From a virus, in IMG/VR virus record IMGVR_UViG_3300022752_000026, positions 1-64,000 of that record: a stretch of DNA of 64,000 nucleotides; one strand, written 5' to 3'. The notes under the pieces were generated by a model. The model was not told where the DNA came from, searched no databases, and was given only the letters and a program-made list of their open reading frames with translations. Within the stretch, counting starts at the first letter, position 1, and each line of letters opens with the position of its first letter. This document shows, in pieces, positions 1-64,000 of the stretch. The translations under genes and the position numbers were made by a program.

Positions 1-1832
1 CTAAATCCTTCTGGCAATCCCTCAATAGGGTTTTCTTTTGTTGATTCACGCCATGACTCAAAAGGCTTCTCATCTAGTTGAGCATATCCATCTGGAACAT
101 CTTCAATTGTTTTGTTCTCAGGTAGGTGTGGAGTGTGGTCTTTGCTTTCAACAAAGCGAGCAAGTTCGTTCTCGTCTAAACCTTCTAGAAGTGGAGGTAG
201 CGGAGTCTCGTCGCGCTTCTCTTCAATAAATGCAGGTTCTTCTGCTGGAGTTTCTTCATCTGGAGAAATCTCTGTTTCTCTCTTGAAAGACTCAGCAACA
301 TCTGGAGTTGATTGTCCAACACTCTCGTCTCCCTTTCGGGCATCGTTGAGAGCAGTCTCGTTATCATTTCCACCAAGTTGCTTGTCATAAATTCTGGCAA
401 GTTCCATCTCGTTATCTTCGCCAGCCTCTTTGAGGGCAAGATAAAGAGCATCTGCTGGAACATATTCGTTTCCACGACCAAATGGAAGAACTCCATAGCC
501 CAGCGCTGGTTGTCCATCTTCTTGTGGAAGAACGCCTTCTTCTAGAGCATCACGCAAATCTTCAACATCGTAACGCTGCGCAAGTTCAGCAGGGTCGTCA
601 GTGAAATCTGGGCTGTTCTCATCAACTCTTCCTTCTGGAGAGTAGTCAGCATCTGGACGCAACTTATATGCGTTCTCTGGATAGTTGAACTCAAACTTTT
701 TAGCAGGAGCCTTTGCCTTTTCTTCTTTTTGTTCTGGCTTAGCCTCTGGCTGCTTATCTGCTATTTGTTCGTGGTCATCAATTCCATCTAATACATCTGC
801 CCATGAGGACTTATCATCAAATACTTTTTCGCCATCTTTAGTGACAGCATAGTTACGATTTCCAGCGTCATCTTTCTGGACTTCAACTTTCCAGTTTTCA
901 TTTGACCAGATGTTTGGATTGTCCGCGTCTTTTTCCCAGCCATTTGGTGCTTCAAAAAATTCCAAATCTTTTTCATCCATTGGCTTATCAAAGATAGAAA
1001 CATTTCTTACTGGCTTTGGAGAGAATCCATCTTTGCTTTGTCCAGGAAGAACTGCCTTTGTATATTCTCCAACCTCTGGATTTACGGCAACAATTCTTCC
1101 GTCAGCAAGTTCAATCTGCACTCTTCCATCTGGCAAATCTGCAAGTGTGCGTCCAGTGAGACTGAAGATTCCACTAGCACGCTTAATAAGGTTTTTGATA
1201 CCTCCACCTTGGAAAGCAAATCGTCCTAAGCGGTCACGGCGCTGTAGTTGCGCACGGAGCGAACGATTCATTGGAGAGTTTCCGTCACCAAATGCTGCAA
1301 GGAGTGCTTGTAGTGGAACCTCACCTTGTGGAAGTGAAGATAAAAGAGCGTTGTAGTAAGTAAACTCTGGAGAATCAATCTCTGCTATCAAAGCAGAAGC
1401 CAAAACAGTTCTTGCGTAGTCATCTTTGATTGCTGGGTCATCTACATACCAACGAACTCGTGCTTCACGAAGAGCAGAAGCGGTCATTGAGTGATTACGA
1501 GTAGAGCGTGGGTGCGCAACTGGTAGTAAATCAGTATTTGCTAGTGTCAAAGAGTTTGATTTATTGCTTTGGGCAAGATTGATAAATGTAGATAGTTCCT
1601 TGAGAGCCATATGTTGGCGCAAAGAGAAAGGAAGATTTCTTGTCTTCTCTAGGGAACGAAGAACTACAGTAAAAGCAGACTTTTTAGTAATACGACGTGT
1701 GGGAGTGATGCTTAGGTTTGCTTCCTCAACCATAGACAAAGCAGCATCTCTAATGCGACGTGCTTGGTCAATTGATTGCGCACGGCGACCCTCTTCAGAG
1801 ATTGCGTAACTTAGGCGACGAACTCTGCTCAC
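1..1832 (-). CDS. Large head-region protein, C-terminus outside window
   Basis: The GTG start at 1832 overlaps the TGA of the upstream gene. About 610 codons are visible and the frame is still open at position 1, so the gene is cut by the window edge. The first ~230 residues are rich in Arg, Leu and Ala and look helical. Around residues 350-380 there is a Lys/Glu/Ala/Pro linker, and the visible end is strongly acidic. It is third in a leftward operon after portal and another head gene, so a minor head, scaffold or maturation role is likely by position. No protease or MuF motif is evident, so the product is left unnamed. Confidence 0.75.
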   Translation of the reverse strand, partial: MSRVRRLSYAISEEGRRAQSIDQARRIRDAALSMVEEANLSITPTRRITKKSAFTVVLRSLEKTRNLPFSLRQHMALKELSTFINLAQSNKSNSLTLANTDLLPVAHPRSTRNHSMTASALREARVRWYVDDPAIKDDYARTVLASALIAEIDSPEFTYYNALLSSLPQGEVPLQALLAAFGDGNSPMNRSLRAQLQRRDRLGRFAFQGGGIKNLIKRASGIFSLTGRTLADLPDGRVQIELADGRIVAVNPEVGEYTKAVLPGQSKDGFSPKPVRNVSIFDKPMDEKDLEFFEAPNGWEKDADNPNIWSNENWKVEVQKDDAGNRNYAVTKDGEKVFDDKSSWADVLDGIDDHEQIADKQPEAKPEQKEEKAKAPAKKFEFNYPENAYKLRPDADYSPEGRVDENSPDFTDDPAELAQRYDVEDLRDALEEGVLPQEDGQPALGYGVLPFGRGNEYVPADALYLALKEAGEDNEMELARIYDKQLGGNDNETALNDARKGDESVGQSTPDVAESFKRETEISPDEETPAEEPAFIEEKRDETPLPPLLEGLDENELARFVESKDHTPHLPENKTIEDVPDGYAQLDEKPFESWRESTKENPIEGLPEGF

Positions 1833-2773
1833 TCTTCTTCCTCTTCCTGCTCAGGTAACAAATCAGCATCAAGACTTTCATATCCAAGAGAAGCCAATAA
1901 AGAAGCACGGATAAATGGGTCATCACCATTTCTAACACCGCGTAGCCATGCAGCACGAATTGCTGGCTCTGCTTCATAGCCAAATCCAGAATATTCAGTC
2001 ATAGCCAAAATAGCATCCTCTGGATATTCGTAATCTTCTTCTGACCTAAGAGATACTTCTAGTTCTTTTCTTAGTGCATACTCTTCAAGTTCCTCTTCTG
2101 TCTCTGTGAAGTCTTTTTTGATTACCCCATCTGGCAACACAGCGAATCGGCATACTCCCATTGGCTCAACTGGAAGTGAAATAATTTTGCACTCTGTTCC
2201 GCCAGCATAGAGAACGCAGTTTGCGCAATGGACGCCAATTTCTTGGTCTTTGTTCTCAGCGGCTGGTGTATATCCAGCCCAGATGCCAGAAGCATCTTCA
2301 TTGAACTTTCCATACTTGTTTGCTATCTCTAATAGAGCATCTGCTAAATCTTTTTCTTCTGGAACTAATCCTGTAGCAGTAATTGATGCTGCTTTTCTAT
2401 GACTCTTTGGTAGTAAATCGTTATCTGATTTATACGCAGGGTTATTTGGCTTTCCAGACTTTACAAGTTTCAAGAAAGCATTGACACGACCCATTGCCCA
2501 TTGATTGCGAGTCATTCCTGGGCGATGTGAAACAGAATATGCCCCTGCGCCACGACGATAAACTGCTTTTAACTTAGCCAAAGTAACTTTATGCTTTGAC
2601 TTTGCATTGTGGTTTGCTACTTTTTCTTTCAAAGACTTCTCAACGGATGCAGAGAACTTTACTTCTCGTGCAGCCTTCTGACTTCCAGCAGAACCCTTTT
2701 TATTTTTGCTAGAACCCTTAATTCTGTCCTTTTTAGGTGCTGGTGTTTGAGCAATAGTTCTTTTGTCTGACAC
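1829..2773 (-). CDS. Head-region protein with Cys cluster, follows portal
   Basis: 314 aa. The GTG at 2773 is chosen because AGGAG lies 7 nt upstream; an earlier in-frame start would lie inside the portal gene. The first ~45 residues are Lys/Ser-rich and disordered-looking. Residues ~85-105 contain RRGAGAYSVSHRPGMTRNQW, a stretch I recognise from actinophage head-gene neighbourhoods. Around residues 180-215 a CANC pair and two further Cys could bind metal. The last 10 residues are almost all Glu. It starts one base after the portal stop and overlaps the next gene by 4 bp, so all three are probably translated together. A capsid maturation or minor head function is possible but unproven. Confidence 0.8.
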   Translation of the reverse strand: MSDKRTIAQTPAPKKDRIKGSSKNKKGSAGSQKAAREVKFSASVEKSLKEKVANHNAKSKHKVTLAKLKAVYRRGAGAYSVSHRPGMTRNQWAMGRVNAFLKLVKSGKPNNPAYKSDNDLLPKSHRKAASITATGLVPEEKDLADALLEIANKYGKFNEDASGIWAGYTPAAENKDQEIGVHCANCVLYAGGTECKIISLPVEPMGVCRFAVLPDGVIKKDFTETEEELEEYALRKELEVSLRSEEDYEYPEDAILAMTEYSGFGYEAEPAIRAAWLRGVRNGDDPFIRASLLASLGYESLDADLLPEQEEEEE

Positions 2774-2774
2774 T

Positions 2775-4505
2775 TTATTGCTCCTGAGCAGGTGGTGCTG
2801 GTTGTTCTGGTTTAGCAAGTGCTTGGTCTAGTTGCTGTTGTAACGCTGGGTCCATAGGAGCAACTGATTGTGCTTGCGCTGCATCACGAACAGCGTTCAT
2901 TGCCTCTGGAGCAAACGCTGCAAGCATTGCTTCTGTAAGTTCTGGAGTAATTGTTCCGCGTTCGTTGAGTAAACGAAGCGCAATCTCTGTTGGAGTAGGC
3001 GCATCGGATTGTGAGAAGCCATGAGCACGACGCCATGCCTCTTGTGAGATAACTCCGCGGTCAAATCCTGAGTCAGCATCTTGAGCACGGTCATTACGAG
3101 TTGAAACTGCTGATGGGTCATACCAAACAACAATCTTTTCAACATCTGCTGGGCTATAACCTTGTGCTTCAAGGTATGGACGAAGATAAACAATAGTGAG
3201 AGCATCAGCAATGAGCAACATAAGTGGTTCAATGTGTGCTTTGTAGAGCGCTTCATCAATTTGAAGTGCGTTTGAATACTTTACGTTCGCAAGACCAGTA
3301 ACAATGTCCTTTGGAACATCAAGTCCCTGCAAGATACGCTCTAGAACTCGGTCAGAACGCTCAGCAAGTGCTGGGTCAAACGAACGCTCAAACTTGAATT
3401 GCTTAATCTTGTCGCCAAGTTCTGCTGGACCACGAATAATAAGTGGAACAACTGCTGATGCAGACTCCTCATCACGAATTGGAGTTGTCATAGCATCAAT
3501 AAGTTGCTCTTCAAACTCATCTTCTGCTTCTTCAGCAACAAACTGTGGATTTAGTTCGTTATCGGTGTCATATGGATAGTCTGGGTCGCCTTGTGCAGCA
3601 ACAGAAAGTCCGTCTGGCAAATACAACGCACCAGCATTGAGGCGAGAGCGTGCAGTAGCACGGAATGTTCTGTTGAGGAGAAGAAGTTCAGCGCAAAGGT
3701 CAAGCAAACCGCGTAAAGATGAATCTGCTTCATCAGAGAAGCGAGGATGAGAACGCCAAATGCGTCCTACAAATGCTTTGTTTGAAAGTTTCTTTGCTCC
3801 AGGTGCATTTCCACCTGTTCCCATCTCACGACGAGAGATGACGTTGTATCCACCACGATTATCAGCAAGAACTTCATCAACAGAGCGGACATCCCAAGAC
3901 TCTGGAACTCCGTGTCCTTTTTGTTCTGGCATTTGAACTAAATAACATTCACCAGCAACAGAAAGATTAAGTGCAGCATCACGAAGAAGACCTGCTTGTC
4001 CTCCGTATGCAGAATTAAGTCTATTGAGAGCACGCTCTGATGCTGCTGCAAGACGTGGGTCAATTTTTGATGAAGAGCGAACTGATACTGGAGTCTCTGA
4101 AGGATTATCAACTACTGCTGCATAAATGCGAATACGAGATACAACAGATGCAACTAGATTGAAAGCATATTTAATTTCACCAATAGCATCGTAATACTCC
4201 CACGCTTCTGCTTGCCATGCTGATGATGCTGCTGAACGACGAGATTTGAATTGCTCAAACTCCCCTTTGTCGTTTACCTTTACTTGAACAGCGGCGGCAG
4301 TCAAAGTTCTTGGTGTTGAATATGTTGCAGACTTTGCTGGATTAGAAAGAAAGATTGATGCTGGACCAGTAACTACTGGAGATGCTGTAACAATTTGTGT
4401 TGAGCGACTGCTACTACGACGAGTAGTGCGCTTCCTGCTGTTTGGGGATGGGGTTGGCTTTTTTGGCTCACTAGCGCCAGCGCCGTCACGCCGAAATACA
4501 CCCAC
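2775..4505 (-). CDS. Portal protein
   Basis: 576 aa. It would form the dodecameric ring at the capsid vertex through which DNA is packaged. The GTG at 4505 has AAGGAG 7 nt upstream; the more distal GTG at 4529 has no such site. The N-terminal 70 residues are basic and Ser/Arg-rich. Residues ~80-530 have the alternating helical and loop texture of actinophage portals, including a stretch near 370-410 with VPKDIVTGLANVKYSNALQ. Length fits the family. It is followed immediately by another head gene and preceded by small phage genes. No short diagnostic motif exists, so the call rests on overall resemblance and neighbourhood. Confidence 0.85.
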   Translation of the reverse strand: MGVFRRDGAGASEPKKPTPSPNSRKRTTRRSSSRSTQIVTASPVVTGPASIFLSNPAKSATYSTPRTLTAAAVQVKVNDKGEFEQFKSRRSAASSAWQAEAWEYYDAIGEIKYAFNLVASVVSRIRIYAAVVDNPSETPVSVRSSSKIDPRLAAASERALNRLNSAYGGQAGLLRDAALNLSVAGECYLVQMPEQKGHGVPESWDVRSVDEVLADNRGGYNVISRREMGTGGNAPGAKKLSNKAFVGRIWRSHPRFSDEADSSLRGLLDLCAELLLLNRTFRATARSRLNAGALYLPDGLSVAAQGDPDYPYDTDNELNPQFVAEEAEDEFEEQLIDAMTTPIRDEESASAVVPLIIRGPAELGDKIKQFKFERSFDPALAERSDRVLERILQGLDVPKDIVTGLANVKYSNALQIDEALYKAHIEPLMLLIADALTIVYLRPYLEAQGYSPADVEKIVVWYDPSAVSTRNDRAQDADSGFDRGVISQEAWRRAHGFSQSDAPTPTEIALRLLNERGTITPELTEAMLAAFAPEAMNAVRDAAQAQSVAPMDPALQQQLDQALAKPEQPAPPAQEQ

Positions 4506-4539
4506 AGAATTACTCCTTGTCTTTTTCACGGAATACGAA

Positions 4540-4833
4540 TCAATCTCTGTTTTCGTATGCGGTTAGAAGACCAACTATGGCTGACAGGGCAAGCACTAGG
4601 CAGACATAGAAAGTTATCGTAGGCATAATGATACTTGATAGAACAAACAATGATGCTGTCCAAATGCTCATACACCACATACATGTGAAGAGATAGCCAA
4701 ACTTATTAGTCTCTGGGGGAAACTTTTTCCACAATCGGTTTCGCAGCGGGGAGACAAGTTCATCTTGAATTACGAATCTAGTAGCACGGTATACGGCTAG
4801 GGCAGTAATAATAAAAACTAGAGGCTCTTTCAT
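4540..4833 (-). CDS. DUF1360-like membrane protein
   Basis: 97 aa. The ATG at 4833 overlaps the upstream TGA (ATGA), which decides the start. Two or three hydrophobic segments flank a CMWCMSIW motif, the hallmark of DUF1360 proteins common in actinophages. The N-terminal half has the family's Thr-Arg plus Asp-Glu-Leu...Pro-Leu-Arg pattern. Function of the family is unknown; it should sit in the membrane. It lies directly upstream of portal. Confidence 0.8.
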   Translation of the reverse strand: MKEPLVFIITALAVYRATRFVIQDELVSPLRNRLWKKFPPETNKFGYLFTCMWCMSIWTASLFVLSSIIMPTITFYVCLVLALSAIVGLLTAYENRD

Positions 4834-5174
4834 TCCACAATGCTCCCATACGGCTGCCAAGAACGAAGACGCGACCCGCAGCCACAGTTGTCATCTTTTC
4901 TAAAGACCATTATCTTTCCCTCAATTGTTTGAACCATATGAAGTTTGTCCTGCTTATCGTAGGAAACATACTTTTCTTGGAAAACAAGTTGCGGACCTTC
5001 TGGAGAGTCAAGACCAATCATCACTCTGTCATTGACGACAATGATTCTGCATCTATCAAGCCTTCTAGTGCCTTGTGGACCACCCCCGCGAGGACCGAAG
5101 TTCTCAAAATCAACTTCTGAACCTGGAGGGGCAATCGCAACGGCTGCTGGGAAGACATCAGCATGCACTTTCAT
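4830..5174 (-). CDS. Conserved actinophage protein with CGCGSRLRSW motif
   Basis: 114 aa. It starts at the ATG at 5174 and overlaps both neighbours by 4 bp. The N-terminus reads like a small beta-barrel (many Val/Ile alternations). The C-terminus contains NCGCGSRLRSWQPYG, a Cys-rich tail I recognise from small proteins upstream of portal genes in actinophages. No function is known to me. Confidence 0.75.
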   Translation of the reverse strand: MKVHADVFPAAVAIAPPGSEVDFENFGPRGGGPQGTRRLDRCRIIVVNDRVMIGLDSPEGPQLVFQEKYVSYDKQDKLHMVQTIEGKIMVFRKDDNCGCGSRLRSWQPYGSIVE

Positions 5175-5518
5175 TTCAAATCCTTATATTCCGATGGGAC
5201 ATAGAACTCTTCCCAGCCTAGGTAGTGCTTTGCAAGGGTTACTGGAACCAAAAGCGGCTTCTCTCTTGTTGCTTTTCCTTTGAAAAGAACATCATCAATA
5301 TCTTCTTGGCTTCTTGCTACTTGACAATACATCCAAGATTGTATTTTTTGAAGCATCTCTAAAGGAAACGCAATTGGATAAGGGTTTTTATCTGCTGTAA
5401 GTGTCTCAAGGGGCCTTGCGTTAGGTCTAGCCTTTTGCTTTTTAGGATTTGTCCATATAGCAATCACTAAATCATTCTCAGAAAAGGTTCCAGAGGCTGT
5501 TTTGTATGTTCTAGCCAT
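5171..5518 (-). CDS. Hypothetical protein in head operon
   Basis: 115 aa. The ATG at 5518 overlaps the end of the upstream HTH gene by 8 bp; a longer frame would run far into that gene, so this start is preferred. There are no membrane segments. The sequence is mixed alpha/beta, with a Pro/Lys/Arg stretch near residue 30. Not recognised. Confidence 0.7.
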   Translation of the reverse strand: MARTYKTASGTFSENDLVIAIWTNPKKQKARPNARPLETLTADKNPYPIAFPLEMLQKIQSWMYCQVARSQEDIDDVLFKGKATREKPLLVPVTLAKHYLGWEEFYVPSEYKDLK

Positions 5519-6011
5519 TAGCCAACCGCCTTGCGATGGCTCGGTAAGTAATCCCAGCGGCTTCAGCGATGTCTGCGGCAGGAACTCCGCGGTTGTAGAG
5601 CATACGAGCGACATGGGTAAGTTCTTGGTTGGCTTTTGCAAACGGACTATCTGGAGGAGTCTTGGCTCTGTAGCGACTAGCAAGAAGGGCTAACTCTTGT
5701 AGGTGAGGTTTGATTTCTGGTGGAACGCTAGGAGAGATACTACGAAGTCTTGGAGAGTTCAGTAGCGGTGCTGTAGTAGTCAAAGACTTAGGTGGAGTCG
5801 CAGGGAGCGGTCTGCGTTGTTCCTCATCGGCTGCGTTCTTGACCCAGAAGTGAACTGTTGATTTTGGTCTAGGTGGTTGTAAAGAATCAGCGATTATTTT
5901 GAGAGACCAACCCGCTTTCCACAACGCCCTGATTCGGTTGTTGAGTGCTGGTGGCTCTAGAGAAGAAAGAAATCTCACTTCATCTGATGGTAGGCGGACT
6001 TTTTTCTTCAT
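5511..6011 (-). CDS. Two-HTH DNA-binding protein, first gene of head operon
   Basis: 166 aa. Two helix-turn-helix-like units are visible: residues ~30-60 (WSLKIIADSLQ) and ~140-165 (GVPAADIAEAAGITYRAIAR). Between them is a Leu-rich segment that matches the linker of related proteins at 7804, 46351 and 58122. Position at the head of the operon before portal would suit a regulator or a small-terminase-like DNA-recognition protein. The start codon directly follows a TAGAAT hexamer, but no good -35 box is visible. Confidence 0.8.
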   Translation of the reverse strand: MKKKVRLPSDEVRFLSSLEPPALNNRIRALWKAGWSLKIIADSLQPPRPKSTVHFWVKNAADEEQRRPLPATPPKSLTTTAPLLNSPRLRSISPSVPPEIKPHLQELALLASRYRAKTPPDSPFAKANQELTHVARMLYNRGVPAADIAEAAGITYRAIARRLANG

Positions 6012-6400
6012 TGTTCTATTCTACAGCAATTTTATTGAGGCGTACAGGCTAAGGCACTACAGCACCTTAGAATGGACGATTTGTAAAATATATGAAGGTT
6101 TACGATTTTTGGTTTTGGCCTGTGAGACGGCTCTGCATGGTGCGAGCCCTTTCCTAAATCGTTTCCGGAAATGTTTTTGATGTATTGGCAAAATTGTTTT
6201 TAGTTTTATTTTTTCTTCAGAAAGTTGAGTCGTGTTGGCTCATGTTTTACTTTTTGGTTCTGGTTTTGTATTGCTGACAAAGACCTGCCTATGTCTAGTC
6301 AAATAAAAATGTTTTTAGTTGTTTGTAGTTGGTCTGGCTAAACATCTTGGTTGCTTATGTCATTGTCTAAAGTTCTAGTCAAGAGTTAGGAGATGGCTAG

Positions 6401-6416
6401 GTTACTGACGAGTAAC
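6401..6416. promoter_or_regulatory. Dyad 1: GTTACT-GACG-AGTAAC
   Basis: Perfect 6-bp inverted repeat with a 4-bp centre. It lies 30 bp from a longer copy with the same arms, about 100 bp upstream of the first rightward promoter. Tandem dyads with fixed spacing are typical of operators bound by dimeric repressors; that role is inferred. Confidence 0.6.
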
Positions 6417-6430
6417 TTACTGGGCTGGCT

Positions 6431-6450
6431 AAGTTACTAGCGAGTAACTT
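6431..6450. promoter_or_regulatory. Dyad 2: AAGTTACT-AGCG-AGTAACTT
   Basis: Perfect 8-bp inverted repeat around AGCG. Both dyads are flanked by GGCTGGCT/GGCTAGG repeats, so the whole ~30-bp unit is duplicated in tandem. Likely an operator or replication-initiator site. Confidence 0.65.
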
Positions 6451-6517
6451 ACTAGGCTGGCTGACAACGCTGACAAAATGTGTGAGACAACTAACAAATA
6501 AATGTATGTGTTATGGC

Positions 6518-6546
6518 TTGACATTGGGGGCTATGTGTCTTACTAT
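6518..6546 (+). promoter_or_regulatory. Promoter TTGACA-N17-TACTAT
   Basis: Near-consensus sigma-70-type boxes with 17-bp spacing, 44 bp before the ATG at 6590. Confidence 0.85.
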
Positions 6547-6589
6547 TACTTCATTGCTACAAGGTGTAGCAATAAGAAAGGGAAAACAA

Positions 6590-6829
6590 ATGGCACAGTA
6601 TGGAGTAAGTATCTTGGTAGATGAGGGCAAGTCTTATGGCTCAACTCCCTACTCTTTCGTAGTAGATACAAAGGAAAATGTAAGAGACCTACTACTAAAG
6701 ACCACCGCACCTATCACAGAGGTAATCGTGATGGAAGAGGCTTACGGCAAGGAAGCCCGTATGATGAGCGCAGAGGAAGTGCTGGGTATTGTTCTCAACC
6801 ACCCACGAATGGCACTATCACTAGCCTAA
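6590..6829 (+). CDS. Small early protein, unknown
   Basis: 79 aa. The ATG at 6590 has GAAAGGG 7 nt upstream; the frame is open further upstream but would include the promoter. A compact alpha/beta pattern is visible with no Cys and no membrane segment. It has its own promoter (6518) and terminator (6844), so it is a single-gene unit. Confidence 0.75.
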   Translation: MAQYGVSILVDEGKSYGSTPYSFVVDTKENVRDLLLKTTAPITEVIVMEEAYGKEARMMSAEEVLGIVLNHPRMALSLA

Positions 6830-6843
6830 AAGTCTTAGCAGAG

Positions 6844-6867
6844 AAGCCCCCGCATGGGGGCTTTTTT
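6844..6867 (+). terminator. Intrinsic terminator
   Basis: AAGCCCCC-GCAT-GGGGGCTT hairpin followed by six T. Confidence 0.9.
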
Positions 6868-6905
6868 GTTGCCTAAAGTATGACTGGTCATCTACCCTTT
6901 ATGGC

Positions 6906-6933
6906 TTGACAAGTCTAAAGTGTTTGATAGTCT
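6906..6933 (+). promoter_or_regulatory. Promoter TTGACA-N16-TAGTCT
   Basis: Upstream of the small gene at 6977. A forward AAAAAGTAAAA repeat follows at about 6946, inside the leader. Confidence 0.7.
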
Positions 6934-6976
6934 TTAGGTGTTAGGAAAAAGTAAAACCTAACAAAGGGGGAAAGAA

Positions 6977-7126
6977 ATGGAAATCAGAATAACGGCAAAC
7001 CTAACAACTAAAGAAAAGGAAACCTTACAAAAGGTAGGAGATACTTTAGAGGGTGTGGCTAATGTAGTAGTCAAGGCTCTACAAGTAGCAGAGAAGCCGA
7101 TTAGGTTATGGTCTAAGTTCTGGTAA
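6977..7126 (+). CDS. Small early protein, 49 aa
   Basis: ATG at 6977 preceded by AAAGGGGG. The sequence is helical-looking with a hydrophobic middle (GVANVVVKAL) and a basic end. Its own promoter and terminator bracket it. Not recognised. Confidence 0.65.
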   Translation: MEIRITANLTTKEKETLQKVGDTLEGVANVVVKALQVAEKPIRLWSKFW

Positions 7127-7140
7127 AAGGCTCGCAAGAA

Positions 7141-7163
7141 GCCCCCCGCAAGGGGGGTTTTTT
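7141..7163 (+). terminator. Intrinsic terminator
   Basis: CCCCCC-GCAA-GGGGGG stem followed by six T, 14 bp after the stop codon. Confidence 0.9.
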
Positions 7164-7199
7164 GTTATCAAAATGTTATCTAAATCACCTAAAATAAAC

Positions 7200-7228
7200 T
7201 TGACACGCTTACCCGCATAGCATAGTAT
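7200..7228 (+). promoter_or_regulatory. Promoter TTGACA-N17-TAGTAT
   Basis: Near-consensus boxes 33 bp before the ATG at 7262. Confidence 0.85.
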
Positions 7229-7261
7229 TTACTCACAAGCACAAACAAAGGGGGAAACAAA

Positions 7262-7444
7262 ATGCTAGACACAATCACACAGGACACAGAGTTTGATTAC
7301 GGTATGGGTCTAAAGTTAGAGGGCTCAAATGTTCAACCACTAAAGGTCAATAAAAATGCTCGCTATTGCGAGTGTGGCACTAAACTCTCAATGTATAACC
7401 TAGAGAGCAAGTGCTACCGCCACCTAGCGGGCATAGCGTTCTAA
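7262..7444 (+). CDS. Small zinc-ribbon-like protein
   Basis: 60 aa, ATG after AAAGGGGGAAACAAA. The motif CECGTKLSMYN...C lies in the second half. This CxCGxxLxxYN...C pattern recurs in small actinobacterial and phage proteins and probably binds zinc. Single-gene unit with its own promoter and terminator. Confidence 0.8.
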   Translation: MLDTITQDTEFDYGMGLKLEGSNVQPLKVNKNARYCECGTKLSMYNLESKCYRHLAGIAF

Positions 7445-7450
7445 GGCGAG

Positions 7451-7475
7451 AAGCCCCCCGCAAGGGGGGCTTTTC
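7451..7475 (+). terminator. Intrinsic terminator
   Basis: AAGCCCCCC-GCAA-GGGGGGCTT followed by TTC. Confidence 0.9.
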
Positions 7476-7515
7476 TATGCCCGCAACTATGTGCTATAAA
7501 ACACACCTTTATAGT

Positions 7516-7544
7516 TTGACAAATCTACCCCTATGTAATACTAT
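7516..7544 (+). promoter_or_regulatory. Promoter TTGACA-N17-TACTAT
   Basis: Near-consensus, 30 bp before the ATG at 7575. Confidence 0.85.
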
Positions 7545-7574
7545 TAGGTCATAACAAAGAGAAAGGGATAGGAA

Positions 7575-7739
7575 ATGAAAGGACTACCTGATAGCGCAGT
7601 AGTAGGCACATACAAACGCCTACACCGCAAGCCAAAGCGTAGTGCTAAGAGCAGAGAGCATTACCAAAAGGAAGCAGACTTTTGGAACGCTATCGTGTTC
7701 TCGGTTGTAGATGTCTTGAAGCCAAAGCGCAAAAGATAA
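7575..7739 (+). CDS. ADFWN-family basic microprotein (copy 1)
   Basis: 54 aa, very basic. It shares LPDSAxVGTYKR, RKPK and EADFWNAI with the leftward gene at 13592, and ADFWN with a third gene at 29681. The shared Ala-Asp-Phe-Trp-Asn core points to a real family duplicated inside this genome. GGGATAGGAA precedes the ATG. Role unknown; a small basic protein could bind nucleic acid. Confidence 0.8.
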   Translation: MKGLPDSAVVGTYKRLHRKPKRSAKSREHYQKEADFWNAIVFSVVDVLKPKRKR

Positions 7740-7746
7740 CCGCAAC

Positions 7747-7775
7747 TTGACAAATCCTATCCTCTTGTCTAAGGT
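7747..7775 (+). promoter_or_regulatory. Promoter TTGACA-N17-TAAGGT
   Basis: Drives the HTH gene at 7804. Confidence 0.7.
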
Positions 7776-7803
7776 TATGACAAAGAAAGGATAAAAGGAT
7801 AAA

Positions 7804-8439
7804 ATGACAAAGATAAACTTCAGGACAAATCCTGAACAACTAAAGAAAGCGCACTCCGCTAGGGAAATCAACAGATACCCGCGAGTGAAAACAAACCCGC
7901 GACTAGCGGGCGAAATCAACAAAATTGGACAAGTGCTACCGCAGGAAATGGCTGACTTGCTAAAGTCGCTCAACACCGAAAGTAGAAATGGACTTGTTCA
8001 TGCCCTCACTAAGAAAGGCTGGACACAGGCGAGTATTGGTAAAGCGTTAGACCTATCACGAGAAAGTATTAGACAAATCGTGAGAGGAACTACCGCGACA
8101 CCCGTATCACCTGAAATCGTGATACCTGAACCACCACGCTATCCAATGCCTACACAGGTTCAATACACAATGCCAAACCCTGAACTCCTAGCGAGGCTAA
8201 AGGAACTTCAACCTTTCGCTCAACAGGTTCGCTCATCAAGTAAAAAGTTTAGGGCAGAGGCAGAGGAATACTCATACCTGCTCAATCAGGCAACAGAGCA
8301 AGGCGTAACAGTTTATCGTCTAGCAAAGTTACTAGGCGTTACTCCGTCCGCTATTCAATTCCGACTTGTTCGCTATGGCTACCGCAATAGTGCTGGCGAA
8401 AGCAAGTCATACCAAACAATCAAGAAAGAGAACAGATAA
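7804..8439 (+). CDS. Two-HTH DNA-binding protein (LQP-A family)
   Basis: 211 aa. First HTH at ~76-100 (WTQASIGKALDLSRESIRQI), second at ~165-190 (RLAKLLGVTPSAIQFR), joined by a conserved helix LQPFAQQVRSSSKKFRAEAE. The second half is clearly homologous to the protein at 46351, and the architecture matches those at 5511 and 58122. The first HTH resembles sigma-region-4-like or resolvase-like modules. Position next to the dyads at 6401-6450 makes it a candidate regulator of them; that link is inferred. Confidence 0.85.
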   Translation: MTKINFRTNPEQLKKAHSAREINRYPRVKTNPRLAGEINKIGQVLPQEMADLLKSLNTESRNGLVHALTKKGWTQASIGKALDLSRESIRQIVRGTTATPVSPEIVIPEPPRYPMPTQVQYTMPNPELLARLKELQPFAQQVRSSSKKFRAEAEEYSYLLNQATEQGVTVYRLAKLLGVTPSAIQFRLVRYGYRNSAGESKSYQTIKKENR

Positions 8440-8443
8440 CTAG

Positions 8444-8797
8444 ATGAAGCCAAGAGCGTGTTCCCAATGCGGGGACTGGTATAACCCTAAGTTTCAGGGA
8501 ACTGAAAGCCTATGTGGGAAGTGCCATCTCAAAGAAGTCATCAAAGAAAAACAAAACGAGGCGGAGGGGAGTGATTACCAAAAAGTAAAAACTCCCCGTC
8601 CGGCAACCCAAACACAAACAACTCATCAACCTGAACCAAGACTCAGGCGTGGAGAGTCAGAGTTCAGAGGCGAGTGCGCTAAATGTGGATTATGGCTTGA
8701 AGGCTCGGAGGTCTATAACAGAGAACGAGGCTGGATTTACAAATGGGTTCATGTTGATTATGACCGCACACGCAGGGACTACTGCTTAGTAGCATAG
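8444..8797 (+). CDS. Double zinc-finger protein
   Basis: 117 aa, starting 4 bp after the HTH gene stop. N-terminal CSQCG...CGKC and C-terminal CAKCG frame a Pro/Thr/Gln-rich linker. Residues in the linker encoded over an AAAAAGTAAAA repeat read KVK. Likely nucleic-acid or protein binding. Co-transcribed with the HTH gene. Confidence 0.75.
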   Translation: MKPRACSQCGDWYNPKFQGTESLCGKCHLKEVIKEKQNEAEGSDYQKVKTPRPATQTQTTHQPEPRLRRGESEFRGECAKCGLWLEGSEVYNRERGWIYKWVHVDYDRTRRDYCLVA

Positions 8798-8817
8798 TCA
8801 AATAAACGCCAACGAAG

Positions 8818-8843
8818 AAGCCCCTGATTTCTCAGGGGCTTTT
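8818..8843 (+). terminator. Intrinsic terminator of the rightward early block
   Basis: AAGCCCCTGA-TTTC-TCAGGGGCTT followed by TT. It marks the convergent boundary with the leftward block. Confidence 0.9.
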
Positions 8844-8918
8844 CGCTGTTCTAAGTTGTTGTCCTTCCTAAACCTAACAACTCGTGTGTCAAGTTTAGTT
8901 CACAACGAGTGCGACTAT

Positions 8919-9389
8919 TTAGTCAGTTACCTTTACTGAAGTTCCTGCGAAGAGACGCTTGATTAGTTCCGCGTCATCAACCCGCACAGAAGTTTCATCG
9001 CAAGGGCAGAATTCTGCGAGCGCCCTGCGTGTTCCATGACTCAACCAACCCGGCTGGTCTTCATAACCACCATCAAACCCAAGTTGATAAAGTCTTTCTT
9101 GTACCAAATAAACAGAACGAGAGTTTCGTGAAATTGCCTCAAACTTCAGACTAGACAACAAAACAACTTCGTCATCTGCAAAAGTATCTGGCGCTGCCGC
9201 TGCAAACTTTTTACTTTTTGCTGGCTTTTCTTCCGGCACAACAACCGGCACATCTGCAACAACTTCTGGAGTTGTGAAGATTGCTGGTTCTGGTTCTGGC
9301 TCAACTACGATTGACTCCACCGCAACAGGCTCAATTACTGGTTCGTAATAAGGCTGTGGGTCTGGAGTTACGACATCATCATTGTTCAT
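8919..9389 (-). CDS. Peptidoglycan-binding-like protein with acidic N-terminus
   Basis: 156 aa. The ATG at 9389 has GAAGG upstream and overlaps the stop of the upstream lysozyme-like gene. Residues ~10-75 are Pro/Glu/Val-rich and extended. The C-terminal ~70 residues (VQERLYQLGFDGGYEDQPGW) resemble a peptidoglycan-binding type-1 domain. Paired with the exported lysozyme-like protein, so it probably takes part in cell-wall degradation. Confidence 0.65.
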   Translation of the reverse strand: MNNDDVVTPDPQPYYEPVIEPVAVESIVVEPEPEPAIFTTPEVVADVPVVVPEEKPAKSKKFAAAAPDTFADDEVVLLSSLKFEAISRNSRSVYLVQERLYQLGFDGGYEDQPGWLSHGTRRALAEFCPCDETSVRVDDAELIKRLFAGTSVKVTD

Positions 9390-9994
9390 TGTGAAAATCC
9401 TTCTGGGAAGAGTTGATACCAATGCTGAAATCTTACCTCATCACGATTAGTGTAAGGGGCTGAAATCTTCCAAGAAGTCCAATCCTCCCCACCATTACTC
9501 ATGTGATACGCAATCTCAGCGTTGATTACTGGGTCAAACAAATCTTTGTTTGAGTCTAGGTCATACTTGTCTCGGCGCACTACACCAAGACCACCAATCA
9601 TGTTGATTTGGAAGATGCCATAGGAAGAGTCGCCTGTCCGTGTGTTGCCATTGAAAGCAAGGGGGCGACCATTGGATTCTTTCTTCACGACAGCCCACGC
9701 AGTTCTGAGAGCCTTGCCCTCAAAGCCAACCGCAGAGAGCAGTTGTGCGAGTTCTACATCGGAGAACGGGGTTTTCTTTACTGAGAACTTCTTTAGTTGA
9801 AGTTCGGCTAGTTTTGCTTTTTGTGCTTCTATTTCTGCCTCTACAGCCTTTTGAGTTATAGCCTCTTTAGCCTGAAGTTTGGCAACATTTTCTATTCCTG
9901 AAGTTTGGGCAAAAGCCGAGACGACAGACAGAAAAGTTACTGACAATGCCACCGCAGTTATTTTTTCAATGGCTTTGTTAGTAGGTTTTAGCAT
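9386..9994 (-). CDS. Exported lysozyme-like transglycosylase
   Basis: 202 aa. An N-terminal signal peptide is visible (basic start, hydrophobic ~12-28, AFAQ). A short helical linker follows, then a lysozyme-like domain from ~75. That domain has KKESNGRP with the probable catalytic Glu and the SSYGIFQINM signature of goose-type or SLT folds. AAAGGAAAA precedes the ATG. It sits in the early-type region, away from the CHAP lysis cassette, which suggests a role other than timed lysis. Confidence 0.8.
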   Translation of the reverse strand: MLKPTNKAIEKITAVALSVTFLSVVSAFAQTSGIENVAKLQAKEAITQKAVEAEIEAQKAKLAELQLKKFSVKKTPFSDVELAQLLSAVGFEGKALRTAWAVVKKESNGRPLAFNGNTRTGDSSYGIFQINMIGGLGVVRRDKYDLDSNKDLFDPVINAEIAYHMSNGGEDWTSWKISAPYTNRDEVRFQHWYQLFPEGFSQ

Positions 9995-10175
9995 TGATTT
10001 TCCTTTGTTAGGGGACAGGGACAGGTGCTGTGGGAGCCACCTTTATCGGCGTCAAATACCCGCCTTATTCCCCCCGCTGTGGGGAGATGGTTGTGTTACA
10101 ACCTTTCTTTCTAATGCTTCCTTATGTCTAGGTCGCTATGTCTTACTGGATTACCTTAGCACAGAAAAGTCAGAC

Positions 10176-10208
10176 AAGTGGCGATTTCGGGGGTGAAAGT
10201 CGCCACTT
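10176..10208 (-). terminator. Hairpin downstream of the DUF6011-like gene
   Basis: AAGTGGCGA and TCGCCACTT arms around a 15-nt loop. The T tract on the minus strand is weak. Confidence 0.5.
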
Positions 10209-10223
10209 TGTCTAACCCGCGTC

Positions 10224-10685
10224 TTACTTCCCGAAAGCCTGTCGGCAGACCGGACCAAGACCTAACTCACGACTTGTTTCGTCTGTGAGTTCAGCACCAC
10301 ACTTGGCACAGCAAGAGTAGTGAACAGCGAACAACTTGGCATACTTGTATGGGTCGCCAAGCAAAACACGCACAAAAGCGAGCGTATCTTCGGGTGCTGG
10401 CTTGATACGAGAGAAGCCTCCGTATGCGCCAAGCAGACGGCGAAGGTATGTGGTCTTCTTGAACTCACGAATTTCAACGAAGACAAGGTCATTATCAACA
10501 GGTTGAACCATGTAATCACCCATAAGTTCATTTGTTGGTATGGCGTATTTAGATTTAGGAAGTTTAGAAAGTGCCTCATAAAGTTCCTTCCAATTGAACT
10601 TTAGGGCTGGATTTGCGACAGGCGCAACAACCGCAGGTGCGGGAGCAGGGTTCTCACCAAAGAGAACCAATTGTTGTGTGGTCAT
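10224..10685 (-). CDS. DUF6011-like zinc-binding protein
   Basis: 153 aa. The ATG at 10685 has GAAAGGGGG 7 nt upstream. The N-terminus has a Pro/Ala/Val-rich stretch. The C-terminus is CAKCGAELTDETSRELGLGP followed by VC, the recurrent zinc module of actinophage proteins. The middle is mixed alpha/beta. Function of the family is unknown; such tails often accompany DNA-binding proteins. Confidence 0.75.
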   Translation of the reverse strand: MTTQQLVLFGENPAPAPAVVAPVANPALKFNWKELYEALSKLPKSKYAIPTNELMGDYMVQPVDNDLVFVEIREFKKTTYLRRLLGAYGGFSRIKPAPEDTLAFVRVLLGDPYKYAKLFAVHYSCCAKCGAELTDETSRELGLGPVCRQAFGK

Positions 10686-10709
10686 TGTGTGACCCCCTTT
10701 CAAGACAGA

Positions 10710-10738
10710 ACAATACTACAATCCAAAATAAAAGTCAA
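10710..10738 (-). promoter_or_regulatory. Promoter TTGACT-N17-TATTGT
   Basis: Leftward, 25 bp before the start at 10685. Confidence 0.75.
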
Positions 10739-10754
10739 GACGACACGCAGTAAG

Positions 10755-10789
10755 AAGCCCCCCACAAGAGGAAGGTATGTGGAGGGCTT
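10755..10789 (-). terminator. Hairpin AAGCCCTCCAC...GTGGGGGGCTT
   Basis: Ends the leftward operon whose last gene stops at 10805. The T run is short. Confidence 0.6.
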
Positions 10790-10804
10790 TGCCTTGAACT
10801 TTGT

Positions 10805-10957
10805 CTAGCGTTCCCTGCTTGCGAGCGTCGCGCTCGTCAAAGCCGAGAATCCTAGGGCGATAGTCCAAGGAACTGAATTCTGCCATGCCGCGAGAAAAGA
10901 CGCAAGTCCGAAGACTAACGCTCCTACCGCAGTCCAAACTACATTGAGGTTATTCAT
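10805..10957 (-). CDS. Small membrane protein
   Basis: 50 aa. The ATG at 10957 overlaps the upstream TGA. Two hydrophobic segments (VVWTAVGALVFGLASFLAA and IALGFSALTSATLA) span most of the length. Last gene of a leftward operon. Confidence 0.7.
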   Translation of the reverse strand: MNNLNVVWTAVGALVFGLASFLAAWQNSVPWTIALGFSALTSATLASRER

Positions 10958-11160
10958 TGAGTCGTCTTCTTCCTTTTGGGGCTTGTGCGTCCTTTGACGC
11001 GGGCTGATGGGTCTCGCAGAGGTGTTCCGCGACTTTTGATTGCCTTGCGAGCGCAACGATACGAAACCTTTAGTTCGCTTGCCACACTCTCAATAGACAA
11101 CCCCTCCGCATAAAGGCGGGAGGCGTCATCAGCAATTCTTTTACTTTTTGTTGAACTCAC
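10954..11160 (-). CDS. Small HTH protein
   Basis: 68 aa. The GTG at 11160 has GAGGAG 8 nt upstream. Residues ~14-45 (LYAEGLSIESVASELKVSYR) form a clear HTH; the C-terminus is basic and disordered. An AAAAAGTAAAA repeat overlaps codons 3-7. A candidate transcription regulator. Confidence 0.75.
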   Translation of the reverse strand: MSSTKSKRIADDASRLYAEGLSIESVASELKVSYRCARKAIKSRGTPLRDPSARVKGRTSPKRKKTTQ

Positions 11161-11165
11161 GACTT

Positions 11166-11639
11166 TTACTCCTCGTCATAAGGTCTTTGTTTTGCTCCCA
11201 TGATTACTTCAGGGTCTAAACCTTTTGACCGCAACCACTCCTTGTTCTCAGGGTCTTGGGGGTCATTGACTACATGACGACCCTCGTTCCATGTGAAGAA
11301 AGATGTCGTGCCCTCAGGAAGAACCCAGAGGTGATACTGATTTGAGGTATCAACAAGTTGGCTTTCGGGTGGGAAGATTTCTACTGCCTCTCGTTCCGCG
11401 CCCGCGAGTTCGTTCTTGATACGCTGGAAGTGTCTCCAGTCTCTAATCGCCTTTCGTTCGTTGTGGCGAATAGAAAGATGGATACCACTCTTGTCCCCTA
11501 GTTCGGGTTCAAGTATGTGCTTGATGACTGTATAGAACTTGTTTTTCCAGATAGTTTGATTAGGGTCAAGTGTTACCTCGTGCCCATTTACAACCGCAGT
11601 TGCTTCTACAAACTTATCCCATGTTGGCTTGTTCGTCAT
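11166..11639 (-). CDS. DUF7694-like conserved protein
   Basis: 157 aa. The ATG at 11639 overlaps the upstream TGA. The central block contains HLSIRHNERKAIRDW, QRIKNELAG and NQYHLWVLP, the diagnostic signature of a domain found in phages and plasmids with unknown function. Confidence 0.8.
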   Translation of the reverse strand: MTNKPTWDKFVEATAVVNGHEVTLDPNQTIWKNKFYTVIKHILEPELGDKSGIHLSIRHNERKAIRDWRHFQRIKNELAGAEREAVEIFPPESQLVDTSNQYHLWVLPEGTTSFFTWNEGRHVVNDPQDPENKEWLRSKGLDPEVIMGAKQRPYDEE

Positions 11640-11815
11640 ACTTTTGGATTGTCCTTTATCTTTTTCACAATGCGATACACCGCATAAGCCACAACACCTG
11701 CGATTAGTGCTGGTGTATAGACGGATACATTGAAGAAGTTAGATGAAACCTCAATCCACTCAAACTGGCACTTGAAGTCGCAATTTGCCTCCGCAATAAC
11801 TTGTGTAGTTTCCAT
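11636..11815 (-). CDS. Small membrane protein
   Basis: 59 aa. The ATG at 11815 overlaps the upstream TAA (TAATG). The N-terminal half is polar with two Cys; one transmembrane helix (TPALIAGVVAYAVY) is followed by a Lys-rich tail, the pattern of a phage inner-membrane microprotein. Confidence 0.7.
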   Translation of the reverse strand: METTQVIAEANCDFKCQFEWIEVSSNFFNVSVYTPALIAGVVAYAVYRIVKKIKDNPKV

Positions 11816-12201
11816 TAGTTCACCTCCTCTGCTATTTGGTTATACATCTCTGTGGCAGAAACATTTGACGGGAATTCAATAAGACTCATACCTTCTCCGG
11901 CAACTAAGAAAAGTGCCGACTCAACCGCATCATAGAGTTCTCTTTTTGCTTCAGGGTCTAATTCGTTGGAAACACTATCATCATCAAGACCTAAACTGTA
12001 GAACTCGTTGGTAAGTGCTTCTCTTAGTTGGAATTGCTTTTCTGGGCTATCTGTTTCTTGCGCCCAACTAAGAGTTAGACCGCAGGAAGCGAGCGCATCT
12101 AAAACTAAAAAGGTAGATACTGGCTCCTTCAACTCGTTAGATAACGAGTCAGTAAACTCTTCAACTAAATCCGCATAGACATTTGTCTCTCTGTCTGTCA
12201 T
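11815..12201 (-). CDS. Acidic hypothetical protein
   Basis: 128 aa, ATG at 12201 overlapping the upstream TGA. Strongly acidic and helical. Not recognised. Sits between two membrane microproteins in a leftward operon. Confidence 0.7.
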   Translation of the reverse strand: MTDRETNVYADLVEEFTDSLSNELKEPVSTFLVLDALASCGLTLSWAQETDSPEKQFQLREALTNEFYSLGLDDDSVSNELDPEAKRELYDAVESALFLVAGEGMSLIEFPSNVSATEMYNQIAEEVN

Positions 12202-12368
12202 TTTCTTTCTCCAACTACTTTTTCCCATTCCAACTCAACCAACTCTTGGCGTAGTTGTTTGTTCTCCCGCATCAACTTCCCGTAGGCGTTGATGGAAACT
12301 ACCATCACGAAGCATGAACCTGCGAGCGCGATAATGATTGCGAATAATGTTCCTGTGTCTAAAACCAT
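12198..12368 (-). CDS. Membrane protein with coiled coil
   Basis: 56 aa. The ATG at 12368 is part of an AAAAAGTAAAAATG repeat, whose TAA is also the stop codon of the preceding gene; AGGAGGG lies upstream. One N-terminal transmembrane helix (~8-26) is followed by a charged coiled-coil-like segment (RENKQLRQELVELE). The architecture is similar to spanin-like or Rz-type helpers, but no evidence beyond shape. Confidence 0.7.
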   Translation of the reverse strand: MVLDTGTLFAIIIALAGSCFVMVVSINAYGKLMRENKQLRQELVELEWEKVVGERK

Positions 12369-12370
12369 TT

Positions 12371-12556
12371 TTACTTTTTCCCTCCTAGTGATGGAAGCGG
12401 AAGATTTCTAACATACTCCCTCCGCGCTTCTCTTGTTGGCAAAGCGTCTCGTTCTGCTAACTGCTCCTGCGTCATGTATGTGAACTTCAATAAGAAATCC
12501 GCAAAGTCGTTATCTGAAATGACCGCAAGGTCTTGTCCAAACTTTCCTTTGTTCAT
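12371..12556 (-). CDS. Small hypothetical protein
   Basis: 61 aa. The ATG at 12556 overlaps the upstream TAA, with GAGAGGGG nearby. Helical and charged. Ends Gly-Gly-Lys-Lys-stop, where Lys-Lys-stop is encoded by the AAAAAGTAA part of a dispersed repeat. Confidence 0.65.
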   Translation of the reverse strand: MNKGKFGQDLAVISDNDFADFLLKFTYMTQEQLAERDALPTREARREYVRNLPLPSLGGKK

Positions 12557-12747
12557 TACTTCCCCTCTCCAAAATAACAAGTAATCATGTCTCCCCAGCA
12601 ATAACCCTCTTCGCCACCGACCCACCATAGGTTTCCTGAAACCTGAAGCAAGCCCCACACAAGCGCACCTGCGAGCGCGAGAGCGATAACAAACGCAACT
12701 CGTCTGCGTTGTATGTATTTCTTTTCCATCTTCATTACTATTGCCAT
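12556..12747 (-). CDS. Small membrane protein
   Basis: 63 aa. The ATG at 12747 has GAAAGGG 8 nt upstream. Basic N-terminus, one transmembrane helix (VAFVIALALAGALVWGLLQV), then a Trp/Gly/Cys-rich extracellular-looking tail. Confidence 0.65.
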   Translation of the reverse strand: MAIVMKMEKKYIQRRRVAFVIALALAGALVWGLLQVSGNLWWVGGEEGYCWGDMITCYFGEGK

Positions 12748-12794
12748 CTTCTTAGCCCTTTCTCTAAGTTTGACTCCTTTGAGCCAATAAGATA

Positions 12795-12823
12795 ATAATA
12801 CCAACTTCCCTGACTTTTTTCAA
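12795..12823 (-). promoter_or_regulatory. Promoter TTGAAA-N17-TATTAT
   Basis: Leftward, 48 bp before the start at 12747. Confidence 0.65.
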
Positions 12824-12824
12824 C

Positions 12825-13031
12825 TTACCTGACTTTCGGCGTGTCGCCCGCAGAAAGATAGATGGGGGTGCTTTTTACTTTTTGGTTAGCACTTTCTTCC
12901 TCCACGCAACCCCACTCCACATAAGCGCACTTGTCCCAATAACAACGGGTAGCAAAGCACATCTCATCACCGCAGGGGCAATCTATCCACTTAGCGTCCG
13001 CATCACACTTGGAGCAAGTGGTCGCTTCCAT
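12825..13031 (-). CDS. Cys-rich zinc-binding-like protein
   Basis: 68 aa. The ATG at 13031 shares bases with the TAA of the phosphatase gene. Seven Cys in CSKC, CPCG, CFATRC and two singles suggest two metal sites. An internal AAAAAGTAAAA repeat encodes QKVKS. Confidence 0.7.
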   Translation of the reverse strand: MEATTCSKCDADAKWIDCPCGDEMCFATRCYWDKCAYVEWGCVEEESANQKVKSTPIYLSAGDTPKVR

Positions 13032-13567
13032 TACTCGCCCTTAGCGGGTAGGGATAGCAACCACTTCTCAAAGGTTGAGTTGAACAAAGCGTAGTCGCTT
13101 CGCTTGTCTCGGATTAGGCAGATTGCTTCTTCCGCAGAGTAGCCCTCTTTCATAAGAACCAATGCCATGATTAGCCCTGAACGATTGAGACCTGCTTGGC
13201 AACGAATAAGAACTTTCTTACCCGACTTCCAATCTTCGTGAGCAATCCGCACAATTTGGAATAACTCCTTGAAGTCAATCCCACTCATGTTCGGGCTATC
13301 GTAAAACGGATAGCGTATTTCTTTTACTAGCCAATCCGCAGGGTTTGCGTATTGGTAGGCAGTAATTACTGTATCAAAGTCTTCTTTAGTAATCTGCGCT
13401 CCCTCACGCTTGCTCTCCCAAATTGTGTCGTCATCATCTGTTCCACCTTGAAAAAGGTTTGGTAAGACTTCACTCCACAATTCATTAGGGTAGTCAATCG
13501 CTTCGTATTGAGGCGCGATACCTAAGTCGTCAATGTCGTCTATCTCTGTCCATGTTGTCTTCGTCAT
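13031..13567 (-). CDS. Dual-specificity protein phosphatase-like
   Basis: 178 aa. The ATG at 13567 follows GGAGG by 6 nt. The active-site loop IRCQAGLNRSG gives the CX5R signature of Cys phosphatases. An upstream conserved Asp-containing region (near residues 90-100) could supply the general acid. It would remove phosphate from Tyr or Ser/Thr residues, or from other phosphoesters. Phages rarely carry this family; host signalling interference is inferred. Confidence 0.8.
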   Translation of the reverse strand: MTKTTWTEIDDIDDLGIAPQYEAIDYPNELWSEVLPNLFQGGTDDDDTIWESKREGAQITKEDFDTVITAYQYANPADWLVKEIRYPFYDSPNMSGIDFKELFQIVRIAHEDWKSGKKVLIRCQAGLNRSGLIMALVLMKEGYSAEEAICLIRDKRSDYALFNSTFEKWLLSLPAKGE

Positions 13568-13585
13568 TTTTTCCTCCATTTCCTT

Positions 13586-13614
13586 ATTTTATCATTTTGT
13601 TTTTGTTTTGGCAA
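13586..13614 (-). promoter_or_regulatory. Promoter TTGCCA-N17-TAAAAT
   Basis: Lies inside the 3' end of the small gene at 13592 and serves the phosphatase gene. Confidence 0.6.
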
Positions 13615-13753
13615 ATCCTAATACCGCATTAGCAATAGCGTTCCAGAAATCTGCTTCTCTCTGATACTGCGCCCTTGACTTGTAAGTAGCCTTAGGCTTA
13701 CGGCGCATACGCTTGTATGTTCCGACTATTGCGCTATCTGGTAAATACTTCAT
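13592..13753 (-). CDS. ADFWN-family basic microprotein (copy 2)
   Basis: 53 aa, too short for most gene callers. About half its residues match the rightward gene at 7575: LPDSA, VGTYKR, RRKPK and EADFWNAI. The ATG lies 6 nt after the -10 box, so the transcript is probably leaderless. The C-terminal codons overlap the next promoter. Confidence 0.8.
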   Translation of the reverse strand: MKYLPDSAIVGTYKRMRRKPKATYKSRAQYQREADFWNAIANAVLGFAKTKTK

Positions 13754-13759
13754 AACTGA

Positions 13760-13788
13760 AGTATAGCACTTTCTTTTAGAAAAGTCAA
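13760..13788 (-). promoter_or_regulatory. Promoter TTGACT-N17-TATACT, leaderless
   Basis: Only 6 nt separate the -10 box from the ATG at 13753. Confidence 0.8.
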
Positions 13789-13789
13789 A

Positions 13790-13999
13790 TCAAGCCTTAG
13801 GCTTGCGTGGCTTGCGTTTCTTGGGCTGACGCTTGGCATACTCTTTTTGGGCATACCAACCCGCACCAAAGAACAACAAGAAACTTAGAGCGTTGGCTGA
13901 AATAAGCGCAGTAATAACTATGACCGCAAGCGCGACCCATAGCAACTTCTTATAGATAGCCCACTCTTTAGGGTATGGCTTGAATACATACTTGAACAT
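13790..13999 (-). CDS. Membrane protein with basic tail
   Basis: 69 aa. ATG after GAAAGGGGAAATT. One or two transmembrane helices (LLWVALAVIVITALISA, LSFLLFFGAGW), then a Lys/Arg/Pro-rich cytoplasmic tail. Confidence 0.7.
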   Translation of the reverse strand: MFKYVFKPYPKEWAIYKKLLWVALAVIVITALISANALSFLLFFGAGWYAQKEYAKRQPKKRKPRKPKA

Positions 14000-14020
14000 A
14001 ATTTCCCCTTTCTTGACCTA

Positions 14021-14049
14021 AGGATAACATCTATCCGCATAAAAGTCAA
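14021..14049 (-). promoter_or_regulatory. Promoter TTGACT-N17-TATCCT
   Basis: Leftward, before the gene starting at 13999. Confidence 0.75.
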
Positions 14050-14203
14050 ATTATAAAAAAGAGACATAACTCACAGAAAAAATGTCCGATTTGTCTTTAC
14101 ATGTTTTGAGCCAAGGTTTTTGGCATCTACGAACAAATTAAGTTGTTCTTACCTGGAACCAGGCATTTGGTGATTTTTACTTTTTGCCTATGCGCTTTCC
14201 GGC

Positions 14204-14232
14204 AAAAAGAAAACCCCCGCTTACGCGAGGGC
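14204..14232 (-). terminator. Intrinsic terminator
   Basis: GCCCTCGC-GTAA-GCGGGGGT stem then TTTTCTTTTT on the minus strand, downstream of the gene ending at 14247. A GAACAA...TTGTTC dyad (near 14130-14148) and an AAAAAGTAAAA copy (14173) lie beyond it. Confidence 0.85.
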
Positions 14233-14246
14233 TTCCTAAAATCTAT

Positions 14247-14459
14247 TTAGTTTTTTACGAGAACCGCAGGGTCAAACCCTTTAGCGCACTCTCGCCCTAC
14301 TGCCCATAAACCTTGGGACTCCTGTGAGTCGCTGGCTGGGTGGAGTATGAACCCCGCATTAGATAGGTGGACGAACCATGGGTTCTTACCTACTGTGCGT
14401 CCGCATTGGCAACACGCATTATCGTTGAGACCATTTACCGCATCTCCGAAACTTAGCAT
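14247..14459 (-). CDS. Small CxxCGR zinc-ribbon protein
   Basis: 70 aa. GAAAGGGGG precedes the ATG. CCQCGRTVGKNPW and a later Cys resemble short actinobacterial zinc-ribbon proteins. Single-gene unit with promoter and terminator. Confidence 0.7.
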   Translation of the reverse strand: MLSFGDAVNGLNDNACCQCGRTVGKNPWFVHLSNAGFILHPASDSQESQGLWAVGRECAKGFDPAVLVKN

Positions 14460-14489
14460 TTATAACACCCCCTTTCTGCTAATACCCTA

Positions 14490-14518
14490 AGTATAACATA
14501 GCAGGGTTGAAAAGTCAA
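14490..14518 (-). promoter_or_regulatory. Promoter TTGACT-N17-TATACT
   Basis: Leftward, for the gene starting at 14459. Confidence 0.8.
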
Positions 14519-14519
14519 A

Positions 14520-14675
14520 TCATGGCGTGTCGCATTGGAAGCAAACGGGTTCTCCATTTACTTCGTTCATACAACCACTATCAAAGTTCTCCTCGCACTT
14601 TACGCAGTAGCAAGGGTCGTCCTCTACCACATGAGTATTCAAGCAAGACTTACAAAACTTCGCAGTCGTGTCCAT
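14520..14675 (-). CDS. Zinc-ribbon microprotein (third of three overlapping)
   Basis: 51 aa. GAGGAG lies 7 nt before the ATG at 14675. Three CxxC pairs (CKSC, CVKC, CFQC) plus single Cys imply zinc binding. Its start lies inside the upstream gene in another frame (26-bp overlap). Confidence 0.7.
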   Translation of the reverse strand: MDTTAKFCKSCLNTHVVEDDPCYCVKCEENFDSGCMNEVNGEPVCFQCDTP

Positions 14676-14760
14676 ACGCCCACTCCTCTGCGTCTATCTC
14701 ATTGAGTAGGTTGAATACTCGTCCGCACTCAACACACTTGGCTTTAGTTGTTATTTCCAT
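14650..14760 (-). CDS. Zinc-knuckle microprotein (second of three)
   Basis: 36 aa. One CVECG pair and a terminal Cys. Start overlaps the end of the gene at 14751 by 10 bp; end overlaps the next by 26 bp. Very short, so confidence is modest, but the CxxCGR motif and phased overlaps support it. Confidence 0.55.
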   Translation of the reverse strand: MEITTKAKCVECGRVFNLLNEIDAEEWAYGHDCEVL

Positions 14761-14891
14761 GGTGAGTGAACCACCTCGTTGTCGTATCCGCACTTTACGC
14801 AAGTGAACCAATAAGTTGAACCATCATCTTGAAAATCTTCGTTCTCTGCCTCGCACTCATCTGCCTCACATAGAACCACATACTTAGCCAT
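14751..14891 (-). CDS. Zinc-binding acidic microprotein (first of three)
   Basis: 46 aa. GAAAGGGGAAAGAC precedes the ATG. Acidic N-terminal half with two Cys and a CVKCGYDNE motif. First gene of a three-gene cluster of overlapping zinc microproteins. Confidence 0.65.
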   Translation of the reverse strand: MAKYVVLCEADECEAENEDFQDDGSTYWFTCVKCGYDNEVVHSPWK

Positions 14892-14922
14892 GTCTTTCCC
14901 CTTTCGTTGGCTTGTTGGTGTA

Positions 14923-14951
14923 ATTATAACAAACGCTTTTTAGAAATGCAA
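14923..14951 (-). promoter_or_regulatory. Promoter TTGCAT-N17-TATAAT
   Basis: Perfect -10 box; drives the three-gene zinc microprotein cluster. Confidence 0.8.
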
Positions 14952-15064
14952 GTCGTGTCGCAAAGTTGTTTTTATGTCCAGCACCGCCGCCGCAGCAAGC
15001 GAGCGCGAAGATGCAGGTTTTTACTTTTTGCTAATGCAGTGGGTCCGGCAAACTTCCGAACAAC

Positions 15065-15092
15065 AAAAAAGACGCGGGGGTTAGTCCGCGCC
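15065..15092 (-). terminator. Intrinsic terminator
   Basis: GGCGCGG...CCGCGTC stem followed by six T on the minus strand, downstream of the gene ending at 15112. Confidence 0.8.
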
Positions 15093-15111
15093 TTTCTTGT
15101 GGGAAATCTAT

Positions 15112-15480
15112 TTAGTTGTATAGCGCACCGAATAGGTAGGCAGTTGGAATTACTTGTGAGTTATACGCCAACCACTTCTCTACCTGCTCGTCAGTCAGTC
15201 CTAGCGTGTAGCCCTCTTCATCGCTTCCGCCAGTAATGATTACATTGCCGAGAATAGGATTACCTGCTTTCCATGTCTCCGCATAGATAGCCGACCCGTG
15301 TAGGTTTAGTGGCAAGCCCTCTGCTATGCCATTTTCATTTACCCACATGTCTGTGTTCTCGTCAATTCCAACGCACTCTATCATTCCGCCAACCGCGTCA
15401 GATAAAGTCTTGTAAGAAGTTTCGTTAGTAAATTCAACAACGGACTTCTCACCACTTGTTGTGATTATGACTGCTTTCAT
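15112..15480 (-). CDS. DUF3846-like protein
   Basis: 122 aa. The ATG at 15480 has GAAAGGGGGG upstream. The sequence has the DUF3846 pattern: an N-terminal strand pair, IECVGI, a WVNENG...GLPLN segment and ILGNVIITGG. The family is widespread in phages and plasmids; function unknown. Confidence 0.8.
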   Translation of the reverse strand: MKAVIITTSGEKSVVEFTNETSYKTLSDAVGGMIECVGIDENTDMWVNENGIAEGLPLNLHGSAIYAETWKAGNPILGNVIITGGSDEEGYTLGLTDEQVEKWLAYNSQVIPTAYLFGALYN

Positions 15481-15503
15481 AGTGTCCCCCCTTTCTTTCT
15501 CTA

Positions 15504-15532
15504 AGTATAACACCGCAGTAAATAAAAGTCAA
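15504..15532 (-). promoter_or_regulatory. Promoter TTGACT-N17-TATACT
   Basis: Leftward, 23 bp before the start at 15480. Confidence 0.8.
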
Positions 15533-15540
15533 GTATCTAT

Positions 15541-15580
15541 AAAAAGAAAACTCCCCCGCGCCAAACCAAACGCGAGGGAG
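15541..15580 (-). terminator. Strong intrinsic terminator
   Basis: CTCCCTCGCG and CGCGGGGGAG arms, then TTTTCTTTTT, on the minus strand. Confidence 0.9.
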
Positions 15581-15597
15581 TCTCCCACCCGACCCGA

Positions 15598-15837
15598 TTA
15601 GGCTACGAGCACCACTTCGTAGCCTCTTGTAAGTTTAGAACTCACCTTGTCGTTAGCGTATGACTTGGCGAGGAATGGATAAGCAAAAGTCTTGACTTGC
15701 TTTGCTTGTGGAGCGACTTCTTCAGCCTTTCCCCACATTGTAATAACCTTGTTATCTTCAACGATAACCTGATAAATCTTCTTGAGACCGGCATTTCCGC
15801 GTTCTCCGTCAGACTTCTTGACGAGTATCCACTTCAT
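15598..15837 (-). CDS. WGR-like domain protein
   Basis: 79 aa. GAAAGGGGAAAACA precedes the ATG. The order YQVIVEDNKVITMWGKAEE, then FAYPFLAKSYA and KLTRGYEV resembles a WGR domain, which in other proteins binds nucleic acid. Single-gene unit. Confidence 0.65.
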   Translation of the reverse strand: MKWILVKKSDGERGNAGLKKIYQVIVEDNKVITMWGKAEEVAPQAKQVKTFAYPFLAKSYANDKVSSKLTRGYEVVLVA

Positions 15838-15867
15838 TGTTTTCCCCTTTCTGAAGTTGATAGGAGT

Positions 15868-15895
15868 ATTTTACCAGTTTGCTAGGGGAAGTCAA
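15868..15895 (-). promoter_or_regulatory. Promoter TTGACT-N16-TAAAAT
   Basis: Leftward, for the gene starting at 15837. Confidence 0.65.
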
Positions 15896-16074
15896 GTCCA
15901 AATAGGTATTTCCGTAGTGTGTTCTCTATCACATTTTTTTACCCTATCACAAGAAGAACCCTTTGGCACTTCTTCCGCAAGTTGTTCGTTCTCTCCAGAC
16001 AGCCGGGTCCAGAGCCGGTGGCAAAAAGTAAAAACTCGCTCTTCTGAGCCGGACATCAGAATAACTTGTACATG

Positions 16075-16100
16075 AAAAAACCCCGGCTCTTCAGCCGGGG
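16075..16100 (-). terminator. Intrinsic terminator
   Basis: CCCCGGCTGA-AG-AGCCGGGG then six T on the minus strand. The 15900-16074 gap also holds a plus-strand AAAAAGTAAAA copy. Confidence 0.9.
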
Positions 16101-16114
16101 CTTCTCCAGATAAC

Positions 16115-16360
16115 TTATCTATCTAGGCGAAGTATCCGCACTAGGTCGCCGGCAGATAACTCCCAGCCGGAATCAGTCTTGCGAGCGCAAGCGGGGTGTG
16201 GCTCTATGTCCGCAGGTAAAGTAATTACTGCGTCATAGTCTTCCTCTAGATACGCTTCCCATGCTTGGATTGCGGGCTTAGCGTAGTCAAGTGGCAGAGG
16301 TGGGTAGAAATTACCGCGTAGGTGCATTTCCATTTGGATTTCTTTAGATAGTGTGTCCAT
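16115..16360 (-). CDS. Conserved small actinophage protein
   Basis: 81 aa. The first half contains LRGNFYPPLPLDYAKPAI, a conserved stretch I associate with small actinophage proteins of unknown function. GAAAGGG precedes the ATG. Its mRNA begins with the structured leader at 16379-16457. Confidence 0.75.
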   Translation of the reverse strand: MDTLSKEIQMEMHLRGNFYPPLPLDYAKPAIQAWEAYLEEDYDAVITLPADIEPHPACARKTDSGWELSAGDLVRILRLDR

Positions 16361-16378
16361 GCGTTCCCTTTCTTTAGG

Positions 16379-16457
16379 TTCAGTAGGGGAGTCGTATTGT
16401 TTCCGACCCCCTAGGTTTCAGGTCGTTCAGGTGTCCAGCGACTTGCCCCCTACTGAA
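16379..16457 (-). ncRNA. Structured 5' leader RNA, candidate cis-regulator
   Basis: On the minus strand a perfect 11-bp closing stem (TTCAGTAGGGG with CCCCTACTGAA) encloses two short hairpins with GTCG/CGAC stems, giving a three-way-junction-like fold of 79 nt. The promoter -10 box ends 7 nt before the stem, so the transcript should start at the stem itself. A ribosome site and the ATG at 16360 follow within 20 nt. A riboswitch, protein-binding leader or 5' stabiliser are all possible. No known class recognised. Confidence 0.6.
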
Positions 16458-16464
16458 TAACTGA

Positions 16465-16493
16465 AGTATAGCAACCCTAGAAAGAAAAGTCAA
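16465..16493 (-). promoter_or_regulatory. Promoter TTGACT-N17-TATACT
   Basis: Drives the structured leader at 16379-16457 and the gene at 16115. Confidence 0.85.
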
Positions 16494-16600
16494 GTAGTGT
16501 CGTTCAGGAAATAGCGTACGCATAAATACTTGCGAACAACTTTTTGATTTGCAGTGGGTCCGGCTCCAGAAGATTGCGTGCCGGAGATTTTTACTTTTTG

Positions 16601-17173
16601 CTAATGCGTCCCGAAGTGTTGAACCATCACATAGACCGGTGGTGAAGTGTTAGGGTCAAGGCGAGAAGCAATAGTTACTGCTTGCCTTGCTAATGTCTTG
16701 GCAGTTCCCAGAGTCCGCTTGCGTGTTTCCAGCGTAGCAAGTAACGCTCCTTGTGCGTAACCTCCGCCAGACCCGATTGTATAAACTCCCGACTCATCTC
16801 TAGCCCAAGAGAAATCCTCGCCTATCTCGTAGATAGTACCGTTGATAGCAACAATGATTTGGCTCTCATGCTCGCCATCTTTAGAGTATGAGTTGTCCTC
16901 AAAACACTTTTTCATTTCAGGTATGAAGTTCATGGTCATAAACTTATCCAGCCTCACGCCATAAGCGGTTGGAGCAATAGTAGGTGGCTTGAATACATAC
17001 GCCATCAGATTGACGGCTCTCATGTCTCCTGCTACACCAATGAGATACTCGCCATTTTTTATTACCTTGCCGTTGTCTTTCGGTAAAGAATAAATCTTAT
17101 TGTCTTCAGTAACACGACTATCGTATGCCAGTACAGCCCAGTTCTCGCCCTGAACGGCGGCGATTGTAGTCAT
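16601..17173 (-). CDS. Proteasome-like Ntn hydrolase (beta-subunit/HslV type)
   Basis: 190 aa. After Met removal the N-terminus is Thr-Thr-Ile, giving the Thr1 nucleophile. AYDSR places Asp at mature position 17, exactly as in proteasome beta subunits and HslV. A Lys near 35 fits the catalytic Lys33 region, and TIGSGGGYAQGALLA fits the conserved Ser129-Gly region. GGGAG precedes the ATG. It would be a self-compartmentalising threonine protease. No ATPase partner is adjacent; the MoxR-like protein at 24444 is a different AAA type. An AAAAAGTAAAA copy lies on each side of the gene. Confidence 0.8.
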   Translation of the reverse strand: MTTIAAVQGENWAVLAYDSRVTEDNKIYSLPKDNGKVIKNGEYLIGVAGDMRAVNLMAYVFKPPTIAPTAYGVRLDKFMTMNFIPEMKKCFEDNSYSKDGEHESQIIVAINGTIYEIGEDFSWARDESGVYTIGSGGGYAQGALLATLETRKRTLGTAKTLARQAVTIASRLDPNTSPPVYVMVQHFGTH

Positions 17174-17205
17174 CGTACTGCTCCCTGTCGGTTTTTACTT
17201 TTTGC

Positions 17206-17451
17206 CTAGCCTACGAAATCTTCCCAGAGTTCTTCTCTAAGTTGTTCGTATTTCTCTCCGTTATGCCCGTTGAAACGATTTGAGATGTCCTCGTCTCGGA
17301 GAAGATAGTCTAACGAAAGGACGGCAACGCACCCCTCCTCGCCAAACATAATCACAAGTTTCGTGTCGCCATCATCAGGGTTATCCACAATGGAAGCAAT
17401 AAAGGGTGAAGCCCCTCCGTTAGGGTGGTAGTCCTTAGACACTATTCGCAT
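17206..17451 (-). CDS. Acidic hypothetical protein
   Basis: 81 aa, ATG at 17451, no clear ribosome site. Beta-rich first half, acidic helical end. Not recognised. Ends just before an AAAAAGTAAAA copy that separates it from the Ntn hydrolase gene. Confidence 0.65.
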   Translation of the reverse strand: MRIVSKDYHPNGGASPFIASIVDNPDDGDTKLVIMFGEEGCVAVLSLDYLLRDEDISNRFNGHNGEKYEQLREELWEDFVG

Positions 17452-17474
17452 GGCAAAAAGAGTAGCGTGCCGAA

Positions 17475-17502
17475 ATAGTATCAGTAGTTAGTAGAAAGTC
17501 AA
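17475..17502 (-). promoter_or_regulatory. Promoter TTGACT-N16-TACTAT
   Basis: Leftward, 24 bp before the start at 17451. Confidence 0.7.
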
Positions 17503-17503
17503 G

Positions 17504-17548
17504 AAAAAAGAGACACCACTCCCTTTGGACAGGAGCAAAGGAGAGTGG
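17504..17548 (-). terminator. Intrinsic terminator
   Basis: CCACTC-CCTTTG / CAAAGG-GAGTGG stem with one bulged T, then TCTCTTTTTT on the minus strand. A second hairpin (17585-17617, TGTCGC/GCGACA) precedes it after the stop at 17635. Confidence 0.85.
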
Positions 17549-17634
17549 CGGAGCGACAGGGGAAAGGGTATTACCCGTGCTCTATGTCGCCACCCGAAAG
17601 GGGGGGAGGTAGCGACAATACTGTTTTTACAGGA

Positions 17635-17985
17635 TTAGATTTTATCAACAATCTCAATGGGCACTACGACTTCGGCAGATAAAATCTCGCCAGCAGAAGT
17701 CTTACGAACAAACCGCCCTTTGGGATTATCAAGGTTGAGAACAATCTTTGTGCGCCTCTTACCGACAACGGAAGCAGTCTCACCGCGTAGATAAGAAGTT
17801 CCGCACCTGTCGTTTAGCCGAACCCTATCTCCTACGGAAAAGTCTTCAACCTTTTTGTTAGCACCAATGACCATCAGCCTTGCGTCAATAAGTTTTCTTA
17901 GGTCGTGAAGTTGTCTGTCCATGTCGCCATTTTCAACTTTGTCCGAGATGGCAACATACAAGTCTAAGTTGTTAGTCGTTATCAT
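17635..17985 (-). CDS. KOW/SH3-like small protein
   Basis: 116 aa. The ATG at 17985 follows GGAG; it lies inside the end of the upstream gene. The C-terminal half (VGDRVRLNDRCG, RGETASVVGKRRTKIVL) has the turn pattern of a KOW or SH3-like barrel. Helical N-terminus. Function unknown. Confidence 0.65.
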   Translation of the reverse strand: MITTNNLDLYVAISDKVENGDMDRQLHDLRKLIDARLMVIGANKKVEDFSVGDRVRLNDRCGTSYLRGETASVVGKRRTKIVLNLDNPKGRFVRKTSAGEILSAEVVVPIEIVDKI

Positions 17986-18196
17986 CTTCTTCTCCATCTA
18001 CAATGCCAATGTCGTTTGATACAGACGCAACATCAAATCCATAGTATTCGTTGATAAATACACTAGCAACGCGAACCGCAAAGTCCTCATCACTCTCACC
18101 ATCTTGTCTCAACTTCTCGTCAAGAACAACTGTGGTCATAAGCGTGAAGTAATCACCAACGAACATTACTGTTCGTGAAAGATTTATCTCGTCCAT
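17972..18196 (-). CDS. Acidic hypothetical protein
   Basis: 74 aa. The ATG at 18196 is the end of an AAAAAGTAAAAATG repeat that directly follows the previous stop codon. Acidic tail EEDDND. Not recognised. Confidence 0.65.
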   Translation of the reverse strand: MDEINLSRTVMFVGDYFTLMTTVVLDEKLRQDGESDEDFAVRVASVFINEYYGFDVASVSNDIGIVDGEEDDND

Positions 18197-18209
18197 TTTT
18201 ACTTTTTCC

Positions 18210-18425
18210 TTAGCAACTCATGGTGGAGACAACATGGGACAAGTAATCATCATAGGCGTCAGCGTTGCGATAAAACTCGCCATCACCTTGATAGGGATTT
18301 ACCCACTCTTGCTTGGCTTCGTCCCAAATAGTTCCATCAGGAAACCGCGCCTCTTCGCTATCAACATCATGCGACCATACGCCTGTCTCATCATCAAACT
18401 TTAGTATGTAGTGGTGTTCAGCCAT
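18210..18425 (-). CDS. Acidic hypothetical protein
   Basis: 71 aa, TAATG-coupled to the upstream gene. Rich in Asp, Glu, Tyr and Trp (FDDETGVWSHD, WDEAKQEWVNPY). Not recognised; acidic small proteins like this may mimic DNA. Confidence 0.65.
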   Translation of the reverse strand: MAEHHYILKFDDETGVWSHDVDSEEARFPDGTIWDEAKQEWVNPYQGDGEFYRNADAYDDYLSHVVSTMSC

Positions 18426-18703
18426 TAGAGTCCCTCCTCCTCTGTTGCTTTTTGTATGTGTTCAGCAATCATGTCGGGGTCGCACCCAGCAGACACCAAC
18501 ATCTTGCGCCACAAGGTCATAGCACCAAACTTTTTATCCATAAGGAAGAACAACTCTTCCATGTCCAACTCTTGACCGCGTTCGTTCCTGTTATGTCTGC
18601 GTTCAATCTTTTCGTCCAGCATAGTAATAAAAATGCCGAGCGACATAGTGAGCATGGATACTTCTTCTTCAGTTACTTGTACTTCTACTAAATCGTTAGC
18701 CAT
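18425..18703 (-). CDS. Helical hypothetical protein
   Basis: 92 aa, first gene after the promoter at 18734. GAAAGGGG precedes the ATG. Mostly helical and charged. Not recognised. Confidence 0.7.
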   Translation of the reverse strand: MANDLVEVQVTEEEVSMLTMSLGIFITMLDEKIERRHNRNERGQELDMEELFFLMDKKFGAMTLWRKMLVSAGCDPDMIAEHIQKATEEEGL

Positions 18704-18733
18704 TTGCTAACCCCTTTCTTTACCCTTGTCTTT

Positions 18734-18762
18734 ATTATACAGGACTTGACCCCCAAAGTCAA
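18734..18762 (-). promoter_or_regulatory. Promoter TTGACT-N17-TATAAT
   Basis: Perfect -10 box; starts the operon from 18703 to 17635. Confidence 0.85.
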
Positions 18763-18770
18763 ATCCTTTT

Positions 18771-19847
18771 TTACTTCGCCAACACGAACACCTTGCTCTT
18801 AGCAACAAGTGGCTTATCTTCCGGACCTTTCACATAAGGACTAATCCAAATGCGTTTCTTGATTACGCCTTTGCTTACAGGGTCTTTGTAAGGTTGCCAA
18901 CGCCAATGACCACCAACAATCCATCTATGCGACCACTCAACCGCGCTCTCTTCCTGTGTCTCGTCTGTGTCCGCACTTATGTATCTGCGCTTACGGAACT
19001 GAACAACTACAAACTCTGATGGCAGGTTCTCTCGCTCAATGCGTTTGCGTTGCGCTCTGTTTTCAGGCTTGTGCTTTGTTACTTCTGTAAGTGTCTGCGA
19101 CATGATAAGAAAGTATGACCAAAGAAGTCTTGTTATGTTTGTAGCAGGAACTAACTTAGTTGCTTTGTATTCTTCCCACTCTTCATCAGAAAGTAGTTCT
19201 TTGCCACCCTGCTTGAAAGTAAGTTTTCTTATGGCTTCCATGTCGTTGTCTGATGGCATAACATCTTCGCCACCAATGATTTCATCTTGAAAAACACTTC
19301 CGCACCTTACCCAATGGAAACGACCAAGTAATTGGGTTATGGGGTCTTTTTTGTTTTGGTCAAAGATTTGTTTTGCTACATCATCAGGTTGCGTGTATGC
19401 GTCATTCCAATAAGAAAGTGAAAGACCCATCTGTCCTTTTTCACCGAATACTTTTTTCCATGTAATCAAATGAATTAGCATTGTTCTTCCACGAACATCT
19501 TGTAGTTCTAGTGGCTTCTCAAAGTAAGCAAATCCTCTGTCCGCAGGGACTAAAGCCAAATCAAGTCTATCTGTCGGGTCTAGTTTTCCTGAAGCAAATG
19601 AAATGAGGTCAGTCATTTCACTTTTTACGAAGAAGCACTCCGCATTGTTTCCTACTTCAACAATGTCGTTTTTGTAGATACCAATGACTTTCTTTTCGTC
19701 AGAGGCTTCCCAATCTGCTTCGTTCTCAAAGACATACTTCTTTCCTACTGAAATCTCAATGTAGGTTTGTAGTAAGTCTGTCCAGCGTTTATCGCCACAC
19801 TTCCCCTTGAAGTATGCCTGTATGTCTAGTGCGTCTGTTGGTTTCAC
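18771..19847 (-). CDS. Conserved protein with WxHRWxVxGHWR...WIxPYVKGPE motif
   Basis: 358 aa. The GTG at 19847 follows AAAGGGG. The C-terminal third carries WSHRWIVGGHWRWQPY and WISPYVKGPEDKPLVA. I recognise this signature from hypothetical proteins on actinobacterial plasmids, phages and chromosomes; it has no agreed function. The basic RKRIER patch and conserved Trp/His residues suggest nucleic-acid contact. It is one of the largest early-region proteins and has its own promoter. Confidence 0.75.
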   Translation of the reverse strand: MKPTDALDIQAYFKGKCGDKRWTDLLQTYIEISVGKKYVFENEADWEASDEKKVIGIYKNDIVEVGNNAECFFVKSEMTDLISFASGKLDPTDRLDLALVPADRGFAYFEKPLELQDVRGRTMLIHLITWKKVFGEKGQMGLSLSYWNDAYTQPDDVAKQIFDQNKKDPITQLLGRFHWVRCGSVFQDEIIGGEDVMPSDNDMEAIRKLTFKQGGKELLSDEEWEEYKATKLVPATNITRLLWSYFLIMSQTLTEVTKHKPENRAQRKRIERENLPSEFVVVQFRKRRYISADTDETQEESAVEWSHRWIVGGHWRWQPYKDPVSKGVIKKRIWISPYVKGPEDKPLVAKSKVFVLAK

Positions 19848-19871
19848 ACTACCCCTTTCCCTCTACCCCGA

Positions 19872-19900
19872 ATTGTAGTTGATAGATTACTCAAAGTCAA
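19872..19900 (-). promoter_or_regulatory. Promoter TTGACT-N17-TACAAT
   Basis: Overlaps the last codons of the upstream gene; drives the gene at 18771. Confidence 0.75.
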
Positions 19901-20297
19901 ATCCATCTTCACTATCTTCTTCAGCGTCTTCTTTTGGAAACAACTCCCTAAGGGGCATTATGTCCAGCATTTCTAGGTGTTCTCTGAAACAAAGAACTAG
20001 ACACTCGTGGCACTCTTTAGTCGCCATGAATTGTTTGGCTATGCCCTTTTGGTAGAACGCCTCAACCATGTCGCTTATGGCTCTGATTTCCCACTCAAAG
20101 AGAACAAGTTTTGTATCGCGTTCATTTTTACTTTTTGCTGACTCACACATTGGTATCCAGCGAGTTGCTCTAGTTATTTTGATTTCGCCATCTTCAGTTG
20201 TGTTCTGTTCTGTGGCGATTGGCTCGTATTGGTGTAGCCCTGTCTTTAGGACTTTATCTACTTTCGTAAAAGAGATTGCTCTGTCTTTATCTTCCAT
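19887..20297 (-). CDS. Hypothetical acidic protein
   Basis: 136 aa from the ATG at 20297. The frame extends to a GTG at 20360 that overlaps the upstream TGA, but that would place a perfect terminator-like hairpin (20319-20348) inside the first codons. I therefore prefer 20297. Helical with a CHECLVLCF segment and an acidic tail. Not recognised. An internal AAAAAGTAAAA copy encodes KSK. Confidence 0.6.
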   Translation of the reverse strand: MEDKDRAISFTKVDKVLKTGLHQYEPIATEQNTTEDGEIKITRATRWIPMCESAKSKNERDTKLVLFEWEIRAISDMVEAFYQKGIAKQFMATKECHECLVLCFREHLEMLDIMPLRELFPKEDAEEDSEDGFDFE

Positions 20298-20318
20298 AGT
20301 CTCTCTGTAAGTAAGAGA

Positions 20319-20348
20319 GAAGCCCCTACCACTTTGGATAGGGGCTTC
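20319..20348 (-). terminator. Perfect 10-bp hairpin after the gene at 20357
   Basis: GAAGCCCCTA and TAGGGGCTTC arms with a 10-nt loop, followed by TCTCTCTT on the minus strand. Confidence 0.7.
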
Positions 20349-20356
20349 CCAACTTT

Positions 20357-20797
20357 TCACTTATTTGCTCCTGTTAGAGCAAGGAGAGTAGCAACTGCCT
20401 CGTCAAGGCTTGCTTCGTTCTTGTGTTGTGGAGTTTTCATCACTTGAACGATTTTGTCTGTGGTGTGTTCAGCGAACACATCAACAAGGTGTGGATTTGC
20501 TTTTAGGAGTTCCTCTTTGTTGAGGTTCTCGCGTGTCTGTGTTCCAATAACTACAACTGGAACTCCAGCGATTGTTCCCTCTGTGGCAATACCAATCCAA
20601 GAAGAGCCAACCTTTTTGTAGCCGAGAAGTGTGTAGAGTTCTGCTTGCGCTTCTTCATACGCCTTTTCTGCTAGTGCTTTTGTGCGTTTTGCGCTTGCTA
20701 GAAGTTCAAGGGCTTGCTTAGCCTTTTTCGCTTCCGCAGGTGTCTTGTCTAGAACCTGTGTAGTTGAAACTTCAACTACTACTGTCTTTTTAGACAT
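20357..20797 (-). CDS. Hypothetical protein with helical N-terminus
   Basis: 146 aa. The ATG at 20797 has GAAAGGA upstream. Residues ~15-55 form a long Ala/Lys/Glu helix; the rest is alpha/beta (GSSWIGIATEGTIAGVPVVV). Not recognised. The long leader includes a GTAAG...CTTAC hairpin near 20848-20870. Confidence 0.7.
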   Translation of the reverse strand: MSKKTVVVEVSTTQVLDKTPAEAKKAKQALELLASAKRTKALAEKAYEEAQAELYTLLGYKKVGSSWIGIATEGTIAGVPVVVIGTQTRENLNKEELLKANPHLVDVFAEHTTDKIVQVMKTPQHKNEASLDEAVATLLALTGANK

Positions 20798-20873
20798 TTG
20801 CGTCCTTTCATCTTTTAGGAGAGAAACCTTTTCACTCCTTTGCGTAAGAGAGTTACACTCACTTACAACTCCA

Positions 20874-20902
20874 AAGATACTCGCATTATTCCGCCAAGTC
20901 AA
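20874..20902 (-). promoter_or_regulatory. Promoter TTGACT-N17-TATCTT
   Basis: Drives the gene at 20357 with an ~70-nt leader. Confidence 0.7.
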
Positions 20903-20944
20903 GTCCAAACAAGGATTTGCTTATGTGTTTTACATCACATAGTA

Positions 20945-21178
20945 TTAGCCCTCGTCAGATACAACCTGCTGGGCTATCTCAACGAAATCTTCGGCTGCCG
21001 AACCCTGAAAGTGCCACTCGCCATTTTCGTAGGTCTCAACAACTTCAGACCATTGTTCGTCTGTAATGAACAATCCGTTTTGGTATCCCTCAACTGTTGC
21101 TTTGTCCCAATAGGCGACAATCAACTCGGTATCAGGTTCGTATGCTTCCAACTGCTCTAGTAGTTCTTTGACTTTCAT
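20945..21178 (-). CDS. Acidic hypothetical protein
   Basis: 77 aa. Its ATG is the end of an AAAAAGTAAAAATG repeat; GAGAGGAAG lies just upstream. Highly acidic with aromatic residues. Not recognised. Confidence 0.7.
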   Translation of the reverse strand: MKVKELLEQLEAYEPDTELIVAYWDKATVEGYQNGLFITDEQWSEVVETYENGEWHFQGSAAEDFVEIAQQVVSDEG

Positions 21179-21199
21179 TTTTACTTTTTGCTTCCTCTC

Positions 21200-21364
21200 T
21201 TAGGCTACTGCGAGTTCCGAGTTGTTCGGAGTTCGCACTTCTCTTCGCGGTTTGTGTGGGCGTGGAACATCTCCAACCCAATCGCAAACCAATCCGTCAT
21301 ACATGTCCTGCCATAAACCAAAGTCTTCTTTTATTTCCCACCCGCATTTCTTACACACAATCAT
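21200..21364 (-). CDS. Small CxxC protein
   Basis: 54 aa, ATG at 21364 again supplied by an AAAAAGTAAAAATG repeat. N-terminal CKKCGWE plus a later Cys. Pro/Arg-rich second half. Probably metal binding; not recognised further. Confidence 0.65.
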   Translation of the reverse strand: MIVCKKCGWEIKEDFGLWQDMYDGLVCDWVGDVPRPHKPRREVRTPNNSELAVA

Positions 21365-21388
21365 TTTTACTTTTTCCTTTCCTTGCCG

Positions 21389-21901
21389 TTAGAAGTGAAA
21401 ATCAACGGGAACTAGATACTGCTTATTTGGTTCAAGGGCGAGCCGATTTCTAAAGAACTCTAGGTTTGCCGAACCCTCTTTCAAGTCATAGACGCCCGTA
21501 TCCGAACACCAATCGTTTGATAAAAGTTTCCCTAGTCGTGCCAATGTCCAAGCACTCATACCTGTGCCGTAGTCAAACTTTTCGGGGTTGTAGTTCTCAA
21601 TCATCTTGCCAATGTCAAACCCGTCTTTTGTTATCTCCGCTAAGTATTTTTCCATTTCCTTTTTACGATACCCAGCGAACTCTCTGATTATGTCGTCAGC
21701 AAGAAGTGGGTTCTCCGCATAGCAGAGAGCGTTCCGTTCTTCTTCCCAGCCCTCAAACAATCCGTCCCACCTGCCACCGACCTCATGCCAATCAGACCAA
21801 GTTGGATACGGGTCTTCTGAATAAGTTATTTGGCTTTTGACTTCGCCAATAGCGTCCTCGCCACTTTCTGCTTCTACCAACATTATTTGGCAAACGTGCA
21901 T
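21389..21901 (-). CDS. Conserved phage protein with VGGRWDG motif
   Basis: 170 aa. GGGAGGAACAAA precedes the ATG. SDWHEVGGRWDGLFEGW near residue 40 resembles a motif shared by small ferredoxin-fold-like phage proteins. The protein at 27864 has a similar ISGRWTG. Function unknown. Confidence 0.7.
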   Translation of the reverse strand: MHVCQIMLVEAESGEDAIGEVKSQITYSEDPYPTWSDWHEVGGRWDGLFEGWEEERNALCYAENPLLADDIIREFAGYRKKEMEKYLAEITKDGFDIGKMIENYNPEKFDYGTGMSAWTLARLGKLLSNDWCSDTGVYDLKEGSANLEFFRNRLALEPNKQYLVPVDFHF

Positions 21902-21925
21902 TTTGTTCCTCCCTCTCTTACCCCT

Positions 21926-21953
21926 ATTGTAATCATTTATTCTGAAAAGTCAA
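21926..21953 (-). promoter_or_regulatory. Promoter TTGACT-N16-TACAAT
   Basis: Overlaps the 3' end of the gene at 21937; drives the gene starting at 21901. Confidence 0.65.
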
Positions 21954-22383
21954 GTTCCCCATTTATGATTTTTTCAGAGTGCGCTCTGTCTCTTAGATAG
22001 ACCTCTGCGACTTTCAATGCCTCGTCTAGTTCATGCTCTACCGCGTCTAAGTGTTCGCCAAAGCAATACAAATCAAACCAAGAGTTATTTATCCAATCAA
22101 GAAGTTCTTGGTCGTTCGCCAATTTCAATGCGTCATCTGTGTCTATGCCCGCGTCAATGAAATCTGTTGGCGAGAACAAACTAGAAACAATTTCTCCTTG
22201 TGGTGCGTCCAAGAGATTTGCTCTTGTCTCTCCATCACAATAAACATCTACTTGAAATCCTTTGTATTCAACTGTTGCTATACAACCCATACCTGTATAG
22301 AAAATAGCGTCCTGTTGTGATGGGTGTGGGTCAAAGCCTAAGTGATACTTTATTTTTATTTCATCATCTGTCATTGTTGTCAT
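21937..22383 (-). CDS. Acidic hypothetical protein
   Basis: 148 aa. GGGGAAAACAA precedes the ATG, itself preceded by an AAAAAGTAAAA copy and the structured element at 22410-22494. Asp/Glu-rich, alpha/beta. Not recognised. Confidence 0.7.
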   Translation of the reverse strand: MTTMTDDEIKIKYHLGFDPHPSQQDAIFYTGMGCIATVEYKGFQVDVYCDGETRANLLDAPQGEIVSSLFSPTDFIDAGIDTDDALKLANDQELLDWINNSWFDLYCFGEHLDAVEHELDEALKVAEVYLRDRAHSEKIINGELDFSE

Positions 22384-22409
22384 TTGTTTTCCCCTTTTAC
22401 TTTTTAGAT

Positions 22410-22494
22410 GTGTTGGCTCGGCTCTGTGGTGAGAGACGAAAGAGCAGGTTGTCTATTTTCGGAAGGACACTCCTGTCTATCACCGAGCCAACAC
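22410..22494 (-). ncRNA. Structured intergenic RNA closed by a 12-bp stem
   Basis: On the minus strand GTGTTGGCTCGG pairs perfectly with CCGAGCCAACAC. Inside are two short hairpins (GACA-GGAG-TGTC and AGAC...GTCT), again a three-way-junction-like arrangement. It starts about 12 nt after the stop of the VWA gene and ends 27 nt before the next ATG. It could be an mRNA-processing or stability element, or a leader for the downstream gene. Confidence 0.5.
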
Positions 22495-22505
22495 CTGTTA
22501 GAACA

Positions 22506-24299
22506 TTAGGCAACTGCCCTCTGTCCAACTCTTGTCATTACTTCCATAGCAGAGCGACCAATAACTTCGCTTGCTTGAACAGGGTCAGTAATCTCTGAAA
22601 CAACTTTGGCATAGCCTTGACCGAGTTCTCGCGCTCTGTATCCATTATCAAATGGCAACCATAGAACGCCAACACCTGCTTTTTCGCACTTCTTGATAAT
22701 CTCTTTTGCTAATCGTGTTTCGTCTGAAGTGTATTCTCCATCTGAAACAATAACTAACAATCGTGCGCCATTTCCATGAAGTAGATTTAGTGCGCCATCT
22801 ATTGCTTGAAATGCTTTGTAGAACTTTTCAGTTCCATCACTAGCAGTATAAACACTTACCTGCTCTAGTTTCTGTCCAACCTTTAGTGTTGGGAATACAT
22901 CATTTCCGTAATAGACCATAGCGCACTTACCTTGTATGCGCCGAGTTGCTTCGGACATAACCCACGCAGTTGTCGCCATTGGCTTCATAGCAGAACCCAT
23001 TGAACCTGAAATGTCGCACATGATACCTACTGAAAGAGTTGGTTCGTCTGTGTGCTTGCGAACTCTTTTACGGAAAGGATTTTCGTCCTTATACACACCG
23101 CGAGCGCGGAGTGCTTTGTTCTGAATAATCGCTTTCGTGCGAAGTTTTCCCGGAGGAGTTGCGCTCGCAATAATCATTTCATCTCTCTCACGATACTTTG
23201 CTTTTTCAAGGAGACGAGAAATGATTACGGAAGCAGAACGCTCTTGTGGAGTTGCGTCTCTCTGTTCTACTAATCTGCTATTTGTTTTTGTAGTTCCGGG
23301 ACCTGTTGATTTGCTAAATACTTGTCCAGCAACTTCTTTGTTGTCTGCTTGTTCCTTAGCCTCATTGTGCTTGGCTTCTGCTCGTTCCTTGAAGTCCTCA
23401 CCGAGTTCTTGGTCTGCTAAATCATCATAGTTAGCAATCTCAACTGCTTCCCCTGCTTCTCCAAGTTTTTCTAGGATTTCCTCTACTAACTCTTTTGGCA
23501 TAGGAAAACCGCAACCGCCTGTTTCAGGATTTTCGTTCTCACCGCGTTCTTTCATAAGATTGCGAACTAACTCTGCCCATGCTTTTGCTAATGGGTAAAG
23601 GTCTGTTGCGTCTTTATGATTTGCGTGAAGTTGGAAAGGACGAATAATGTCGCAGAACTTTTCAACATTGTCTGCGCCAATCTGTTCCTCAACCCACTTG
23701 TAAATGTCTGCTACTTCGCGTTGGTCTAACACGCCAGCGATAACGCGACCATGAACAAGACCAATCAACTGTGCGATTGCTTTTGTAGGTGCTTCTTTAT
23801 CAAATGCTTCTCTAGCGTCTCCAATCGCTAACTCCAACGCACTAGAGCGTAGGAATACGCGAGAGCGAGAGTTTGCTTGAACTCCTTGATACTCAATGCG
23901 ACTTTCTTCCAACAAGTTCAATGCTTCATACTCGTCTCGCTTTAGTTCTCTGTGTGCGTCAGGCATAGACCACAATGAGAAACGAGCGTGATAGGCTTCG
24001 TGCGAAATAGCACCTGTCGCCAATGGAAACTCGTATTGTGTTTTGCGAAGTGTTATGTCGCCAATCTTTTCAGGATTGACACCTGTTCCGAAAACTTTTT
24101 CTACAACGACTTCAACTTCTGCGAGCGCAGGATTGAAACGAGCAGGTGCTTCTCCACCGCCAGCGTTTGTTCCTACATACGCAATAATGTCGTCTCGCAA
24201 AGCCAAACGATTTGTTAGCGTTGCGATTTCTCTACCAACTTTCAACCACTCTCTTGGAGTGTCTTGAAACTTAGTCTCACCACTTACTAAATGTTTCAT
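22506..24299 (-). CDS. VWA-domain protein (CobT/ViaA-like partner of MoxR)
   Basis: 597 aa. The C-terminal domain (~400-590) has the MIDAS motif DISGSMGS and VIVSDGEYT, typical of von Willebrand A domains that work with MoxR-type ATPases. The N-terminal ~350 residues are helical, with HEAYHARFSLW near residue 105 as in CobT-like and zincin-like VWA proteins. The middle is Glu/Lys-rich. It lies downstream of the MoxR gene at 24444 but has its own promoter. Together they may form a chelatase-like or chaperone-like remodelling machine; the target is unknown. Confidence 0.85.
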   Translation of the reverse strand: MKHLVSGETKFQDTPREWLKVGREIATLTNRLALRDDIIAYVGTNAGGGEAPARFNPALAEVEVVVEKVFGTGVNPEKIGDITLRKTQYEFPLATGAISHEAYHARFSLWSMPDAHRELKRDEYEALNLLEESRIEYQGVQANSRSRVFLRSSALELAIGDAREAFDKEAPTKAIAQLIGLVHGRVIAGVLDQREVADIYKWVEEQIGADNVEKFCDIIRPFQLHANHKDATDLYPLAKAWAELVRNLMKERGENENPETGGCGFPMPKELVEEILEKLGEAGEAVEIANYDDLADQELGEDFKERAEAKHNEAKEQADNKEVAGQVFSKSTGPGTTKTNSRLVEQRDATPQERSASVIISRLLEKAKYRERDEMIIASATPPGKLRTKAIIQNKALRARGVYKDENPFRKRVRKHTDEPTLSVGIMCDISGSMGSAMKPMATTAWVMSEATRRIQGKCAMVYYGNDVFPTLKVGQKLEQVSVYTASDGTEKFYKAFQAIDGALNLLHGNGARLLVIVSDGEYTSDETRLAKEIIKKCEKAGVGVLWLPFDNGYRARELGQGYAKVVSEITDPVQASEVIGRSAMEVMTRVGQRAVA

Positions 24300-24317
24300 T
24301 TCTTTTTCCCTTTTCTG

Positions 24318-24339
24318 TTAGTGGCTTCCGAACCACTAA
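24318..24339 (-). promoter_or_regulatory. 5'-terminal hairpin in the VWA leader
   Basis: TTAGTGG-TTCGGAAG-CCACTAA begins 7 nt after the -10 box, so it forms the extreme 5' end of the mRNA. Likely an mRNA stabiliser. Confidence 0.6.
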
Positions 24340-24346
24340 TAACCAA

Positions 24347-24375
24347 AGTATCCCATTTTGTATCCTTTTTGTCAA
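24347..24375 (-). promoter_or_regulatory. Promoter TTGACA-N17-GATACT
   Basis: Lies between the MoxR and VWA genes, so the pair need not be one operon. Confidence 0.75.
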
Positions 24376-24386
24376 GTTGGGGGAAA

Positions 24387-24419
24387 GGGGGTGGGGCAAG
24401 GACACTCAACCCACCCCCC
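24387..24419 (-). terminator. G/C hairpin after the MoxR gene
   Basis: GGGGGGTGGG and CCCCACCCCC arms on the minus strand. No T tract, so efficiency is uncertain. Confidence 0.6.
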
Positions 24420-24443
24420 GCGTAGCCCGCGTATCTAAGGGGG

Positions 24444-25505
24444 TTAGATTTTCGCGGGCTTTACTTCCTCACCGAAAGCGCGAGATAGAACATCAGAGAT
24501 ACTCGCCCTGTCGCTTTCAGGTGCGGAAGAGATTAGATTTTCTAGCGCAAACTTAGTTCCGAAAGTTGTTGCTATGTCGCGGAACGCAAGGAGTTCTCGC
24601 ATTTGTGGCGACCAAGAAACTTCGTTCGCAAGTTGCTTGCGATAGAGATTTTGTGCCGAAGTGATTAGCAGACTTGGAACACCCAACTTCTTAGCGAGTG
24701 TGTAGTCAGTAGTCATTTCTGCTTGAAGTGTGAAGCGAGAAAGTAATGCTTCCGACAAACGAACTCCGGGAGCATTTGGATTTGTCGCACTCACTACAAA
24801 GAAGTCAGGGTGTGCTTTTACTACACCGCGTTCAGGATTTGTAGAGACAACAACTTCTCTGCGTCCGTCCATAGCACCATAAAGGATTGCTAGAACCTTT
24901 GGGTCAATCAAACCAATCTCATCTACGAAATAGATTTTGCCCTGTTCCATAGCGCGAATAAGACCGCCATCAACCCACTCAAAGTTTCCACTTGGAGTTT
25001 GGACATAAGAACCAATCAAGTCAGACGCTTCAATGTCGCCATGTCCAATCAAGGTTTCCATGTTGTCTCCGAAAGTTGCTTCAACGAGCGCAGTTTTTCC
25101 TGTACCTGGCGCACCGAACAACAATGGGAACATAGGTGCGATTTCTTCACCTGCGAAACTTCTCTTTGTAGTTGCGTAAGCAAGTTTTAGAACTTCAACA
25201 TCTTTATGCTCTCCCCATAGGCGAGCATGATAGATAGAACCATTTGGTCGCTTGAAAGTATCAGCACCACCAACGATTGCTTCTACCATTGGAAGTTCCT
25301 TTCTAACTTTAGAACCGCGTGGGGCGCGTTCTGCGCCAACTGCTCTCTCAACATAACGACCTGTTGGTAGAACTTTAGAAGCAAGTTCCTTACTTGCTTT
25401 TTCATTTAGACCTTGACTTGCTACCTGCTCAATGATTTCCCATAGAGTAGGTGAAGCGTTAGGTGTTAGAACGCCATAGCGTTCTTTTGCTTTTACATCA
25501 TACAT
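24444..25505 (-). CDS. MoxR-family AAA+ ATPase
   Basis: 353 aa. Walker A LFGAPGTGKTALVE (~133-146), Walker B KIYFVDEIGLI (~190), a sensor-1 region FVVSATNPNAPG and LLSRF. These match MoxR/CobS/RavA ATPases. GGGGGG precedes the ATG. It would power remodelling of a substrate recruited by the VWA partner at 22506. Confidence 0.9.
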   Translation of the reverse strand: MYDVKAKERYGVLTPNASPTLWEIIEQVASQGLNEKASKELASKVLPTGRYVERAVGAERAPRGSKVRKELPMVEAIVGGADTFKRPNGSIYHARLWGEHKDVEVLKLAYATTKRSFAGEEIAPMFPLLFGAPGTGKTALVEATFGDNMETLIGHGDIEASDLIGSYVQTPSGNFEWVDGGLIRAMEQGKIYFVDEIGLIDPKVLAILYGAMDGRREVVVSTNPERGVVKAHPDFFVVSATNPNAPGVRLSEALLSRFTLQAEMTTDYTLAKKLGVPSLLITSAQNLYRKQLANEVSWSPQMRELLAFRDIATTFGTKFALENLISSAPESDRASISDVLSRAFGEEVKPAKI

Positions 25506-25519
25506 AAGTTTAGCCCCCC

Positions 25520-25978
25520 TTAGACTAACTCTTTAGGAAAGCCAAGTGCTTTCCGCGAAATACCTACACGATAGAGAACACGACTTGGAGTAGTTCCCTT
25601 TGCTAAATCGTCAGCGTCAAACTTTGATACTTCAACCAAGATAGGTTCTTGGCGAATAATCCAGCCATGCTTTGTCATTTCATCAAAGAAAGAGAACGCA
25701 TAACGCATACGATTTTCTGTGAAGTCAGAGATTTTTTCGTCCTCAAGTTTTACCCCTACTGCGACATACTCTTTGACTTGTTCGTGGCGAAGCGAAGTGC
25801 TACGCCATTGTTTCTTTAGTGAAGCAGGAGTAACTACTCGTCTATGGATTGCCATAGGAGTAAGTGTTCCTACATTTGTATAACAATCAGGTGTGATTAG
25901 CATTTGCGTTGTTTCGCCAGCCCTTACGAACTCGGCATAAACCGCAACCCCCTGAACTTTTGCTTCTTTGTCTAACAT
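25520..25978 (-). CDS. Hypothetical protein upstream of MoxR
   Basis: 152 aa. The ATG at 25978 has AAAGGACACC upstream. Alpha/beta, no motif recognised. It is cotranscribed with the MoxR gene (14-bp gap), so it may be a third component or substrate adaptor. Confidence 0.7.
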   Translation of the reverse strand: MLDKEAKVQGVAVYAEFVRAGETTQMLITPDCYTNVGTLTPMAIHRRVVTPASLKKQWRSTSLRHEQVKEYVAVGVKLEDEKISDFTENRMRYAFSFFDEMTKHGWIIRQEPILVEVSKFDADDLAKGTTPSRVLYRVGISRKALGFPKELV

Positions 25979-26022
25979 GGTGTCCTTTCGTATTTGTGTC
26001 CTTGTATTCAGTTGTATCCCCA

Positions 26023-26050
26023 AGTATAACTATTTTTAGCAGATTGTCAA
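26023..26050 (-). promoter_or_regulatory. Promoter TTGACA-N16-TATACT
   Basis: Starts the operon with the genes at 25520 and 24444. Confidence 0.75.
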
Positions 26051-26072
26051 ATCGTAGAACAAGTGTGTCGGG

Positions 26073-26090
26073 TAGGGGGTTTCCCCCCTA
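26073..26090 (-). terminator. Hairpin TAGGGGG-GAAA-CCCCCTA
   Basis: Downstream of the gene ending at 26102; no T tract. Confidence 0.5.
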
Positions 26091-26101
26091 ACCAACCAAT
26101 A

Positions 26102-26344
26102 CTACTCTTTTTCTACTGCTTTGTCAAATTGAGCGTCAAGGTCGTCTTCCATTACTGATTGGTAGATTTCAGCCCTCTGTTGCTCATCTGATTTAGCGAG
26201 CGCATAGGCAACCGAAGCCCTATCCGCGTCCCCTGCCATCTCAACCGCACTCCAATCGTCTTCCGACCAATCGGAAGTTTCCACAATCACAATGCCATCT
26301 GCGTTGCCATAGTTTCCATCTATGGCGAAGTATGAAGTTGCCAC
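26102..26344 (-). CDS. Acidic hypothetical protein
   Basis: 80 aa. GTG start at 26344 directly attached to an AAAAAGTAAAA repeat, with GAAAGG before it. Acidic; not recognised. Confidence 0.65.
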   Translation of the reverse strand: MATSYFAIDGNYGNADGIVIVETSDWSEDDWSAVEMAGDADRASVAYALAKSDEQQRAEIYQSVMEDDLDAQFDKAVEKE

Positions 26345-26362
26345 TTTTACTTTTTCCTTTCT

Positions 26363-26512
26363 TTACTTGATTTCGTAGTCAGAGCAGATTTGCTCAACCG
26401 CATCATTGAGAGAGTTTATTAGCAAACTAACTTCGTGGTCGTTGAGATGAGCAATCATCTCATCTGTGATAGATGAACTCCACGCAACCCCTCTTATAGA
26501 TAAACGAGACAT
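26363..26512 (-). CDS. Small hypothetical protein
   Basis: 49 aa. AAAGGATAAGG precedes the ATG at 26512. Helical, no motif. Between two coupled genes in a leftward operon. Confidence 0.6.
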   Translation of the reverse strand: MSRLSIRGVAWSSSITDEMIAHLNDHEVSLLINSLNDAVEQICSDYEIK

Positions 26513-26516
26513 AACC

Positions 26517-27185
26517 TTATCCTTTCACTAGTTCTACATCTTTGACCGCAGAAACTTCAATGACTTTTTTAGCCCCCGGACAATCCGAATACCAATCATC
26601 AACATCTTCAGAGTTAGCGCAAGCGCACCCATCTACATTGTCTCGTTCTTCGTAGTCAGCGTGAGAGTCAGGTATGTCCCACTCTTTTTCTATGGAGTGT
26701 TCCCCATCTTGGAAAACATACACGCCACCGAAACCTTGTTCTTCTTCCCAATCTAAAGTTATTTCTAACTCTGGGTATTGAGAAGAAAGATTTTCAAGGG
26801 CTTCAATAGGTGGAGACCACGCAGTTTGAAATCTGTAACCAAGATTAGTTTCAGAGTCATTAGTCATTTCAGTATCAGAATACTTGTTGCTATCTGCTAC
26901 ACCAATGTCCCACTTAGTTCCCCACTCACGATTATTGAAGTTATACCAGTTGAACGCACCATCACCTTGTCGTTCTCCATCTGCGTAACCATGAACACCC
27001 TCATACTCTTCCATCTTGTCTTCAGGTGGGCGAACTATGTTCCAGAACGCAATAATCGGATTTGAGTAAGTCTGCGCCCCATCTTCAAAGTTGCGTTGGT
27101 ATGGCGCATTGAGTTGTGCTTTTACTTTTTGGATTTGCTCTTTGTCGCCATCTATGGACAAAGAGTTGAATACCCAGTTTGGCAT
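26517..27185 (-). CDS. DUF1281/Api92-like protein
   Basis: 222 aa. The ATG at 27185 overlaps the upstream TAA. It opens MPNWVFNSLSIDGD, the hallmark of Api92-like ferredoxin-fold proteins of phages and plasmids. It also has the expected PP.., WNIVRPP, WYNFNNREWGTKWD and SPPIEALENLS blocks. C-terminus is acidic with CACANSEDVD. Function unknown. Confidence 0.85.
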   Translation of the reverse strand: MPNWVFNSLSIDGDKEQIQKVKAQLNAPYQRNFEDGAQTYSNPIIAFWNIVRPPEDKMEEYEGVHGYADGERQGDGAFNWYNFNNREWGTKWDIGVADSNKYSDTEMTNDSETNLGYRFQTAWSPPIEALENLSSQYPELEITLDWEEEQGFGGVYVFQDGEHSIEKEWDIPDSHADYEERDNVDGCACANSEDVDDWYSDCPGAKKVIEVSAVKDVELVKG

Positions 27186-27343
27186 TAGTTCTCCTCCCCA
27201 AATGGTTCTGTGTCCCACTCGTAACTAATAAGGTTCTTTCCATCAACAAGTGGCTTTACTTTTTCTTTCATAAACTTGTATGCGAAGTAGTCATACGCAA
27301 CTCCATCAGCAAGTTCTAACTTTAGATAAATGGCGTTTGCCAT
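27185..27343 (-). CDS. Small hypothetical protein
   Basis: 52 aa. GAAAGGGGACAAAG precedes the ATG. First gene of the operon with the Api92-like gene. An internal AAAAAGTAAA copy encodes EKVKP. Confidence 0.65.
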   Translation of the reverse strand: MANAIYLKLELADGVAYDYFAYKFMKEKVKPLVDGKNLISYEWDTEPFGEEN

Positions 27344-27373
27344 CTTTGTCCCCTTTCTATAAAGACAATGCTA

Positions 27374-27401
27374 AGTATAAGGATTTTTATTGTTTTGTCA
27401 A
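27374..27401 (-). promoter_or_regulatory. Promoter TTGACA-N16-TATACT
   Basis: Its -35 box lies in the last codons of the gene at 27387. Confidence 0.8.
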
Positions 27402-27548
27402 GTCTTGTTCCAACAATGCTTTTCGTTTTTGTTCAGCACGGCTTTTGTTGCGCTTTGTTCTCTTGTCTGCGAATACGGCTATCCGTTGGTTCAGGACAAA
27501 GCGACCACGCCCCCGAACCAATCCGTCTAACTCGTTTTGCTTTTTCAT
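27387..27548 (-). CDS. Very basic microprotein
   Basis: 53 aa with ~16 Lys/Arg (ADKRTKRNKSRAEQKRKA). The ATG is 6 nt after a -10 box, so probably leaderless. Possible nucleic-acid binder. Confidence 0.65.
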   Translation of the reverse strand: MKKQNELDGLVRGRGRFVLNQRIAVFADKRTKRNKSRAEQKRKALLEQDLTKQ

Positions 27549-27554
27549 GCTCTC

Positions 27555-27583
27555 ATTTTACAAGATGCGGTTCTCTTTGTCAA
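27555..27583 (-). promoter_or_regulatory. Promoter TTGACA-N17-TAAAAT, leaderless
   Basis: Six nt separate the -10 box from the ATG at 27548. Confidence 0.75.
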
Positions 27584-27863
27584 GATGGTGTAGTTGGACT
27601 TCCAGCAAATCCCGTTGAGCACATCACAACAACTCGCGGTTCTAGCCAGTAACCTTCCCTGTTTTTACTTTTTGGTAAGGGCACGCCGTTTGCGTTTTTA
27701 CTTTTTGGTGCGTACGCCTTCGCTGTGGCGACATCGCAACAACTTGCGGTTCTACACCAGCAGCGGGCTGCATCGCGTTATGTAAGAGCGAGCCGTTATG
27801 TGCGTACAGCAAAAACGACTTGCCGTTATTACGACAAGCCGTTCTTGGTCTTAGAGAAAGGGA
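27584..27863. other. Repeat-dense non-coding gap
   Basis: No credible gene. It contains two AAAAAGTAAAA copies 32 bp apart (27660, 27692). It has six AACGGC-type repeats and two 23-bp direct repeats differing at two positions (near 27621 and 27729, CATCACAACAACTCGCGG...). Confidence 0.6.
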
Positions 27864-28268
27864 TTACGCAGACTCTAGCGACACACGCCGTTTCCAGCCC
27901 TCGCCACTAATGCGAATTCGGAAAACTTCCTCAAACGCTTTAGCAACCATGTCGGTTATGTCTGTGTAATTTTCATCGGCTTCTCTATTGAGCGAGCCGA
28001 CATTTGGGATAGACGGCACATCGGAGTCCTCTGTGTAGTCGCCCAATACTAGAACTCTGTCGCCTGTCCAGCGACCAGAGATGTCGGTTTGTGGAAAGTC
28101 TCCACCACCGCGAGCAGGACTTGTCATCATCAAGATGTACATAGCGTCTGCTAAAGACCCGCCGCCATTGACGGCAGTATGTTCATACTGCTTTAGACCT
28201 AAGCCCAAGCCGTGTGGATTTACTACTTCTCTCTTATCAACATTGACAAGAACATGATACTGACCCAA
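27864..28268 (-). CDS. Conserved actinobacterial/phage protein (GQYHVLVN...)
   Basis: 134 aa. TTG start at 28268 with AAAGGGG 8 nt upstream. It opens MGQYHVLVNVDKREVVNPHG, a conserved start of a small family in actinobacteria and phages, and contains ISGRWTGDRVLVLGDY. No known function. Confidence 0.75.
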   Translation of the reverse strand: MGQYHVLVNVDKREVVNPHGLGLGLKQYEHTAVNGGGSLADAMYILMMTSPARGGGDFPQTDISGRWTGDRVLVLGDYTEDSDVPSIPNVGSLNREADENYTDITDMVAKAFEEVFRIRISGEGWKRRVSLESA

Positions 28269-28273
28269 TCTAT

Positions 28274-28525
28274 TTACCCCTTTATCTCTACACGAACCGC
28301 CTCGTGCAATTCGTTGTATTTCATCATAGTATACGCGTCATCAACAAAATTGTCAATAGCGTGGTCTACTAATTCCTCATCTGTAAGACGGGTGTCTAAG
28401 TTTTCGTTGACTAAGTCCTCGTCAAATTCAAATTCAATCTTGGCAATAATTTTGCGACCCACAATTATCCCTTTCTCGTATTTGGTGTTTGTTTCTACTC
28501 TGTGAGTGATAGATGTTTTTCTCAT
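28274..28525 (-). CDS. Acidic hypothetical protein
   Basis: 83 aa; ATG overlaps the upstream TGA. Beta strands then acidic helices. Not recognised. Confidence 0.65.
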   Translation of the reverse strand: MRKTSITHRVETNTKYEKGIIVGRKIIAKIEFEFDEDLVNENLDTRLTDEELVDHAIDNFVDDAYTMMKYNELHEAVRVEIKG

Positions 28526-28845
28526 AGCGCAAGGCTATCGTCATACTCATCCTCATCATCAAATTGACCTATGAGTGTTTCAAAACCCTCGTTAGGGTCG
28601 TCTACATTAGTAGTAACCGCGTTGATAAAACGTAGAGAGCACGAGTCATCAAACCACTCTTGTAAAGTTTCAAACATTTTGTCAGGCGACATTTCGTCTG
28701 AAGTAATCAACGGGTCATAACCATAAGTCCGCATTAGTTCTACTTGCTCATCATCCATGAGCAAATAAATTTTGTGGCAGGTGTCCCACGCAATTGCTTT
28801 AGCGTCAACTACTCGCTCTTTGACTAAGTCAAAAGTAATAGGCAT
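28522..28845 (-). CDS. Acidic hypothetical protein
   Basis: 107 aa; ATG shares bases with the upstream TAA. Acidic, especially the end (DDEDEYDDS). Not recognised. Confidence 0.65.
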   Translation of the reverse strand: MPITFDLVKERVVDAKAIAWDTCHKIYLLMDDEQVELMRTYGYDPLITSDEMSPDKMFETLQEWFDDSCSLRFINAVTTNVDDPNEGFETLIGQFDDEDEYDDSLAL

Positions 28846-29018
28846 TACGCCACCTCCAACTTCTGACCAAACCCTAAACCGAGTTTGTTAGTTGAGTAAG
28901 TCTGATAATCAGACTCGCACATAAAAGCCCATGGTCCCATTTTTGTTTGTGCGTCATACAGCGCAGGGGCGCCGCAGAAATCGCAGTTAGGAATCTCCGA
29001 TACTTTCGCAGTATTCAC
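28845..29018 (-). CDS. Small zinc-ribbon protein
   Basis: 57 aa. The GTG at 29018 has AAGGAG 5 nt upstream. CDFCGAPALYDA plus CESDY give a Cys4-like or Cys3 site. First gene of a three-gene operon. Confidence 0.7.
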   Translation of the reverse strand: MNTAKVSEIPNCDFCGAPALYDAQTKMGPWAFMCESDYQTYSTNKLGLGFGQKLEVA

Positions 29019-29047
29019 TTTGTCTCCTTTCTCTAAAGACAAAGCGC

Positions 29048-29076
29048 ACTTTACACCACTAAAACAAACTTGTCAA
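29048..29076 (-). promoter_or_regulatory. Promoter TTGACA-N17-TAAAGT
   Basis: Lies in the 3' end of the gene at 29051. Confidence 0.75.
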
Positions 29077-29512
29077 CTATTGATTTTGGTTCAGGCCAGA
29101 CATACTCCAGATTGTTTGGAACATCAGGCCAGAGATGTTGATAGTGTTCAGGGAACTTACGAATCAGGTTTGACTGATGGGACTCGTGAAAGGCTGCATC
29201 ACCAAGCCAAGATGGATAAGTTGTTTGTTCTTGCAGGGCCGCCAGGTCTTCCAGGATTTTCTGGAACCTCGGTTTCATTGTGTCTTTATATCCTCGTGCT
29301 ATCCATTCATCGCAGATGGCGATAGCGTATAGAGCGAGTGCGGTTTCGTATCCGTTCCACATCAGAACAGCAGGATGGTTCCTCCATCCCTTAGTCTCAC
29401 CGTTGAGTGCACGGAAAATCTGAAAGGCTTCTACCCGTTGCTTACCTAGTCTGCGATAGTCCAGCACACTAGCGGTTTCACGGAAATCTGCGCATGGCAG
29501 GAACGTCTGCAT
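29051..29512 (-). CDS. MSMEG_6728-like / pyrimidine-dimer glycosylase-like protein
   Basis: 153 aa. It opens MQTFLPCADFRETASVLDYR with RLGKQRVEAFQI and GWRNHPAVLMWNGYE. This is the pattern of the actinobacterial MSMEG_6728 family related to T4 endonuclease V-type glycosylases. It would act in repair of UV-damaged DNA; activity is inferred from family. Weak ribosome site. Confidence 0.8.
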   Translation of the reverse strand: MQTFLPCADFRETASVLDYRRLGKQRVEAFQIFRALNGETKGWRNHPAVLMWNGYETALALYAIAICDEWIARGYKDTMKPRFQKILEDLAALQEQTTYPSWLGDAAFHESHQSNLIRKFPEHYQHLWPDVPNNLEYVWPEPKSIVDKFVLVV

Positions 29513-29595
29513 AATTCGTCTCTCTATCTCTTGCCGCTTTTACTTTTTAGCGGTTAAGCAAAAACAGTAACGGTTAGCGCACGCCGCGTCAATAG

Positions 29596-29700
29596 TCATG
29601 CCGCTATTTTTTGTTTTTGCTTTTTGGCTTGGATTCTTTCTTCCCTCGCCGCGATTGCAAATAGCGCACGCCATAAAAACTTATTTAGTCTTGTTCTCAC
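29596..29700 (-). CDS. Very small basic protein
   Basis: 34 aa. GTG at 29700 preceded by AGGAGGGAGG. Basic amphipathic (RLNKFLWRALFAIAAREERI), ending in Lys/Gln repeats encoded by a degenerate copy of the AAAAAGTAAAA repeat. Overlaps the end of the gene at 29681. Confidence 0.5.
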   Translation of the reverse strand: MRTRLNKFLWRALFAIAAREERIQAKKQKQKIAA

Positions 29701-29860
29701 GGTTGACCTCCCTCCTACCGGTTATTGCGTCCCATACAAAGTATGTAACGGTATTCCAGAAATCGGCAGACCTTTGAGCACGGTTCATATTTACTTCGTA
29801 GTCGCGTTGACTACGGTCAATGTTGAGTAACACTTTTGCAATGATTGCTTCAAATATCAT
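29681..29860 (-). CDS. ADFWN-family microprotein (copy 3)
   Basis: 59 aa. The core SADFWNTVTYFVWDA matches the ADFWNAI core of the genes at 7575 and 13592; the rest has diverged. ATG is 7 nt after a -10 box, so the mRNA is probably leaderless, like that of copy 2. Confidence 0.65.
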   Translation of the reverse strand: MIFEAIIAKVLLNIDRSQRDYEVNMNRAQRSADFWNTVTYFVWDAITGRREVNRENKTK

Positions 29861-29867
29861 AAACAGT

Positions 29868-29896
29868 ATTTTACTTAGCGCTCGCCGTTATGTCAA
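29868..29896 (-). promoter_or_regulatory. Promoter TTGACA-N17-TAAAAT with repeat spacer
   Basis: The 17-bp spacer consists almost entirely of an AACGGC-GA-GCGC repeat. Leaderless start at 29860. Confidence 0.75.
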
Positions 29897-30413
29897 TAGG
29901 GGCACGCCGCTCTTGCCGCTGCTGCCTGGCCGCTGTGAGAAGTTGTTGAATTGTTTGTAGTTGACTTTGCGGCGGAGCCGCAAAGCGGAGTCTAGTGATA
30001 GAAAATATAAAAGTCAAATCCACACGCTCGCCACTCAGAAGACCGGCCGCCAGGTAGAACTACAAACAACTTACGGACATCGTTAAGACATCCCTCGTGG
30101 TGCAGCCTCCCAGATTCAGACACCTGTGTTTTTACTTTTTACTTATCAGGTGGAGGAGATGGTGGTTACGGCGGAGGTGGCGTGCCGGCCCCTGCACATC
30201 AAAACAAGTTGTTGGTTTCTTTACCTGGTCCGGTCATGCCTGAACAACCTGCGCAACGATGCTTGTTCTGGAAGGCGGGCCCTGCAACTACAAACAATTT
30301 GCTGGCTGTGGATAACCAGGTAAACACTCTGGCGCATACAGGATTACAACTAACGGTTTACTAAAAGTAGCACTTGCCGGCTTCTGGCTGCAAGCAACTA
30401 CGAACAATTGCGG
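29897..30413. other. Gap without a confident gene
   Basis: Contains a leftward promoter (TTGACT-N17-TAGACT, 29989-30017), a perfect hairpin (CTTTGCGGC/GCCGCAAAG, 29966-29987), an AAAAAGTAAAA copy (30128) and several CAACTACAAACAA repeats. A rightward frame at about 30141-30363 (Gly-rich start, then PGPVMPEQPAQRCLFWKAGP) is open but has no start signal. Confidence 0.5.
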
Positions 30414-30572
30414 TTACTGGTCAGTAACTTGTTCTTCGGACGCAGGAGGCACGGTTATGTTAAGAACACCCATCTCTGTTGTGGTTGAGCAACCAGGGCA
30501 CCGTTGATACGCACCCTTCTCATACAGCGTCCCACACCAGAAGCAATCGGTTAATACTTGTTCATTGTCCAT
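30414..30572 (-). CDS. Zinc-ribbon microprotein
   Basis: 52 aa. AAAGGAG lies ~10 nt before the ATG at 30572. CFWCGTLYEKGAYQRCPGC is a clear CxxC...CxxC ribbon. An AAAAAGTAAAAATG repeat lies 18 nt upstream of the chosen start. Confidence 0.7.
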   Translation of the reverse strand: MDNEQVLTDCFWCGTLYEKGAYQRCPGCSTTTEMGVLNITVPPASEEQVTDQ

Positions 30573-30704
30573 TCCCAGGCCGCTCCTTTCATTTTTACTT
30601 TTTGGCTAAGCGCAAGCCGTTAGTTACCTTTTGGCACCTAAAGTTACCTTTTGACACCTTAAGGTACATTTGCGCTCGCCGTTGATTTGACTTTTTACTT
30701 TTTA

Positions 30705-30878
30705 CTAACTAGACTGTGCTTCAGCACGGTCTAGTTTGTAAAGTTCAAGAAGTTGCTGTGCTTCGTTAGCGCGAGCCGTTGAGCGAATGTGCGCTTGCCG
30801 GTCTAGCGCTTCTGGGATGTCTGCGGCGCAGCGGTCAGCGTGCTCCTGGAGTAACTCTAGGAAATTGTTTGTAGTCAT
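30705..30878 (-). CDS. Small helical protein
   Basis: 57 aa; ATG at 30878 overlaps the TGA of the upstream gene. Leu/Ala/Gln-rich helix. Two AACGGC-type repeats lie inside the gene. Its TAG is followed at once by an AAAAAGTAAAA copy. Confidence 0.65.
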   Translation of the reverse strand: MTTNNFLELLQEHADRCAADIPEALDRQAHIRSTARANEAQQLLELYKLDRAEAQSS

Positions 30879-31792
30879 CAGTCTTCAGCCTCCTCAGGCA
30901 CGCCGTTAGTTGAAATTTCAATAACTGGTTCAGCATCAATAATTTTTGTCTCTGGTTTTGCGTCCGCGATGGCACTGAGCGCAGCAATCCTAAGTTGTTC
31001 CATTCTTGCAGCGATGACCTCGTGTGGCGCTGGCCCGTTACTCTCAACCTCTACATTAAGTTCAATCCCACCTCGCACGCCGGCGCGGTCAAGGATTTCT
31101 GTGGCGGCTTTGAGTTGGACTGGCTCTGACTGTGCATCTAGAAGTTCTTCAAGTTTGTCTACAGCGTAGGGGGCAGACTGAACAATTTTCTGACGTGCCC
31201 GTTCAATGTCTCCTCCTGGACGACGGTTGAACTTAAGATGGTAGCGACACAAGCCGTCATCCTTGAGACGACCCGATGCCCACATCAAACAACGCAAGCC
31301 GTCAGACTTGACAGTTTTGCAGCGATGTGGTAGACCTTTAGGTGCACGCCGTTCAGATTTGGGTCCCCCTTGTTCCTGTTCTTCAAGGTAGGCACGGGTA
31401 GCAGCAACTACCCACGGTGGAGTGATTTTGCAAGCGTCACGGTCAATGATGAGGTCCAGGCCCGTTAAGAAGTCTGAGTTGTTATTAGTTGGGTCCGTTA
31501 GGAGCGGACGACGTTCGGAGAAGTTGACGAGTCGGCGCTCGCGGAGTTGTTCTTTAGAGCGTGCCGCAATCAAACCCGTTGTGTGTCCTAGTTGGTCGTA
31601 GACGTAATCCCAAGTGAAGTTGGCGGCTCTGAGTATCTGACGGTTCTCAAAGGTGTCCTCACAGACACCACGGTCATATTCAATAATTCCGAACTCGGTT
31701 AAGTCAGGCCGAAGGTCAACGGGGGTTGATATATCAGGGAGGCCGCTAGCCTCATCCTCGTTGTTCGTAGTTGGTTCCAGGTCACTGGTCAT
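30878..31792 (-). CDS. Putative DNA-packaging/small-terminase-like protein
   Basis: 304 aa; ATG supplied by an AAAAAGTAAAAATG repeat. Residues ~155-190 form a Cys/His cluster (HRCKTVKSDGLRC and CRYH). Residues ~225-245 read EPVQLKAATEILDRAGVRGG, a segment common in actinophage small-terminase or DNA-binding proteins. The N-terminus is acidic. Distance from terL makes the terminase idea uncertain. Several AACGGC-type repeats lie inside the gene. Confidence 0.6.
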   Translation of the reverse strand: MTSDLEPTTNNEDEASGLPDISTPVDLRPDLTEFGIIEYDRGVCEDTFENRQILRAANFTWDYVYDQLGHTTGLIAARSKEQLRERRLVNFSERRPLLTDPTNNNSDFLTGLDLIIDRDACKITPPWVVAATRAYLEEQEQGGPKSERRAPKGLPHRCKTVKSDGLRCLMWASGRLKDDGLCRYHLKFNRRPGGDIERARQKIVQSAPYAVDKLEELLDAQSEPVQLKAATEILDRAGVRGGIELNVEVESNGPAPHEVIAARMEQLRIAALSAIADAKPETKIIDAEPVIEISTNGVPEEAED

Positions 31793-31825
31793 TTTTACTT
31801 TTTGGTCCCTTTACGGACTTGGCCC

Positions 31826-31864
31826 CCCTACGGGATTATTTTATAAATTATTTTTACCGTAGGG
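31826..31864 (-). terminator. Inverted repeat CCCTACGG...CCGTAGGG
   Basis: 8-bp arms with a long AT-rich loop between two leftward genes; terminator role is uncertain. Confidence 0.45.
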
Positions 31865-31891
31865 CGGGACAAGCCACTTATTTAGTTTTTA

Positions 31892-32197
31892 TTATTTCTT
31901 CTTGGCGGTTTTCTTTGGGGCAGCCTTTGGTGCCTTTGCTGTAGCCTCAGAAAGTTTCTTTGTTGCTTCCTTTGCTACAACTTCAGCGACACGTCCAAAT
32001 GCTGGGTCTTTCTTGTTGATATAGCGAAGCGCTACTGGGACAAGAGATGCCCAAAGGGAATTAGCAACCAAGAGCCACTCTCCCTGTCCGAAATCCAATG
32101 GACTGGAAATTCCGCTGGTGCTTGCCACAATTGTGACTGCGCCAAATACCTGACCGAGCAGGTTGCGGAGGTAGGACTCAATCATTGCCTTGTTCAT
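31892..32197 (-). CDS. Holin-like membrane protein with Lys/Ala tail
   Basis: 101 aa from the ATG at 32197. Two hydrophobic segments (LGQVFGAVTIVASTSGI, WLLVANSLWASLVPVAL), then a Lys/Ala/Pro-rich tail. The size and topology suit a phage holin or membrane-anchored DNA-binding protein. Confidence 0.6.
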   Translation of the reverse strand: MNKAMIESYLRNLLGQVFGAVTIVASTSGISSPLDFGQGEWLLVANSLWASLVPVALRYINKKDPAFGRVAEVVAKEATKKLSEATAKAPKAAPKKTAKKK

Positions 32198-32380
32198 GTT
32201 GTTACTCGTTTCTGTGGAAAGGAAGGTTCCCACGTCATAACAGACATTAGCAGATATGATGGGAAAAGATTTTTGTGAAAACGCGGATACATAAAGAGTT
32301 TTTACTTAACAAGGACTAATTTGAGCGTGTAGAACAGCACGAATCTACTGTCTATTGTATAGAAAAAATATTAAGAAAAA

Positions 32381-32545
32381 TTAGGACAAAGTGCTTTTGA
32401 GATTTGTTTTTGGACTGTCGTTTCTATCATTCCAACACGGTTTACATAACCAACCGTTGAGTTCTTTTTCGTAGAGATAAGTAACTCTGACTGGAATCTT
32501 GGCATCGCAAAGGACGCAATAAGATTTTCTGACATGACTACTCAT
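32381..32545 (-). CDS. Zinc-ribbon protein
   Basis: 54 aa. ATG at 32545 overlaps the upstream stop by 8 bp. CVLCDAKIP and CKPCW make a four-Cys site. Last gene of a leftward operon. Confidence 0.7.
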   Translation of the reverse strand: MSSHVRKSYCVLCDAKIPVRVTYLYEKELNGWLCKPCWNDRNDSPKTNLKSTLS

Positions 32546-32852
32546 GGTGGTCAAATGGCCTCTGGAAGTTTCTAACATCATCGCCATTGATTGGCTTGTA
32601 ATCACTTTCACGAATCAGGTCAATGGCTCGTCTTAGTCCTAAGGTGTAAAGACTTTTATCGTCTTCACCCATGCTGGCTTCCCATGCTCTAACTAGTTCT
32701 GCAAGTCCACTAATCAAATACTGTTCTCTGCTATCTATTGCTTCATCTATAAAAGAAATCAAGTCAGGGGCAGAGTCTGGTTTTAGACTTCCATCCATAA
32801 TCTTTTCAGTCATATGCCCAGAGATGACTCTTTTCAGTTCTGCTCTATTCAT
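32538..32852 (-). CDS. Helical hypothetical protein
   Basis: 104 aa. ATG at 32852 overlaps the upstream stop. Acidic helical protein without motif. Confidence 0.7.
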   Translation of the reverse strand: MNRAELKRVISGHMTEKIMDGSLKPDSAPDLISFIDEAIDSREQYLISGLAELVRAWEASMGEDDKSLYTLGLRRAIDLIRESDYKPINGDDVRNFQRPFDHHE

Positions 32853-33399
32853 TCTTTGGCAACCTTCCTGTTGTCTGCAAGGTAGCATCACATTGTTGGC
32901 ATAGCAAAATGTCGTAGCGGTCAAAGAGAATATCTTTGTTCGGTTCGGCTGGTCTACCTTCTCCATCTATAATAACTGGATAGACAGCATCAGTAACTCC
33001 ACATGAAGCACAGATGTATGCGCCATCAATCCAATTGAAAGTTCCACCACTTTCCATCAATGCAACTATCCCTCGGATAAGAGCATGTTGGTTTGCGTTT
33101 CCATCAGAGACTCTTGCAAATGGGTTCAAAGTGCTAGCGGTTATCACTCCACGGAACTTATGGCAATGGCAGTAGCGAATATTGACTTGGCAAATAATCT
33201 GACCTTGAGTATTTCTTTTATGTCTATTAGCGCCGTGTCCACAGATACAGATACCTTTTGAAAGTCTGCGCTGTTTTCTAGTTCCAGACAAATCCTCTAC
33301 AATGCTGTCTGCTGTTGTAGCATCAATGCCCATCTTGGCAAGAACCTCAAGTTGTTCTTTACTCCATCTGCTAGTTGTTTCCTGGTTGTTGTCCACCAC
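32845..33399 (-). CDS. Zinc-binding protein with UBA-like start
   Basis: 184 aa. GTG at 33399 lies 7 nt after GGAGG. An N-terminal UBA-like stretch (QLEVLAKMGIDATTADSIVED) is followed by Cys clusters CICGHGANRH, CHCH, CASCG and CQQC. Probably two zinc sites. Role unknown. Confidence 0.65.
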   Translation of the reverse strand: MVDNNQETTSRWSKEQLEVLAKMGIDATTADSIVEDLSGTRKQRRLSKGICICGHGANRHKRNTQGQIICQVNIRYCHCHKFRGVITASTLNPFARVSDGNANQHALIRGIVALMESGGTFNWIDGAYICASCGVTDAVYPVIIDGEGRPAEPNKDILFDRYDILLCQQCDATLQTTGRLPKNE

Positions 33400-33619
33400 C
33401 AAAGTCCCTCCGCATCTGTTCTATTATTTCTTGAAACTCTTCCTCTGTTTGAATCTTTTGTTGAATGTGAGATAGGAAGTCTTCCATCATCCTTCTCTTC
33501 AAAACTCTCTGCCACCAGTTCATAGTGCCAATTGCAAACATTGAAGCAAAGTAGCAAATTACCCAGAGCCCGACAACTTCTATCAGGCTAAACTGCCAAT
33601 CCATTATATTTTCATTCAT
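33371..33619 (-). CDS. Small membrane-anchored coiled-coil protein
   Basis: 82 aa from the ATG at 33619 (GGAG 10 nt upstream). One transmembrane helix (~8-28), then an amphipathic helix rich in Glu/Gln/Arg. Overlaps both neighbours. Confidence 0.65.
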   Translation of the reverse strand: MNENIMDWQFSLIEVVGLWVICYFASMFAIGTMNWWQRVLKRRMMEDFLSHIQQKIQTEEEFQEIIEQMRRDFGGGQQPGNN

Positions 33620-33806
33620 GTTCTTGAATAACTCCAATTTCTTTTAGATGTTCGTAAATCGCATTGGAGTCACCAAGAGCAATCTCAGTCCACCTCTCCA
33701 AATCATCACCAGTTGGTTTCTTTTTGGGGAACCACCATTTCATCAGAGCAAAAGCCATCTCATCAATCAGGTCGTTGCCTTCCATCTCCCTGCCTTGCTC
33801 ACTCAT
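33612..33806 (-). CDS. Small acidic protein
   Basis: 64 aa; ATG at 33806 overlaps the upstream stop by 8 bp. Helical, no motif. Confidence 0.65.
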   Translation of the reverse strand: MSEQGREMEGNDLIDEMAFALMKWWFPKKKPTGDDLERWTEIALGDSNAIYEHLKEIGVIQEHE

Positions 33807-34089
33807 AGTCTTCTCCTTCCAAACCAGTTCCCCAATCGTTAGGGAAATCTTTTGGGGTGCAAGCGGTTACTTCAGATTTACAGTTATAGCAATGTCCGTT
33901 GACTCCCCACATTCCAATCATGTAACTGTCTTTACAGAACTTGACTGGAACTACTAACCACTCACTTCCACACACTGGACATACAGGGGTAGGAATCCCA
34001 CTGGCATCAATGCTTGGGAACTCATTGCTTCCATTTACTGCCATGTCATTACCGTCCTTTGTCAAGCAAAACAATACACCCTCTGTCAA
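33799..34089 (-). CDS. Zinc-ribbon protein, first gene of operon
   Basis: Up to 96 aa. The ATG at 34044 (MAVNGSNEF) has AAAGGACGG upstream and may be the true start. CPVCGSEW and CYNCKSEV make a typical four-Cys ribbon. Heads a six-gene overlapping operon ending at 32381. Confidence 0.65.
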   Translation of the reverse strand: MTEGVLFCLTKDGNDMAVNGSNEFPSIDASGIPTPVCPVCGSEWLVVPVKFCKDSYMIGMWGVNGHCYNCKSEVTACTPKDFPNDWGTGLEGEDYE

Positions 34090-34553
34090 GTATCTGTCTA
34101 TTCAACATTCCAACAATCCCATCAATAATAAAATCTAAAAAGAACTATAACACTATTGTAATCTCTAAACTGTCAAATTACATTTTTTCTTCCCTAATAC
34201 TATCACATAAAAGTATTGTCATGTAATTCAAGTATTACCAAGTATTTTTCCTTAACGTACGCGTGGGGGCCCTTAAGGACCTCTGGAAAATATACTTAGC
34301 AATATATGAATATCTTAGCAATACTTGAATACATGTATACATGAATTACGCACAAATCCACCCAAAAGGTTCACCATGTATTCAACTATCAAAGTATCGC
34401 TAATTTTTCACCTAAAATATATTTAGAGCCGAAACAAAAATTTTTTTATATAAAACATACAAATAACTTGTTCAAGATGTCAAAATTTTCAAAAATCCTT
34501 GACAAAAACTTGACAACCACATTCTAGATTAACAGATATATTTTTGTTGTCAG
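34090..34553. other. AT-rich gap, candidate origin
   Basis: Strongly AT-rich, no gene. Contains direct repeats of the form CTTAGCAATA-N-TGAATA, a CATGTATACATG palindrome near 34330, repeated AAGTATT motifs and two adjacent TTGACA boxes near 34500. It separates two leftward operons. Confidence 0.5.
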
Positions 34554-34757
34554 TTACTTTTTTACATGTTTTTTGATGTATCGCAAAGTAAAACCAAGTA
34601 TCAAAGCATCATCCATTTGACCCAATACAGGGATAAAGTCAGGAATCAAATCTATTGGAGATGCCAAGTAGAGAACTAGCAGACCAACTACAACCTTTAC
34701 ATGAAGAGGACAACTACGGACATCTTCTATAATGGATTTATACTTCTCAGACTTCAT
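34554..34757 (-). CDS. DUF1232 (YkvA-like) protein
   Basis: 67 aa from the ATG at 34757, overlapping the upstream gene. Contains [20 protein letters not shown] and DDALILG, the DUF1232 signature of small membrane-associated proteins. Confidence 0.85.
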
Positions 34758-35415
34758 AAACAATTTCTTTATGGTGCTTTACTTTGACTAGAGGGTCCAC
34801 AAAAATCTTGAACCCAGCCCTAGTAGCGTTGGCACACCAAGAATAATCCTCACCAACATTGACTCTCATCTCTCGGCCCTCTTCCCATTGGACACGATTT
34901 ATCAAGAACCATGGTCGCTCCATCTTCTCAAAGACACCATGCTTGATAGCCACAAAGCCAAAACCAACTCCACCAACCTCTACTGGCAAATCATGTAGCA
35001 AGAACTCAACCTTGTTGACCCTTGTTGGAACCCCTCGTTCATTCGGGTAGTTCACAGCCACAGTTCCAGCAGAGTCCAGTTGATAGAGACCAGAAACAAT
35101 ATCTAGTTCTGAATAGAACAACTTTAGGAAGTCATCAGGCTCCCACTCAATATCCGAATCAATCCAAAATATCTTTTTATACTCAATTCCCCCAGCAACC
35201 CCTACCCCCTCAGAGTAGTCATGTTGAGTCTTATTGAGAGCGGTTAGTTCTCTAGCGGTTGGCACAAAAGAGGAGTATTGTGATAGAAAGTCGTATTTGA
35301 TACCATTTGCGCTCAATTCACGCAAAGTCTTGGTCAAACTCTTTACATACTCCATTTTTGCCGAATGACCGGGGGTAGCAATCAAAACTCTATTGTCTCC
35401 AACTACAGGACTCAT
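34747..35415 (-). CDS. Glycosyltransferase-A-like protein (copy 2)
   Basis: 222 aa; ATGA-coupled to its paralogue. [18 protein letters not shown] carries the DxD-type metal motif of GT-A folds. [14 protein letters not shown] and VKHHKEI recur in both copies. It may glycosylate phage DNA or a surface structure. Confidence 0.8.
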
Positions 35416-36086
35416 AATCTAAACCCAATCTCTTTATGGTGTTGAACCAATACCGACCTATCAACCTTTATTTCAAATCCAGCCCTTTTAGCCTTAAGAC
35501 ACCATGAAAAGTCTTCGCCTACAGAGGTAGCCCCATCTTCCCAAACAACACTCTCAATGCTAAAGTATGGCCTTTCAAGTTTTTCAAAGACCCCCGCTGC
35601 CACACATAGAAATCCAAATCCAACTGTATAAACACCAACAACTTCTTCACCTTCAGGGATAAATCCCAAAAAGTTGCTCTTCTTATGCCAGACCGGCATT
35701 CCGTCCTCTCCACGATAAAAGACGCACAAATCTCCGTCAAGGCTAGAGGCATAGACCCCAGAGATGATACTTTCCTGACTTTTATACAACTTCATAAAAT
35801 CATCAGGGGTCCACGAAATATCTGAATCAATCCAAAAGATTTTGTTGTAAGTAATGCCCTGCAAAATTGGAGCATCTAGAAACTCTGACTTTTTCTCTCC
35901 TGCTCTAGGGTTGGCAAGAATTGTTATCTCCCTAGCATGAGCAACAAAAGAAGAATATTCGCTGACAAAGGTATAACTAATACCCTCTTCTTCTAAGCGT
36001 TTTATAGTGTGAATTAGGCTCTTTACATAAGGAGCCTTCATTGAATGTCCAGGGGTGCAGATAACTACATCGCGGTGTGTTGTCAC
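35412..36086 (-). CDS. Glycosyltransferase-A-like protein (copy 1)
   Basis: 224 aa; GTG at 36086 with AAGGAG ~12 nt upstream. Same layout as the following gene: TPGHSMKAPYVKSL start, FWIDSDISWTPDDFMKLY, GEDFSWCLKAKRAG, HHKEI. The two are tandem duplicates that have diverged. Confidence 0.8.
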   Translation of the reverse strand: MTTHRDVVICTPGHSMKAPYVKSLIHTIKRLEEEGISYTFVSEYSSFVAHAREITILANPRAGEKKSEFLDAPILQGITYNKIFWIDSDISWTPDDFMKLYKSQESIISGVYASSLDGDLCVFYRGEDGMPVWHKKSNFLGFIPEGEEVVGVYTVGFGFLCVAAGVFEKLERPYFSIESVVWEDGATSVGEDFSWCLKAKRAGFEIKVDRSVLVQHHKEIGFRL

Positions 36087-36120
36087 GGGTTTACTCTACT
36101 CCTTCTGTTAATATTTTCCT

Positions 36121-36336
36121 ATGCCTTTTGAAGACGATTTGGATGTTTTAGATTTTACTTGCGACTTTGTAAATTGTCCAACTCACTACATACGAGGCGC
36201 AAAGGGCTCAGAGTTCGTCACCGTCATCACCAATACAGGGATGCTCTATTTCTATTCAATGGACTGCCTTGCTTTATGGGCAGGGTCTTTTCCTATCGGT
36301 CACTTAGTTACAGGCACAGATGCGGCAGAAGAATAA
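36121..36336 (+). CDS. Hypothetical protein
   Basis: 71 aa. First rightward gene after the divergent gap of 34 bp. Contains CDFVNCPTHYI, perhaps one metal site. Not recognised. Confidence 0.65.
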   Translation: MPFEDDLDVLDFTCDFVNCPTHYIRGAKGSEFVTVITNTGMLYFYSMDCLALWAGSFPIGHLVTGTDAAEE

Positions 36337-36584
36337 TGGCAAGACCAAAAGTAAGTAAGAAAATCCTTTGGGAGATAGCCGAAAAGATTATGTCTGATAG
36401 GGGTTGGACTCCAGAGCAATCTCCAATAGAGTTTGATAGGAACAGAGACGATAGCCAAATTGTTCTTATCAAAGAGGACCTAGAAGATATGCTTACATAC
36501 TTTAGTTATAGCGAAGTTTATTGCGAACACATTGGTTGTAAGAAAAAAGACATGATTATTTTTACTCACACACATGAACACTAA
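36336..36584 (+). CDS. Hypothetical protein
   Basis: 82 aa; ATG at 36336 shares bases with the upstream TAA. Acidic helical middle and a CEHIGCKKKD segment with terminal His residues. Confidence 0.65.
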   Translation: MARPKVSKKILWEIAEKIMSDRGWTPEQSPIEFDRNRDDSQIVLIKEDLEDMLTYFSYSEVYCEHIGCKKKDMIIFTHTHEH

Positions 36585-36921
36585 AACTGTAATGAAATCA
36601 AAGATTTATCTTTCTGGTCCAATGACTGGTTATCCAGAATATAACTATCCGTTATTCAATAAAACTGCCGAATATATTCGTTCCTGCGGCTATCCAGTAT
36701 TCAATCCAGCAGAATGTTTTGATGGAGATACTTCTCTTCCTAAAGAAACATATATGCGTGAAGACATCAAAGCAGTCTTAGAGTGTGAGATGGTCGTGAC
36801 TCTTCCTGGATGGCAGGAATCGTCTGGGGCTTTACTTGAGGTTGAGGTTGCTCGCGCTTGCGGAATACCTGTTATAGACTTACAAGAGTTCATGTGGCTA
36901 GAAGAAAACGAGAGGGATTAA
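36574..36921 (+). CDS. DUF4406-like (deoxyribosyltransferase-fold) protein
   Basis: 115 aa (109 aa if the ATG at 36592 is used). KIYLSGPMTGYPEYNYPLFN and LLEVEVARACGIPVI match DUF4406, related to nucleoside 2-deoxyribosyltransferases. Likely acts on nucleotides; neighbours the ribonucleotide reductase. Confidence 0.8.
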   Translation: MNTKTVMKSKIYLSGPMTGYPEYNYPLFNKTAEYIRSCGYPVFNPAECFDGDTSLPKETYMREDIKAVLECEMVVTLPGWQESSGALLEVEVARACGIPVIDLQEFMWLEENERD

Positions 36922-36923
36922 TA

Positions 36924-37163
36924 ATGTCTGATGATGTAGCAGTTCGTTGGAGCAATTATGATGAATTTCGTTCTAGAATTGAATATGAAACAAGACATAA
37001 AATATCAGCACAACTTCAACTTAAAATTGCAGTTGTCAAAGAAGCAGGTCTGTCAACAGAATTTCTTGCTGGTTTATCGTTAGCCAACGCTATTATTCTT
37101 AATCAGATACCAGAAGAAAATAATAAAAAATTGGACGAGTCCTCACAACTACGTCTCATTTAG
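36924..37163 (+). CDS. Small hypothetical protein
   Basis: 79 aa, helical. Lies between the DUF4406-like gene and the reductase. Not recognised. Confidence 0.65.
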   Translation: MSDDVAVRWSNYDEFRSRIEYETRHKISAQLQLKIAVVKEAGLSTEFLAGLSLANAIILNQIPEENNKKLDESSQLRLI

Positions 37164-37237
37164 TCTTTGCTAGTATTTCCGTCCAAGGCAGTCGCTAAGG
37201 GTTATAAATCATTCGTTTTCCGTTGAGAGGGGCCTAA

Positions 37238-39289
37238 GTGTCTATTAATTTTTCCTTCAAGTTGTCAGAGGATTTTGTCGGCTCCTATAAGGATAAGAAA
37301 GCACCTTTTGGTTATAGGGATGCTGCTGGCAACTCTGTTGGAGAAATTACTTTCCTACGCACATATTCACGACTCAAAGAAGACGGCACAAAAGAAACTT
37401 GGGCAGATGTTTGCGAGCGCGTAATCAATGGAATGTATTCAATCCAAAAAGACCACGCTAAAACACAGCGTCTTCCTTGGTCTGATACTCGTGCTGCTGC
37501 TAGTGCAAAAGAAGCGTTTGACCGTTTATTTAATTTGAAGTGGACTCCTCCAGGACGCGGTCTTTGGGTTATGGGAACAAACATTGTCAATGTCCAAAGA
37601 AACTCAGCGGCGTTACAAAACTGCGCATTTGTTTCAACAAAAGAAATGACAAAAAACGACCCTGCTAAACCGTTTGCGTTTCTTATGGAAGCATCAATGC
37701 TCGGCGTTGGAGTTGGTTTTGATGACAAAGGCGCAGATAAAGATTTCACAATTTATGAGCCAAAGGGAGAAGAGACATATGTCGTTCCAGATACCAGAGA
37801 AGGATGGGTTGACTCGCTCGTCCTCATCCTCAACTCTTACCTCCGACCAGATACGAAGGCTCCACTATTTGATTACAAAGAAATCCGCCCTGCGGGAACT
37901 CCAATTAAAACATTCGGAGGAACAGCAGCAGGACACGAACCACTAGAAAAACTTCACAACCATATTCATAAACTATTCAAAGGACGCGCTGGTGAAAAAG
38001 TTACTCGTAAAGATATTGCTGATATTGGTAATCTTATCGGTGTCTGCGTCGTTTCTGGCAACGTTCGTCGCTCTGCTGAACTTCTAATTGGTCGCATTGA
38101 CGACCAAAATTTCTTAAACCTAAAGAACGCTGAAGTTTATCCAGAACGCAATTCATATGACCCAGAAAATCCAGGTTGGGCATGGATGTCAAACAACTCT
38201 GTTGAAGCATCAGTTGGTGCTGACCTAACTCCAATTGTTGACGGTATTGCTCGTAACGGAGAACCTGGAGTTATTTGGCTTGATGTATCTCGTAAGTATG
38301 GTCGTCTTATTGACCCACCTAACGATAAAGATTGGCGTGTAGCAGGTTACAACCCATGCGCAGAACAATCACTTGAATCTTATGAGTGCTGCACACTTGT
38401 TGAAACATATCTAAATCGCCACGAATCATCTGAAGACTATAACCGCACATTGAAATTTGCTTATCTTTACGCAAAAACTGTAACTCTTCTTCCAACACAT
38501 TGGGAAGAAACTAACGCAATCATGCAGCGCAACCGTCGCATTGGCACATCAATGTCAGGTGTCGCTAACTTTGCTGACCGCGTTGGTCTTCCCACTCTTC
38601 GTGAATGGATGGACTCAGGATACAAAACCATTCAAGCATACGATAAAACATATTCAGAATGGCTTGGAGTTCGTGAATCAATCAAGACAACTACAGTAAA
38701 GCCTAGTGGAACAGTTTCTATTCTTGCTGGAGAATCACCAGGAGTTCACTGGACTCCAGGCGGCGAATACTTCCTTCGTGCTATTCGTTTTGCTAACTCT
38801 GACCCAATGCTTCCTCTTTTCAAGATGGCTAACTATCGTGTAGAACCAGCATCAGAGTCACCAGACACAACCTCAGTTGTATTCTTCCCAATCAAGTCTG
38901 ATGCTAAGCGAAGTGAAAAAGATGTTTCTATTTACGAAAAGATGTCACTTGCAGCCGTTGCTCAGCGTTATTGGTCTGACAACTCTGTCTCTGTAACAAT
39001 TTCTTTTGACTCAGAGAAAGAAGCAGATGCTGTTGGAACAGTCCTACATATGTATGACGGACAACTAAAGACTGTCTCTTTCCTTCCACAAGGAAACTTT
39101 ACCTACCCACAGATGCCCTACACCCAGATAACTGAAAAAGAATATGAAGAAGATGGAACTCTCAAACTCTTCCCAATTGACTTCTCAGGTGTCTACGCTG
39201 GAATGGGAGCAGAAGCGATTGGCGAGGCTTATTGCACCACAGACGCTTGTGAGATAAAATTGATTACCGAAAACCAGAAGGATAAATAA
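37238..39289 (+). CDS. nrdJ: Adenosylcobalamin-dependent ribonucleotide reductase (class II)
   Basis: 683 aa. GTG start after GAGAGGGG. Key features: an early substrate-site Cys (LQNCAFVS), the active-site loop NPCAEQSLESYECC, TTVKPSGTVSILAGESPGVH, and a C-terminal Cys pair (CTTDAC) that shuttles electrons. Closest in layout to monomeric B12-dependent ribonucleoside-triphosphate reductases, slightly shorter. It makes deoxynucleotides for phage replication and depends on host B12. A glutaredoxin gene follows with a TAATG overlap, so it is the likely reductant. Confidence 0.92.
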   Translation: MSINFSFKLSEDFVGSYKDKKAPFGYRDAAGNSVGEITFLRTYSRLKEDGTKETWADVCERVINGMYSIQKDHAKTQRLPWSDTRAAASAKEAFDRLFNLKWTPPGRGLWVMGTNIVNVQRNSAALQNCAFVSTKEMTKNDPAKPFAFLMEASMLGVGVGFDDKGADKDFTIYEPKGEETYVVPDTREGWVDSLVLILNSYLRPDTKAPLFDYKEIRPAGTPIKTFGGTAAGHEPLEKLHNHIHKLFKGRAGEKVTRKDIADIGNLIGVCVVSGNVRRSAELLIGRIDDQNFLNLKNAEVYPERNSYDPENPGWAWMSNNSVEASVGADLTPIVDGIARNGEPGVIWLDVSRKYGRLIDPPNDKDWRVAGYNPCAEQSLESYECCTLVETYLNRHESSEDYNRTLKFAYLYAKTVTLLPTHWEETNAIMQRNRRIGTSMSGVANFADRVGLPTLREWMDSGYKTIQAYDKTYSEWLGVRESIKTTTVKPSGTVSILAGESPGVHWTPGGEYFLRAIRFANSDPMLPLFKMANYRVEPASESPDTTSVVFFPIKSDAKRSEKDVSIYEKMSLAAVAQRYWSDNSVSVTISFDSEKEADAVGTVLHMYDGQLKTVSFLPQGNFTYPQMPYTQITEKEYEEDGTLKLFPIDFSGVYAGMGAEAIGEAYCTTDACEIKLITENQKDK

Positions 39290-39534
39290 TGAAGGTAACT
39301 GTTTACACAATGCCTCATTGCGCACAATGTGACATGACTAAAAAACTACTGACTAGAGATAATGTCGTATTTTCTGAAGTTGATGTAAGCATAGACACCG
39401 AGGCATACGACTACATAACCTCTCTAGGCTATAAACAGGCCCCAGTTGTTGTAGTCAACGATGACCTGCATTGGTCTGGGTTTAGGGTAGATAAGATTGC
39501 TTTTCTAAGAAGTCTTGACCTAGGCTCTAACTAA
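39289..39534 (+). CDS. nrdH: NrdH-type glutaredoxin
   Basis: 81 aa. CAQC active site in YTMPHCAQCDMTKKLL, and the cis-Pro region QAPVVVV. Size and coupling to nrdJ fit NrdH redoxins that reduce ribonucleotide reductase. Confidence 0.88.
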   Translation: MKVTVYTMPHCAQCDMTKKLLTRDNVVFSEVDVSIDTEAYDYITSLGYKQAPVVVVNDDLHWSGFRVDKIAFLRSLDLGSN

Positions 39535-39579
39535 AACCTGTAGACTAAGGCTCCATTTCAATACCTAAGGAGTAGTCCC

Positions 39580-39969
39580 GTGTCAGTAGAACACAAACAC
39601 ATCCTCATCAACGCACGGGTCAATAACCCGCTCAATCGCTTTGAGGAAGCAATAGAGTTTTTGAATGATTTAGTAGACCGAGTTGGAATGAAGGTTCTTA
39701 TGGGGCCTCATGCTACCTATGTCAGCACTCCAGGAAATCAGGGAGTTACAGCAATCGTTGGCATTGAGACCAGCCATATTGCTTTCCACGTCTGGGACGA
39801 AGAGATGCCAGCAAGACTTCAGTTTGACCTCTATACCTGTGGTTCTCTAGATAAGGACGTTGTCCTAGAAGCAGTTCATCGTAAATTTGACGTTGTTAGC
39901 GCCGACTACCGAATCTACGATAGAGAGACTGGTTTCGTGCTTCTAGAAGAGGGAACTCTTCCTTCTTAA
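39580..39969 (+). CDS. speD: S-adenosylmethionine decarboxylase homologue
   Basis: 129 aa. GTG after AAGGAG. The self-cleavage region TSHIAFHVWDE keeps the pyruvoyl-forming Ser and the following His of bacterial class 1B enzymes (ESHLAIHTYPE type). DLYTCG keeps the catalytic Cys. It would make decarboxylated AdoMet for spermidine synthesis. Phage-borne homologues are known in cyanophages. Whether this copy is active needs assay. Confidence 0.75.
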   Translation: MSVEHKHILINARVNNPLNRFEEAIEFLNDLVDRVGMKVLMGPHATYVSTPGNQGVTAIVGIETSHIAFHVWDEEMPARLQFDLYTCGSLDKDVVLEAVHRKFDVVSADYRIYDRETGFVLLEEGTLPS

Positions 39970-40019
39970 CCAAAATCACCATCTCCGTCCAACAGTAAAA
40001 TTGTCTACTGGAGGACACG

Positions 40020-40250
40020 ATGTCAAAACGATTTTTAGCACTAACCCTTGTCTGCCTGACTCTCACAGGTTGTGGCTACCAAGGGACATATCGCTACCCA
40101 TGTCAGAACCCTGCCAACTGGGAAAAAGCGGAGTGTAAGCCACCTATCTGTGAAGTGGCTGGAACATGTCCAGAAGACATTGTTGGCGAAGACATTGTAA
40201 ATCCACCGACAGATGCAACCACAACGGACGGGACAACAAACAATGGCTAA
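40020..40250 (+). CDS. Small lipoprotein
   Basis: 76 aa; GGAGG upstream. Signal peptide with lipobox LTGC at ~17-20, then a Cys-rich mature part and a Thr/Asp tail. Should be anchored on the outer face of the membrane. Possible superinfection-exclusion or lysis helper. Confidence 0.8.
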   Translation: MSKRFLALTLVCLTLTGCGYQGTYRYPCQNPANWEKAECKPPICEVAGTCPEDIVGEDIVNPPTDATTTDGTTNNG

Positions 40251-40686
40251 ACAGCGCCTTACTCCATCAGAACTAGATGCTCGCTTAAAGTTTATTTTAG
40301 GTATCACTCTAGGAGCAATCCTTTTACTTACAGCAGTAGGAATTCTTTACGGACTTCTATTTGTCTCGCAGCCAATCAATGCGCAGTCAGAAAATGACAA
40401 GATGTTCTTCAATGTTCTTGGTTCCGTTGCCACGTTCATTACAGGAACTTTGGCTGGTCTTTTGATTGGTCAGTCTGGTGCTAAAGACATTATGTCGGCA
40501 CAACTAGCAAACAAAGAGATGGACGCTAAAAACACTCAGGCAGATAAAAAACTTGAGTCAGAACTTGAAATTGCAGAAAAGAAAGTTGATGCTGAGATTG
40601 ACGCTACTCGCGCTCGCTTAGCAGCAAAACCAGATGGCGCAATGCCACAAGAACAACCAGTAGACACTGACTGGGATAAGGAGTAA
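40243..40686 (+). CDS. Two-TM holin-like protein with coiled-coil tail
   Basis: 147 aa from the ATG at 40243, overlapping the lipoprotein end. Two transmembrane helices (~17-42 and ~60-82) and a long charged helix with an acidic end. First membrane protein of the lysis cassette. Confidence 0.75.
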   Translation: MAKQRLTPSELDARLKFILGITLGAILLLTAVGILYGLLFVSQPINAQSENDKMFFNVLGSVATFITGTLAGLLIGQSGAKDIMSAQLANKEMDAKNTQADKKLESELEIAEKKVDAEIDATRARLAAKPDGAMPQEQPVDTDWDKE

Positions 40687-40688
40687 TC

Positions 40689-40859
40689 ATGGGAGCCCTA
40701 AGAGCAGCAGCAAAAGCAGCAGCAGAAGCAGCAGCAGCAAAAGCAGCAGAGACAGCAAAAGCAGAAGCAGAACGTGCTGCCCTTGCTGAAAAGGCTAAGT
40801 CAGAAAAGGCAAAAGAAAAAGCCAAGGACTCTTTTGATGATGAAGAGGATGAAGACTAA
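40689..40859 (+). CDS. Ala/Lys/Glu-rich helical microprotein
   Basis: 56 aa, almost entirely Ala, Lys and Glu, with an acidic end. Low-complexity helix. Starts 2 bp after the preceding stop and ends 2 bp before the endolysin gene. Confidence 0.6.
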   Translation: MGALRAAAKAAAEAAAAKAAETAKAEAERAALAEKAKSEKAKEKAKDSFDDEEDED

Positions 40860-40861
40860 TT

Positions 40862-41515
40862 ATGGCTGTAGATGACTTTCCAGTTCCAGCACCTTCTGAC
40901 GCTAAACCTCAAGGTAGCGTTGCTCGCTTTGTGCAGGTTGCTAAGTCTCAAGTTGGATACATTGAAGGTCCAAAAGATAACGAGACAAAGTATGGAGCAT
41001 ACACAAAAGCCAACTTTCAACCTTGGTGCGGTTCTTTCGTAAACTGGTGTGCAAACGAAGCAGGAGTAAAAATTCCTAATACTGTTTACACTCCAGGTGG
41101 AGCAGCAGCGTTCAAAAAGGCTGGACAGTGGATTGATGTAGATGTTGCTGACCCAGAAGCAGGAGATATTGCCTATTTTGATTTCCCATCAGATGGCGTT
41201 GATAGAATTTCACATGTCGGAATTGTTATTGAAGACAATGAAGATGGAACCGTTTGGTGCATTGAAGGCAATACAACTGGTGATGGCAAAAAAGGTAGCC
41301 AACGAAATGGCGGCGAGGCTTGCAAAAAACTTCGTGCTTATAAGAAAAACAAAGCAGGAGTAATGATTTCTATTGTTGGCTTTGGTCGTCCTAAGTTCAA
41401 AGCAGGTGGTTCAGCATCCGCTCCTTCTAGTTCTACAAAGGCAGCACCATCAACCGAGCAGAAAATAGCACCTAAAAAGAAGACATGCTCAGAATGTGGT
41501 CAGGAAATTAAGTAA
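40862..41515 (+). CDS. CHAP-domain endolysin
   Basis: 217 aa. PWCGSFVNWC carries the catalytic Cys and SHVGIVIED the His of CHAP amidase/endopeptidases. C-terminal ~40 residues are Ser/Lys/Pro-rich and end with CSECGQEI, a small zinc ribbon. Cleaves peptidoglycan at lysis. Next to holin-like genes. Confidence 0.9.
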   Translation: MAVDDFPVPAPSDAKPQGSVARFVQVAKSQVGYIEGPKDNETKYGAYTKANFQPWCGSFVNWCANEAGVKIPNTVYTPGGAAAFKKAGQWIDVDVADPEAGDIAYFDFPSDGVDRISHVGIVIEDNEDGTVWCIEGNTTGDGKKGSQRNGGEACKKLRAYKKNKAGVMISIVGFGRPKFKAGGSASAPSSSTKAAPSTEQKIAPKKKTCSECGQEIK

Positions 41516-41748
41516 TGAAGACAAAAGATAGAGTTATTTATGTTCTTGCGTTATTTGTAGGTCTTGCTGTAATCCTTGCAATTGTTGGAGATTACTGGAC
41601 TGCATACGAAGAAACAAAAGCAACTGGAGAGTCTGTAGAGGTTTCTTCAGAGGTTATGACTCTAGTTCAAACAGCACTTGGTGGTCTCATCGGAATCATC
41701 GGTGGGTATTTTGGTGCTAAAGGCTCTAAGAAAGATGACGAGGAATAA
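41515..41748 (+). CDS. Holin-like protein
   Basis: 77 aa; TAATG-coupled to the endolysin. Two transmembrane helices (VIYVLALFVGLAVILAIVG, LGGLIGIIGGYFGA) separated by an acidic loop, with a charged tail. Typical of phage holins. Confidence 0.8.
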   Translation: MKTKDRVIYVLALFVGLAVILAIVGDYWTAYEETKATGESVEVSSEVMTLVQTALGGLIGIIGGYFGAKGSKKDDEE

Positions 41749-41753
41749 TAAGA

Positions 41754-42164
41754 ATGTATATCTATCGTGTAAGAAAAGTCCACAAAGTTGTTGATGGTGA
41801 CACTATTGATGTAGACATTGACCTAGGTTTCAACGTCTCTTACTACCAACGTGTTCGTCTTGCTGGAATTGATACTCCAGAGTCTCGCACAACTGATGCT
41901 TACGAGAAAAAACTTGGTCTTGAAGTAAAAGAAAAACTAAAGCACCTTCTTGAGGGCTGCGAAGATATTGTTATCAAGACTCAAAAACCAGACTCAACTG
42001 AAAAGTATGGTCGCATCCTTGGATGGCTTTATCTCAACGGAGCAGAGCAATCTGTAAATGAAGCCCTTGTTGCTGGCGGTTATGCTTGGTCATATATGGG
42101 CGAAACAAAGATTAAAGACTTTGCTGCTCTAGAAGCCAAGCGAAAGGCTTCTGGAACGCTATAG
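41754..42164 (+). CDS. Staphylococcal nuclease-like thermonuclease
   Basis: 136 aa. VVDGDTIDVDIDLGF, RVRLAGIDTPESR and KYGRILGWLYL follow the SNase fold, with the Arg/Asp/Glu active-site pattern largely present. No signal peptide, so probably intracellular. Last gene before a terminator. Confidence 0.85.
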   Translation: MYIYRVRKVHKVVDGDTIDVDIDLGFNVSYYQRVRLAGIDTPESRTTDAYEKKLGLEVKEKLKHLLEGCEDIVIKTQKPDSTEKYGRILGWLYLNGAEQSVNEALVAGGYAWSYMGETKIKDFAALEAKRKASGTL

Positions 42165-42187
42165 TTCTCTAATGAGAGAACTTTTTC
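42163..42187 (+). terminator. Intrinsic terminator after the nuclease gene
   Basis: AGTTCTCT-AATG-AGAGAACT followed by TTTTC; overlaps the nuclease stop codon. Confidence 0.85.
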
Positions 42188-42267
42188 TTACACTTATTTT
42201 CCCTATCTACTGCTGGGTAGCGGGGATGGTTGTCATGTATATCTGGATGAAACACGGAAAGAAGTAA
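42172..42267 (+). CDS. Possible 31-aa membrane peptide
   Basis: ATG lies in the loop of the terminator at 42163. One hydrophobic segment with a basic end. It is followed 1 bp later by the FmdB-like gene. Could be real or chance. Confidence 0.4.
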   Translation: MRELFLTLIFPIYCWVAGMVVMYIWMKHGKK

Positions 42268-42268
42268 A

Positions 42269-42436
42269 GTGGCAATTTATGAATACCAGTGCGAGCACTG
42301 CCAAAAACTTGAAGAAACACAAATTCATTTTGAAGTTGGTCCAGATTGCCCTAATTGTTTTAGAACAATGAAAAGGGTGTGGAGTTCTCCCGCTGTGCAC
42401 TTTAAGGGCAAGGGGTTTTACTCCACTGGAGGATAG
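42269..42436 (+). CDS. FmdB-family zinc ribbon
   Basis: 55 aa from the GTG at 42269. YEYQCEHCQK and CPNCFRTMKRVWSSPAVHFKG(KG) match the FmdB/putative regulatory protein family, frequent in phages. Convergent with the next gene. Confidence 0.85.
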   Translation: MAIYEYQCEHCQKLEETQIHFEVGPDCPNCFRTMKRVWSSPAVHFKGKGFYSTGG

Positions 42437-42610
42437 TTACTTAGTTCCCGCTAATCTTGGGTTAGGAACTTTTTTCATTCTGTAGCGTCCGCGCTTTTCA
42501 TTGAAGACAAGCGTCCAGATAGTTTTCTTATACGCTTTACCGCAGGGGCGATTAGCCCCACTCATTACTTTTGCGGGAGCCGAAGCGCCACCAGATTTTC
42601 CTTTAGCCAT
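42437..42610 (-). CDS. Small basic protein
   Basis: 57 aa, Lys/Arg-rich (KAYKKTIWTLVFNEKRGRYR). Convergent and adjacent to the FmdB-like gene. Not recognised. Confidence 0.55.
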   Translation of the reverse strand: MAKGKSGGASAPAKVMSGANRPCGKAYKKTIWTLVFNEKRGRYRMKKVPNPRLAGTK

Positions 42611-42656
42611 AAGAGAATTCTAGAGCATAATGTGTTAATGTATGTGAATAAAACAC

Positions 42657-42730
42657 GCGGACGTTGCATATCGGTAGTGCCTCTGCCTTCCAAGCAGAAG
42701 GGGTGGGTTCAATTCCCATCGTCCGCTCCA
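42657..42730 (+). tRNA. tRNA-Gly (anticodon TCC)
   Basis: GCGGACG acceptor arm pairs with CGTCCGC; anticodon loop CTTCCAA gives TCC; T loop TTCAATT; encoded CCA end. The only tRNA I found in the window. Confidence 0.92.
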
Positions 42731-42781
42731 ATTTGACGTGTCGCACTAATAAGGTAGGAACTAAACAGTTAAAATTATGTT

Positions 42782-43018
42782 ATGAGTGAGACAGTCTTTG
42801 ATGTAGACACCGACACGTTACTTATAGATGACACGGGTGAACATGACCGTTTTGCTCACTATGTTGAAAAAGAGGCTGCTACTCGTTCCATGGTTTATGG
42901 AGAACCAGTAATCGCCCTCTGCGGAAAAATCTGGGTTCCTTCTCGTGACCCAGAGAAATACCCAATCTGTCCTACATGTAAAGACCTTTTCAAAATGATG
43001 TCAGACGGAGGCAACTAA
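42782..43018 (+). CDS. DUF3039-like protein
   Basis: 78 aa. FAHYVEKE, PVIALCGKIWVPSRDPEKYP and CPTCKDLF match the actinobacterial DUF3039 family with its zinc-type Cys. A host-derived family, good support for an actinobacterial host. Confidence 0.88.
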   Translation: MSETVFDVDTDTLLIDDTGEHDRFAHYVEKEAATRSMVYGEPVIALCGKIWVPSRDPEKYPICPTCKDLFKMMSDGGN

Positions 43019-43019
43019 C

Positions 43020-43247
43020 ATGATAGGAACAGAGGCTCCAGAGACTATGAAAGTTATTGGACCACTTGAGCGCTGTGACAGATGCATCGCTAAGGCTGTC
43101 TTTATGGTTGTTTTCAACAACGGTGATTTGTATTTCTGCGCCCATCATTTCAGAGAACACGAAGATAACTTTATAGAGTCTGCTCTAGATATTTATGATG
43201 AGCACGACGAAGTTCTAGTTAATCCTTCTGCTCTGGACGAGGAGTAG
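43020..43247 (+). CDS. DUF7455-like actinobacterial protein
   Basis: 75 aa, 1 bp after the previous stop. LERCDRCIAKAVFMVVF and LYFCAHHFREHED match a conserved small actinobacterial zinc protein. Confidence 0.85.
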   Translation: MIGTEAPETMKVIGPLERCDRCIAKAVFMVVFNNGDLYFCAHHFREHEDNFIESALDIYDEHDEVLVNPSALDEE

Positions 43248-43401
43248 ATTTCTTTTTAGGACTCTGCTCGTGGATGTATTCCCTCAACGAATGCATTCTA
43301 AAGTAGGCATCACCGCCACCATCAAGTATGGTCAAAATTTCTTCAATAACTTGCTTGCGTGCTTTAGCACATCCATTACAAGGACACTTCCACCGAGTCA
43401 T
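43219..43401 (-). CDS. Small basic Cys protein
   Basis: 60 aa; ATG overlaps the upstream TGA. CPCNGCAKAR near the start and a Lys/Pro-rich end. Convergent overlap of 29 bp with the previous gene. Confidence 0.65.
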   Translation of the reverse strand: MTRWKCPCNGCAKARKQVIEEILTILDGGGDAYFRMHSLREYIHEQSPKKKSTPRPEQKD

Positions 43402-43568
43402 ATAGACATCCACCCCTCATATCCAGCATCGGGGTTTGCTTCTTTCCACTCTTTCATTTTTTGATTTTCTTCAGCCCAATTCATTCTATGACTTGGCGCT
43501 CCACAAAAATCACAAGGGTCGCACTTTACTTCTTCATAAACGTGACGACAGATAGGAAAATCCACCAT
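43398..43568 (-). CDS. Small zinc-binding protein
   Basis: 56 aa. ATG lies 35 bp inside the methyltransferase end. CRHVYEEVKCDPCDFCG gives four Cys; the rest is charged helix. Coupled to the gene at 43219. Confidence 0.6.
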   Translation of the reverse strand: MVDFPICRHVYEEVKCDPCDFCGAPSHRMNWAEENQKMKEWKEANPDAGYEGWMSI

Positions 43569-44466
43569 CTCTTACACCTATTCTTTCACGAGCGATTGTT
43601 GCATAGTCGGGGTTCAGTTCTATACCCACAAAGTTTCTTTCGTGACGTAAAGAAACAACGCCCACTGTCCCAGAGCCAGCAAATGGGTCTAGAACTAAAC
43701 CACCGACACGGCTTCCAGCAAGAACGCATGGTTCCACGAGTTCTTCTGGCATGACAGCAAAATGCGCTCCAGGAAACGGTTTAGTTTTTACAAACCAAAC
43801 ATCCCTTTTGTTTCTTTTGCCATCATAAATCTTATAAACAGGCGGTCTTGCATTTACTCCTGGAATTCCTTGGCGTTCAACAGAACCCTTAGCGCCTTTA
43901 GTTCCAGCAGGAATAACGCCATCTTCTTTTATTGCTTCGCTATCAAAATAGTATTTATTTGATTTACTAAGTAAAAACACATACTCATGTGACTTAGTGC
44001 ATCGGTCTTTTACACTTTCAGGCATTGGATTTGGTTTTGCCCAGATAATGTCCTGTCTGAGATACCAACCATCTGCTCGTAAAGCAAAAGCAAGCATCCA
44101 AGGAATTCCAACTAAATCTTTTGGTTTAGTTCCTTCGGGGACAAGTCCACCAGTTTTATGCTCAAGGTGTCGCTCGTTGTGCTTCTTTCCTAGGTTTCCA
44201 GCAGGTCCTTTTCCAGAACCAGAATAACTATCCCCAATATTGAGCCACAAAGTTCCATCATCTTTGAGAACTCTTTTTACTTCTCTAAAGACTTCAACCA
44301 TCTTGGCTACATACTCGTTTGGGTCTTCTTCTAGACCAATCTGTCCGTCATTGTTGTAATCACGCAAACCCCAATAAGGAGGAGAAGTAACGCAGGTATC
44401 TACTGTTCCGCTTTCAATTTCAGCAATCTTGGCAAGAACATCTCCTACTTTTATTTCATAGCCCAT
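43534..44466 (-). CDS. DNA methyltransferase, beta class (TSPPY)
   Basis: 310 aa. TSPPYWGLRDY (motif IV) comes before VLDPFAGSGTVGV (motif I), the beta-class order of N4-cytosine/N6-adenine enzymes. ATG overlaps the stop of the next methyltransferase. No restriction partner is adjacent, so it probably protects phage DNA. Confidence 0.9.
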   Translation of the reverse strand: MGYEIKVGDVLAKIAEIESGTVDTCVTSPPYWGLRDYNNDGQIGLEEDPNEYVAKMVEVFREVKRVLKDDGTLWLNIGDSYSGSGKGPAGNLGKKHNERHLEHKTGGLVPEGTKPKDLVGIPWMLAFALRADGWYLRQDIIWAKPNPMPESVKDRCTKSHEYVFLLSKSNKYYFDSEAIKEDGVIPAGTKGAKGSVERQGIPGVNARPPVYKIYDGKRNKRDVWFVKTKPFPGAHFAVMPEELVEPCVLAGSRVGGLVLDPFAGSGTVGVVSLRHERNFVGIELNPDYATIARERIGVRDGGFSYLSSRL

Positions 44467-45451
44467 TGACAGCAGCCACCCTTCTCTTTGCTATCTCAAC
44501 ATACTCTTCATTTTGGTCAATTCCAATAAAGGAGTAACCATCAATAACTGCCGCTCTACCCGTTGAGCCAGAACCCATAAATGGGTCAAGCACAACTCCA
44601 GCAGAAGGAGTAATCAAGCGTACCAAGTAGCGCATCAATTCTGTGGGTTTGACAGTCGGGTGAGTGTTCTTTTCTTCTCCCATTCCGTCATTTCTTTCTT
44701 TAGTGTTTGCTTTAGCGCAGTAGAAGAATCTTGCGGCGCTACCGTCATCTCCCATTGCCCTGAATCCACCTTCAGTTTCTTGACCAGATGCAAAAGTTGT
44801 TGATACTGCTTTTCCACGCTTGGCTGGATACGCTCCGCCCTTCGCTCTTGGGAACAACTTAGTGACCTCGTCACTCCCGTCGTGAATAAGATTTGCTGGA
44901 TAACGACCTTTGGTATTCATCTCCTGTGTGTATTCAGGATTTTTAAGTTGTCCGAATCCAGACCAATCTTCAAGTTTATTGATAGGAACAGGCTCACCTG
45001 GCACTCGTGATAGTTCTATGTTAAGAGCCCCAACTCCCCACTTCTTCAAGTTGTTCTCAACTGTTCCTTCTAACGGTTTTCTTGCTAACGCAATCGGTTC
45101 ATGGGCAGGTTTCAAAGCAGTTCCAAGTCCATCACCAACACTCAAAGATTTAGGAAACCCCTGTGCGTAGACCCACATAATTTGGTCACGAATTTCAAAA
45201 CCAGCATCTTCAATCGCACAGACCATGCGGTGATAAGTCCGAGACCCACTAAAAACTAAAATATGCCCACCAGGTTTGATAGCGGCGAGCGCTTTTTTCC
45301 ACACATCAACATTGAAAGCAATTCCTGTGGAATCCCACTTCTTACCCATAAACCCAAGTTCGTATGGAGGGTCGGTGACTATTGCATCAATGCTGTTAGG
45401 TTCTAAAGAATCTAGAACATCCAAACAGTCGCCATGGAGAAACCGAATCAC
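44456..45451 (-). CDS. DNA methyltransferase, beta class (TDPPY)
   Basis: 331 aa from the GTG at 45451 (AAGG 7 nt upstream). TDPPYELGFMGKKWD (motif IV), VVLDPFMGSGSTGRAA (motif I) and THPTVKPTELM. Same class order as its neighbour, but the middle regions differ, so the two likely recognise different sequences. Confidence 0.9.
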   Translation of the reverse strand: MIRFLHGDCLDVLDSLEPNSIDAIVTDPPYELGFMGKKWDSTGIAFNVDVWKKALAAIKPGGHILVFSGSRTYHRMVCAIEDAGFEIRDQIMWVYAQGFPKSLSVGDGLGTALKPAHEPIALARKPLEGTVENNLKKWGVGALNIELSRVPGEPVPINKLEDWSGFGQLKNPEYTQEMNTKGRYPANLIHDGSDEVTKLFPRAKGGAYPAKRGKAVSTTFASGQETEGGFRAMGDDGSAARFFYCAKANTKERNDGMGEEKNTHPTVKPTELMRYLVRLITPSAGVVLDPFMGSGSTGRAAVIDGYSFIGIDQNEEYVEIAKRRVAAVNGL

Positions 45452-45462
45452 CCACAAACCTT

Positions 45463-45533
45463 AACACAAACACACAACTCACTTCCCCGTTTTCCCTCCG
45501 TTTCTTATAACGGAATGAAGGCGCGAAGAAATC
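45463..45533 (+). repeat. Intergenic module A (truncated)
   Basis: Shares the CACAAAACACACAAC start, a pyrimidine tract and TATAACGGAATGAAGGCGCG with modules B-D but lacks the promoter half. Sits between two leftward genes. Confidence 0.8.
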
Positions 45534-45933
45534 AATCATCCATCATAGAGATGCCAAGTTTGTCTATCTGTAAAAGAAAACTAAAGTGTTGACCAATCAA
45601 TTCAATACTTACATCATCAATACTCATAAATCTATCTGCTGGTTCAATCTCCCAAAATCGTTCCATCTCTGGTTCGGTATATGTTGGTCTTATGTAGTTG
45701 ACAGAGTGATTAACAAAATATTGGGGGCGAAGGTTAAAGTCTCCACTTATCTCAGGGTTACTGGCTATTTTTACAGTTCCAGCGCAGATGATTGCCCATT
45801 TTTTGGTAGCGCCTCGGATATACATAAACAGGTTTTCACCACCGTCGTCCACCCCTTCAATAGAGTAAGAAACAATTTCTCCATGAAGTTGGTTCCAAAT
45901 TCGGTCCGTGTCTGCTTTATCAGTCTTAATCAT
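45532..45933 (-). CDS. Hypothetical protein
   Basis: 133 aa, alpha/beta, no motif. Single leftward gene next to module A. Confidence 0.65.
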   Translation of the reverse strand: MIKTDKADTDRIWNQLHGEIVSYSIEGVDDGGENLFMYIRGATKKWAIICAGTVKIASNPEISGDFNLRPQYFVNHSVNYIRPTYTEPEMERFWEIEPADRFMSIDDVSIELIGQHFSFLLQIDKLGISMMDD

Positions 45934-45960
45934 CTCTGAAGACTACACTAAAATATATAC

Positions 45961-46233
45961 ATGGAAGAGCGAAACGACGAGTATTACAACAAGGAATTCA
46001 TAAAAATGGTCCTTGACTCTGGATACCGTACGGACAAAGAAGATTTTGTCATGGAAGTTCTCACAAGTCTTTATAACTATATGTCTGAAAAAACTAGCCT
46101 TGCTCCAGAACGACTCACAGACTACATTCAAGAAGTAACCAAGATAGTTGGAGCCCAACATGTTCAGACTCTTAGCGTTGACGAGATGGTTGACTGGATA
46201 AACTGGCTCTTAGAGCAGAGAAACGAAAAGTAA
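45961..46233 (+). CDS. Hypothetical helical acidic protein
   Basis: 90 aa. Divergent from the previous gene with only 27 bp between. No motif recognised. Confidence 0.65.
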   Translation: MEERNDEYYNKEFIKMVLDSGYRTDKEDFVMEVLTSLYNYMSEKTSLAPERLTDYIQEVTKIVGAQHVQTLSVDEMVDWINWLLEQRNEK

Positions 46234-46283
46234 CACATTTATCTTTTTTAGAGTAATTTGTCAGGGAAGTATGTTAAGACAAG

Positions 46284-46312
46284 TTGCAGTCTTTGCAAAT
46301 CTCTACTAAACT
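46284..46312 (+). promoter_or_regulatory. Promoter TTGCAG-N17-TAAACT
   Basis: Upstream of the HTH gene at 46351. Confidence 0.6.
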
Positions 46313-46350
46313 ATAAGCAAATGACTCAAACACGAAAGGATATTTCAATA

Positions 46351-46911
46351 ATGTCTAGCCCATATACAAAAATTAATCACACTTTGCCAAAAGAGGTTTA
46401 CAAGGCATTTGAAGAGATTGGCGACGACATTGAGAAGCGCAATGCCTACATTGCCGCTCTACGCAATGGTCAGTGGAGTCTTCAGTCAATTGCTGATGCT
46501 GTTGGCTTTACCCGCGAGCGCATTCGTCAAATCTGCGAAGTGACATCTGTTCCAACAAACATTTCATACTCAATTCCAACTCCTCCACTCAAGCCAGTCA
46601 AAGAAAAGCGTGTTCTTCCAGAACCAGACCAGAAGAGCATTGAGCGTCTACTCAAACTTCAGCCAATGGCTCAGCAAGTTCGTTCACACTCAACAAAGTT
46701 CCGTAAGGAAGCAGAGGAATACTCCGCGCTTGTTTACAAGGTTTACAAGGAAGATGGAGTTTCATTGTTCCGTCTTGCTAAGTATCTTGGAGTAACTCAT
46801 GGTGCTCTTCGTTTCCGAATGGCTCGCTATGGATACATCAAGACTAAGAATCCAAAAAGCAGTTGCTACCAACCAATCCTTGAGAAGAATCGCTATGTCC
46901 TCAAATCATAG
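46351..46911 (+). CDS. Two-HTH DNA-binding protein (LQP-A family)
   Basis: 186 aa from the ATG at 46351 (AAAGG upstream); an earlier ATG at 46321 is possible. First HTH WSLQSIADAVGFTRERIRQI, linker LQPMAQQVRSHSTKFRKEAE, second HTH RLAKYLGVTHGALRFRMARY. Clearly homologous to the protein at 7804 along the second half. A regulator, partner unknown. Confidence 0.85.
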   Translation: MSSPYTKINHTLPKEVYKAFEEIGDDIEKRNAYIAALRNGQWSLQSIADAVGFTRERIRQICEVTSVPTNISYSIPTPPLKPVKEKRVLPEPDQKSIERLLKLQPMAQQVRSHSTKFRKEAEEYSALVYKVYKEDGVSLFRLAKYLGVTHGALRFRMARYGYIKTKNPKSSCYQPILEKNRYVLKS

Positions 46912-47062
46912 TTTGGAGCCTAAGTTCGGCTGGGGACACCAGCAAGCACTTGAAGACTATAAAGAAGAACTTGCTAAGAAAGTTGAGTCTTTATATGTTG
47001 ATAGTAGTTGGCGTCCCCAGGAAGTTATCAATGCTGTTGTAAGGATGATTAGGCAGTCATAA
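46895..47062 (+). CDS. Small hypothetical protein
   Basis: 55 aa, overlapping the HTH gene end by 17 bp. Acidic helical with WRPQEVINAVVRMI. Not recognised. Confidence 0.6.
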   Translation: MSSNHSLEPKFGWGHQQALEDYKEELAKKVESLYVDSSWRPQEVINAVVRMIRQS

Positions 47063-47087
47063 TAGAAGGACGGGGTAGAATACTCTA

Positions 47088-48299
47088 ATGCGAGATAAAA
47101 CCCCGAATGTAAAAGCCAACGGCTATGGCTCGTTCCGAACCGATATGTTCGGACGTATCAAAATTTCAGAGGGTTTTACAATCTTTGACTCTAGTCATCG
47201 TTACAGTCAAAATGGAGACTTTAGCGATGTAACTGAAGTTGGTGGAACTGTATCCCATGCTACATATGAAAGTACGGCTCTTTTAAGTGTCACTGGTCAA
47301 AGCGGTTCTTATGTTTACAGAGAATCTAAAAAAGTTTTTCCTTATCAGCCAGGAAAAGCACTTCAAGTTCTTCAGACTTTTTGCTTTGCTCCTTCCCACT
47401 CAAATCTTAGACAAAGAGTTGGCTACTATGGAAGACAGAATGGCTTTTATCTAGAGCAAGATGGAACTAATGTTTATTTTGTAAGACGTTCTTATGTTAC
47501 TGGCTCAATTGTAGAAACTAGGGTTGCTCAGGCTGACTGGAATGTTGACCCACTTAATGGTTCTGGTCCTAGCGACTTGCTTCTTGATTTATCTAAAGTT
47601 CAAATTTTATGGTCAGAATATGAATGGTTGGGCGCTGGCTCAGTTCGTTTAGGTTTTGTTATTGACGGATACTTTATTATTTGTCACCAATTTAACCACG
47701 CAAATGTAGAGACAGGTGTTTACATGACAACTGCTTCTCTTCCCGTTTCATACGAAATTTATAATAAGGCTGCAACAGGAATTTCTTCTACAATGAAACA
47801 AATATGTGTGTCTATTACTTCTAATGGAGGATTTTTACGACATACAGAGCGTTGGTCTGTAAAATCAAGTGCTAACGCTACAACAACATGGAAACCTCTT
47901 GTTTCTATAAGACTAGCACCAGGAAAAACAGACTCTGTAATCCTTCCAGCATCTGTTGGAATTATGGTTGGAACTTCGGCAAATACAGAGTGGGCAGTCT
48001 ATAAAAACGCAACAGTAACTAACGGAACTTGGGTCACTCACGATGGAACTCCTAATGTTGAATATGACGCGTCATCTACAGCAATCACAGGGGGAACCAT
48101 AATTCGTCAAGGATATTTTGCTGGGTCAAACCAAGGCTCTGGTTCAGTTGATATTAGTGATGGTTTTGGAACTTTTGATATGCAACTGGGGAGAACTAAT
48201 GCTGATACCCCTGTAAGCGATATTTTGACACTAGCCATAAGAACAGTTTCTGGTTCTGGAACCGTCTATGGCTCGCTATCTTTCTACGATTTGCTTTAG
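47088..48299 (+). CDS. Virion structural protein (tail/neck type)
   Basis: 403 aa. Beta-rich throughout. FRTDMFGRIKISEGFTIFDS near the start, FPYQPGKALQVLQTF, RVGYYG, and VRLGFVIDGYFIICHQFNH are blocks I recognise from structural proteins of marine phages including T4-like cyanophages. Isolated among small genes, far from the head operon, so it may be a late-acquired adhesin or decoration protein. Confidence 0.75.
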   Translation: MRDKTPNVKANGYGSFRTDMFGRIKISEGFTIFDSSHRYSQNGDFSDVTEVGGTVSHATYESTALLSVTGQSGSYVYRESKKVFPYQPGKALQVLQTFCFAPSHSNLRQRVGYYGRQNGFYLEQDGTNVYFVRRSYVTGSIVETRVAQADWNVDPLNGSGPSDLLLDLSKVQILWSEYEWLGAGSVRLGFVIDGYFIICHQFNHANVETGVYMTTASLPVSYEIYNKAATGISSTMKQICVSITSNGGFLRHTERWSVKSSANATTTWKPLVSIRLAPGKTDSVILPASVGIMVGTSANTEWAVYKNATVTNGTWVTHDGTPNVEYDASSTAITGGTIIRQGYFAGSNQGSGSVDISDGFGTFDMQLGRTNADTPVSDILTLAIRTVSGSGTVYGSLSFYDLL

Positions 48300-48326
48300 T
48301 TTATTCTAGGTTGTATTATTCAGGAG

Positions 48327-48626
48327 ATGAAGAAAAGAAAAATGAATTGTTCTCGCTGCCAAGTAGTTTTAGAAGAAACTGGTTTTGGTGGCTTTGACAA
48401 CATTCTTCGCGTTCGTTTAGAAGGCGGATACGCCGAATTTGTTGACGATATTGTCTACAGTTCTAGAGATAAAGTCAACTACCCTCTGTATCATGTTCTA
48501 TGTCATCAATGTGGACATGAACTGATGACGTGGCTAAAAGTGCCAGAAGACCAAATAAAACCTTGGCACCCTCTTGACGAGAACGAGCCTCTTTGTAAGG
48601 GTTGGGTTCATCAGAAAACTCTCTAA
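48327..48626 (+). CDS. Zinc-ribbon protein
   Basis: 99 aa. CSRC near the start and CHQCG later form a four-Cys site separated by a 55-residue insert. Not recognised further. Confidence 0.65.
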   Translation: MKKRKMNCSRCQVVLEETGFGGFDNILRVRLEGGYAEFVDDIVYSSRDKVNYPLYHVLCHQCGHELMTWLKVPEDQIKPWHPLDENEPLCKGWVHQKTL

Positions 48627-48628
48627 AA

Positions 48629-48937
48629 TTAGTTGTCATAACCCATATCCTTGAAATATTTCATTCCCTCTTCTGTGGCACTAAAGTGAGCCGTTAGGTC
48701 TTCATCGTAATCTACTTTTACATAACCGTGCTCAAACAAGTTCATTAGGCCGTCATTTACTCCCTGCATGATTTCGTCATACATCTCTGGCATCAAAGAT
48801 TTCATCAATGGAAAGTTATAGACATAAGTAACTTCACCATCTTCATCAAACCCATCTTCTTCTAAGATACCAATTTCTATCAAATAGTCAACAAAGGCAT
48901 CTTCGTCGTCTGGGTCCATAGGCATGAAATCTTCCAT
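48629..48937 (-). CDS. Acidic hypothetical protein
   Basis: 102 aa, Asp/Glu-rich, helical. Convergent with the previous gene. Confidence 0.65.
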   Translation of the reverse strand: MEDFMPMDPDDEDAFVDYLIEIGILEEDGFDEDGEVTYVYNFPLMKSLMPEMYDEIMQGVNDGLMNLFEHGYVKVDYDEDLTAHFSATEEGMKYFKDMGYDN

Positions 48938-48969
48938 TAACTCAACATACCACTGCTAGACTTATTCGT

Positions 48970-49257
48970 ATGGCTTACGCACGGTTTCTTAAATCAGATA
49001 TTTACGTCATCATGTCTTCAGGTGGGTTTCTTTATTGTGTCACTTGTAGCCTTATAGATGACATGAATGGCGCAGGATATTCTGCGCACAACACTCAAGA
49101 CATGATTGACCACATCAAACAACATGAAAATTCTGGTCACAGAGTTCCAGAAAACATATACGAAGAACTGCTTAAAGATGACGCAGAAAACTTCCCAAAC
49201 CAAAACACACAAAACACACAACCCTCCCCCACTCCTCCTCCTCCGTTAACGGAATGA
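48970..49257 (+). CDS. Conserved small zinc protein with repeat-derived tail
   Basis: 95 aa. MAYARFLKSDIYVIMSSGG, CVTC and an HIKQHENSGHRVPE block match a small family frequent in actinophages. The last ~19 residues (NQNTQNTQPSPTPPPPLTE) are encoded by module B, so the original C-terminus was probably replaced. Confidence 0.75.
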   Translation: MAYARFLKSDIYVIMSSGGFLYCVTCSLIDDMNGAGYSAHNTQDMIDHIKQHENSGHRVPENIYEELLKDDAENFPNQNTQNTQPSPTPPPPLTE

Positions 49258-49298
49258 AGGCGCGAAAAAACACACTTTTCATTGTATAAGTAAATAAT
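49202..49298 (+). repeat. Intergenic module B
   Basis: CACACAAAACACACAAC, pyrimidine tract, GTTAACGGAATGAAGGCGCG, TTTTCATTGTATAAG. Overlaps the end of the gene at 48970. The promoter part has AATAAT at the -10 position but a poor -35. Confidence 0.85.
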
Positions 49299-49341
49299 AA
49301 GCACAAATCACTTTTTCTTTTTAGCCTTACTCTTATAGTTA

Positions 49342-49824
49342 ATGGCTACTAAGAAAAAGAGTGCGTCAACACGACACACCAAATCAGTATCAAAAGCCAA
49401 GGGAATTGGTAAGGCCATACACCTGCTCGCTTCAGAGGGAAAGTCATATAGACAAATATCAAGCGAGTTAGGTGTCTCTAAAGGAACTATCTCTTATCAC
49501 TTAGGAGATAATCAAAAAGACAAAACGATAGGACGAACAAGACATTATCGTTCTCAGATAGATGCCTACCTACAAAAAGAAAAGGCAGCAGTTAAGAATT
49601 GCCCAGACTGCGGAGAAGAAAAGCAGTGGTTTCAGATGGACTTTGACCACGTCCGCGGAGTCAAGAAATTCAGCCTCTCTCAGTATCACCGCCACACTCA
49701 GAGCCTAAAAGTTGTCCAGGCTGAGGTGGCTAAATGCGACATTGTGTGCGCTTGTTGCCATAGACTACGGACCTATATGAGGGCTTTGGAGGCAAAAATC
49801 GCTCGTGAAAATAAGGTGGACTAA
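49342..49824 (+). CDS. HTH plus HNH-like endonuclease
   Basis: 160 aa. HTH at ~30-58 (KSYRQISSELGVSKGTISYH) is fused to an HNH-type zinc domain: CPDCGEEK, MDFDHVRGVKKFSLS, CDIVCACCHRLRTY. Resembles small DNA-targeting or homing endonucleases. Confidence 0.8.
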   Translation: MATKKKSASTRHTKSVSKAKGIGKAIHLLASEGKSYRQISSELGVSKGTISYHLGDNQKDKTIGRTRHYRSQIDAYLQKEKAAVKNCPDCGEEKQWFQMDFDHVRGVKKFSLSQYHRHTQSLKVVQAEVAKCDIVCACCHRLRTYMRALEAKIARENKVD

Positions 49825-50347
49825 AGAACGAGACCAGCGTTTTTGGGATAAAGTCTGGATAGACGAAGAAGAAGACGACTGTTGGTATTGGATTGCTGCC
49901 ACAACAAGCAGAGGTTATGGAGCATTTGCTTATACTAAAACAAAGATTATTACTGCTCACAAACTTTCATACTCTCTTGCCAAAAACAAAGGAGTTTTAG
50001 TTTCCCCCAAACTACACGTTATGCATATGTGCGACAACAAGATATGCGTAAATCCAAGCCATCTACAACTAGGAACTGCTAAAGAAAACAACAGAGATGC
50101 CATAGAACGTGGACTTGCTACTTCTATAGAGCAGATAGTTGGTCGTCCTAGCCAAAGAAGATACTGTAGTCATGGACACCCAAGAACTAAGAAGAACACC
50201 ATCATCAAGTCCAAGAACGGATACCAATATCCTCTCTGTCATATCTGCTACCTAGCAAACAACAGAGCATATAGAAAACGAGTTGCTAAGGCTAAAAAGT
50301 CTCAATACATGCGTGACTACAGAAAAAGAAAGGCTCAAAATGTCTGA
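49805..50347 (+). CDS. HNH homing endonuclease
   Basis: 180 aa; GTG start overlapping the previous gene by 20 bp. RFWDKVWIDEEEDDCWYW, GYGAF, VMHMCDNKICVNPSHLQLGT and ENNRDAIERG are the classical blocks of phage HNH homing enzymes. Basic C-terminus. Confidence 0.88.
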   Translation: MKIRWTKERDQRFWDKVWIDEEEDDCWYWIAATTSRGYGAFAYTKTKIITAHKLSYSLAKNKGVLVSPKLHVMHMCDNKICVNPSHLQLGTAKENNRDAIERGLATSIEQIVGRPSQRRYCSHGHPRTKKNTIIKSKNGYQYPLCHICYLANNRAYRKRVAKAKKSQYMRDYRKRKAQNV

Positions 50348-50864
50348 GCGCTATGACTATAGAGAGGCTTTTACCCTTGGCCACGGCTACAACCAAAAGA
50401 TGGCCAAAAGACTTCAAGACCGAGGAGTTGATTGTTACCCACCGTCCCTCAGATTTGCAGACGATACTCCTGAAGCACGTTTTGAGTTTACCCAAAACGA
50501 AAAAGACATTGTCCTTAATAATCCAAGTGGTTTGATAGAGGTCAAATCAAGCAGCACCTATTGGGAAGATGGAGACCCTTCTTCTATAAGAAGCAATTTC
50601 TCCAGCGTTTTTGTAGATACAGTTTCTTCCTACGAGGAAAAACTCATTAAGCCAATAGCCTATATTTTGGTATCTCAGCATACTGATGGTGTTTTGGTTG
50701 TTCCAGTCACAACAAAACCTCTGTGGCAAGTAAAGAAGAATCTTTATGACAAAAAGCAGGGAATCTTTGATGATTTCTACTTAGTTGAGTTTCAGCACCT
50801 CAAAACTTTTGATGAGTTGGTTTCTCACATTATGAAACAACAACAACTACAAACAACTACATAG
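50340..50864 (+). CDS. Putative PD-(D/E)XK nuclease
   Basis: 174 aa; overlaps the HNH gene end. FEFTQNEKDIVLNNPSGLIE followed by VKSSS gives an E-x-K core after a plausible Asp, the pattern of PD-(D/E)XK nucleases. Third nuclease-like gene in a row. Confidence 0.6.
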   Translation: MSERYDYREAFTLGHGYNQKMAKRLQDRGVDCYPPSLRFADDTPEARFEFTQNEKDIVLNNPSGLIEVKSSSTYWEDGDPSSIRSNFSSVFVDTVSSYEEKLIKPIAYILVSQHTDGVLVVPVTTKPLWQVKKNLYDKKQGIFDDFYLVEFQHLKTFDELVSHIMKQQQLQTTT

Positions 50865-50913
50865 TAGTAAAATAAGATTGCTGGGCCTTATCTTAGGATT
50901 GGCTTAGTTACCA

Positions 50914-50959
50914 CTGGCCCCCCCTCGCAAATTGTCCACAATTGTCGGGGGGGAGCCAG
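50914..50959 (+). terminator. Long G/C hairpin
   Basis: CTGG-CCCCCCC and GGGGGGG-AG-CCAG arms with an inner AATTGT/ACAATT pair. No T tract. Ends the nuclease operon. Confidence 0.6.
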
Positions 50960-50964
50960 CCCAG

Positions 50965-51060
50965 CAAAAAACACACAACACACACCCCTACCCGCCTTTC
51001 CCGCTTATAAAGGAACGAAGGCGCAAAGATTTGCACTTTTTATTGTATAGGTGTATCCTG
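50965..51060 (+). repeat. Intergenic module C with leaderless promoter
   Basis: Contains AAACACACAACACACAC, pyrimidine tract, AACGAAGGCGCAAAG, then TTGCAC-N17-TATCCT (51031-51059). The ATG at 51066 follows the -10 box by 6 nt. The spacer TTTTTATTGTATAGG is shared with module D. Confidence 0.85.
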
Positions 51061-51065
51061 TCTCC

Positions 51066-51230
51066 ATGACACAAACCATAGACCAAAACGACTTCTACGA
51101 AATCATTGACGAGACATTTGTCTGCTGCGATGAACACCAATTTGTTTACTACTGCAAAGCCCACTCAGAGAGAATGGGTTGCCAGTTCTGCGCCTTTGAC
51201 CCTTACAGTAAATGTGGTTGCGATGAGTAA
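51066..51230 (+). CDS. Cys-rich small protein
   Basis: 54 aa with nine Cys (CCDEHQ, YCKAH, CQFC, CGC). Likely zinc binding. Leaderless from module C. Confidence 0.65.
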   Translation: MTQTIDQNDFYEIIDETFVCCDEHQFVYYCKAHSERMGCQFCAFDPYSKCGCDE

Positions 51231-51351
51231 GAAAGCATCAGTTGCTGCCAACAGGGTTGTTATCTGTCCTGAGTGTAAGAAAGAGATTGAAGTTCGCTCT
51301 GGCTTTGCGCACCACACACTAGTTCGTCATATAAAGGAGCATAAGAAATGA
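51223..51351 (+). CDS. Zinc-finger-like microprotein
   Basis: 42 aa; ATG overlaps the previous stop. CPECKKEIEVRSGFAHHTLV plus RHIKEH resembles a C2H2-type finger. Confidence 0.65.
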   Translation: MSKKASVAANRVVICPECKKEIEVRSGFAHHTLVRHIKEHKK

Positions 51352-51503
51352 AACTCTTTGGATTAGAGATAAAGCGAAAAGTAAAACCACTCTCTAGTGG
51401 AATGATGGTTAATTGCTACGGCTGCGGTAAACAGTTCTTTCTGTACTCTACTAAAATTAGAGTAATGAATTACTGCTCTCAATGCTCACCTAGAGTTGTA
51501 TAA
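51348..51503 (+). CDS. Zinc-ribbon microprotein
   Basis: 51 aa; ATGA-coupled. CYGCGKQF and CSQCS give a four-Cys ribbon. Confidence 0.65.
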   Translation: MKLFGLEIKRKVKPLSSGMMVNCYGCGKQFFLYSTKIRVMNYCSQCSPRVV

Positions 51504-51508
51504 AAGCC

Positions 51509-51603
51509 CACACAAAAAACACACACCTCTCCCCCGTTCTCCCTTTTCGGTTAACGGAATGAAAGCGCGAAGATTTGCATTTTCTATTGTATAGTGCTAT
51601 AGT
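51509..51603 (+). repeat. Intergenic module D with leaderless promoter
   Basis: Same order as module C, ending TTGCAT-N17-TATAGT (51575-51603). The ATG at 51610 follows the -10 box by 6 nt. Confidence 0.85.
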
Positions 51604-51609
51604 GTTCTT

Positions 51610-51888
51610 ATGAAGACACCAGACAAGTTTGCACTAGAGCGTTACTTTCCTAAAGGAATAGTTCCATCTGATGTAAGCGCTGTTCTTGAGATAAAAGGAA
51701 TCAAGACTCTCAAGAGCGGAGCAAAGTTCAAAGTAAAAGGCGAACGCGGAATGTGGACATTTCTTTATGTTCAAGGTGAAGCGGTTACTTGCTTTGACGG
51801 CCTAGGTCAGTTTAGAAGTATCTCAAAAGACAAAGTGAAAAAGGGAATCAATCGCTCTAAGCGCGAGATTGCTTTGGAGAAGGCTTAG
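51610..51888 (+). CDS. Conserved small protein
   Basis: 92 aa. KVKGERGMWTFLYVQ, TCFDGLGQFRSISKDKV resembles a small actinophage family with a beta-rich fold. Leaderless from module D. Confidence 0.7.
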   Translation: MKTPDKFALERYFPKGIVPSDVSAVLEIKGIKTLKSGAKFKVKGERGMWTFLYVQGEAVTCFDGLGQFRSISKDKVKKGINRSKREIALEKA

Positions 51889-51976
51889 TTTTTAGTCCAG
51901 TTGCCTCGTAAGCATCAATAGCGTCATCCATCGTGTAGGGATGTTCTGCCGAGCAGTTGCCACAATTACGACACAT
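51857..51976 (-). CDS. Zinc microprotein
   Basis: 39 aa; ATG at 51976 overlaps the upstream stop, GGAG 6 nt before it. CRNCGNC at the start. Convergent overlap with the previous gene. Confidence 0.55.
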   Translation of the reverse strand: MCRNCGNCSAEHPYTMDDAIDAYEATGLKTKPSPKQSRA

Positions 51977-52154
51977 CGTCATCTCCATGGTCATCGCAGA
52001 CAGAATAAAGTCTTTCTTTGATTGCCTTGATGCCAACAGACTTTTTTGCACAGAAGTAGCAAAAAGACCATTGATGCAAGTTCTTCTCACGAAGGTGGTC
52101 CAAATACTGAATCAGCCTTTGGTCCCTACTCCACTGAGTGTGTTGACTTGGCAT
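51966..52154 (-). CDS. Zinc-ribbon-like protein
   Basis: 62 aa. CYFCAKKS and a later CDDH form a possible zinc site. Divergent from the gene at 52183. Confidence 0.6.
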   Translation of the reverse strand: MPSQHTQWSRDQRLIQYLDHLREKNLHQWSFCYFCAKKSVGIKAIKERLYSVCDDHGDDDVS

Positions 52155-52182
52155 AGTCTTATTATAGCGTTACAGTTACCCC

Positions 52183-52302
52183 ATGAGAAAACTACTAGCA
52201 AGACCTTTTTGGTTTATCCACGACCAAGCAGATTGGTTCAACCGAGTTGGTTGTTATATTGCCTTTGGCAAGAAATGGAGGACGATGCATGACCCACAAT
52301 GA
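52183..52302 (+). CDS. Small hypothetical protein
   Basis: 39 aa, aromatic-rich (RPFWFIHDQADWFN). Overlaps the start of the next gene. Confidence 0.5.
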   Translation: MRKLLARPFWFIHDQADWFNRVGCYIAFGKKWRTMHDPQ

Positions 52303-52570
52303 AAAGAAAGTTATGAAAGAGCCTCCCATGGGGTCAGTAGTAGTTGATATAAGAGGAAGTGCGTGGCAACGACATCCTGTTGGCTGGGCAGTTGCTGGAA
52401 GCGATATGTCATGGTCCTACACTTGGAAGCAACTACTCAAAGAGTTATATAGTCCTATGGATTACCCTTCTCAGGAATGGGCACCAGTCTTGCATGACCC
52501 AAGGCTCCCTTTGATTGTTTATGTCCCCCACGAAGAACTACTACTAGAAGAGGAAGACAATGATGAGTAA
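52289..52570 (+). CDS. Hypothetical protein
   Basis: 93 aa from the ATG at 52289 with GGAGG upstream. Trp-rich beta region, acidic end. Not recognised. Confidence 0.65.
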   Translation: MTHNEKKVMKEPPMGSVVVDIRGSAWQRHPVGWAVAGSDMSWSYTWKQLLKELYSPMDYPSQEWAPVLHDPRLPLIVYVPHEELLLEEEDNDE

Positions 52571-52832
52571 TGACGGCGAACTAACCCTAAGGGTCAAAAG
52601 AATCACCTTTGAAGGAGAACCTACCCACTGGGACGTTGAAGGAGAGATTGTTAGAGACGGAGAATCTAGTGGAAGTTATGGTGGCACTGGTCCGACCTTC
52701 TACGGGGTCGTAGATGCCTTCTTTGAGTATCTCCATGAACATCTCAAGGACGAAGAGGACAATAAATGGCTGATGTTCAATGCCAATGTCAAGGCTGAAA
52801 AGAATAATAATCCTGTTATTGACGTCCAATAA
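52560..52832 (+). CDS. Hypothetical protein
   Basis: 90 aa, overlapping the previous gene. Beta-rich start then acidic helices. Not recognised. Confidence 0.65.
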   Translation: MMSNDGELTLRVKRITFEGEPTHWDVEGEIVRDGESSGSYGGTGPTFYGVVDAFFEYLHEHLKDEEDNKWLMFNANVKAEKNNNPVIDVQ

Positions 52833-53000
52833 CAATAAGTTGTTCGTAGTTGAAGCCTAGTATATTAACACACCATATATATCCAATGCCAAAAATCGTC
52901 CAATATGACACTTAGAAATAGGGGCTATTTTTTGTATACTTTTAGGTGTAAGAGTGTATAGTTATGCCTAAGAAACTCCATTTACGAGAGGAAAAGACGC

Positions 53001-53207
53001 ATGGACTGGAAACAACCGTTTGAACTTGCCTTTGAGTTAGGTCTCTGGGCTATTGGCTGGACATTGGTAGCAATCATTGGATTGTTTATTCTTGCGATTG
53101 CTATTGCTGTAGTCAAAGGAACTATTGCCATGTTCAAGGGAAAGAAGCCCACTAAGGAAGTGACCAAGACTTTTAGATTGGTCAAGGGCGATGGCGCGGG
53201 GCAGTAA
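53001..53207 (+). CDS. Small membrane protein
   Basis: 68 aa. One long transmembrane segment (~14-40) and a Lys-rich tail. GAGAGG precedes the ATG. The 52833-53000 gap holds one GTTGTTCGTAGTTG repeat and little else. Confidence 0.65.
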   Translation: MDWKQPFELAFELGLWAIGWTLVAIIGLFILAIAIAVVKGTIAMFKGKKPTKEVTKTFRLVKGDGAGQ

Positions 53208-53349
53208 GCGCATCAACATCAACCTCGGCTGGGGGACTTGGGATAGTTGGGGGTTTGGTCTCAACTATTGTCCTTATGCTAATTCTGTAACTATTGAGTT
53301 TATCCATTGGTATTTTTATGTAGAGATGTGGAGCCCTAGTGACGACTAA
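53191..53349 (+). CDS. Small Trp/Tyr-rich protein
   Basis: 52 aa; overlaps both neighbours. WGTWDSWGFGLNY and WYFYVEMW. Shape is like small actinophage proteins preceding recombinases, but no function is known to me. Confidence 0.6.
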   Translation: MARGSKRININLGWGTWDSWGFGLNYCPYANSVTIEFIHWYFYVEMWSPSDD

Positions 53350-54007
53350 AAAGGTTGCTTACTGTTATGCCCGCGTCTCTACCTCCATGCAAGCAGAAGA
53401 AGGCGTAAGTCTTGATGCTCAAGAAAAGCAACTTATTGGGGCAGCAGAGTTCAATGGATACGAAGATGTTCTTATCTTGCGTGAAGAAGGAAAATCTGGA
53501 AAAAGTATCAAGGGAAGACCTGTTCTAACTAAGGCTTTAGAAGACCTTGATAACGGAAAAGCGGAAGCACTTTTTGTAACTCGTTTAGACCGACTTGCTC
53601 GCTCTACAAGAGACTTTTTAGAGATTGTTGACCGTTCACACAAACATGGTTGGCGTCTAATGCTTCTTGATTTAGGTTTAGATACTGCAACTTATCAGGG
53701 CCGCTTTGTTGTAACCATTATGTCTGCAATGGCTGAAATGGAGCGCGGAATGATTTCTATGCGCCAAAAAGACATTCATCAAGATAGAAGAAGCAGTGGT
53801 AAGCGCTGGGGAGTTGATTTAGGACCACTACCACTTGTATCTAAAGACATTGAAGAAAGAATAAATAAAGAAAGAGATGCAGGACTTTCTTATAAAGAAA
53901 TTTCTGATAATTTGAATAAAGATGCAATACCAACTCTTCTAAAAGGTAAAAAATGGTATGCATCAACTGTTCGTGACATATATTTACGTTATAAATCAAC
54001 TAGTTAG
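53339..54007 (+). CDS. Serine recombinase (resolvase/invertase type)
   Basis: 222 aa; GTG start overlapping the previous gene. YARVSTSMQAEEGVSLDAQE carries the catalytic Ser, and RLDRLARSTRDFLEIV and AEMERGMIS follow the family. A C-terminal HTH-like region (GLSYKEISDNLN) is present. Too short for a large serine integrase, so DNA inversion or resolution is more likely than integration. Confidence 0.88.
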   Translation: MTTKKVAYCYARVSTSMQAEEGVSLDAQEKQLIGAAEFNGYEDVLILREEGKSGKSIKGRPVLTKALEDLDNGKAEALFVTRLDRLARSTRDFLEIVDRSHKHGWRLMLLDLGLDTATYQGRFVVTIMSAMAEMERGMISMRQKDIHQDRRSSGKRWGVDLGPLPLVSKDIEERINKERDAGLSYKEISDNLNKDAIPTLLKGKKWYASTVRDIYLRYKSTS

Positions 54008-54065
54008 ACTTTCATTACTGTAAAATTATCTCCGTCATATTCTTCTGTGGTGGGAGATTTACTAA

Positions 54066-57000
54066 ATGCGCCGTTCGGCTGCTCGCTTTTTATTATTACC
54101 TATTACTAAAAAAGCAATAATAGGTCTTTTTGGGTATTCATTTTTTGTAGTAATCTATTCAATACTTGCCCCGACTTCTGCTTATGCAGAAGAAGGCGTT
54201 CCACAAGATGGGGGTGCTGGCGGAAACAATAACCAGTCTAATTCCAGTGCGTCGTCGGGAGGTGGTCCAGAGGCTTCTTCACAGAGTTCAGCGCCAGAAC
54301 CTATAACTGAAGCGGCAACTGCTGTAGCAACAGCAGAATCTAACGTAACAAGTCTTGAAACTAAAGTCACTCAAATTCAGGAGGTAGCATCATCAATACC
54401 CCAACCATCACAACAAGTTTCTCAATCAATTCAAACTGCGACTACATCATTACAGGAAGCATCTAGCGCAACGGAATCAGCAGCAACATCAGTTGCTACA
54501 GCACAAGCGGCAGTTACTGCGTCAGAGACTGCAAACACTAATCTGGCTCAAGCAACTGCCGCTGTGTCATCTCAAGAGACAGTAGTTGCTACGGCTCAGT
54601 CTGCGGCAACATCAGCAGCACAAGCGGTAACAACTCAAGAAGCAGTGGTTGCTTCAGCACAAACAACAGCAACAGCAGCCCAAGCAGCGGCAAATGCAGC
54701 AAATACAACTACAACAGTTACAGAGACTTTTACCAACAACACAACTTCCGTTGTAACAATTACAACTGGAGCAAGTGGAACTTCGCCTCTTCCAAACAGT
54801 AACGTATCTATTAGTGGACCTTGGAACACACCACAAACATCAGGCCCTGCGCTTGTTCTTATGAATCCAACCAATGATGTTATTATCAATGTAAATCCAA
54901 CTGGTCAGGGAACTGTTACTTCTGTAACTATGGGTGTTTATGCCAAAAATGGCGACACAAATATGATTGCTACAAACTCAGATGGAACAACAACTACTGA
55001 AGTAATAAACAATAACGTATCTTCTCAGACACAAGCAGTCGGATATACCTCAACAGAGACTATAACTGGCTCAAACATTCAAACAGTAACTATTAAAAAA
55101 GATGCTGACTATTATGTTGTTGACAATATTGCTGTAACTAAAACAACTTCTGACCCAGCCCTTACAGCCGCTGCCCAACAAGCCAACGCCACCCTTGCGT
55201 CAGAGCAAACAACCTTAACTACTCTTCAGGCTACTAATGCAGAAGCACAAACAACTTTATCTTCTGCTCAATCAACTCTAACAACTCTTCAATCGTCAGA
55301 ATCAACTGCTACCACTACGGCTCAGCAAGCAGAGACAACAGCAACTAACGCAACTACAACAGCAGTTACCGTTTCTGCAACGGCAACAGCAGAAGTAAAA
55401 GAAGCAACTGTTGACGTTGCTAAGGCTCAGATTGTTGTTTCATCAGCAGCAGTAGAAGTTTTATCTTCTACAGTCACCGCTCTTACACAGACTGCTAATA
55501 CGCTTCAACCTACAACAGAAGTAACTACTGCTATAACAACAGCAACCACTGAAGTTGCTCAAGCACAAGCAGCAGTGACAGCAGCACAGACAGCAATGGC
55601 TACCGCAGAAACTTTAGCAGCGAACGCTCCAACAGTGGCAGCAGCAACTGCTGTAGTTGAGGACAAGACAGCAGTTCTCTTAACTGCTCAAAATGCTGTA
55701 GATGCTCAGGAAGTTGTTGTCGCTCAAGCAACCACCGCTGAGGCAACTGCTCAGGCTGTAGTAAATGCTGCTACATCACCAGGTCTTAAAGTAGAAGTAT
55801 TCAATGTTCAAGGACAGAACAATGCTCCAGTTCTTCCAGCAGGTGCTACACCAATTCTTACAACTACTGATACAAATGGAATCAATGAGCAATGGGGTAA
55901 CGGTAACGTCGCTGGTTCTAATCGTTCAGAAGATGTCATTGTTCGTTATAGCGGAGATATTACGTTTCCAGTGGGGGGAACTATTCGTTTTTATGCTCCT
56001 GGGGATGACGGAGTAAGGGTCACAATCGGCGGGCTTCGGGTAATCAATGATTGGTATGACAAGGGTGGCGGCGGCTCAACTGCTATGGAAAATTTTAATT
56101 CAAATACACCTTATTCTTTTGAACTTATGTATTATGAAAATGGTGGCGGAGCCTGGGTTCAGATGTATTGGCACATTGGTCAGGGATACACAATTATTCC
56201 TGGCTCAGCCTTTACTAATTCAACTGCAACAATTCAGCAATTACAAACTTTAGCAACAGCAGAGGCCACACTTGAGCAAGAGCAAAATGAACTTGAATTT
56301 TTAGAAGCAGAAGAAGACCAGGCTGCTACTAATTTGGCTAATGCTCAATCTAACTTAGTTTCTGCTCAGCAAGCAGTAACTGCTATGAATACAGCAGTTA
56401 CTTTGGCTCAAACAGCAATTACCGAAACTGTTCAAGCAATACAAGCAGTTCAAACTGCTGATGTTGTTGTATCAACAACTCAAGACTCTCAGCAAGCAGC
56501 ACAGGCTGCGGCACAAGCAGCAGCAGCACAATTAGCAGCAGAACAAGCAGCAGCACAGGCTTTAGCAGCACAACAAGCAGCGCAAGCGGCTGCTCAAGCG
56601 GCTGCTCAAGCGGCAGCGGCACAAGCGGCTCAATTAGCAGCACAACAAGCAGCGCAAGCAGCAGCAGCGCAAGCAGCAGCACAGGCAGCATCTGCTGCTC
56701 AAGCAGCGCAAGCAGCAGCAATAGCAGCAGCACAACAAGCAGCGCAAGCAGCAGCGCAAGCAGCGGCAGCAGAGGCAGCACGAATTGCTGCTGAAAAACA
56801 AGCAGCAGATGAGGCTCGTGCAGCAGCAGAAGCAGCAGCACAAGCAGCAGCACAACAACAAACAACTGCTGAAACTTCTGCATCATCAGCGCAATCATCA
56901 GCAACTACAGCACAAGAACAACAAACAACTGCTGAAGAACTTAGTCCTCCACCTCCACCTCCCCCAAGTGAACCAGAACCTCCAGTTGAACCTGAAGTCC

Positions 57001-57881
57001 CACCTACACCAGTAGAACCTGAAGAACCTCCTGCTGAAGAACCACCAGCAGAAGAACCTCCTGCTGAAGAACCACCAGCAGAAGAACCACCAGCAGAAGA
57101 ACCTCCTGCTGAAGAACCACCAGCAGAAGAACCACCAGCAGAAGAACCTCCTGCTGAAGAACCACCAGCAGAAGAACCACCAGCAGAAGAACCACCAGCA
57201 GAAGAACCTCCTGCTGAAGAACCACCTGCTCCTGTTGAACCTGAAAAACCAACAACTCCAGAAGAAGCAGTAGCAGAGGTTGTAAAAGATGCTATGGCAG
57301 ATGGAAAACTTACTGCTGAAGAAAAAGAAGCAGTAGTTACTGCAATATTAGCAACTGTTGCTCCAGGAGAAGCAGTCTCAGGCGATGCGATAAAAGAAGC
57401 AGGACTAACTTATTCAGATTTACCACCAGCAACACCTGTAGATGTTCGTACAGATGAAAATGGCAATGCTGTTGTTATTACTGCGGAAGTAGCAGCAGCC
57501 CTTGAGATACTTGACAATCCAGTACAATTGTTATCCGAAGTTTTCTCTGACCCTGGTAAAGTGCTTCTTGCTTTATCTAGTTTAGGTGCTGATATGAGCC
57601 CAGAAGAACGAGAAGAAGCAGAGAAAATGGTTGTGACAGTTGTTGTCGCTGGTCAAGCAGTGCAGACTGCTTTAGGTGCAGCGGCAGCAGCGACAGGTGC
57701 AGCCGGCGGTGGAGCATCATCTGGTGGAAGCGGTGGAAGTAAAACTCCTTCATCTCCTAGAGGAGGCGGGGATGCTGGCGCTCCTACTGGACGTGAAGAT
57801 GGTACTCGTCGCAAACCAAAAACAAGAAGAGTAAGAAAAACAAAAATTAAGAAGGCAACTAGAACAAGGAGAGCAAAATAA
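54066..57881 (+). CDS. Giant exported repeat protein with PA14-like domain
   Basis: 1271 aa. Residues ~17-42 are a signal/transmembrane segment ending in SAYAEE. Then ~500 residues of Thr/Ala/Gln/Ser-rich coiled-coil-like repeats interrupted at ~205-365 by a beta-rich module. A PA14-like domain follows at ~573-718 (RFYAPGDDGVRVTIGGLRV, WYDKGGGGST). Residues ~808-935 are nearly pure Ala/Gln, ~987-1053 hold about 13 PPAEE units, and the C-terminus is Arg/Lys-rich. It looks like a cell-surface or fibre protein binding glycans. No anchor motif is visible. Confidence 0.85.
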   Translation: MRRSAARFLLLPITKKAIIGLFGYSFFVVIYSILAPTSAYAEEGVPQDGGAGGNNNQSNSSASSGGGPEASSQSSAPEPITEAATAVATAESNVTSLETKVTQIQEVASSIPQPSQQVSQSIQTATTSLQEASSATESAATSVATAQAAVTASETANTNLAQATAAVSSQETVVATAQSAATSAAQAVTTQEAVVASAQTTATAAQAAANAANTTTTVTETFTNNTTSVVTITTGASGTSPLPNSNVSISGPWNTPQTSGPALVLMNPTNDVIINVNPTGQGTVTSVTMGVYAKNGDTNMIATNSDGTTTTEVINNNVSSQTQAVGYTSTETITGSNIQTVTIKKDADYYVVDNIAVTKTTSDPALTAAAQQANATLASEQTTLTTLQATNAEAQTTLSSAQSTLTTLQSSESTATTTAQQAETTATNATTTAVTVSATATAEVKEATVDVAKAQIVVSSAAVEVLSSTVTALTQTANTLQPTTEVTTAITTATTEVAQAQAAVTAAQTAMATAETLAANAPTVAAATAVVEDKTAVLLTAQNAVDAQEVVVAQATTAEATAQAVVNAATSPGLKVEVFNVQGQNNAPVLPAGATPILTTTDTNGINEQWGNGNVAGSNRSEDVIVRYSGDITFPVGGTIRFYAPGDDGVRVTIGGLRVINDWYDKGGGGSTAMENFNSNTPYSFELMYYENGGGAWVQMYWHIGQGYTIIPGSAFTNSTATIQQLQTLATAEATLEQEQNELEFLEAEEDQAATNLANAQSNLVSAQQAVTAMNTAVTLAQTAITETVQAIQAVQTADVVVSTTQDSQQAAQAAAQAAAAQLAAEQAAAQALAAQQAAQAAAQAAAQAAAAQAAQLAAQQAAQAAAAQAAAQAASAAQAAQAAAIAAAQQAAQAAAQAAAAEAARIAAEKQAADEARAAAEAAAQAAAQQQTTAETSASSAQSSATTAQEQQTTAEELSPPPPPPPSEPEPPVEPEVPPTPVEPEEPPAEEPPAEEPPAEEPPAEEPPAEEPPAEEPPAEEPPAEEPPAEEPPAEEPPAEEPPAEEPPAEEPPAPVEPEKPTTPEEAVAEVVKDAMADGKLTAEEKEAVVTAILATVAPGEAVSGDAIKEAGLTYSDLPPATPVDVRTDENGNAVVITAEVAAALEILDNPVQLLSEVFSDPGKVLLALSSLGADMSPEEREEAEKMVVTVVVAGQAVQTALGAAAAATGAAGGGASSGGSGGSKTPSSPRGGGDAGAPTGREDGTRRKPKTRRVRKTKIKKATRTRRAK

Positions 57882-58057
57882 TGAAAGACTTCCTCAGAGA
57901 TGTTTTAGACCAAGTCTGGACACTACTAGGCATGTTTATTGCTTGGCTTGTTCTTGACGGGTCTGCAAAAACAGTTGTAGGTTGGGCAATCATTTTCTCT
58001 ATGGTCGTATGGTGGGCAACATACCCAATCAGACGCGATAGAGATGAGGACGAGTAA
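57881..58057 (+). CDS. Two-TM small protein coupled to the giant protein
   Basis: 58 aa; ATG shares the last base of the upstream TAA. Two hydrophobic segments (LLGMFIAWLVL, VVGWAIIFSMVVWWATY) and a charged end. May anchor or export the upstream protein. Confidence 0.65.
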   Translation: MKDFLRDVLDQVWTLLGMFIAWLVLDGSAKTVVGWAIIFSMVVWWATYPIRRDRDEDE

Positions 58058-58121
58058 ACCCAAATAACCCCTCAACTCTCCGTTATGATAGTGCTACCCA
58101 CTATTTATAATGGAGTTGACA

Positions 58122-58583
58122 ATGAGTGCAGAATTAGTAGAGCAATATAGAGTAATGATTGAACCACTCCTCCCTTTGGCTAAAAGGGCTTATGGTTCTA
58201 GATTTCAAAATACACCTGCACATAAAGCCAGCCGCGAATACACACGGTTGCTCTGCGAATTTTATGAACAAGGCGGAAGTCTTCCAGACTTAGCAAAAGT
58301 GCTAAAAGTTGCGTATCCAGGGGTAAGACGTCGTGTTGTCATGGAGAATGTCTCCATTCAACAGATAAAGCCTCATAAAAAAGCCCACAAGTCAGAGATT
58401 CCATCTGCTGTTGAAAGAATTAAGAATGCTAAACAAAATGGTGGAGTTGAGGCATACCACGCACAAATTGCCGAAGAGTATAAAAATGGATTTTCACTTC
58501 AAGATTTGGCGAAAGGGTTAGGGCTCAGTTCTGCTGCACCGCTTTATTATGGTGCCCAGAGAAGTTTGCAGAAAGGAAACTAG
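58122..58583 (+). CDS. Two-HTH protein, possible small terminase
   Basis: 153 aa from the ATG at 58122 with GGAG 6 nt upstream. Two HTH units (GGSLPDLAKVLKVAYPGVRR and NGFSLQDLAKGLGLSS) with the family linker. It ends 3 bp before the large terminase, the classical place of the small terminase subunit, which recognises DNA by HTH motifs. Also a paralogue of the other two-HTH proteins. Confidence 0.7.
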   Translation: MSAELVEQYRVMIEPLLPLAKRAYGSRFQNTPAHKASREYTRLLCEFYEQGGSLPDLAKVLKVAYPGVRRRVVMENVSIQQIKPHKKAHKSEIPSAVERIKNAKQNGGVEAYHAQIAEEYKNGFSLQDLAKGLGLSSAAPLYYGAQRSLQKGN

Positions 58584-58586
58584 CCA

Positions 58587-59996
58587 GTGGGACAAAGTAA
58601 GATGGAATGGCTAGCAACCCTTCCATTAGATGAGCAAGAAAAAATTCTTGCCCTCATGGACCCAGAAAAACTTCAATGGGACTGGCGTGCTTGGGGTAGA
58701 CCAGAACAAATACAACCAGATGGTGATTGGAATATTTGGGTCTATCTTGCTGGACGCGGTGCTGGAAAAACTCGCGCTGCATCTGAATGGATTCGTGAAG
58801 AAGCAAGATACACAAACACAGGGCAACGACGTTTTGCTTTAGTAGCAAGAACTGCTGCCGATGTGCGTGACGTTATTGTTGAAGGACAGTCTGGAATTAT
58901 GAATGTTTCTCCTCCCAGCGAAAAACCTTTATACGAGCCATCAAAAAGACGTTTGACATGGCCAAATGGAAATGTTGCTACCTGCTTTACAGCAGATGAA
59001 CCAGACTCTCTTCGTGGTCCTCAATTTACACACGCTTGGGGTGATGAGGTTGGCGCTTGGCGTCAAACTCCAGATGCTGCTGGTATGACCGCATTTGATA
59101 ACTTGCGTGTTGGAACTCGTCTTGGGCAAAATCCAAAAATTATGCTGACTACTACTCCTAAAAGAATTCCTCTTTTATATCAACTTATGGATGAGGCAAA
59201 AAAGCCTGAAGGAAAAGTAATTATTACTAGAGGCTCAACTATGGATAACAGAGGAAATTTGAGCCAATCATACCTTGATGCAATCATGGGTGTTTATGAG
59301 GGAACCTCTCTTGCTCGTCAAGAACTCTATGGAGAGATGATTGATAACATAGAAGGAGCCTTATGGTCTCAGGACATGATTGATGGGGCTAGAGAAAAGT
59401 TATTTCCTCAGTCAACCCCTCTTCGTGTTATTGGAGTTGACCCTTCTGTTGCTGAAAATCCACGAGATATGTGTGGAATTGTTGTCTGCGCCTCAACAGG
59501 AGAGTCAGACTTATATAAGAGACACTCTTGGGTTTTAGAAGACGCAACAATTCATGGTTCTCCAGAAGTCTGGGCAAATAAAGTTGTTGAGATGGCTCGC
59601 CGCTGGGGTTGTCCAGTTGTTGCTGAAGTAAACCAAGGTGGAGCACTTGTTCGTAGTGCAATCAACTCTATTGACCCAAACATAAAAGTTTTTGAAGTTC
59701 ACTCAAAACATGGAAAGGCTCTTCGTGCAGAACCTATTGTTCTTGCATACGAACAGCAGCGTGTTCATCATGTTGGGTATCTTGCAGAACTAGAAGACCA
59801 GATGACTTCCTGGATTCCAGGGGAAGGAAAATCTCCTGACAGAGTTGATGCTCTTGTTCACGCTATGACCGCATTGCTTATTAAGCCACCGCAGGGGTTT
59901 GTTGGAGGAAGACTAATTGCTAAGTCTCCAGCAGCAAGAAGAATTCCAGGAATTAATGGTGGAAATAGAGGAGCAAGAGTATTTCGTCCACGCTAA
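58587..59996 (+). CDS. terL: Large terminase subunit
   Basis: 469 aa. Walker A YLAGRGAGKTRAASEW (~51-66), Walker B FTHAWGDEVGAW, coupling region MLTTTPKR, and a C-terminal RNase H-like nuclease beginning VIGVDPSVA. Packages DNA together with portal. GTG start after a weak ribosome site. Its stop overlaps the convergent primase gene. Confidence 0.95.
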   Translation: MGQSKMEWLATLPLDEQEKILALMDPEKLQWDWRAWGRPEQIQPDGDWNIWVYLAGRGAGKTRAASEWIREEARYTNTGQRRFALVARTAADVRDVIVEGQSGIMNVSPPSEKPLYEPSKRRLTWPNGNVATCFTADEPDSLRGPQFTHAWGDEVGAWRQTPDAAGMTAFDNLRVGTRLGQNPKIMLTTTPKRIPLLYQLMDEAKKPEGKVIITRGSTMDNRGNLSQSYLDAIMGVYEGTSLARQELYGEMIDNIEGALWSQDMIDGAREKLFPQSTPLRVIGVDPSVAENPRDMCGIVVCASTGESDLYKRHSWVLEDATIHGSPEVWANKVVEMARRWGCPVVAEVNQGGALVRSAINSIDPNIKVFEVHSKHGKALRAEPIVLAYEQQRVHHVGYLAELEDQMTSWIPGEGKSPDRVDALVHAMTALLIKPPQGFVGGRLIAKSPAARRIPGINGGNRGARVFRPR

Positions 59997-62638
59997 ATTC
60001 CATAGCGTATAGAAGCAAGTCCAAGACCAGGAATAGTTTCATTTTGAACAATTCTTGGAGGAAGCATAATTCCTTTAACTACTGCACGAGTTCCAGTTCC
60101 TTCAATATCAAGTTGCTTATCTCTAAGTTTTCTATTGAAACCCATCTGACTCAAGCCAAGTTCTCCACGACGCTGACTCCAAAGTTTATAAGTCAAATAC
60201 AAATCTGAAATAATAATTGAAGCATCTGGATTTGGCTTTGTCTCTTCTTCTAAGAATAGGCCAATTCTATCCTCTTCTTTTTGATAAATGTCTGATGCCT
60301 CTTTAACAACACTGCACCAACCTAAAGCATCCATTGAACTTGAATTCAAATATTTGATAGCGCCCTCAACTGCCCAAGCAAGAACTCCAGGCAATGCTCC
60401 TTCAGCATCAAAAATATAATCTTTTAGTCCAGGGTCTGGTTTTTCTGGAACCTGAGTAAATGGAACTGGACGGATACGACGCCACATAGCATCATCAGTA
60501 ATAATCGGTCTGTGGTTAGTTGAAATCCAAAGTTTTGCATGAGACTGAAAAGAAAATGGTTTTTCTCCAGGAGAACGTCCAGTAATTTCAGATGAACCAG
60601 TAAGACGCTTCAACGAGTTTTCTTTGATGCGTTCAGAGTCTGGCAACTCGTCAACCCACACGACGCGACGACCACGCAACTGAGCCCAGTAGTAAGCATC
60701 CTGCTGGGAGTTTCCTTTTCCATCACCTAAAGAGATAACGCTTGTATCAAATGGCCAAGAATATTGTTGAGTTCCTAGTGCTTTAACTATGGCTTCAACA
60801 AATGTATTTTTACCAGAGCCCGGTGGTCCGTAGACCATAAACATTACATCTAAGTTTTTATACCCTGTAAGAGAGTATCCAGCAGCCCTCTGTAGCCATT
60901 CTTGAAATTCAACATCTCCACCAGTGGCGTAGTCCAAAAACTGTTTCCATCTCGTGTTTGTGTGACCAGGAATGTATCCAACAGGACAGGTTCTTGTTAT
61001 GTATAAATTAGGGCTGTTCTTTATCAGTTTTCCAGTTTTTAGGTCAACCACACCATTGCGAACACCAAGTAATTCAGGGTTTTGGTCCCAATCTTCTACT
61101 TTCAAACGAATACGAGTATCTGACTGAGCCGAATCAATAGCAGAATTTATTCTGGCTACTGACTTAGAGTCATTGCCCCATCGCACAGTTTTTAGAATTT
61201 GGTCATCTTCCGTGTATTGCTTACTTTCAGAGACGATTATTGAACCTAACTTTTTAGTAAGTTCTTTAATATCAAGTTTTTCGTAATCTGGTTTCCAGTG
61301 AGAACCGTCCCAGTGGAACCACCCAAGACCTTCTGTGTAGCGAATCATTGGATTGAAAAGGTCTACTAAACGACGACCATTTCCAACGTCAGTGAGGCTT
61401 CGTTTTCCAGGAGTTCCACCATCTTCTTCATAGAGAGCATCTTGGTCAGGAGCAATATCTAAGTTTCTATTGAGAAGACTTTGTTCCATAGGAACACCAG
61501 CCTCTATAGATTCCCTAAGTCCGTTATACGCTTCTAATGGTGTCAGAGAATAGATTTCTGTTTTTGGACTAACAACTCCAGTCAATGGCTTCAAGTCCCC
61601 TGAGCCACGACTTTCTGCCTGAGATTTTTCAGCCCATGATGTTAGCGCTTGTTCCTCTTCAAAAGATGTTCCTGCTGGCCAAAACATATTTGATTTTGGA
61701 TTATCTGCTACAAAATCTATTGCTCTTCTAGTGTGCATTAGAAGACTGTTTGTTCCTTCTAGCGGCATAGGAGGATTTACTTTTTCAGCATTGAACCGAA
61801 TCATCGTGGTTTCAATTGCTGTCCTCTGCGCTTCTGTTTGGACTCCAATTTTATTAGCAAGAGATAAAGCAATCTTGTAAAGACCTACTGCTCTTTCTCC
61901 CTCAACCAAACCTTTATCAAGAAGTTTGTCAATATCAAGTCTTTCTCCGTTAAACTGAAGTTCATCAAATATGCTGTCCCAGTCTCCCGCAGCGTAACTT
62001 GTTCCCTTCTTTTTTCTGTTCTTTTTGCGTAAAAATTGAAGCAGTTCTTCTGGAGCATCTGCAATCTCAATTTGGTCAGGACGCTTCCCGTCAACCCACT
62101 CGTAGGTTGTTCCTGAATAGTGTTTTGATGGAGCAATAAGAACATAACCGTTATGCTTAATATCAACACCGCGAAGACCTACTTTTTCAAGGTTTCCAAT
62201 CAAATCTTCGCTTGGGTCACATTTGTAATAAAGATGACGCCCACGGACACTCTGTGAATTCAATGTGTATGTTCCAGTAAGAGCCTCAATTGTTGGCGGT
62301 AAATTTCCATCAACAAGTTCTTCAAACTTAGAAAATGAATCAGTTCCATCAGAACGAGGGTCAATATCAATCACTAAAAACCCACTAGGACGACATACAA
62401 CACCTACGTTGTAGTTTGGTTCTGTGTGCCACCAACGCCTAATTGTTTCTATATCTGAAGTTGCTGCTTGATTCCATGAAGTAACTGGATGCTTACCAAT
62501 ATCTTTTGGCTCAGCATGAGAACCCCTACATGTACACTTATTTCCTTCAGTAATTCCGTGACAGGGGACAATCTTCCAACCAAGATTTGCGTACCACTCG
62601 GCAGACGCCAGTAGCAAATTGTTGTTTTCCGATGTCAC
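59993..62638 (-). CDS. Primase-polymerase/helicase fusion
   Basis: 881 aa. N-terminal Prim-Pol domain (~10-200; VIDIDPR for the catalytic Asp pair), then a linker. The C-terminal D5/P4-type SF3 helicase has Walker A MVYGPPGSGKNTFVEA and Walker B VVWVDELPDSERI. A Cys/His-type CTCRG lies near the N-terminus. Combines primer synthesis and helicase, so it is the main replication protein found. Confidence 0.9.
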   Translation of the reverse strand: MTSENNNLLLASAEWYANLGWKIVPCHGITEGNKCTCRGSHAEPKDIGKHPVTSWNQAATSDIETIRRWWHTEPNYNVGVVCRPSGFLVIDIDPRSDGTDSFSKFEELVDGNLPPTIEALTGTYTLNSQSVRGRHLYYKCDPSEDLIGNLEKVGLRGVDIKHNGYVLIAPSKHYSGTTYEWVDGKRPDQIEIADAPEELLQFLRKKNRKKKGTSYAAGDWDSIFDELQFNGERLDIDKLLDKGLVEGERAVGLYKIALSLANKIGVQTEAQRTAIETTMIRFNAEKVNPPMPLEGTNSLLMHTRRAIDFVADNPKSNMFWPAGTSFEEEQALTSWAEKSQAESRGSGDLKPLTGVVSPKTEIYSLTPLEAYNGLRESIEAGVPMEQSLLNRNLDIAPDQDALYEEDGGTPGKRSLTDVGNGRRLVDLFNPMIRYTEGLGWFHWDGSHWKPDYEKLDIKELTKKLGSIIVSESKQYTEDDQILKTVRWGNDSKSVARINSAIDSAQSDTRIRLKVEDWDQNPELLGVRNGVVDLKTGKLIKNSPNLYITRTCPVGYIPGHTNTRWKQFLDYATGGDVEFQEWLQRAAGYSLTGYKNLDVMFMVYGPPGSGKNTFVEAIVKALGTQQYSWPFDTSVISLGDGKGNSQQDAYYWAQLRGRRVVWVDELPDSERIKENSLKRLTGSSEITGRSPGEKPFSFQSHAKLWISTNHRPIITDDAMWRRIRPVPFTQVPEKPDPGLKDYIFDAEGALPGVLAWAVEGAIKYLNSSSMDALGWCSVVKEASDIYQKEEDRIGLFLEEETKPNPDASIIISDLYLTYKLWSQRRGELGLSQMGFNRKLRDKQLDIEGTGTRAVVKGIMLPPRIVQNETIPGLGLASIRYGI

Positions 62639-62841
62639 TATGCGTCACTCGCTTCCTCTTACTGGCCCAAAAAGACGGGACAAAGTTTTGCCTCTGGGTG
62701 TGGCTTAAGTCAATAGTGACTATACCCCTAATTTTTAATTTTTGCTGACAGACCCGCCGTAGGGGGCTAATACTAGCCAATACCTGTATAGAAAGTATGC
62801 CAAAATACTCTATAAGGCGACCCTGCCGAATACCATCGGGA

Positions 62842-62853
62842 ATTGTATACAAT
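62842..62853. promoter_or_regulatory. Palindrome ATTGTATACAAT over a start codon
   Basis: Perfect 12-bp palindrome overlapping the ATG at 62852, about 50 bp downstream of a CTGACA-N17-TAATAC promoter-like pair. Candidate operator. Confidence 0.5.
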
Positions 62854-63202
62854 GTTTTCACAAATGTCGCCTTTGTCTGAACTTTTGTTCTTAGTTGGAG
62901 CAGTAACTACTTTAGTTAGTTTTGCATTGGTTATTTATAAAATTGCAAAAAGAATTGATGCTGCTATTGGGGTAGACGGAGAAGGAAGAAGCCTAAGCGA
63001 AAGAATGGAAAAAGTTGAATATCAACTTTGGCCAAACAGTGGAAAATCTTTGATGGACAGAGTTAATCGTCTAGAGGAAACAAGTAACAAAGTATCAGCA
63101 GAAATTGCTATTGTCAAAAATTTAGTAACTATTTTAGTTGACTCTCATGTCACAAACAACACTCCTAAAAAACCACGCAGTCGCAGAAAGACGTCAGAAT
63201 AG
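62852..63202 (+). CDS. Membrane-anchored coiled-coil protein
   Basis: 116 aa from the ATG at 62852. One N-terminal transmembrane segment (LLFLVGAVTTLVSFALVIY), a helical coiled-coil middle (ERMEKVEYQLW...RVNRLEETSN), and a basic tail. Size and layout are spanin- or minor-tail-like, unproven. Confidence 0.65.
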   Translation: MFSQMSPLSELLFLVGAVTTLVSFALVIYKIAKRIDAAIGVDGEGRSLSERMEKVEYQLWPNSGKSLMDRVNRLEETSNKVSAEIAIVKNLVTILVDSHVTNNTPKKPRSRRKTSE

Positions 63203-63306
63203 GCTAAAGCGACACGCCGAGTAGGTATCTTCCTATCGGTAAGACTTACTGTTACTCTACCGTTCACAAATCCGCCGGGGTTTGTTAGAAACGGAGCATA
63301 ACTCTT

Positions 63307-63669
63307 ATGAGTCTTGCAGAACGAATAAACAAACTAACACCAACAGGACCAGGCTTGCCATGTGGTGTTGGAAAGTTAGTGTCTCAACTTGGTGATGTTG
63401 ATAGGGAAGCACTTATTGCTCTTTTTGATGCTAGCCCATACCCTAACGGTGTGTCAAATAGATTGATTTTTAGAATTCTAGAAGAAGAGGGCTACAACAT
63501 AGCATTTGCCTCTATTAGATTACATAGGTCTAAAAATTGCAGATGCTTTATTGGAAAAAATAGTCCTTACCGCAATAACCCAGTAACGATTCCTGAAGTT
63601 CCTACAACATCAAAAAATGTCTCCATTGGGAAGAAAACAAAGTCGCGGGCGGGGGCTAAAAATAAATGA
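63307..63669 (+). CDS. Actinophage HTH-like DNA-binding protein
   Basis: 120 aa. GLPCGVGKLVSQL, VDREALIALFD, IAFASIRLHRSKNCRC. The order Cys, Leu-rich helix, then HR...CxC matches a small DNA-binding family often placed before packaging genes in actinophages. Basic C-terminus. Confidence 0.7.
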   Translation: MSLAERINKLTPTGPGLPCGVGKLVSQLGDVDREALIALFDASPYPNGVSNRLIFRILEEEGYNIAFASIRLHRSKNCRCFIGKNSPYRNNPVTIPEVPTTSKNVSIGKKTKSRAGAKNK

Positions 63670-64000
63670 AAAAAGTTGCTGAGGAGAAAGACCCTAACTC
63701 ACTCCTAAAAGCAATCCATGAAAAGTTATCTTCTCCTGGAGTCACTGGAAGCGACACAAAACAGTCTGCTCCAGCAGAAGAATGGCGACCACGAATTGAA
63801 CTTGACGAAAATGGCGGGTTTTTAGTCTCTACTCCAAGAAAAGACAACAACGCTGATTCCGAGGAAATTCTAAAAGAATTTAATTTAGACCCGAAGCAGT
63901 GGGCGGTAGTTGGAGTTAGAACAAGTAGGTGGCAAAAGCATGATGAAGACTGGCTTACTTCATACAGACTAACATTAGTCCCTAAAGCAGTAGAAACTGC
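63666..64000 (+). CDS. Partial gene, possible phosphoesterase-operon protein
   Basis: ATGA-coupled to the previous gene; runs off the window at 64000 after 111 codons. WRPRIELDENGGFLVS and FNLDPKQWAVVGVRTSRWQK resemble the N-terminus of a phage protein that usually follows the previous family and often carries a calcineurin-like phosphoesterase domain. The catalytic part is not in view. Confidence 0.5.
   Translation, partial: MKKVAEEKDPNSLLKAIHEKLSSPGVTGSDTKQSAPAEEWRPRIELDENGGFLVSTPRKDNNADSEEILKEFNLDPKQWAVVGVRTSRWQKHDEDWLTSYRLTLVPKAVET

Follow-up and report, generated by a model that had tools for sequence, protein, structure and literature searches.

A conserved gene pair of lake phages encodes a large PA14 protein, probably displayed on the infected cell, and a two-TM microprotein

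The C-terminal part of a large phage protein, its membrane-type helix included, and the two-TM microprotein encoded after it form a conserved two-gene unit which the preliminary description of this DNA had overlooked. The 1271-aa product of the first gene probably sits on the surface of the infected cell. More tentatively, and by analogy with known phage exclusion proteins, we suggest that it could be an anchored, lectin-like protein displayed there which blocks receptors on the infected cell. The gene pair lies in a window of 64,000 nucleotides, which is the whole stretch analysed here and part of a virus record of 124,941 bases.

The host of the virus is likely an actinobacterium, as judged from two signs in the sequence. 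The large terminase subunit (TerL) is nearest to that of the lake metagenome phage DSL-LC01, an Actinomycetia phage (73%), followed by those of Microbacterium and Gordonia phages, and the record carries two WhiB-like genes (L004 5017–5592 and 6323–6607 (−), Pfam E=1e-16 and 3e-12). DSL-LC01 itself, closer in TerL than any other named phage, does not carry a gene of this kind beside its terminase.

Results

Anatomy of the gene pair

The big open reading frame spans positions 54066–57881 (+) and that of the microprotein positions 57881–58057 (+), the stop codon of the former and the start codon of the latter sharing one nucleotide as TAATG. The microprotein has 58 aa and two hydrophobic segments. 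The anatomy of the pair is well supported: sequence, Pfam and AlphaFold confirmed the earlier picture of an exported-type protein with coils, a PA14 domain, Ala/Gln and PPAEE tracts and a basic end, and the coupling to the microprotein held as well. A chance reading frame was rejected on the grounds of full-length syntenic relatives, the coupling and, for the folded domains, dN/dS values far below 1.

The protein begins with a predicted signal peptide (54066–54188 (+), residues 1–41; KD hydropathy peak 2.16) whose predicted cleavage falls between AYA and EE (residues 39–43). Among the relatives with a closed 5′ end, 52 of 66 have an h-region and an AxA site, and several of those that fail look like mis-chosen starts. 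The signal peptide is followed by a coil rich in Ala, Thr and Ser by composition (54189–54803 (+), residues 42–246) and by the first head domain, a beta-sandwich (54804–55145 (+), residues 247–360) with strands at residues 33–146 of an AlphaFold model of 531 aa and pLDDT values of at most 87. An Ala/Thr-rich coil, modelled by AlphaFold as long helices with pLDDT 53–76 (55146–55760 (+), residues 361–565), then leads to the PA14 domain (55776–56177 (+), residues 571–704). Beyond it lie a coil which is Ala/Gln-rich by composition (56181–56915 (+), residues 706–950) and a P/E-rich stalk (56916–57251 (+), residues 951–1062), which includes the PPAEE array (57019–57226). In this array Tandem Repeats Finder counts 13.7 copies of a 15-bp repeat, corresponding to 13 PPAEE units in the protein.

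The C-terminal end comprises a conserved folded domain, delimited by alignments and AlphaFold (57258–57599 (+), residues 1065–1178, with the GADMS motif from residue 1174), a membrane-type helix (57600–57695 (+), residues 1179–1210, helix 129–160 of the C-terminal AlphaFold model) and, by composition, a Gly-rich linker with a basic tail (57696–57878 (+)), residues 1211–1271 having a net charge of +15. The hydrophobicity of the helix is only moderate, with a KD peak of 1.62 and values of 1.6–2.1 among relatives.

The neighbours of the module are, upstream, a small serine recombinase of 222 aa (53339–54007 (+); PF00239 resolvase, E=8.3e-37), as had been stated before, and, downstream, an HTH protein in the position of the terminase small subunit (TerS) together with TerL (58110–59996 (+)). 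Directly after TerL, on the opposite strand, a Prim-Pol/D5-type primase–helicase is encoded (59993–62638 (−)).

Domain and structure matches

The PA14 domain belongs to its family by both profile and beta fold. The Pfam profile PF07691 matches residues 571–704 above the gathering cut-off (29.2 bits against 24, E=9.2e-7), phmmer finds the solved domains 6qe7 (E=1e-11) and 6m8m, and Foldseek matches the AlphaFold model to 6qdi and 6qe7 with E of about 4e-11 to 1e-10 and also to 6x7z and 6m8m. As the domain resembles the sugar-binding domains of MpAFP and RTX adhesins, of RsgI-type polysaccharide sensors and of Epa/Flo adhesins, it may bind glycans too.

The C-terminal domain is modelled with a pLDDT of about 90 and ends in one long helix. 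It has no PDB relative by sequence, and a fold search of the PDB gave nothing at E<=0.001. In BFVD its fold matches three uncultured-phage proteins with 27–46% identity, and the matching UniProt proteins of "uncultured Caudovirales phage" (A0A6J5NEV5, labelled TerB_like; A0A6J5NGG5, labelled SUEL lectin; A0A6J5P6J9) bear automatic labels or "uncharacterized" as names. The TerB-like label was dismissed, since Pfam gives no TerB match at E<=1 and the PDB none by fold at E<=0.001. The microprotein has no Pfam or PHROG match at E<=1, and so none to a known holin family.

A conserved module of freshwater viral contigs

A protein search of IMG/VR with the big protein yielded 43 loci, many of which match only over the last ∼130 residues. 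With an alignment of the C-terminal domain as query, at least 402 IMG/VR stretches were found to encode it. In 119 of the 120 loci that were fetched, a two-TM microprotein follows this domain, mostly within a few bases; as the 120 include refetched contigs, the independent cases are fewer, and 95 distinct N-terminal sequences are represented. The sole locus in which no microprotein was recognisable after the C-terminal domain is L087 (after position 592). The columns of the microprotein alignment have a mean identity of 78%.

The loci fall into two groups. In group 1 (26 loci) the gene order is as in the window: recombinase, big protein, microprotein, TerS and TerL. In group 2 (69 loci) that TerL is missing, no recombinase is nearby and many loci have another terminase; here endolysin and holin-like genes are found close to the module, and a CHAP endolysin is encoded within 6.5 kb in all eight group-2 loci with flanks of 6.5 kb on both sides. 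A conserved neighbour of the module, present in about 30 loci, is a proteasome-subunit-like protein (L053 1170–1718, PF00227 E=1e-5).

A tblastn search of the named phages (50,697 records) gave no credible match to the big protein, its C-terminal part or the microprotein. Thus, the protein is unusual in a phage, as had been claimed, when measured against named phages, but not among freshwater viral contigs with their many C-terminal relatives. Individual relatives have UniProt entries with automatically assigned names; a survey, not exhaustive, of the open-access literature brought up no account of the module.

Copies in bacterial genomes

A scan of bacterial genome contigs with a narrow alignment gave no match, and a wider alignment gave one. 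This is the metagenome-assembled genome acMicro-4 (JNSD01000013.1). It encodes a protein of 323 aa which has the C-terminal domain as well as a PE stalk; the microprotein comes next (E=1.5e-24), and the genes around the pair look chromosomal. Three further small genomes of one actinobacterial order (G696, G735 and G842) have both the C-terminal part and the microprotein; their big proteins are exported, Ala-rich or other, and end in NIGND[MLI]SPxTRKKAKK and a helix. The pair is rare in that order: two overlapping samples, of 251 and 191 genomes, contained three carriers each, and both parts are confined to exactly the same three of the 191. In G842 (L141 3561–8581 (−)) a broken C-terminal tail precedes the single microprotein, and the single intact surface protein is encoded a few kb further on.

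The bacterial copies have non-lysis neighbours and no adjoining lysis genes. Sixteen microprotein positions are invariant over the aligned phage and bacterial sequences. In a microprotein tree of 57 columns the bacterial branches are long, and the tree does not settle the direction of transfer. A weak bacterial match, L132, was dismissed as an unrelated protein of cytosolic type; further weak matches (E of about 0.001–0.007) occur in G864, G873, G891 and G921, and the only one of these that was read (L145) resembles a DedA-type membrane protein.

Divergent heads and variable stalks

The heads of the members are PA14 domains, SUEL lectins, fn3-like domains or domains of no recognised family, and phages with different terminases exchange them. 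The beta-sandwich head is 41–88% identical among group-1 relatives. The PA14 domain of the group-2 phage L106 is 84% identical to that of the window, which argues for an exchange of heads between lineages.

The big protein is 58–63% identical to its counterparts in L007 and L012, two close relatives, with a dN of 0.31–0.37, whereas the recombinase, the microprotein, TerS, TerL and the primase are 92–98% identical with a dN of 0.012–0.056. The dN of the big protein is thus roughly 10–20 times that of its neighbours, for example 0.31 against 0.015–0.034, and the microprotein is nearly invariant. In the folded domains of the big protein dN/dS is 0.08–0.27, which indicates constraint and not positive selection; these ratios, from simple Nei–Gojobori counts, are rough, with dS values of 0.3–1.2 which are broadly similar across genes and often near 1.

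The stalk also varies in length. Between the near-identical contigs L018 and L019 the difference is 116 aa, in PQ/PE repeats, and between L010 and L011 it is ∼81 aa, in EPP/PPAEE repeats. Repeat slippage explains these changes, to which the short-read assembly of repeats could add.

Discussion

A place of the big protein on the cell surface is favoured by the signal peptide, the C-terminal helix, the basic tail, the membrane microprotein and the chromosomal occurrence of the pair. Of the three ideas put forward in the preliminary description, that the protein coats the infected cell is therefore the best supported one. Export and retention in the envelope are read from signals in the sequence. 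Following these signals, the product would be exported by the Sec route, the Ala-rich and Pro/Glu-rich stalk would thread the cell wall, and the PA14 and beta-sandwich heads would come to lie outside. The C-terminal helix would keep the protein in the cytoplasmic membrane with the N-terminus out and the C-terminus in, and would pair with the co-translated microprotein, so that both would constitute a two-component anchor which is common to some bacterial surface proteins. On the infected cell and its debris, the heads would occupy surface glycans that phages use as receptors, and this occupation would limit superinfection and the loss of progeny.

Exclusion proteins in the host envelope are known from other phages, for example, Llp of T5 (PMC9586334) and Ltp of Streptococcus thermophilus phages (PMC3952083). 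Like these, the big protein may be a phage-encoded, exported and envelope-anchored protein affecting adsorption or infection; the resemblance is one of function only. Llp and Ltp are small lipoproteins, whereas here we find a large, stalked protein of several domains, with a helix near its C-terminus and a two-TM partner encoded separately. This difference in size counts against an exclusion function, and so does the closeness of the group-2 module to lysis genes, which would also fit a role in lysis. The moderate hydrophobicity of the C-terminal helix likewise speaks against our reading.

In such a lysis programme the microprotein would be holin-like, and the exported big protein would either regulate it, as an antiholin or as a sensor at the surface, or contribute to breaking the envelope. 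In group 2 the module is found beside a CHAP endolysin, a TM protein resembling r1t holins, a lipoprotein and holin-like genes, and actinophage lysis cassettes include two-TM holin-like proteins of N-in/C-in topology (PMC13056207). One of these proteins, LysF1a, is also small, has two TM segments and lies near lysis genes in some phages. The microprotein, however, has no match to a holin family and occurs in bacterial chromosomes together with a surface protein. In addition, many group-2 phages carry holin-like genes apart from the module. In the window a lipoprotein, a TM protein and a CHAP endolysin are encoded in a row (40023–41515), as is conserved in other lake phages, and the module stands 12.5 kb away from these lysis genes. 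A small holin-like protein of the window (31949–32197 (−)) is related to one which adjoins the module in other phages. The bacterial pair sits among genes unrelated to lysis, the sole intact big protein of G842 is encoded a few kb away from its single microprotein, and the variable lectin-like heads would be left unexplained. The context of the bacterial copies makes a role in surface anchoring likelier than one in lysis, which we consider unlikely.

A surface adhesin with a use other than exclusion could stick infected cells or debris to other cells or to particles, or protect them from grazers, possibly in a long-lived infection. The architecture is indeed like that of stalked adhesins, as the PA14 fold is carried on a long stalk also in MpAFP of Marinomonas, the RTX adhesin 6m8m and the yeast Epa/Flo proteins, and the bacterial homologues are chromosomal. 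These adhesins are anchored in another way; the protein described here is phage-encoded, and its PA14 domain is only one head among several that interchange. That the heads diverge fast between close phages points to an arms race, and such a use has in our view only a small chance of being correct.

Rapid divergence and lectin-like heads are likewise typical of receptor-binding proteins, and the big protein could be part of the virion as a fibre or decoration. A PHROG tail protein matches it with E=9.5e-5, though only over the Ala-rich coil. Against a virion protein stand the signal peptide with its AxA site, the membrane-type helix and the membrane partner, the homologues in bacterial chromosomes and the position of the gene, which adjoins the terminase and is not among tail-like genes. 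Large collagen-like genes at 69–81 kb of the record are the candidate fibre genes. The suggestion that the protein acts as a fibre is accordingly improbable.

The idea of DNA rearrangement in the repeats stood insofar as stalk length varies between near-identical contigs; that the serine recombinase ∼60–130 nt upstream in group-1 phages rearranges the big gene for phase variation is scarcely credible, as no convincing inverted repeats were found at the locus in a search for an invertible segment, gene order and orientation are constant in all relatives, the recombinase accompanies the module in group 1 only and slippage accounts for the stalk-length changes.

To return to the anchored surface protein, its C-terminus resembles the LPXTG and PEP-CTERM sorting signals, in which a hydrophobic helix is followed by basic residues, an arrangement common to unrelated surface proteins. 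In contrast to these, the LPXTG motif is absent from the window protein and from the C-terminal alignments that were read, a GADMSxxxRxxAxK motif precedes the helix, and the strict link is to the microprotein and not to a sortase. We raise the possibility, with still more reserve than that of receptor blocking, that the GADMSxxxRxxAxK helix and the microprotein are an undescribed two-component system of freshwater Actinomycetota for the anchoring or the export and assembly of surface proteins, which many phage lineages may have captured so as to alter the surface of the infected cell with interchangeable glycan-binding heads.

Actinobacteria of fresh water rank with the most abundant bacteria of lakes, and their phages have barely been studied. 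If our proposal is true, infected cells would wear a virus-made coat. The module makes it testable how lake phages might manage the competition for receptors, and it offers a candidate for a new anchoring system.
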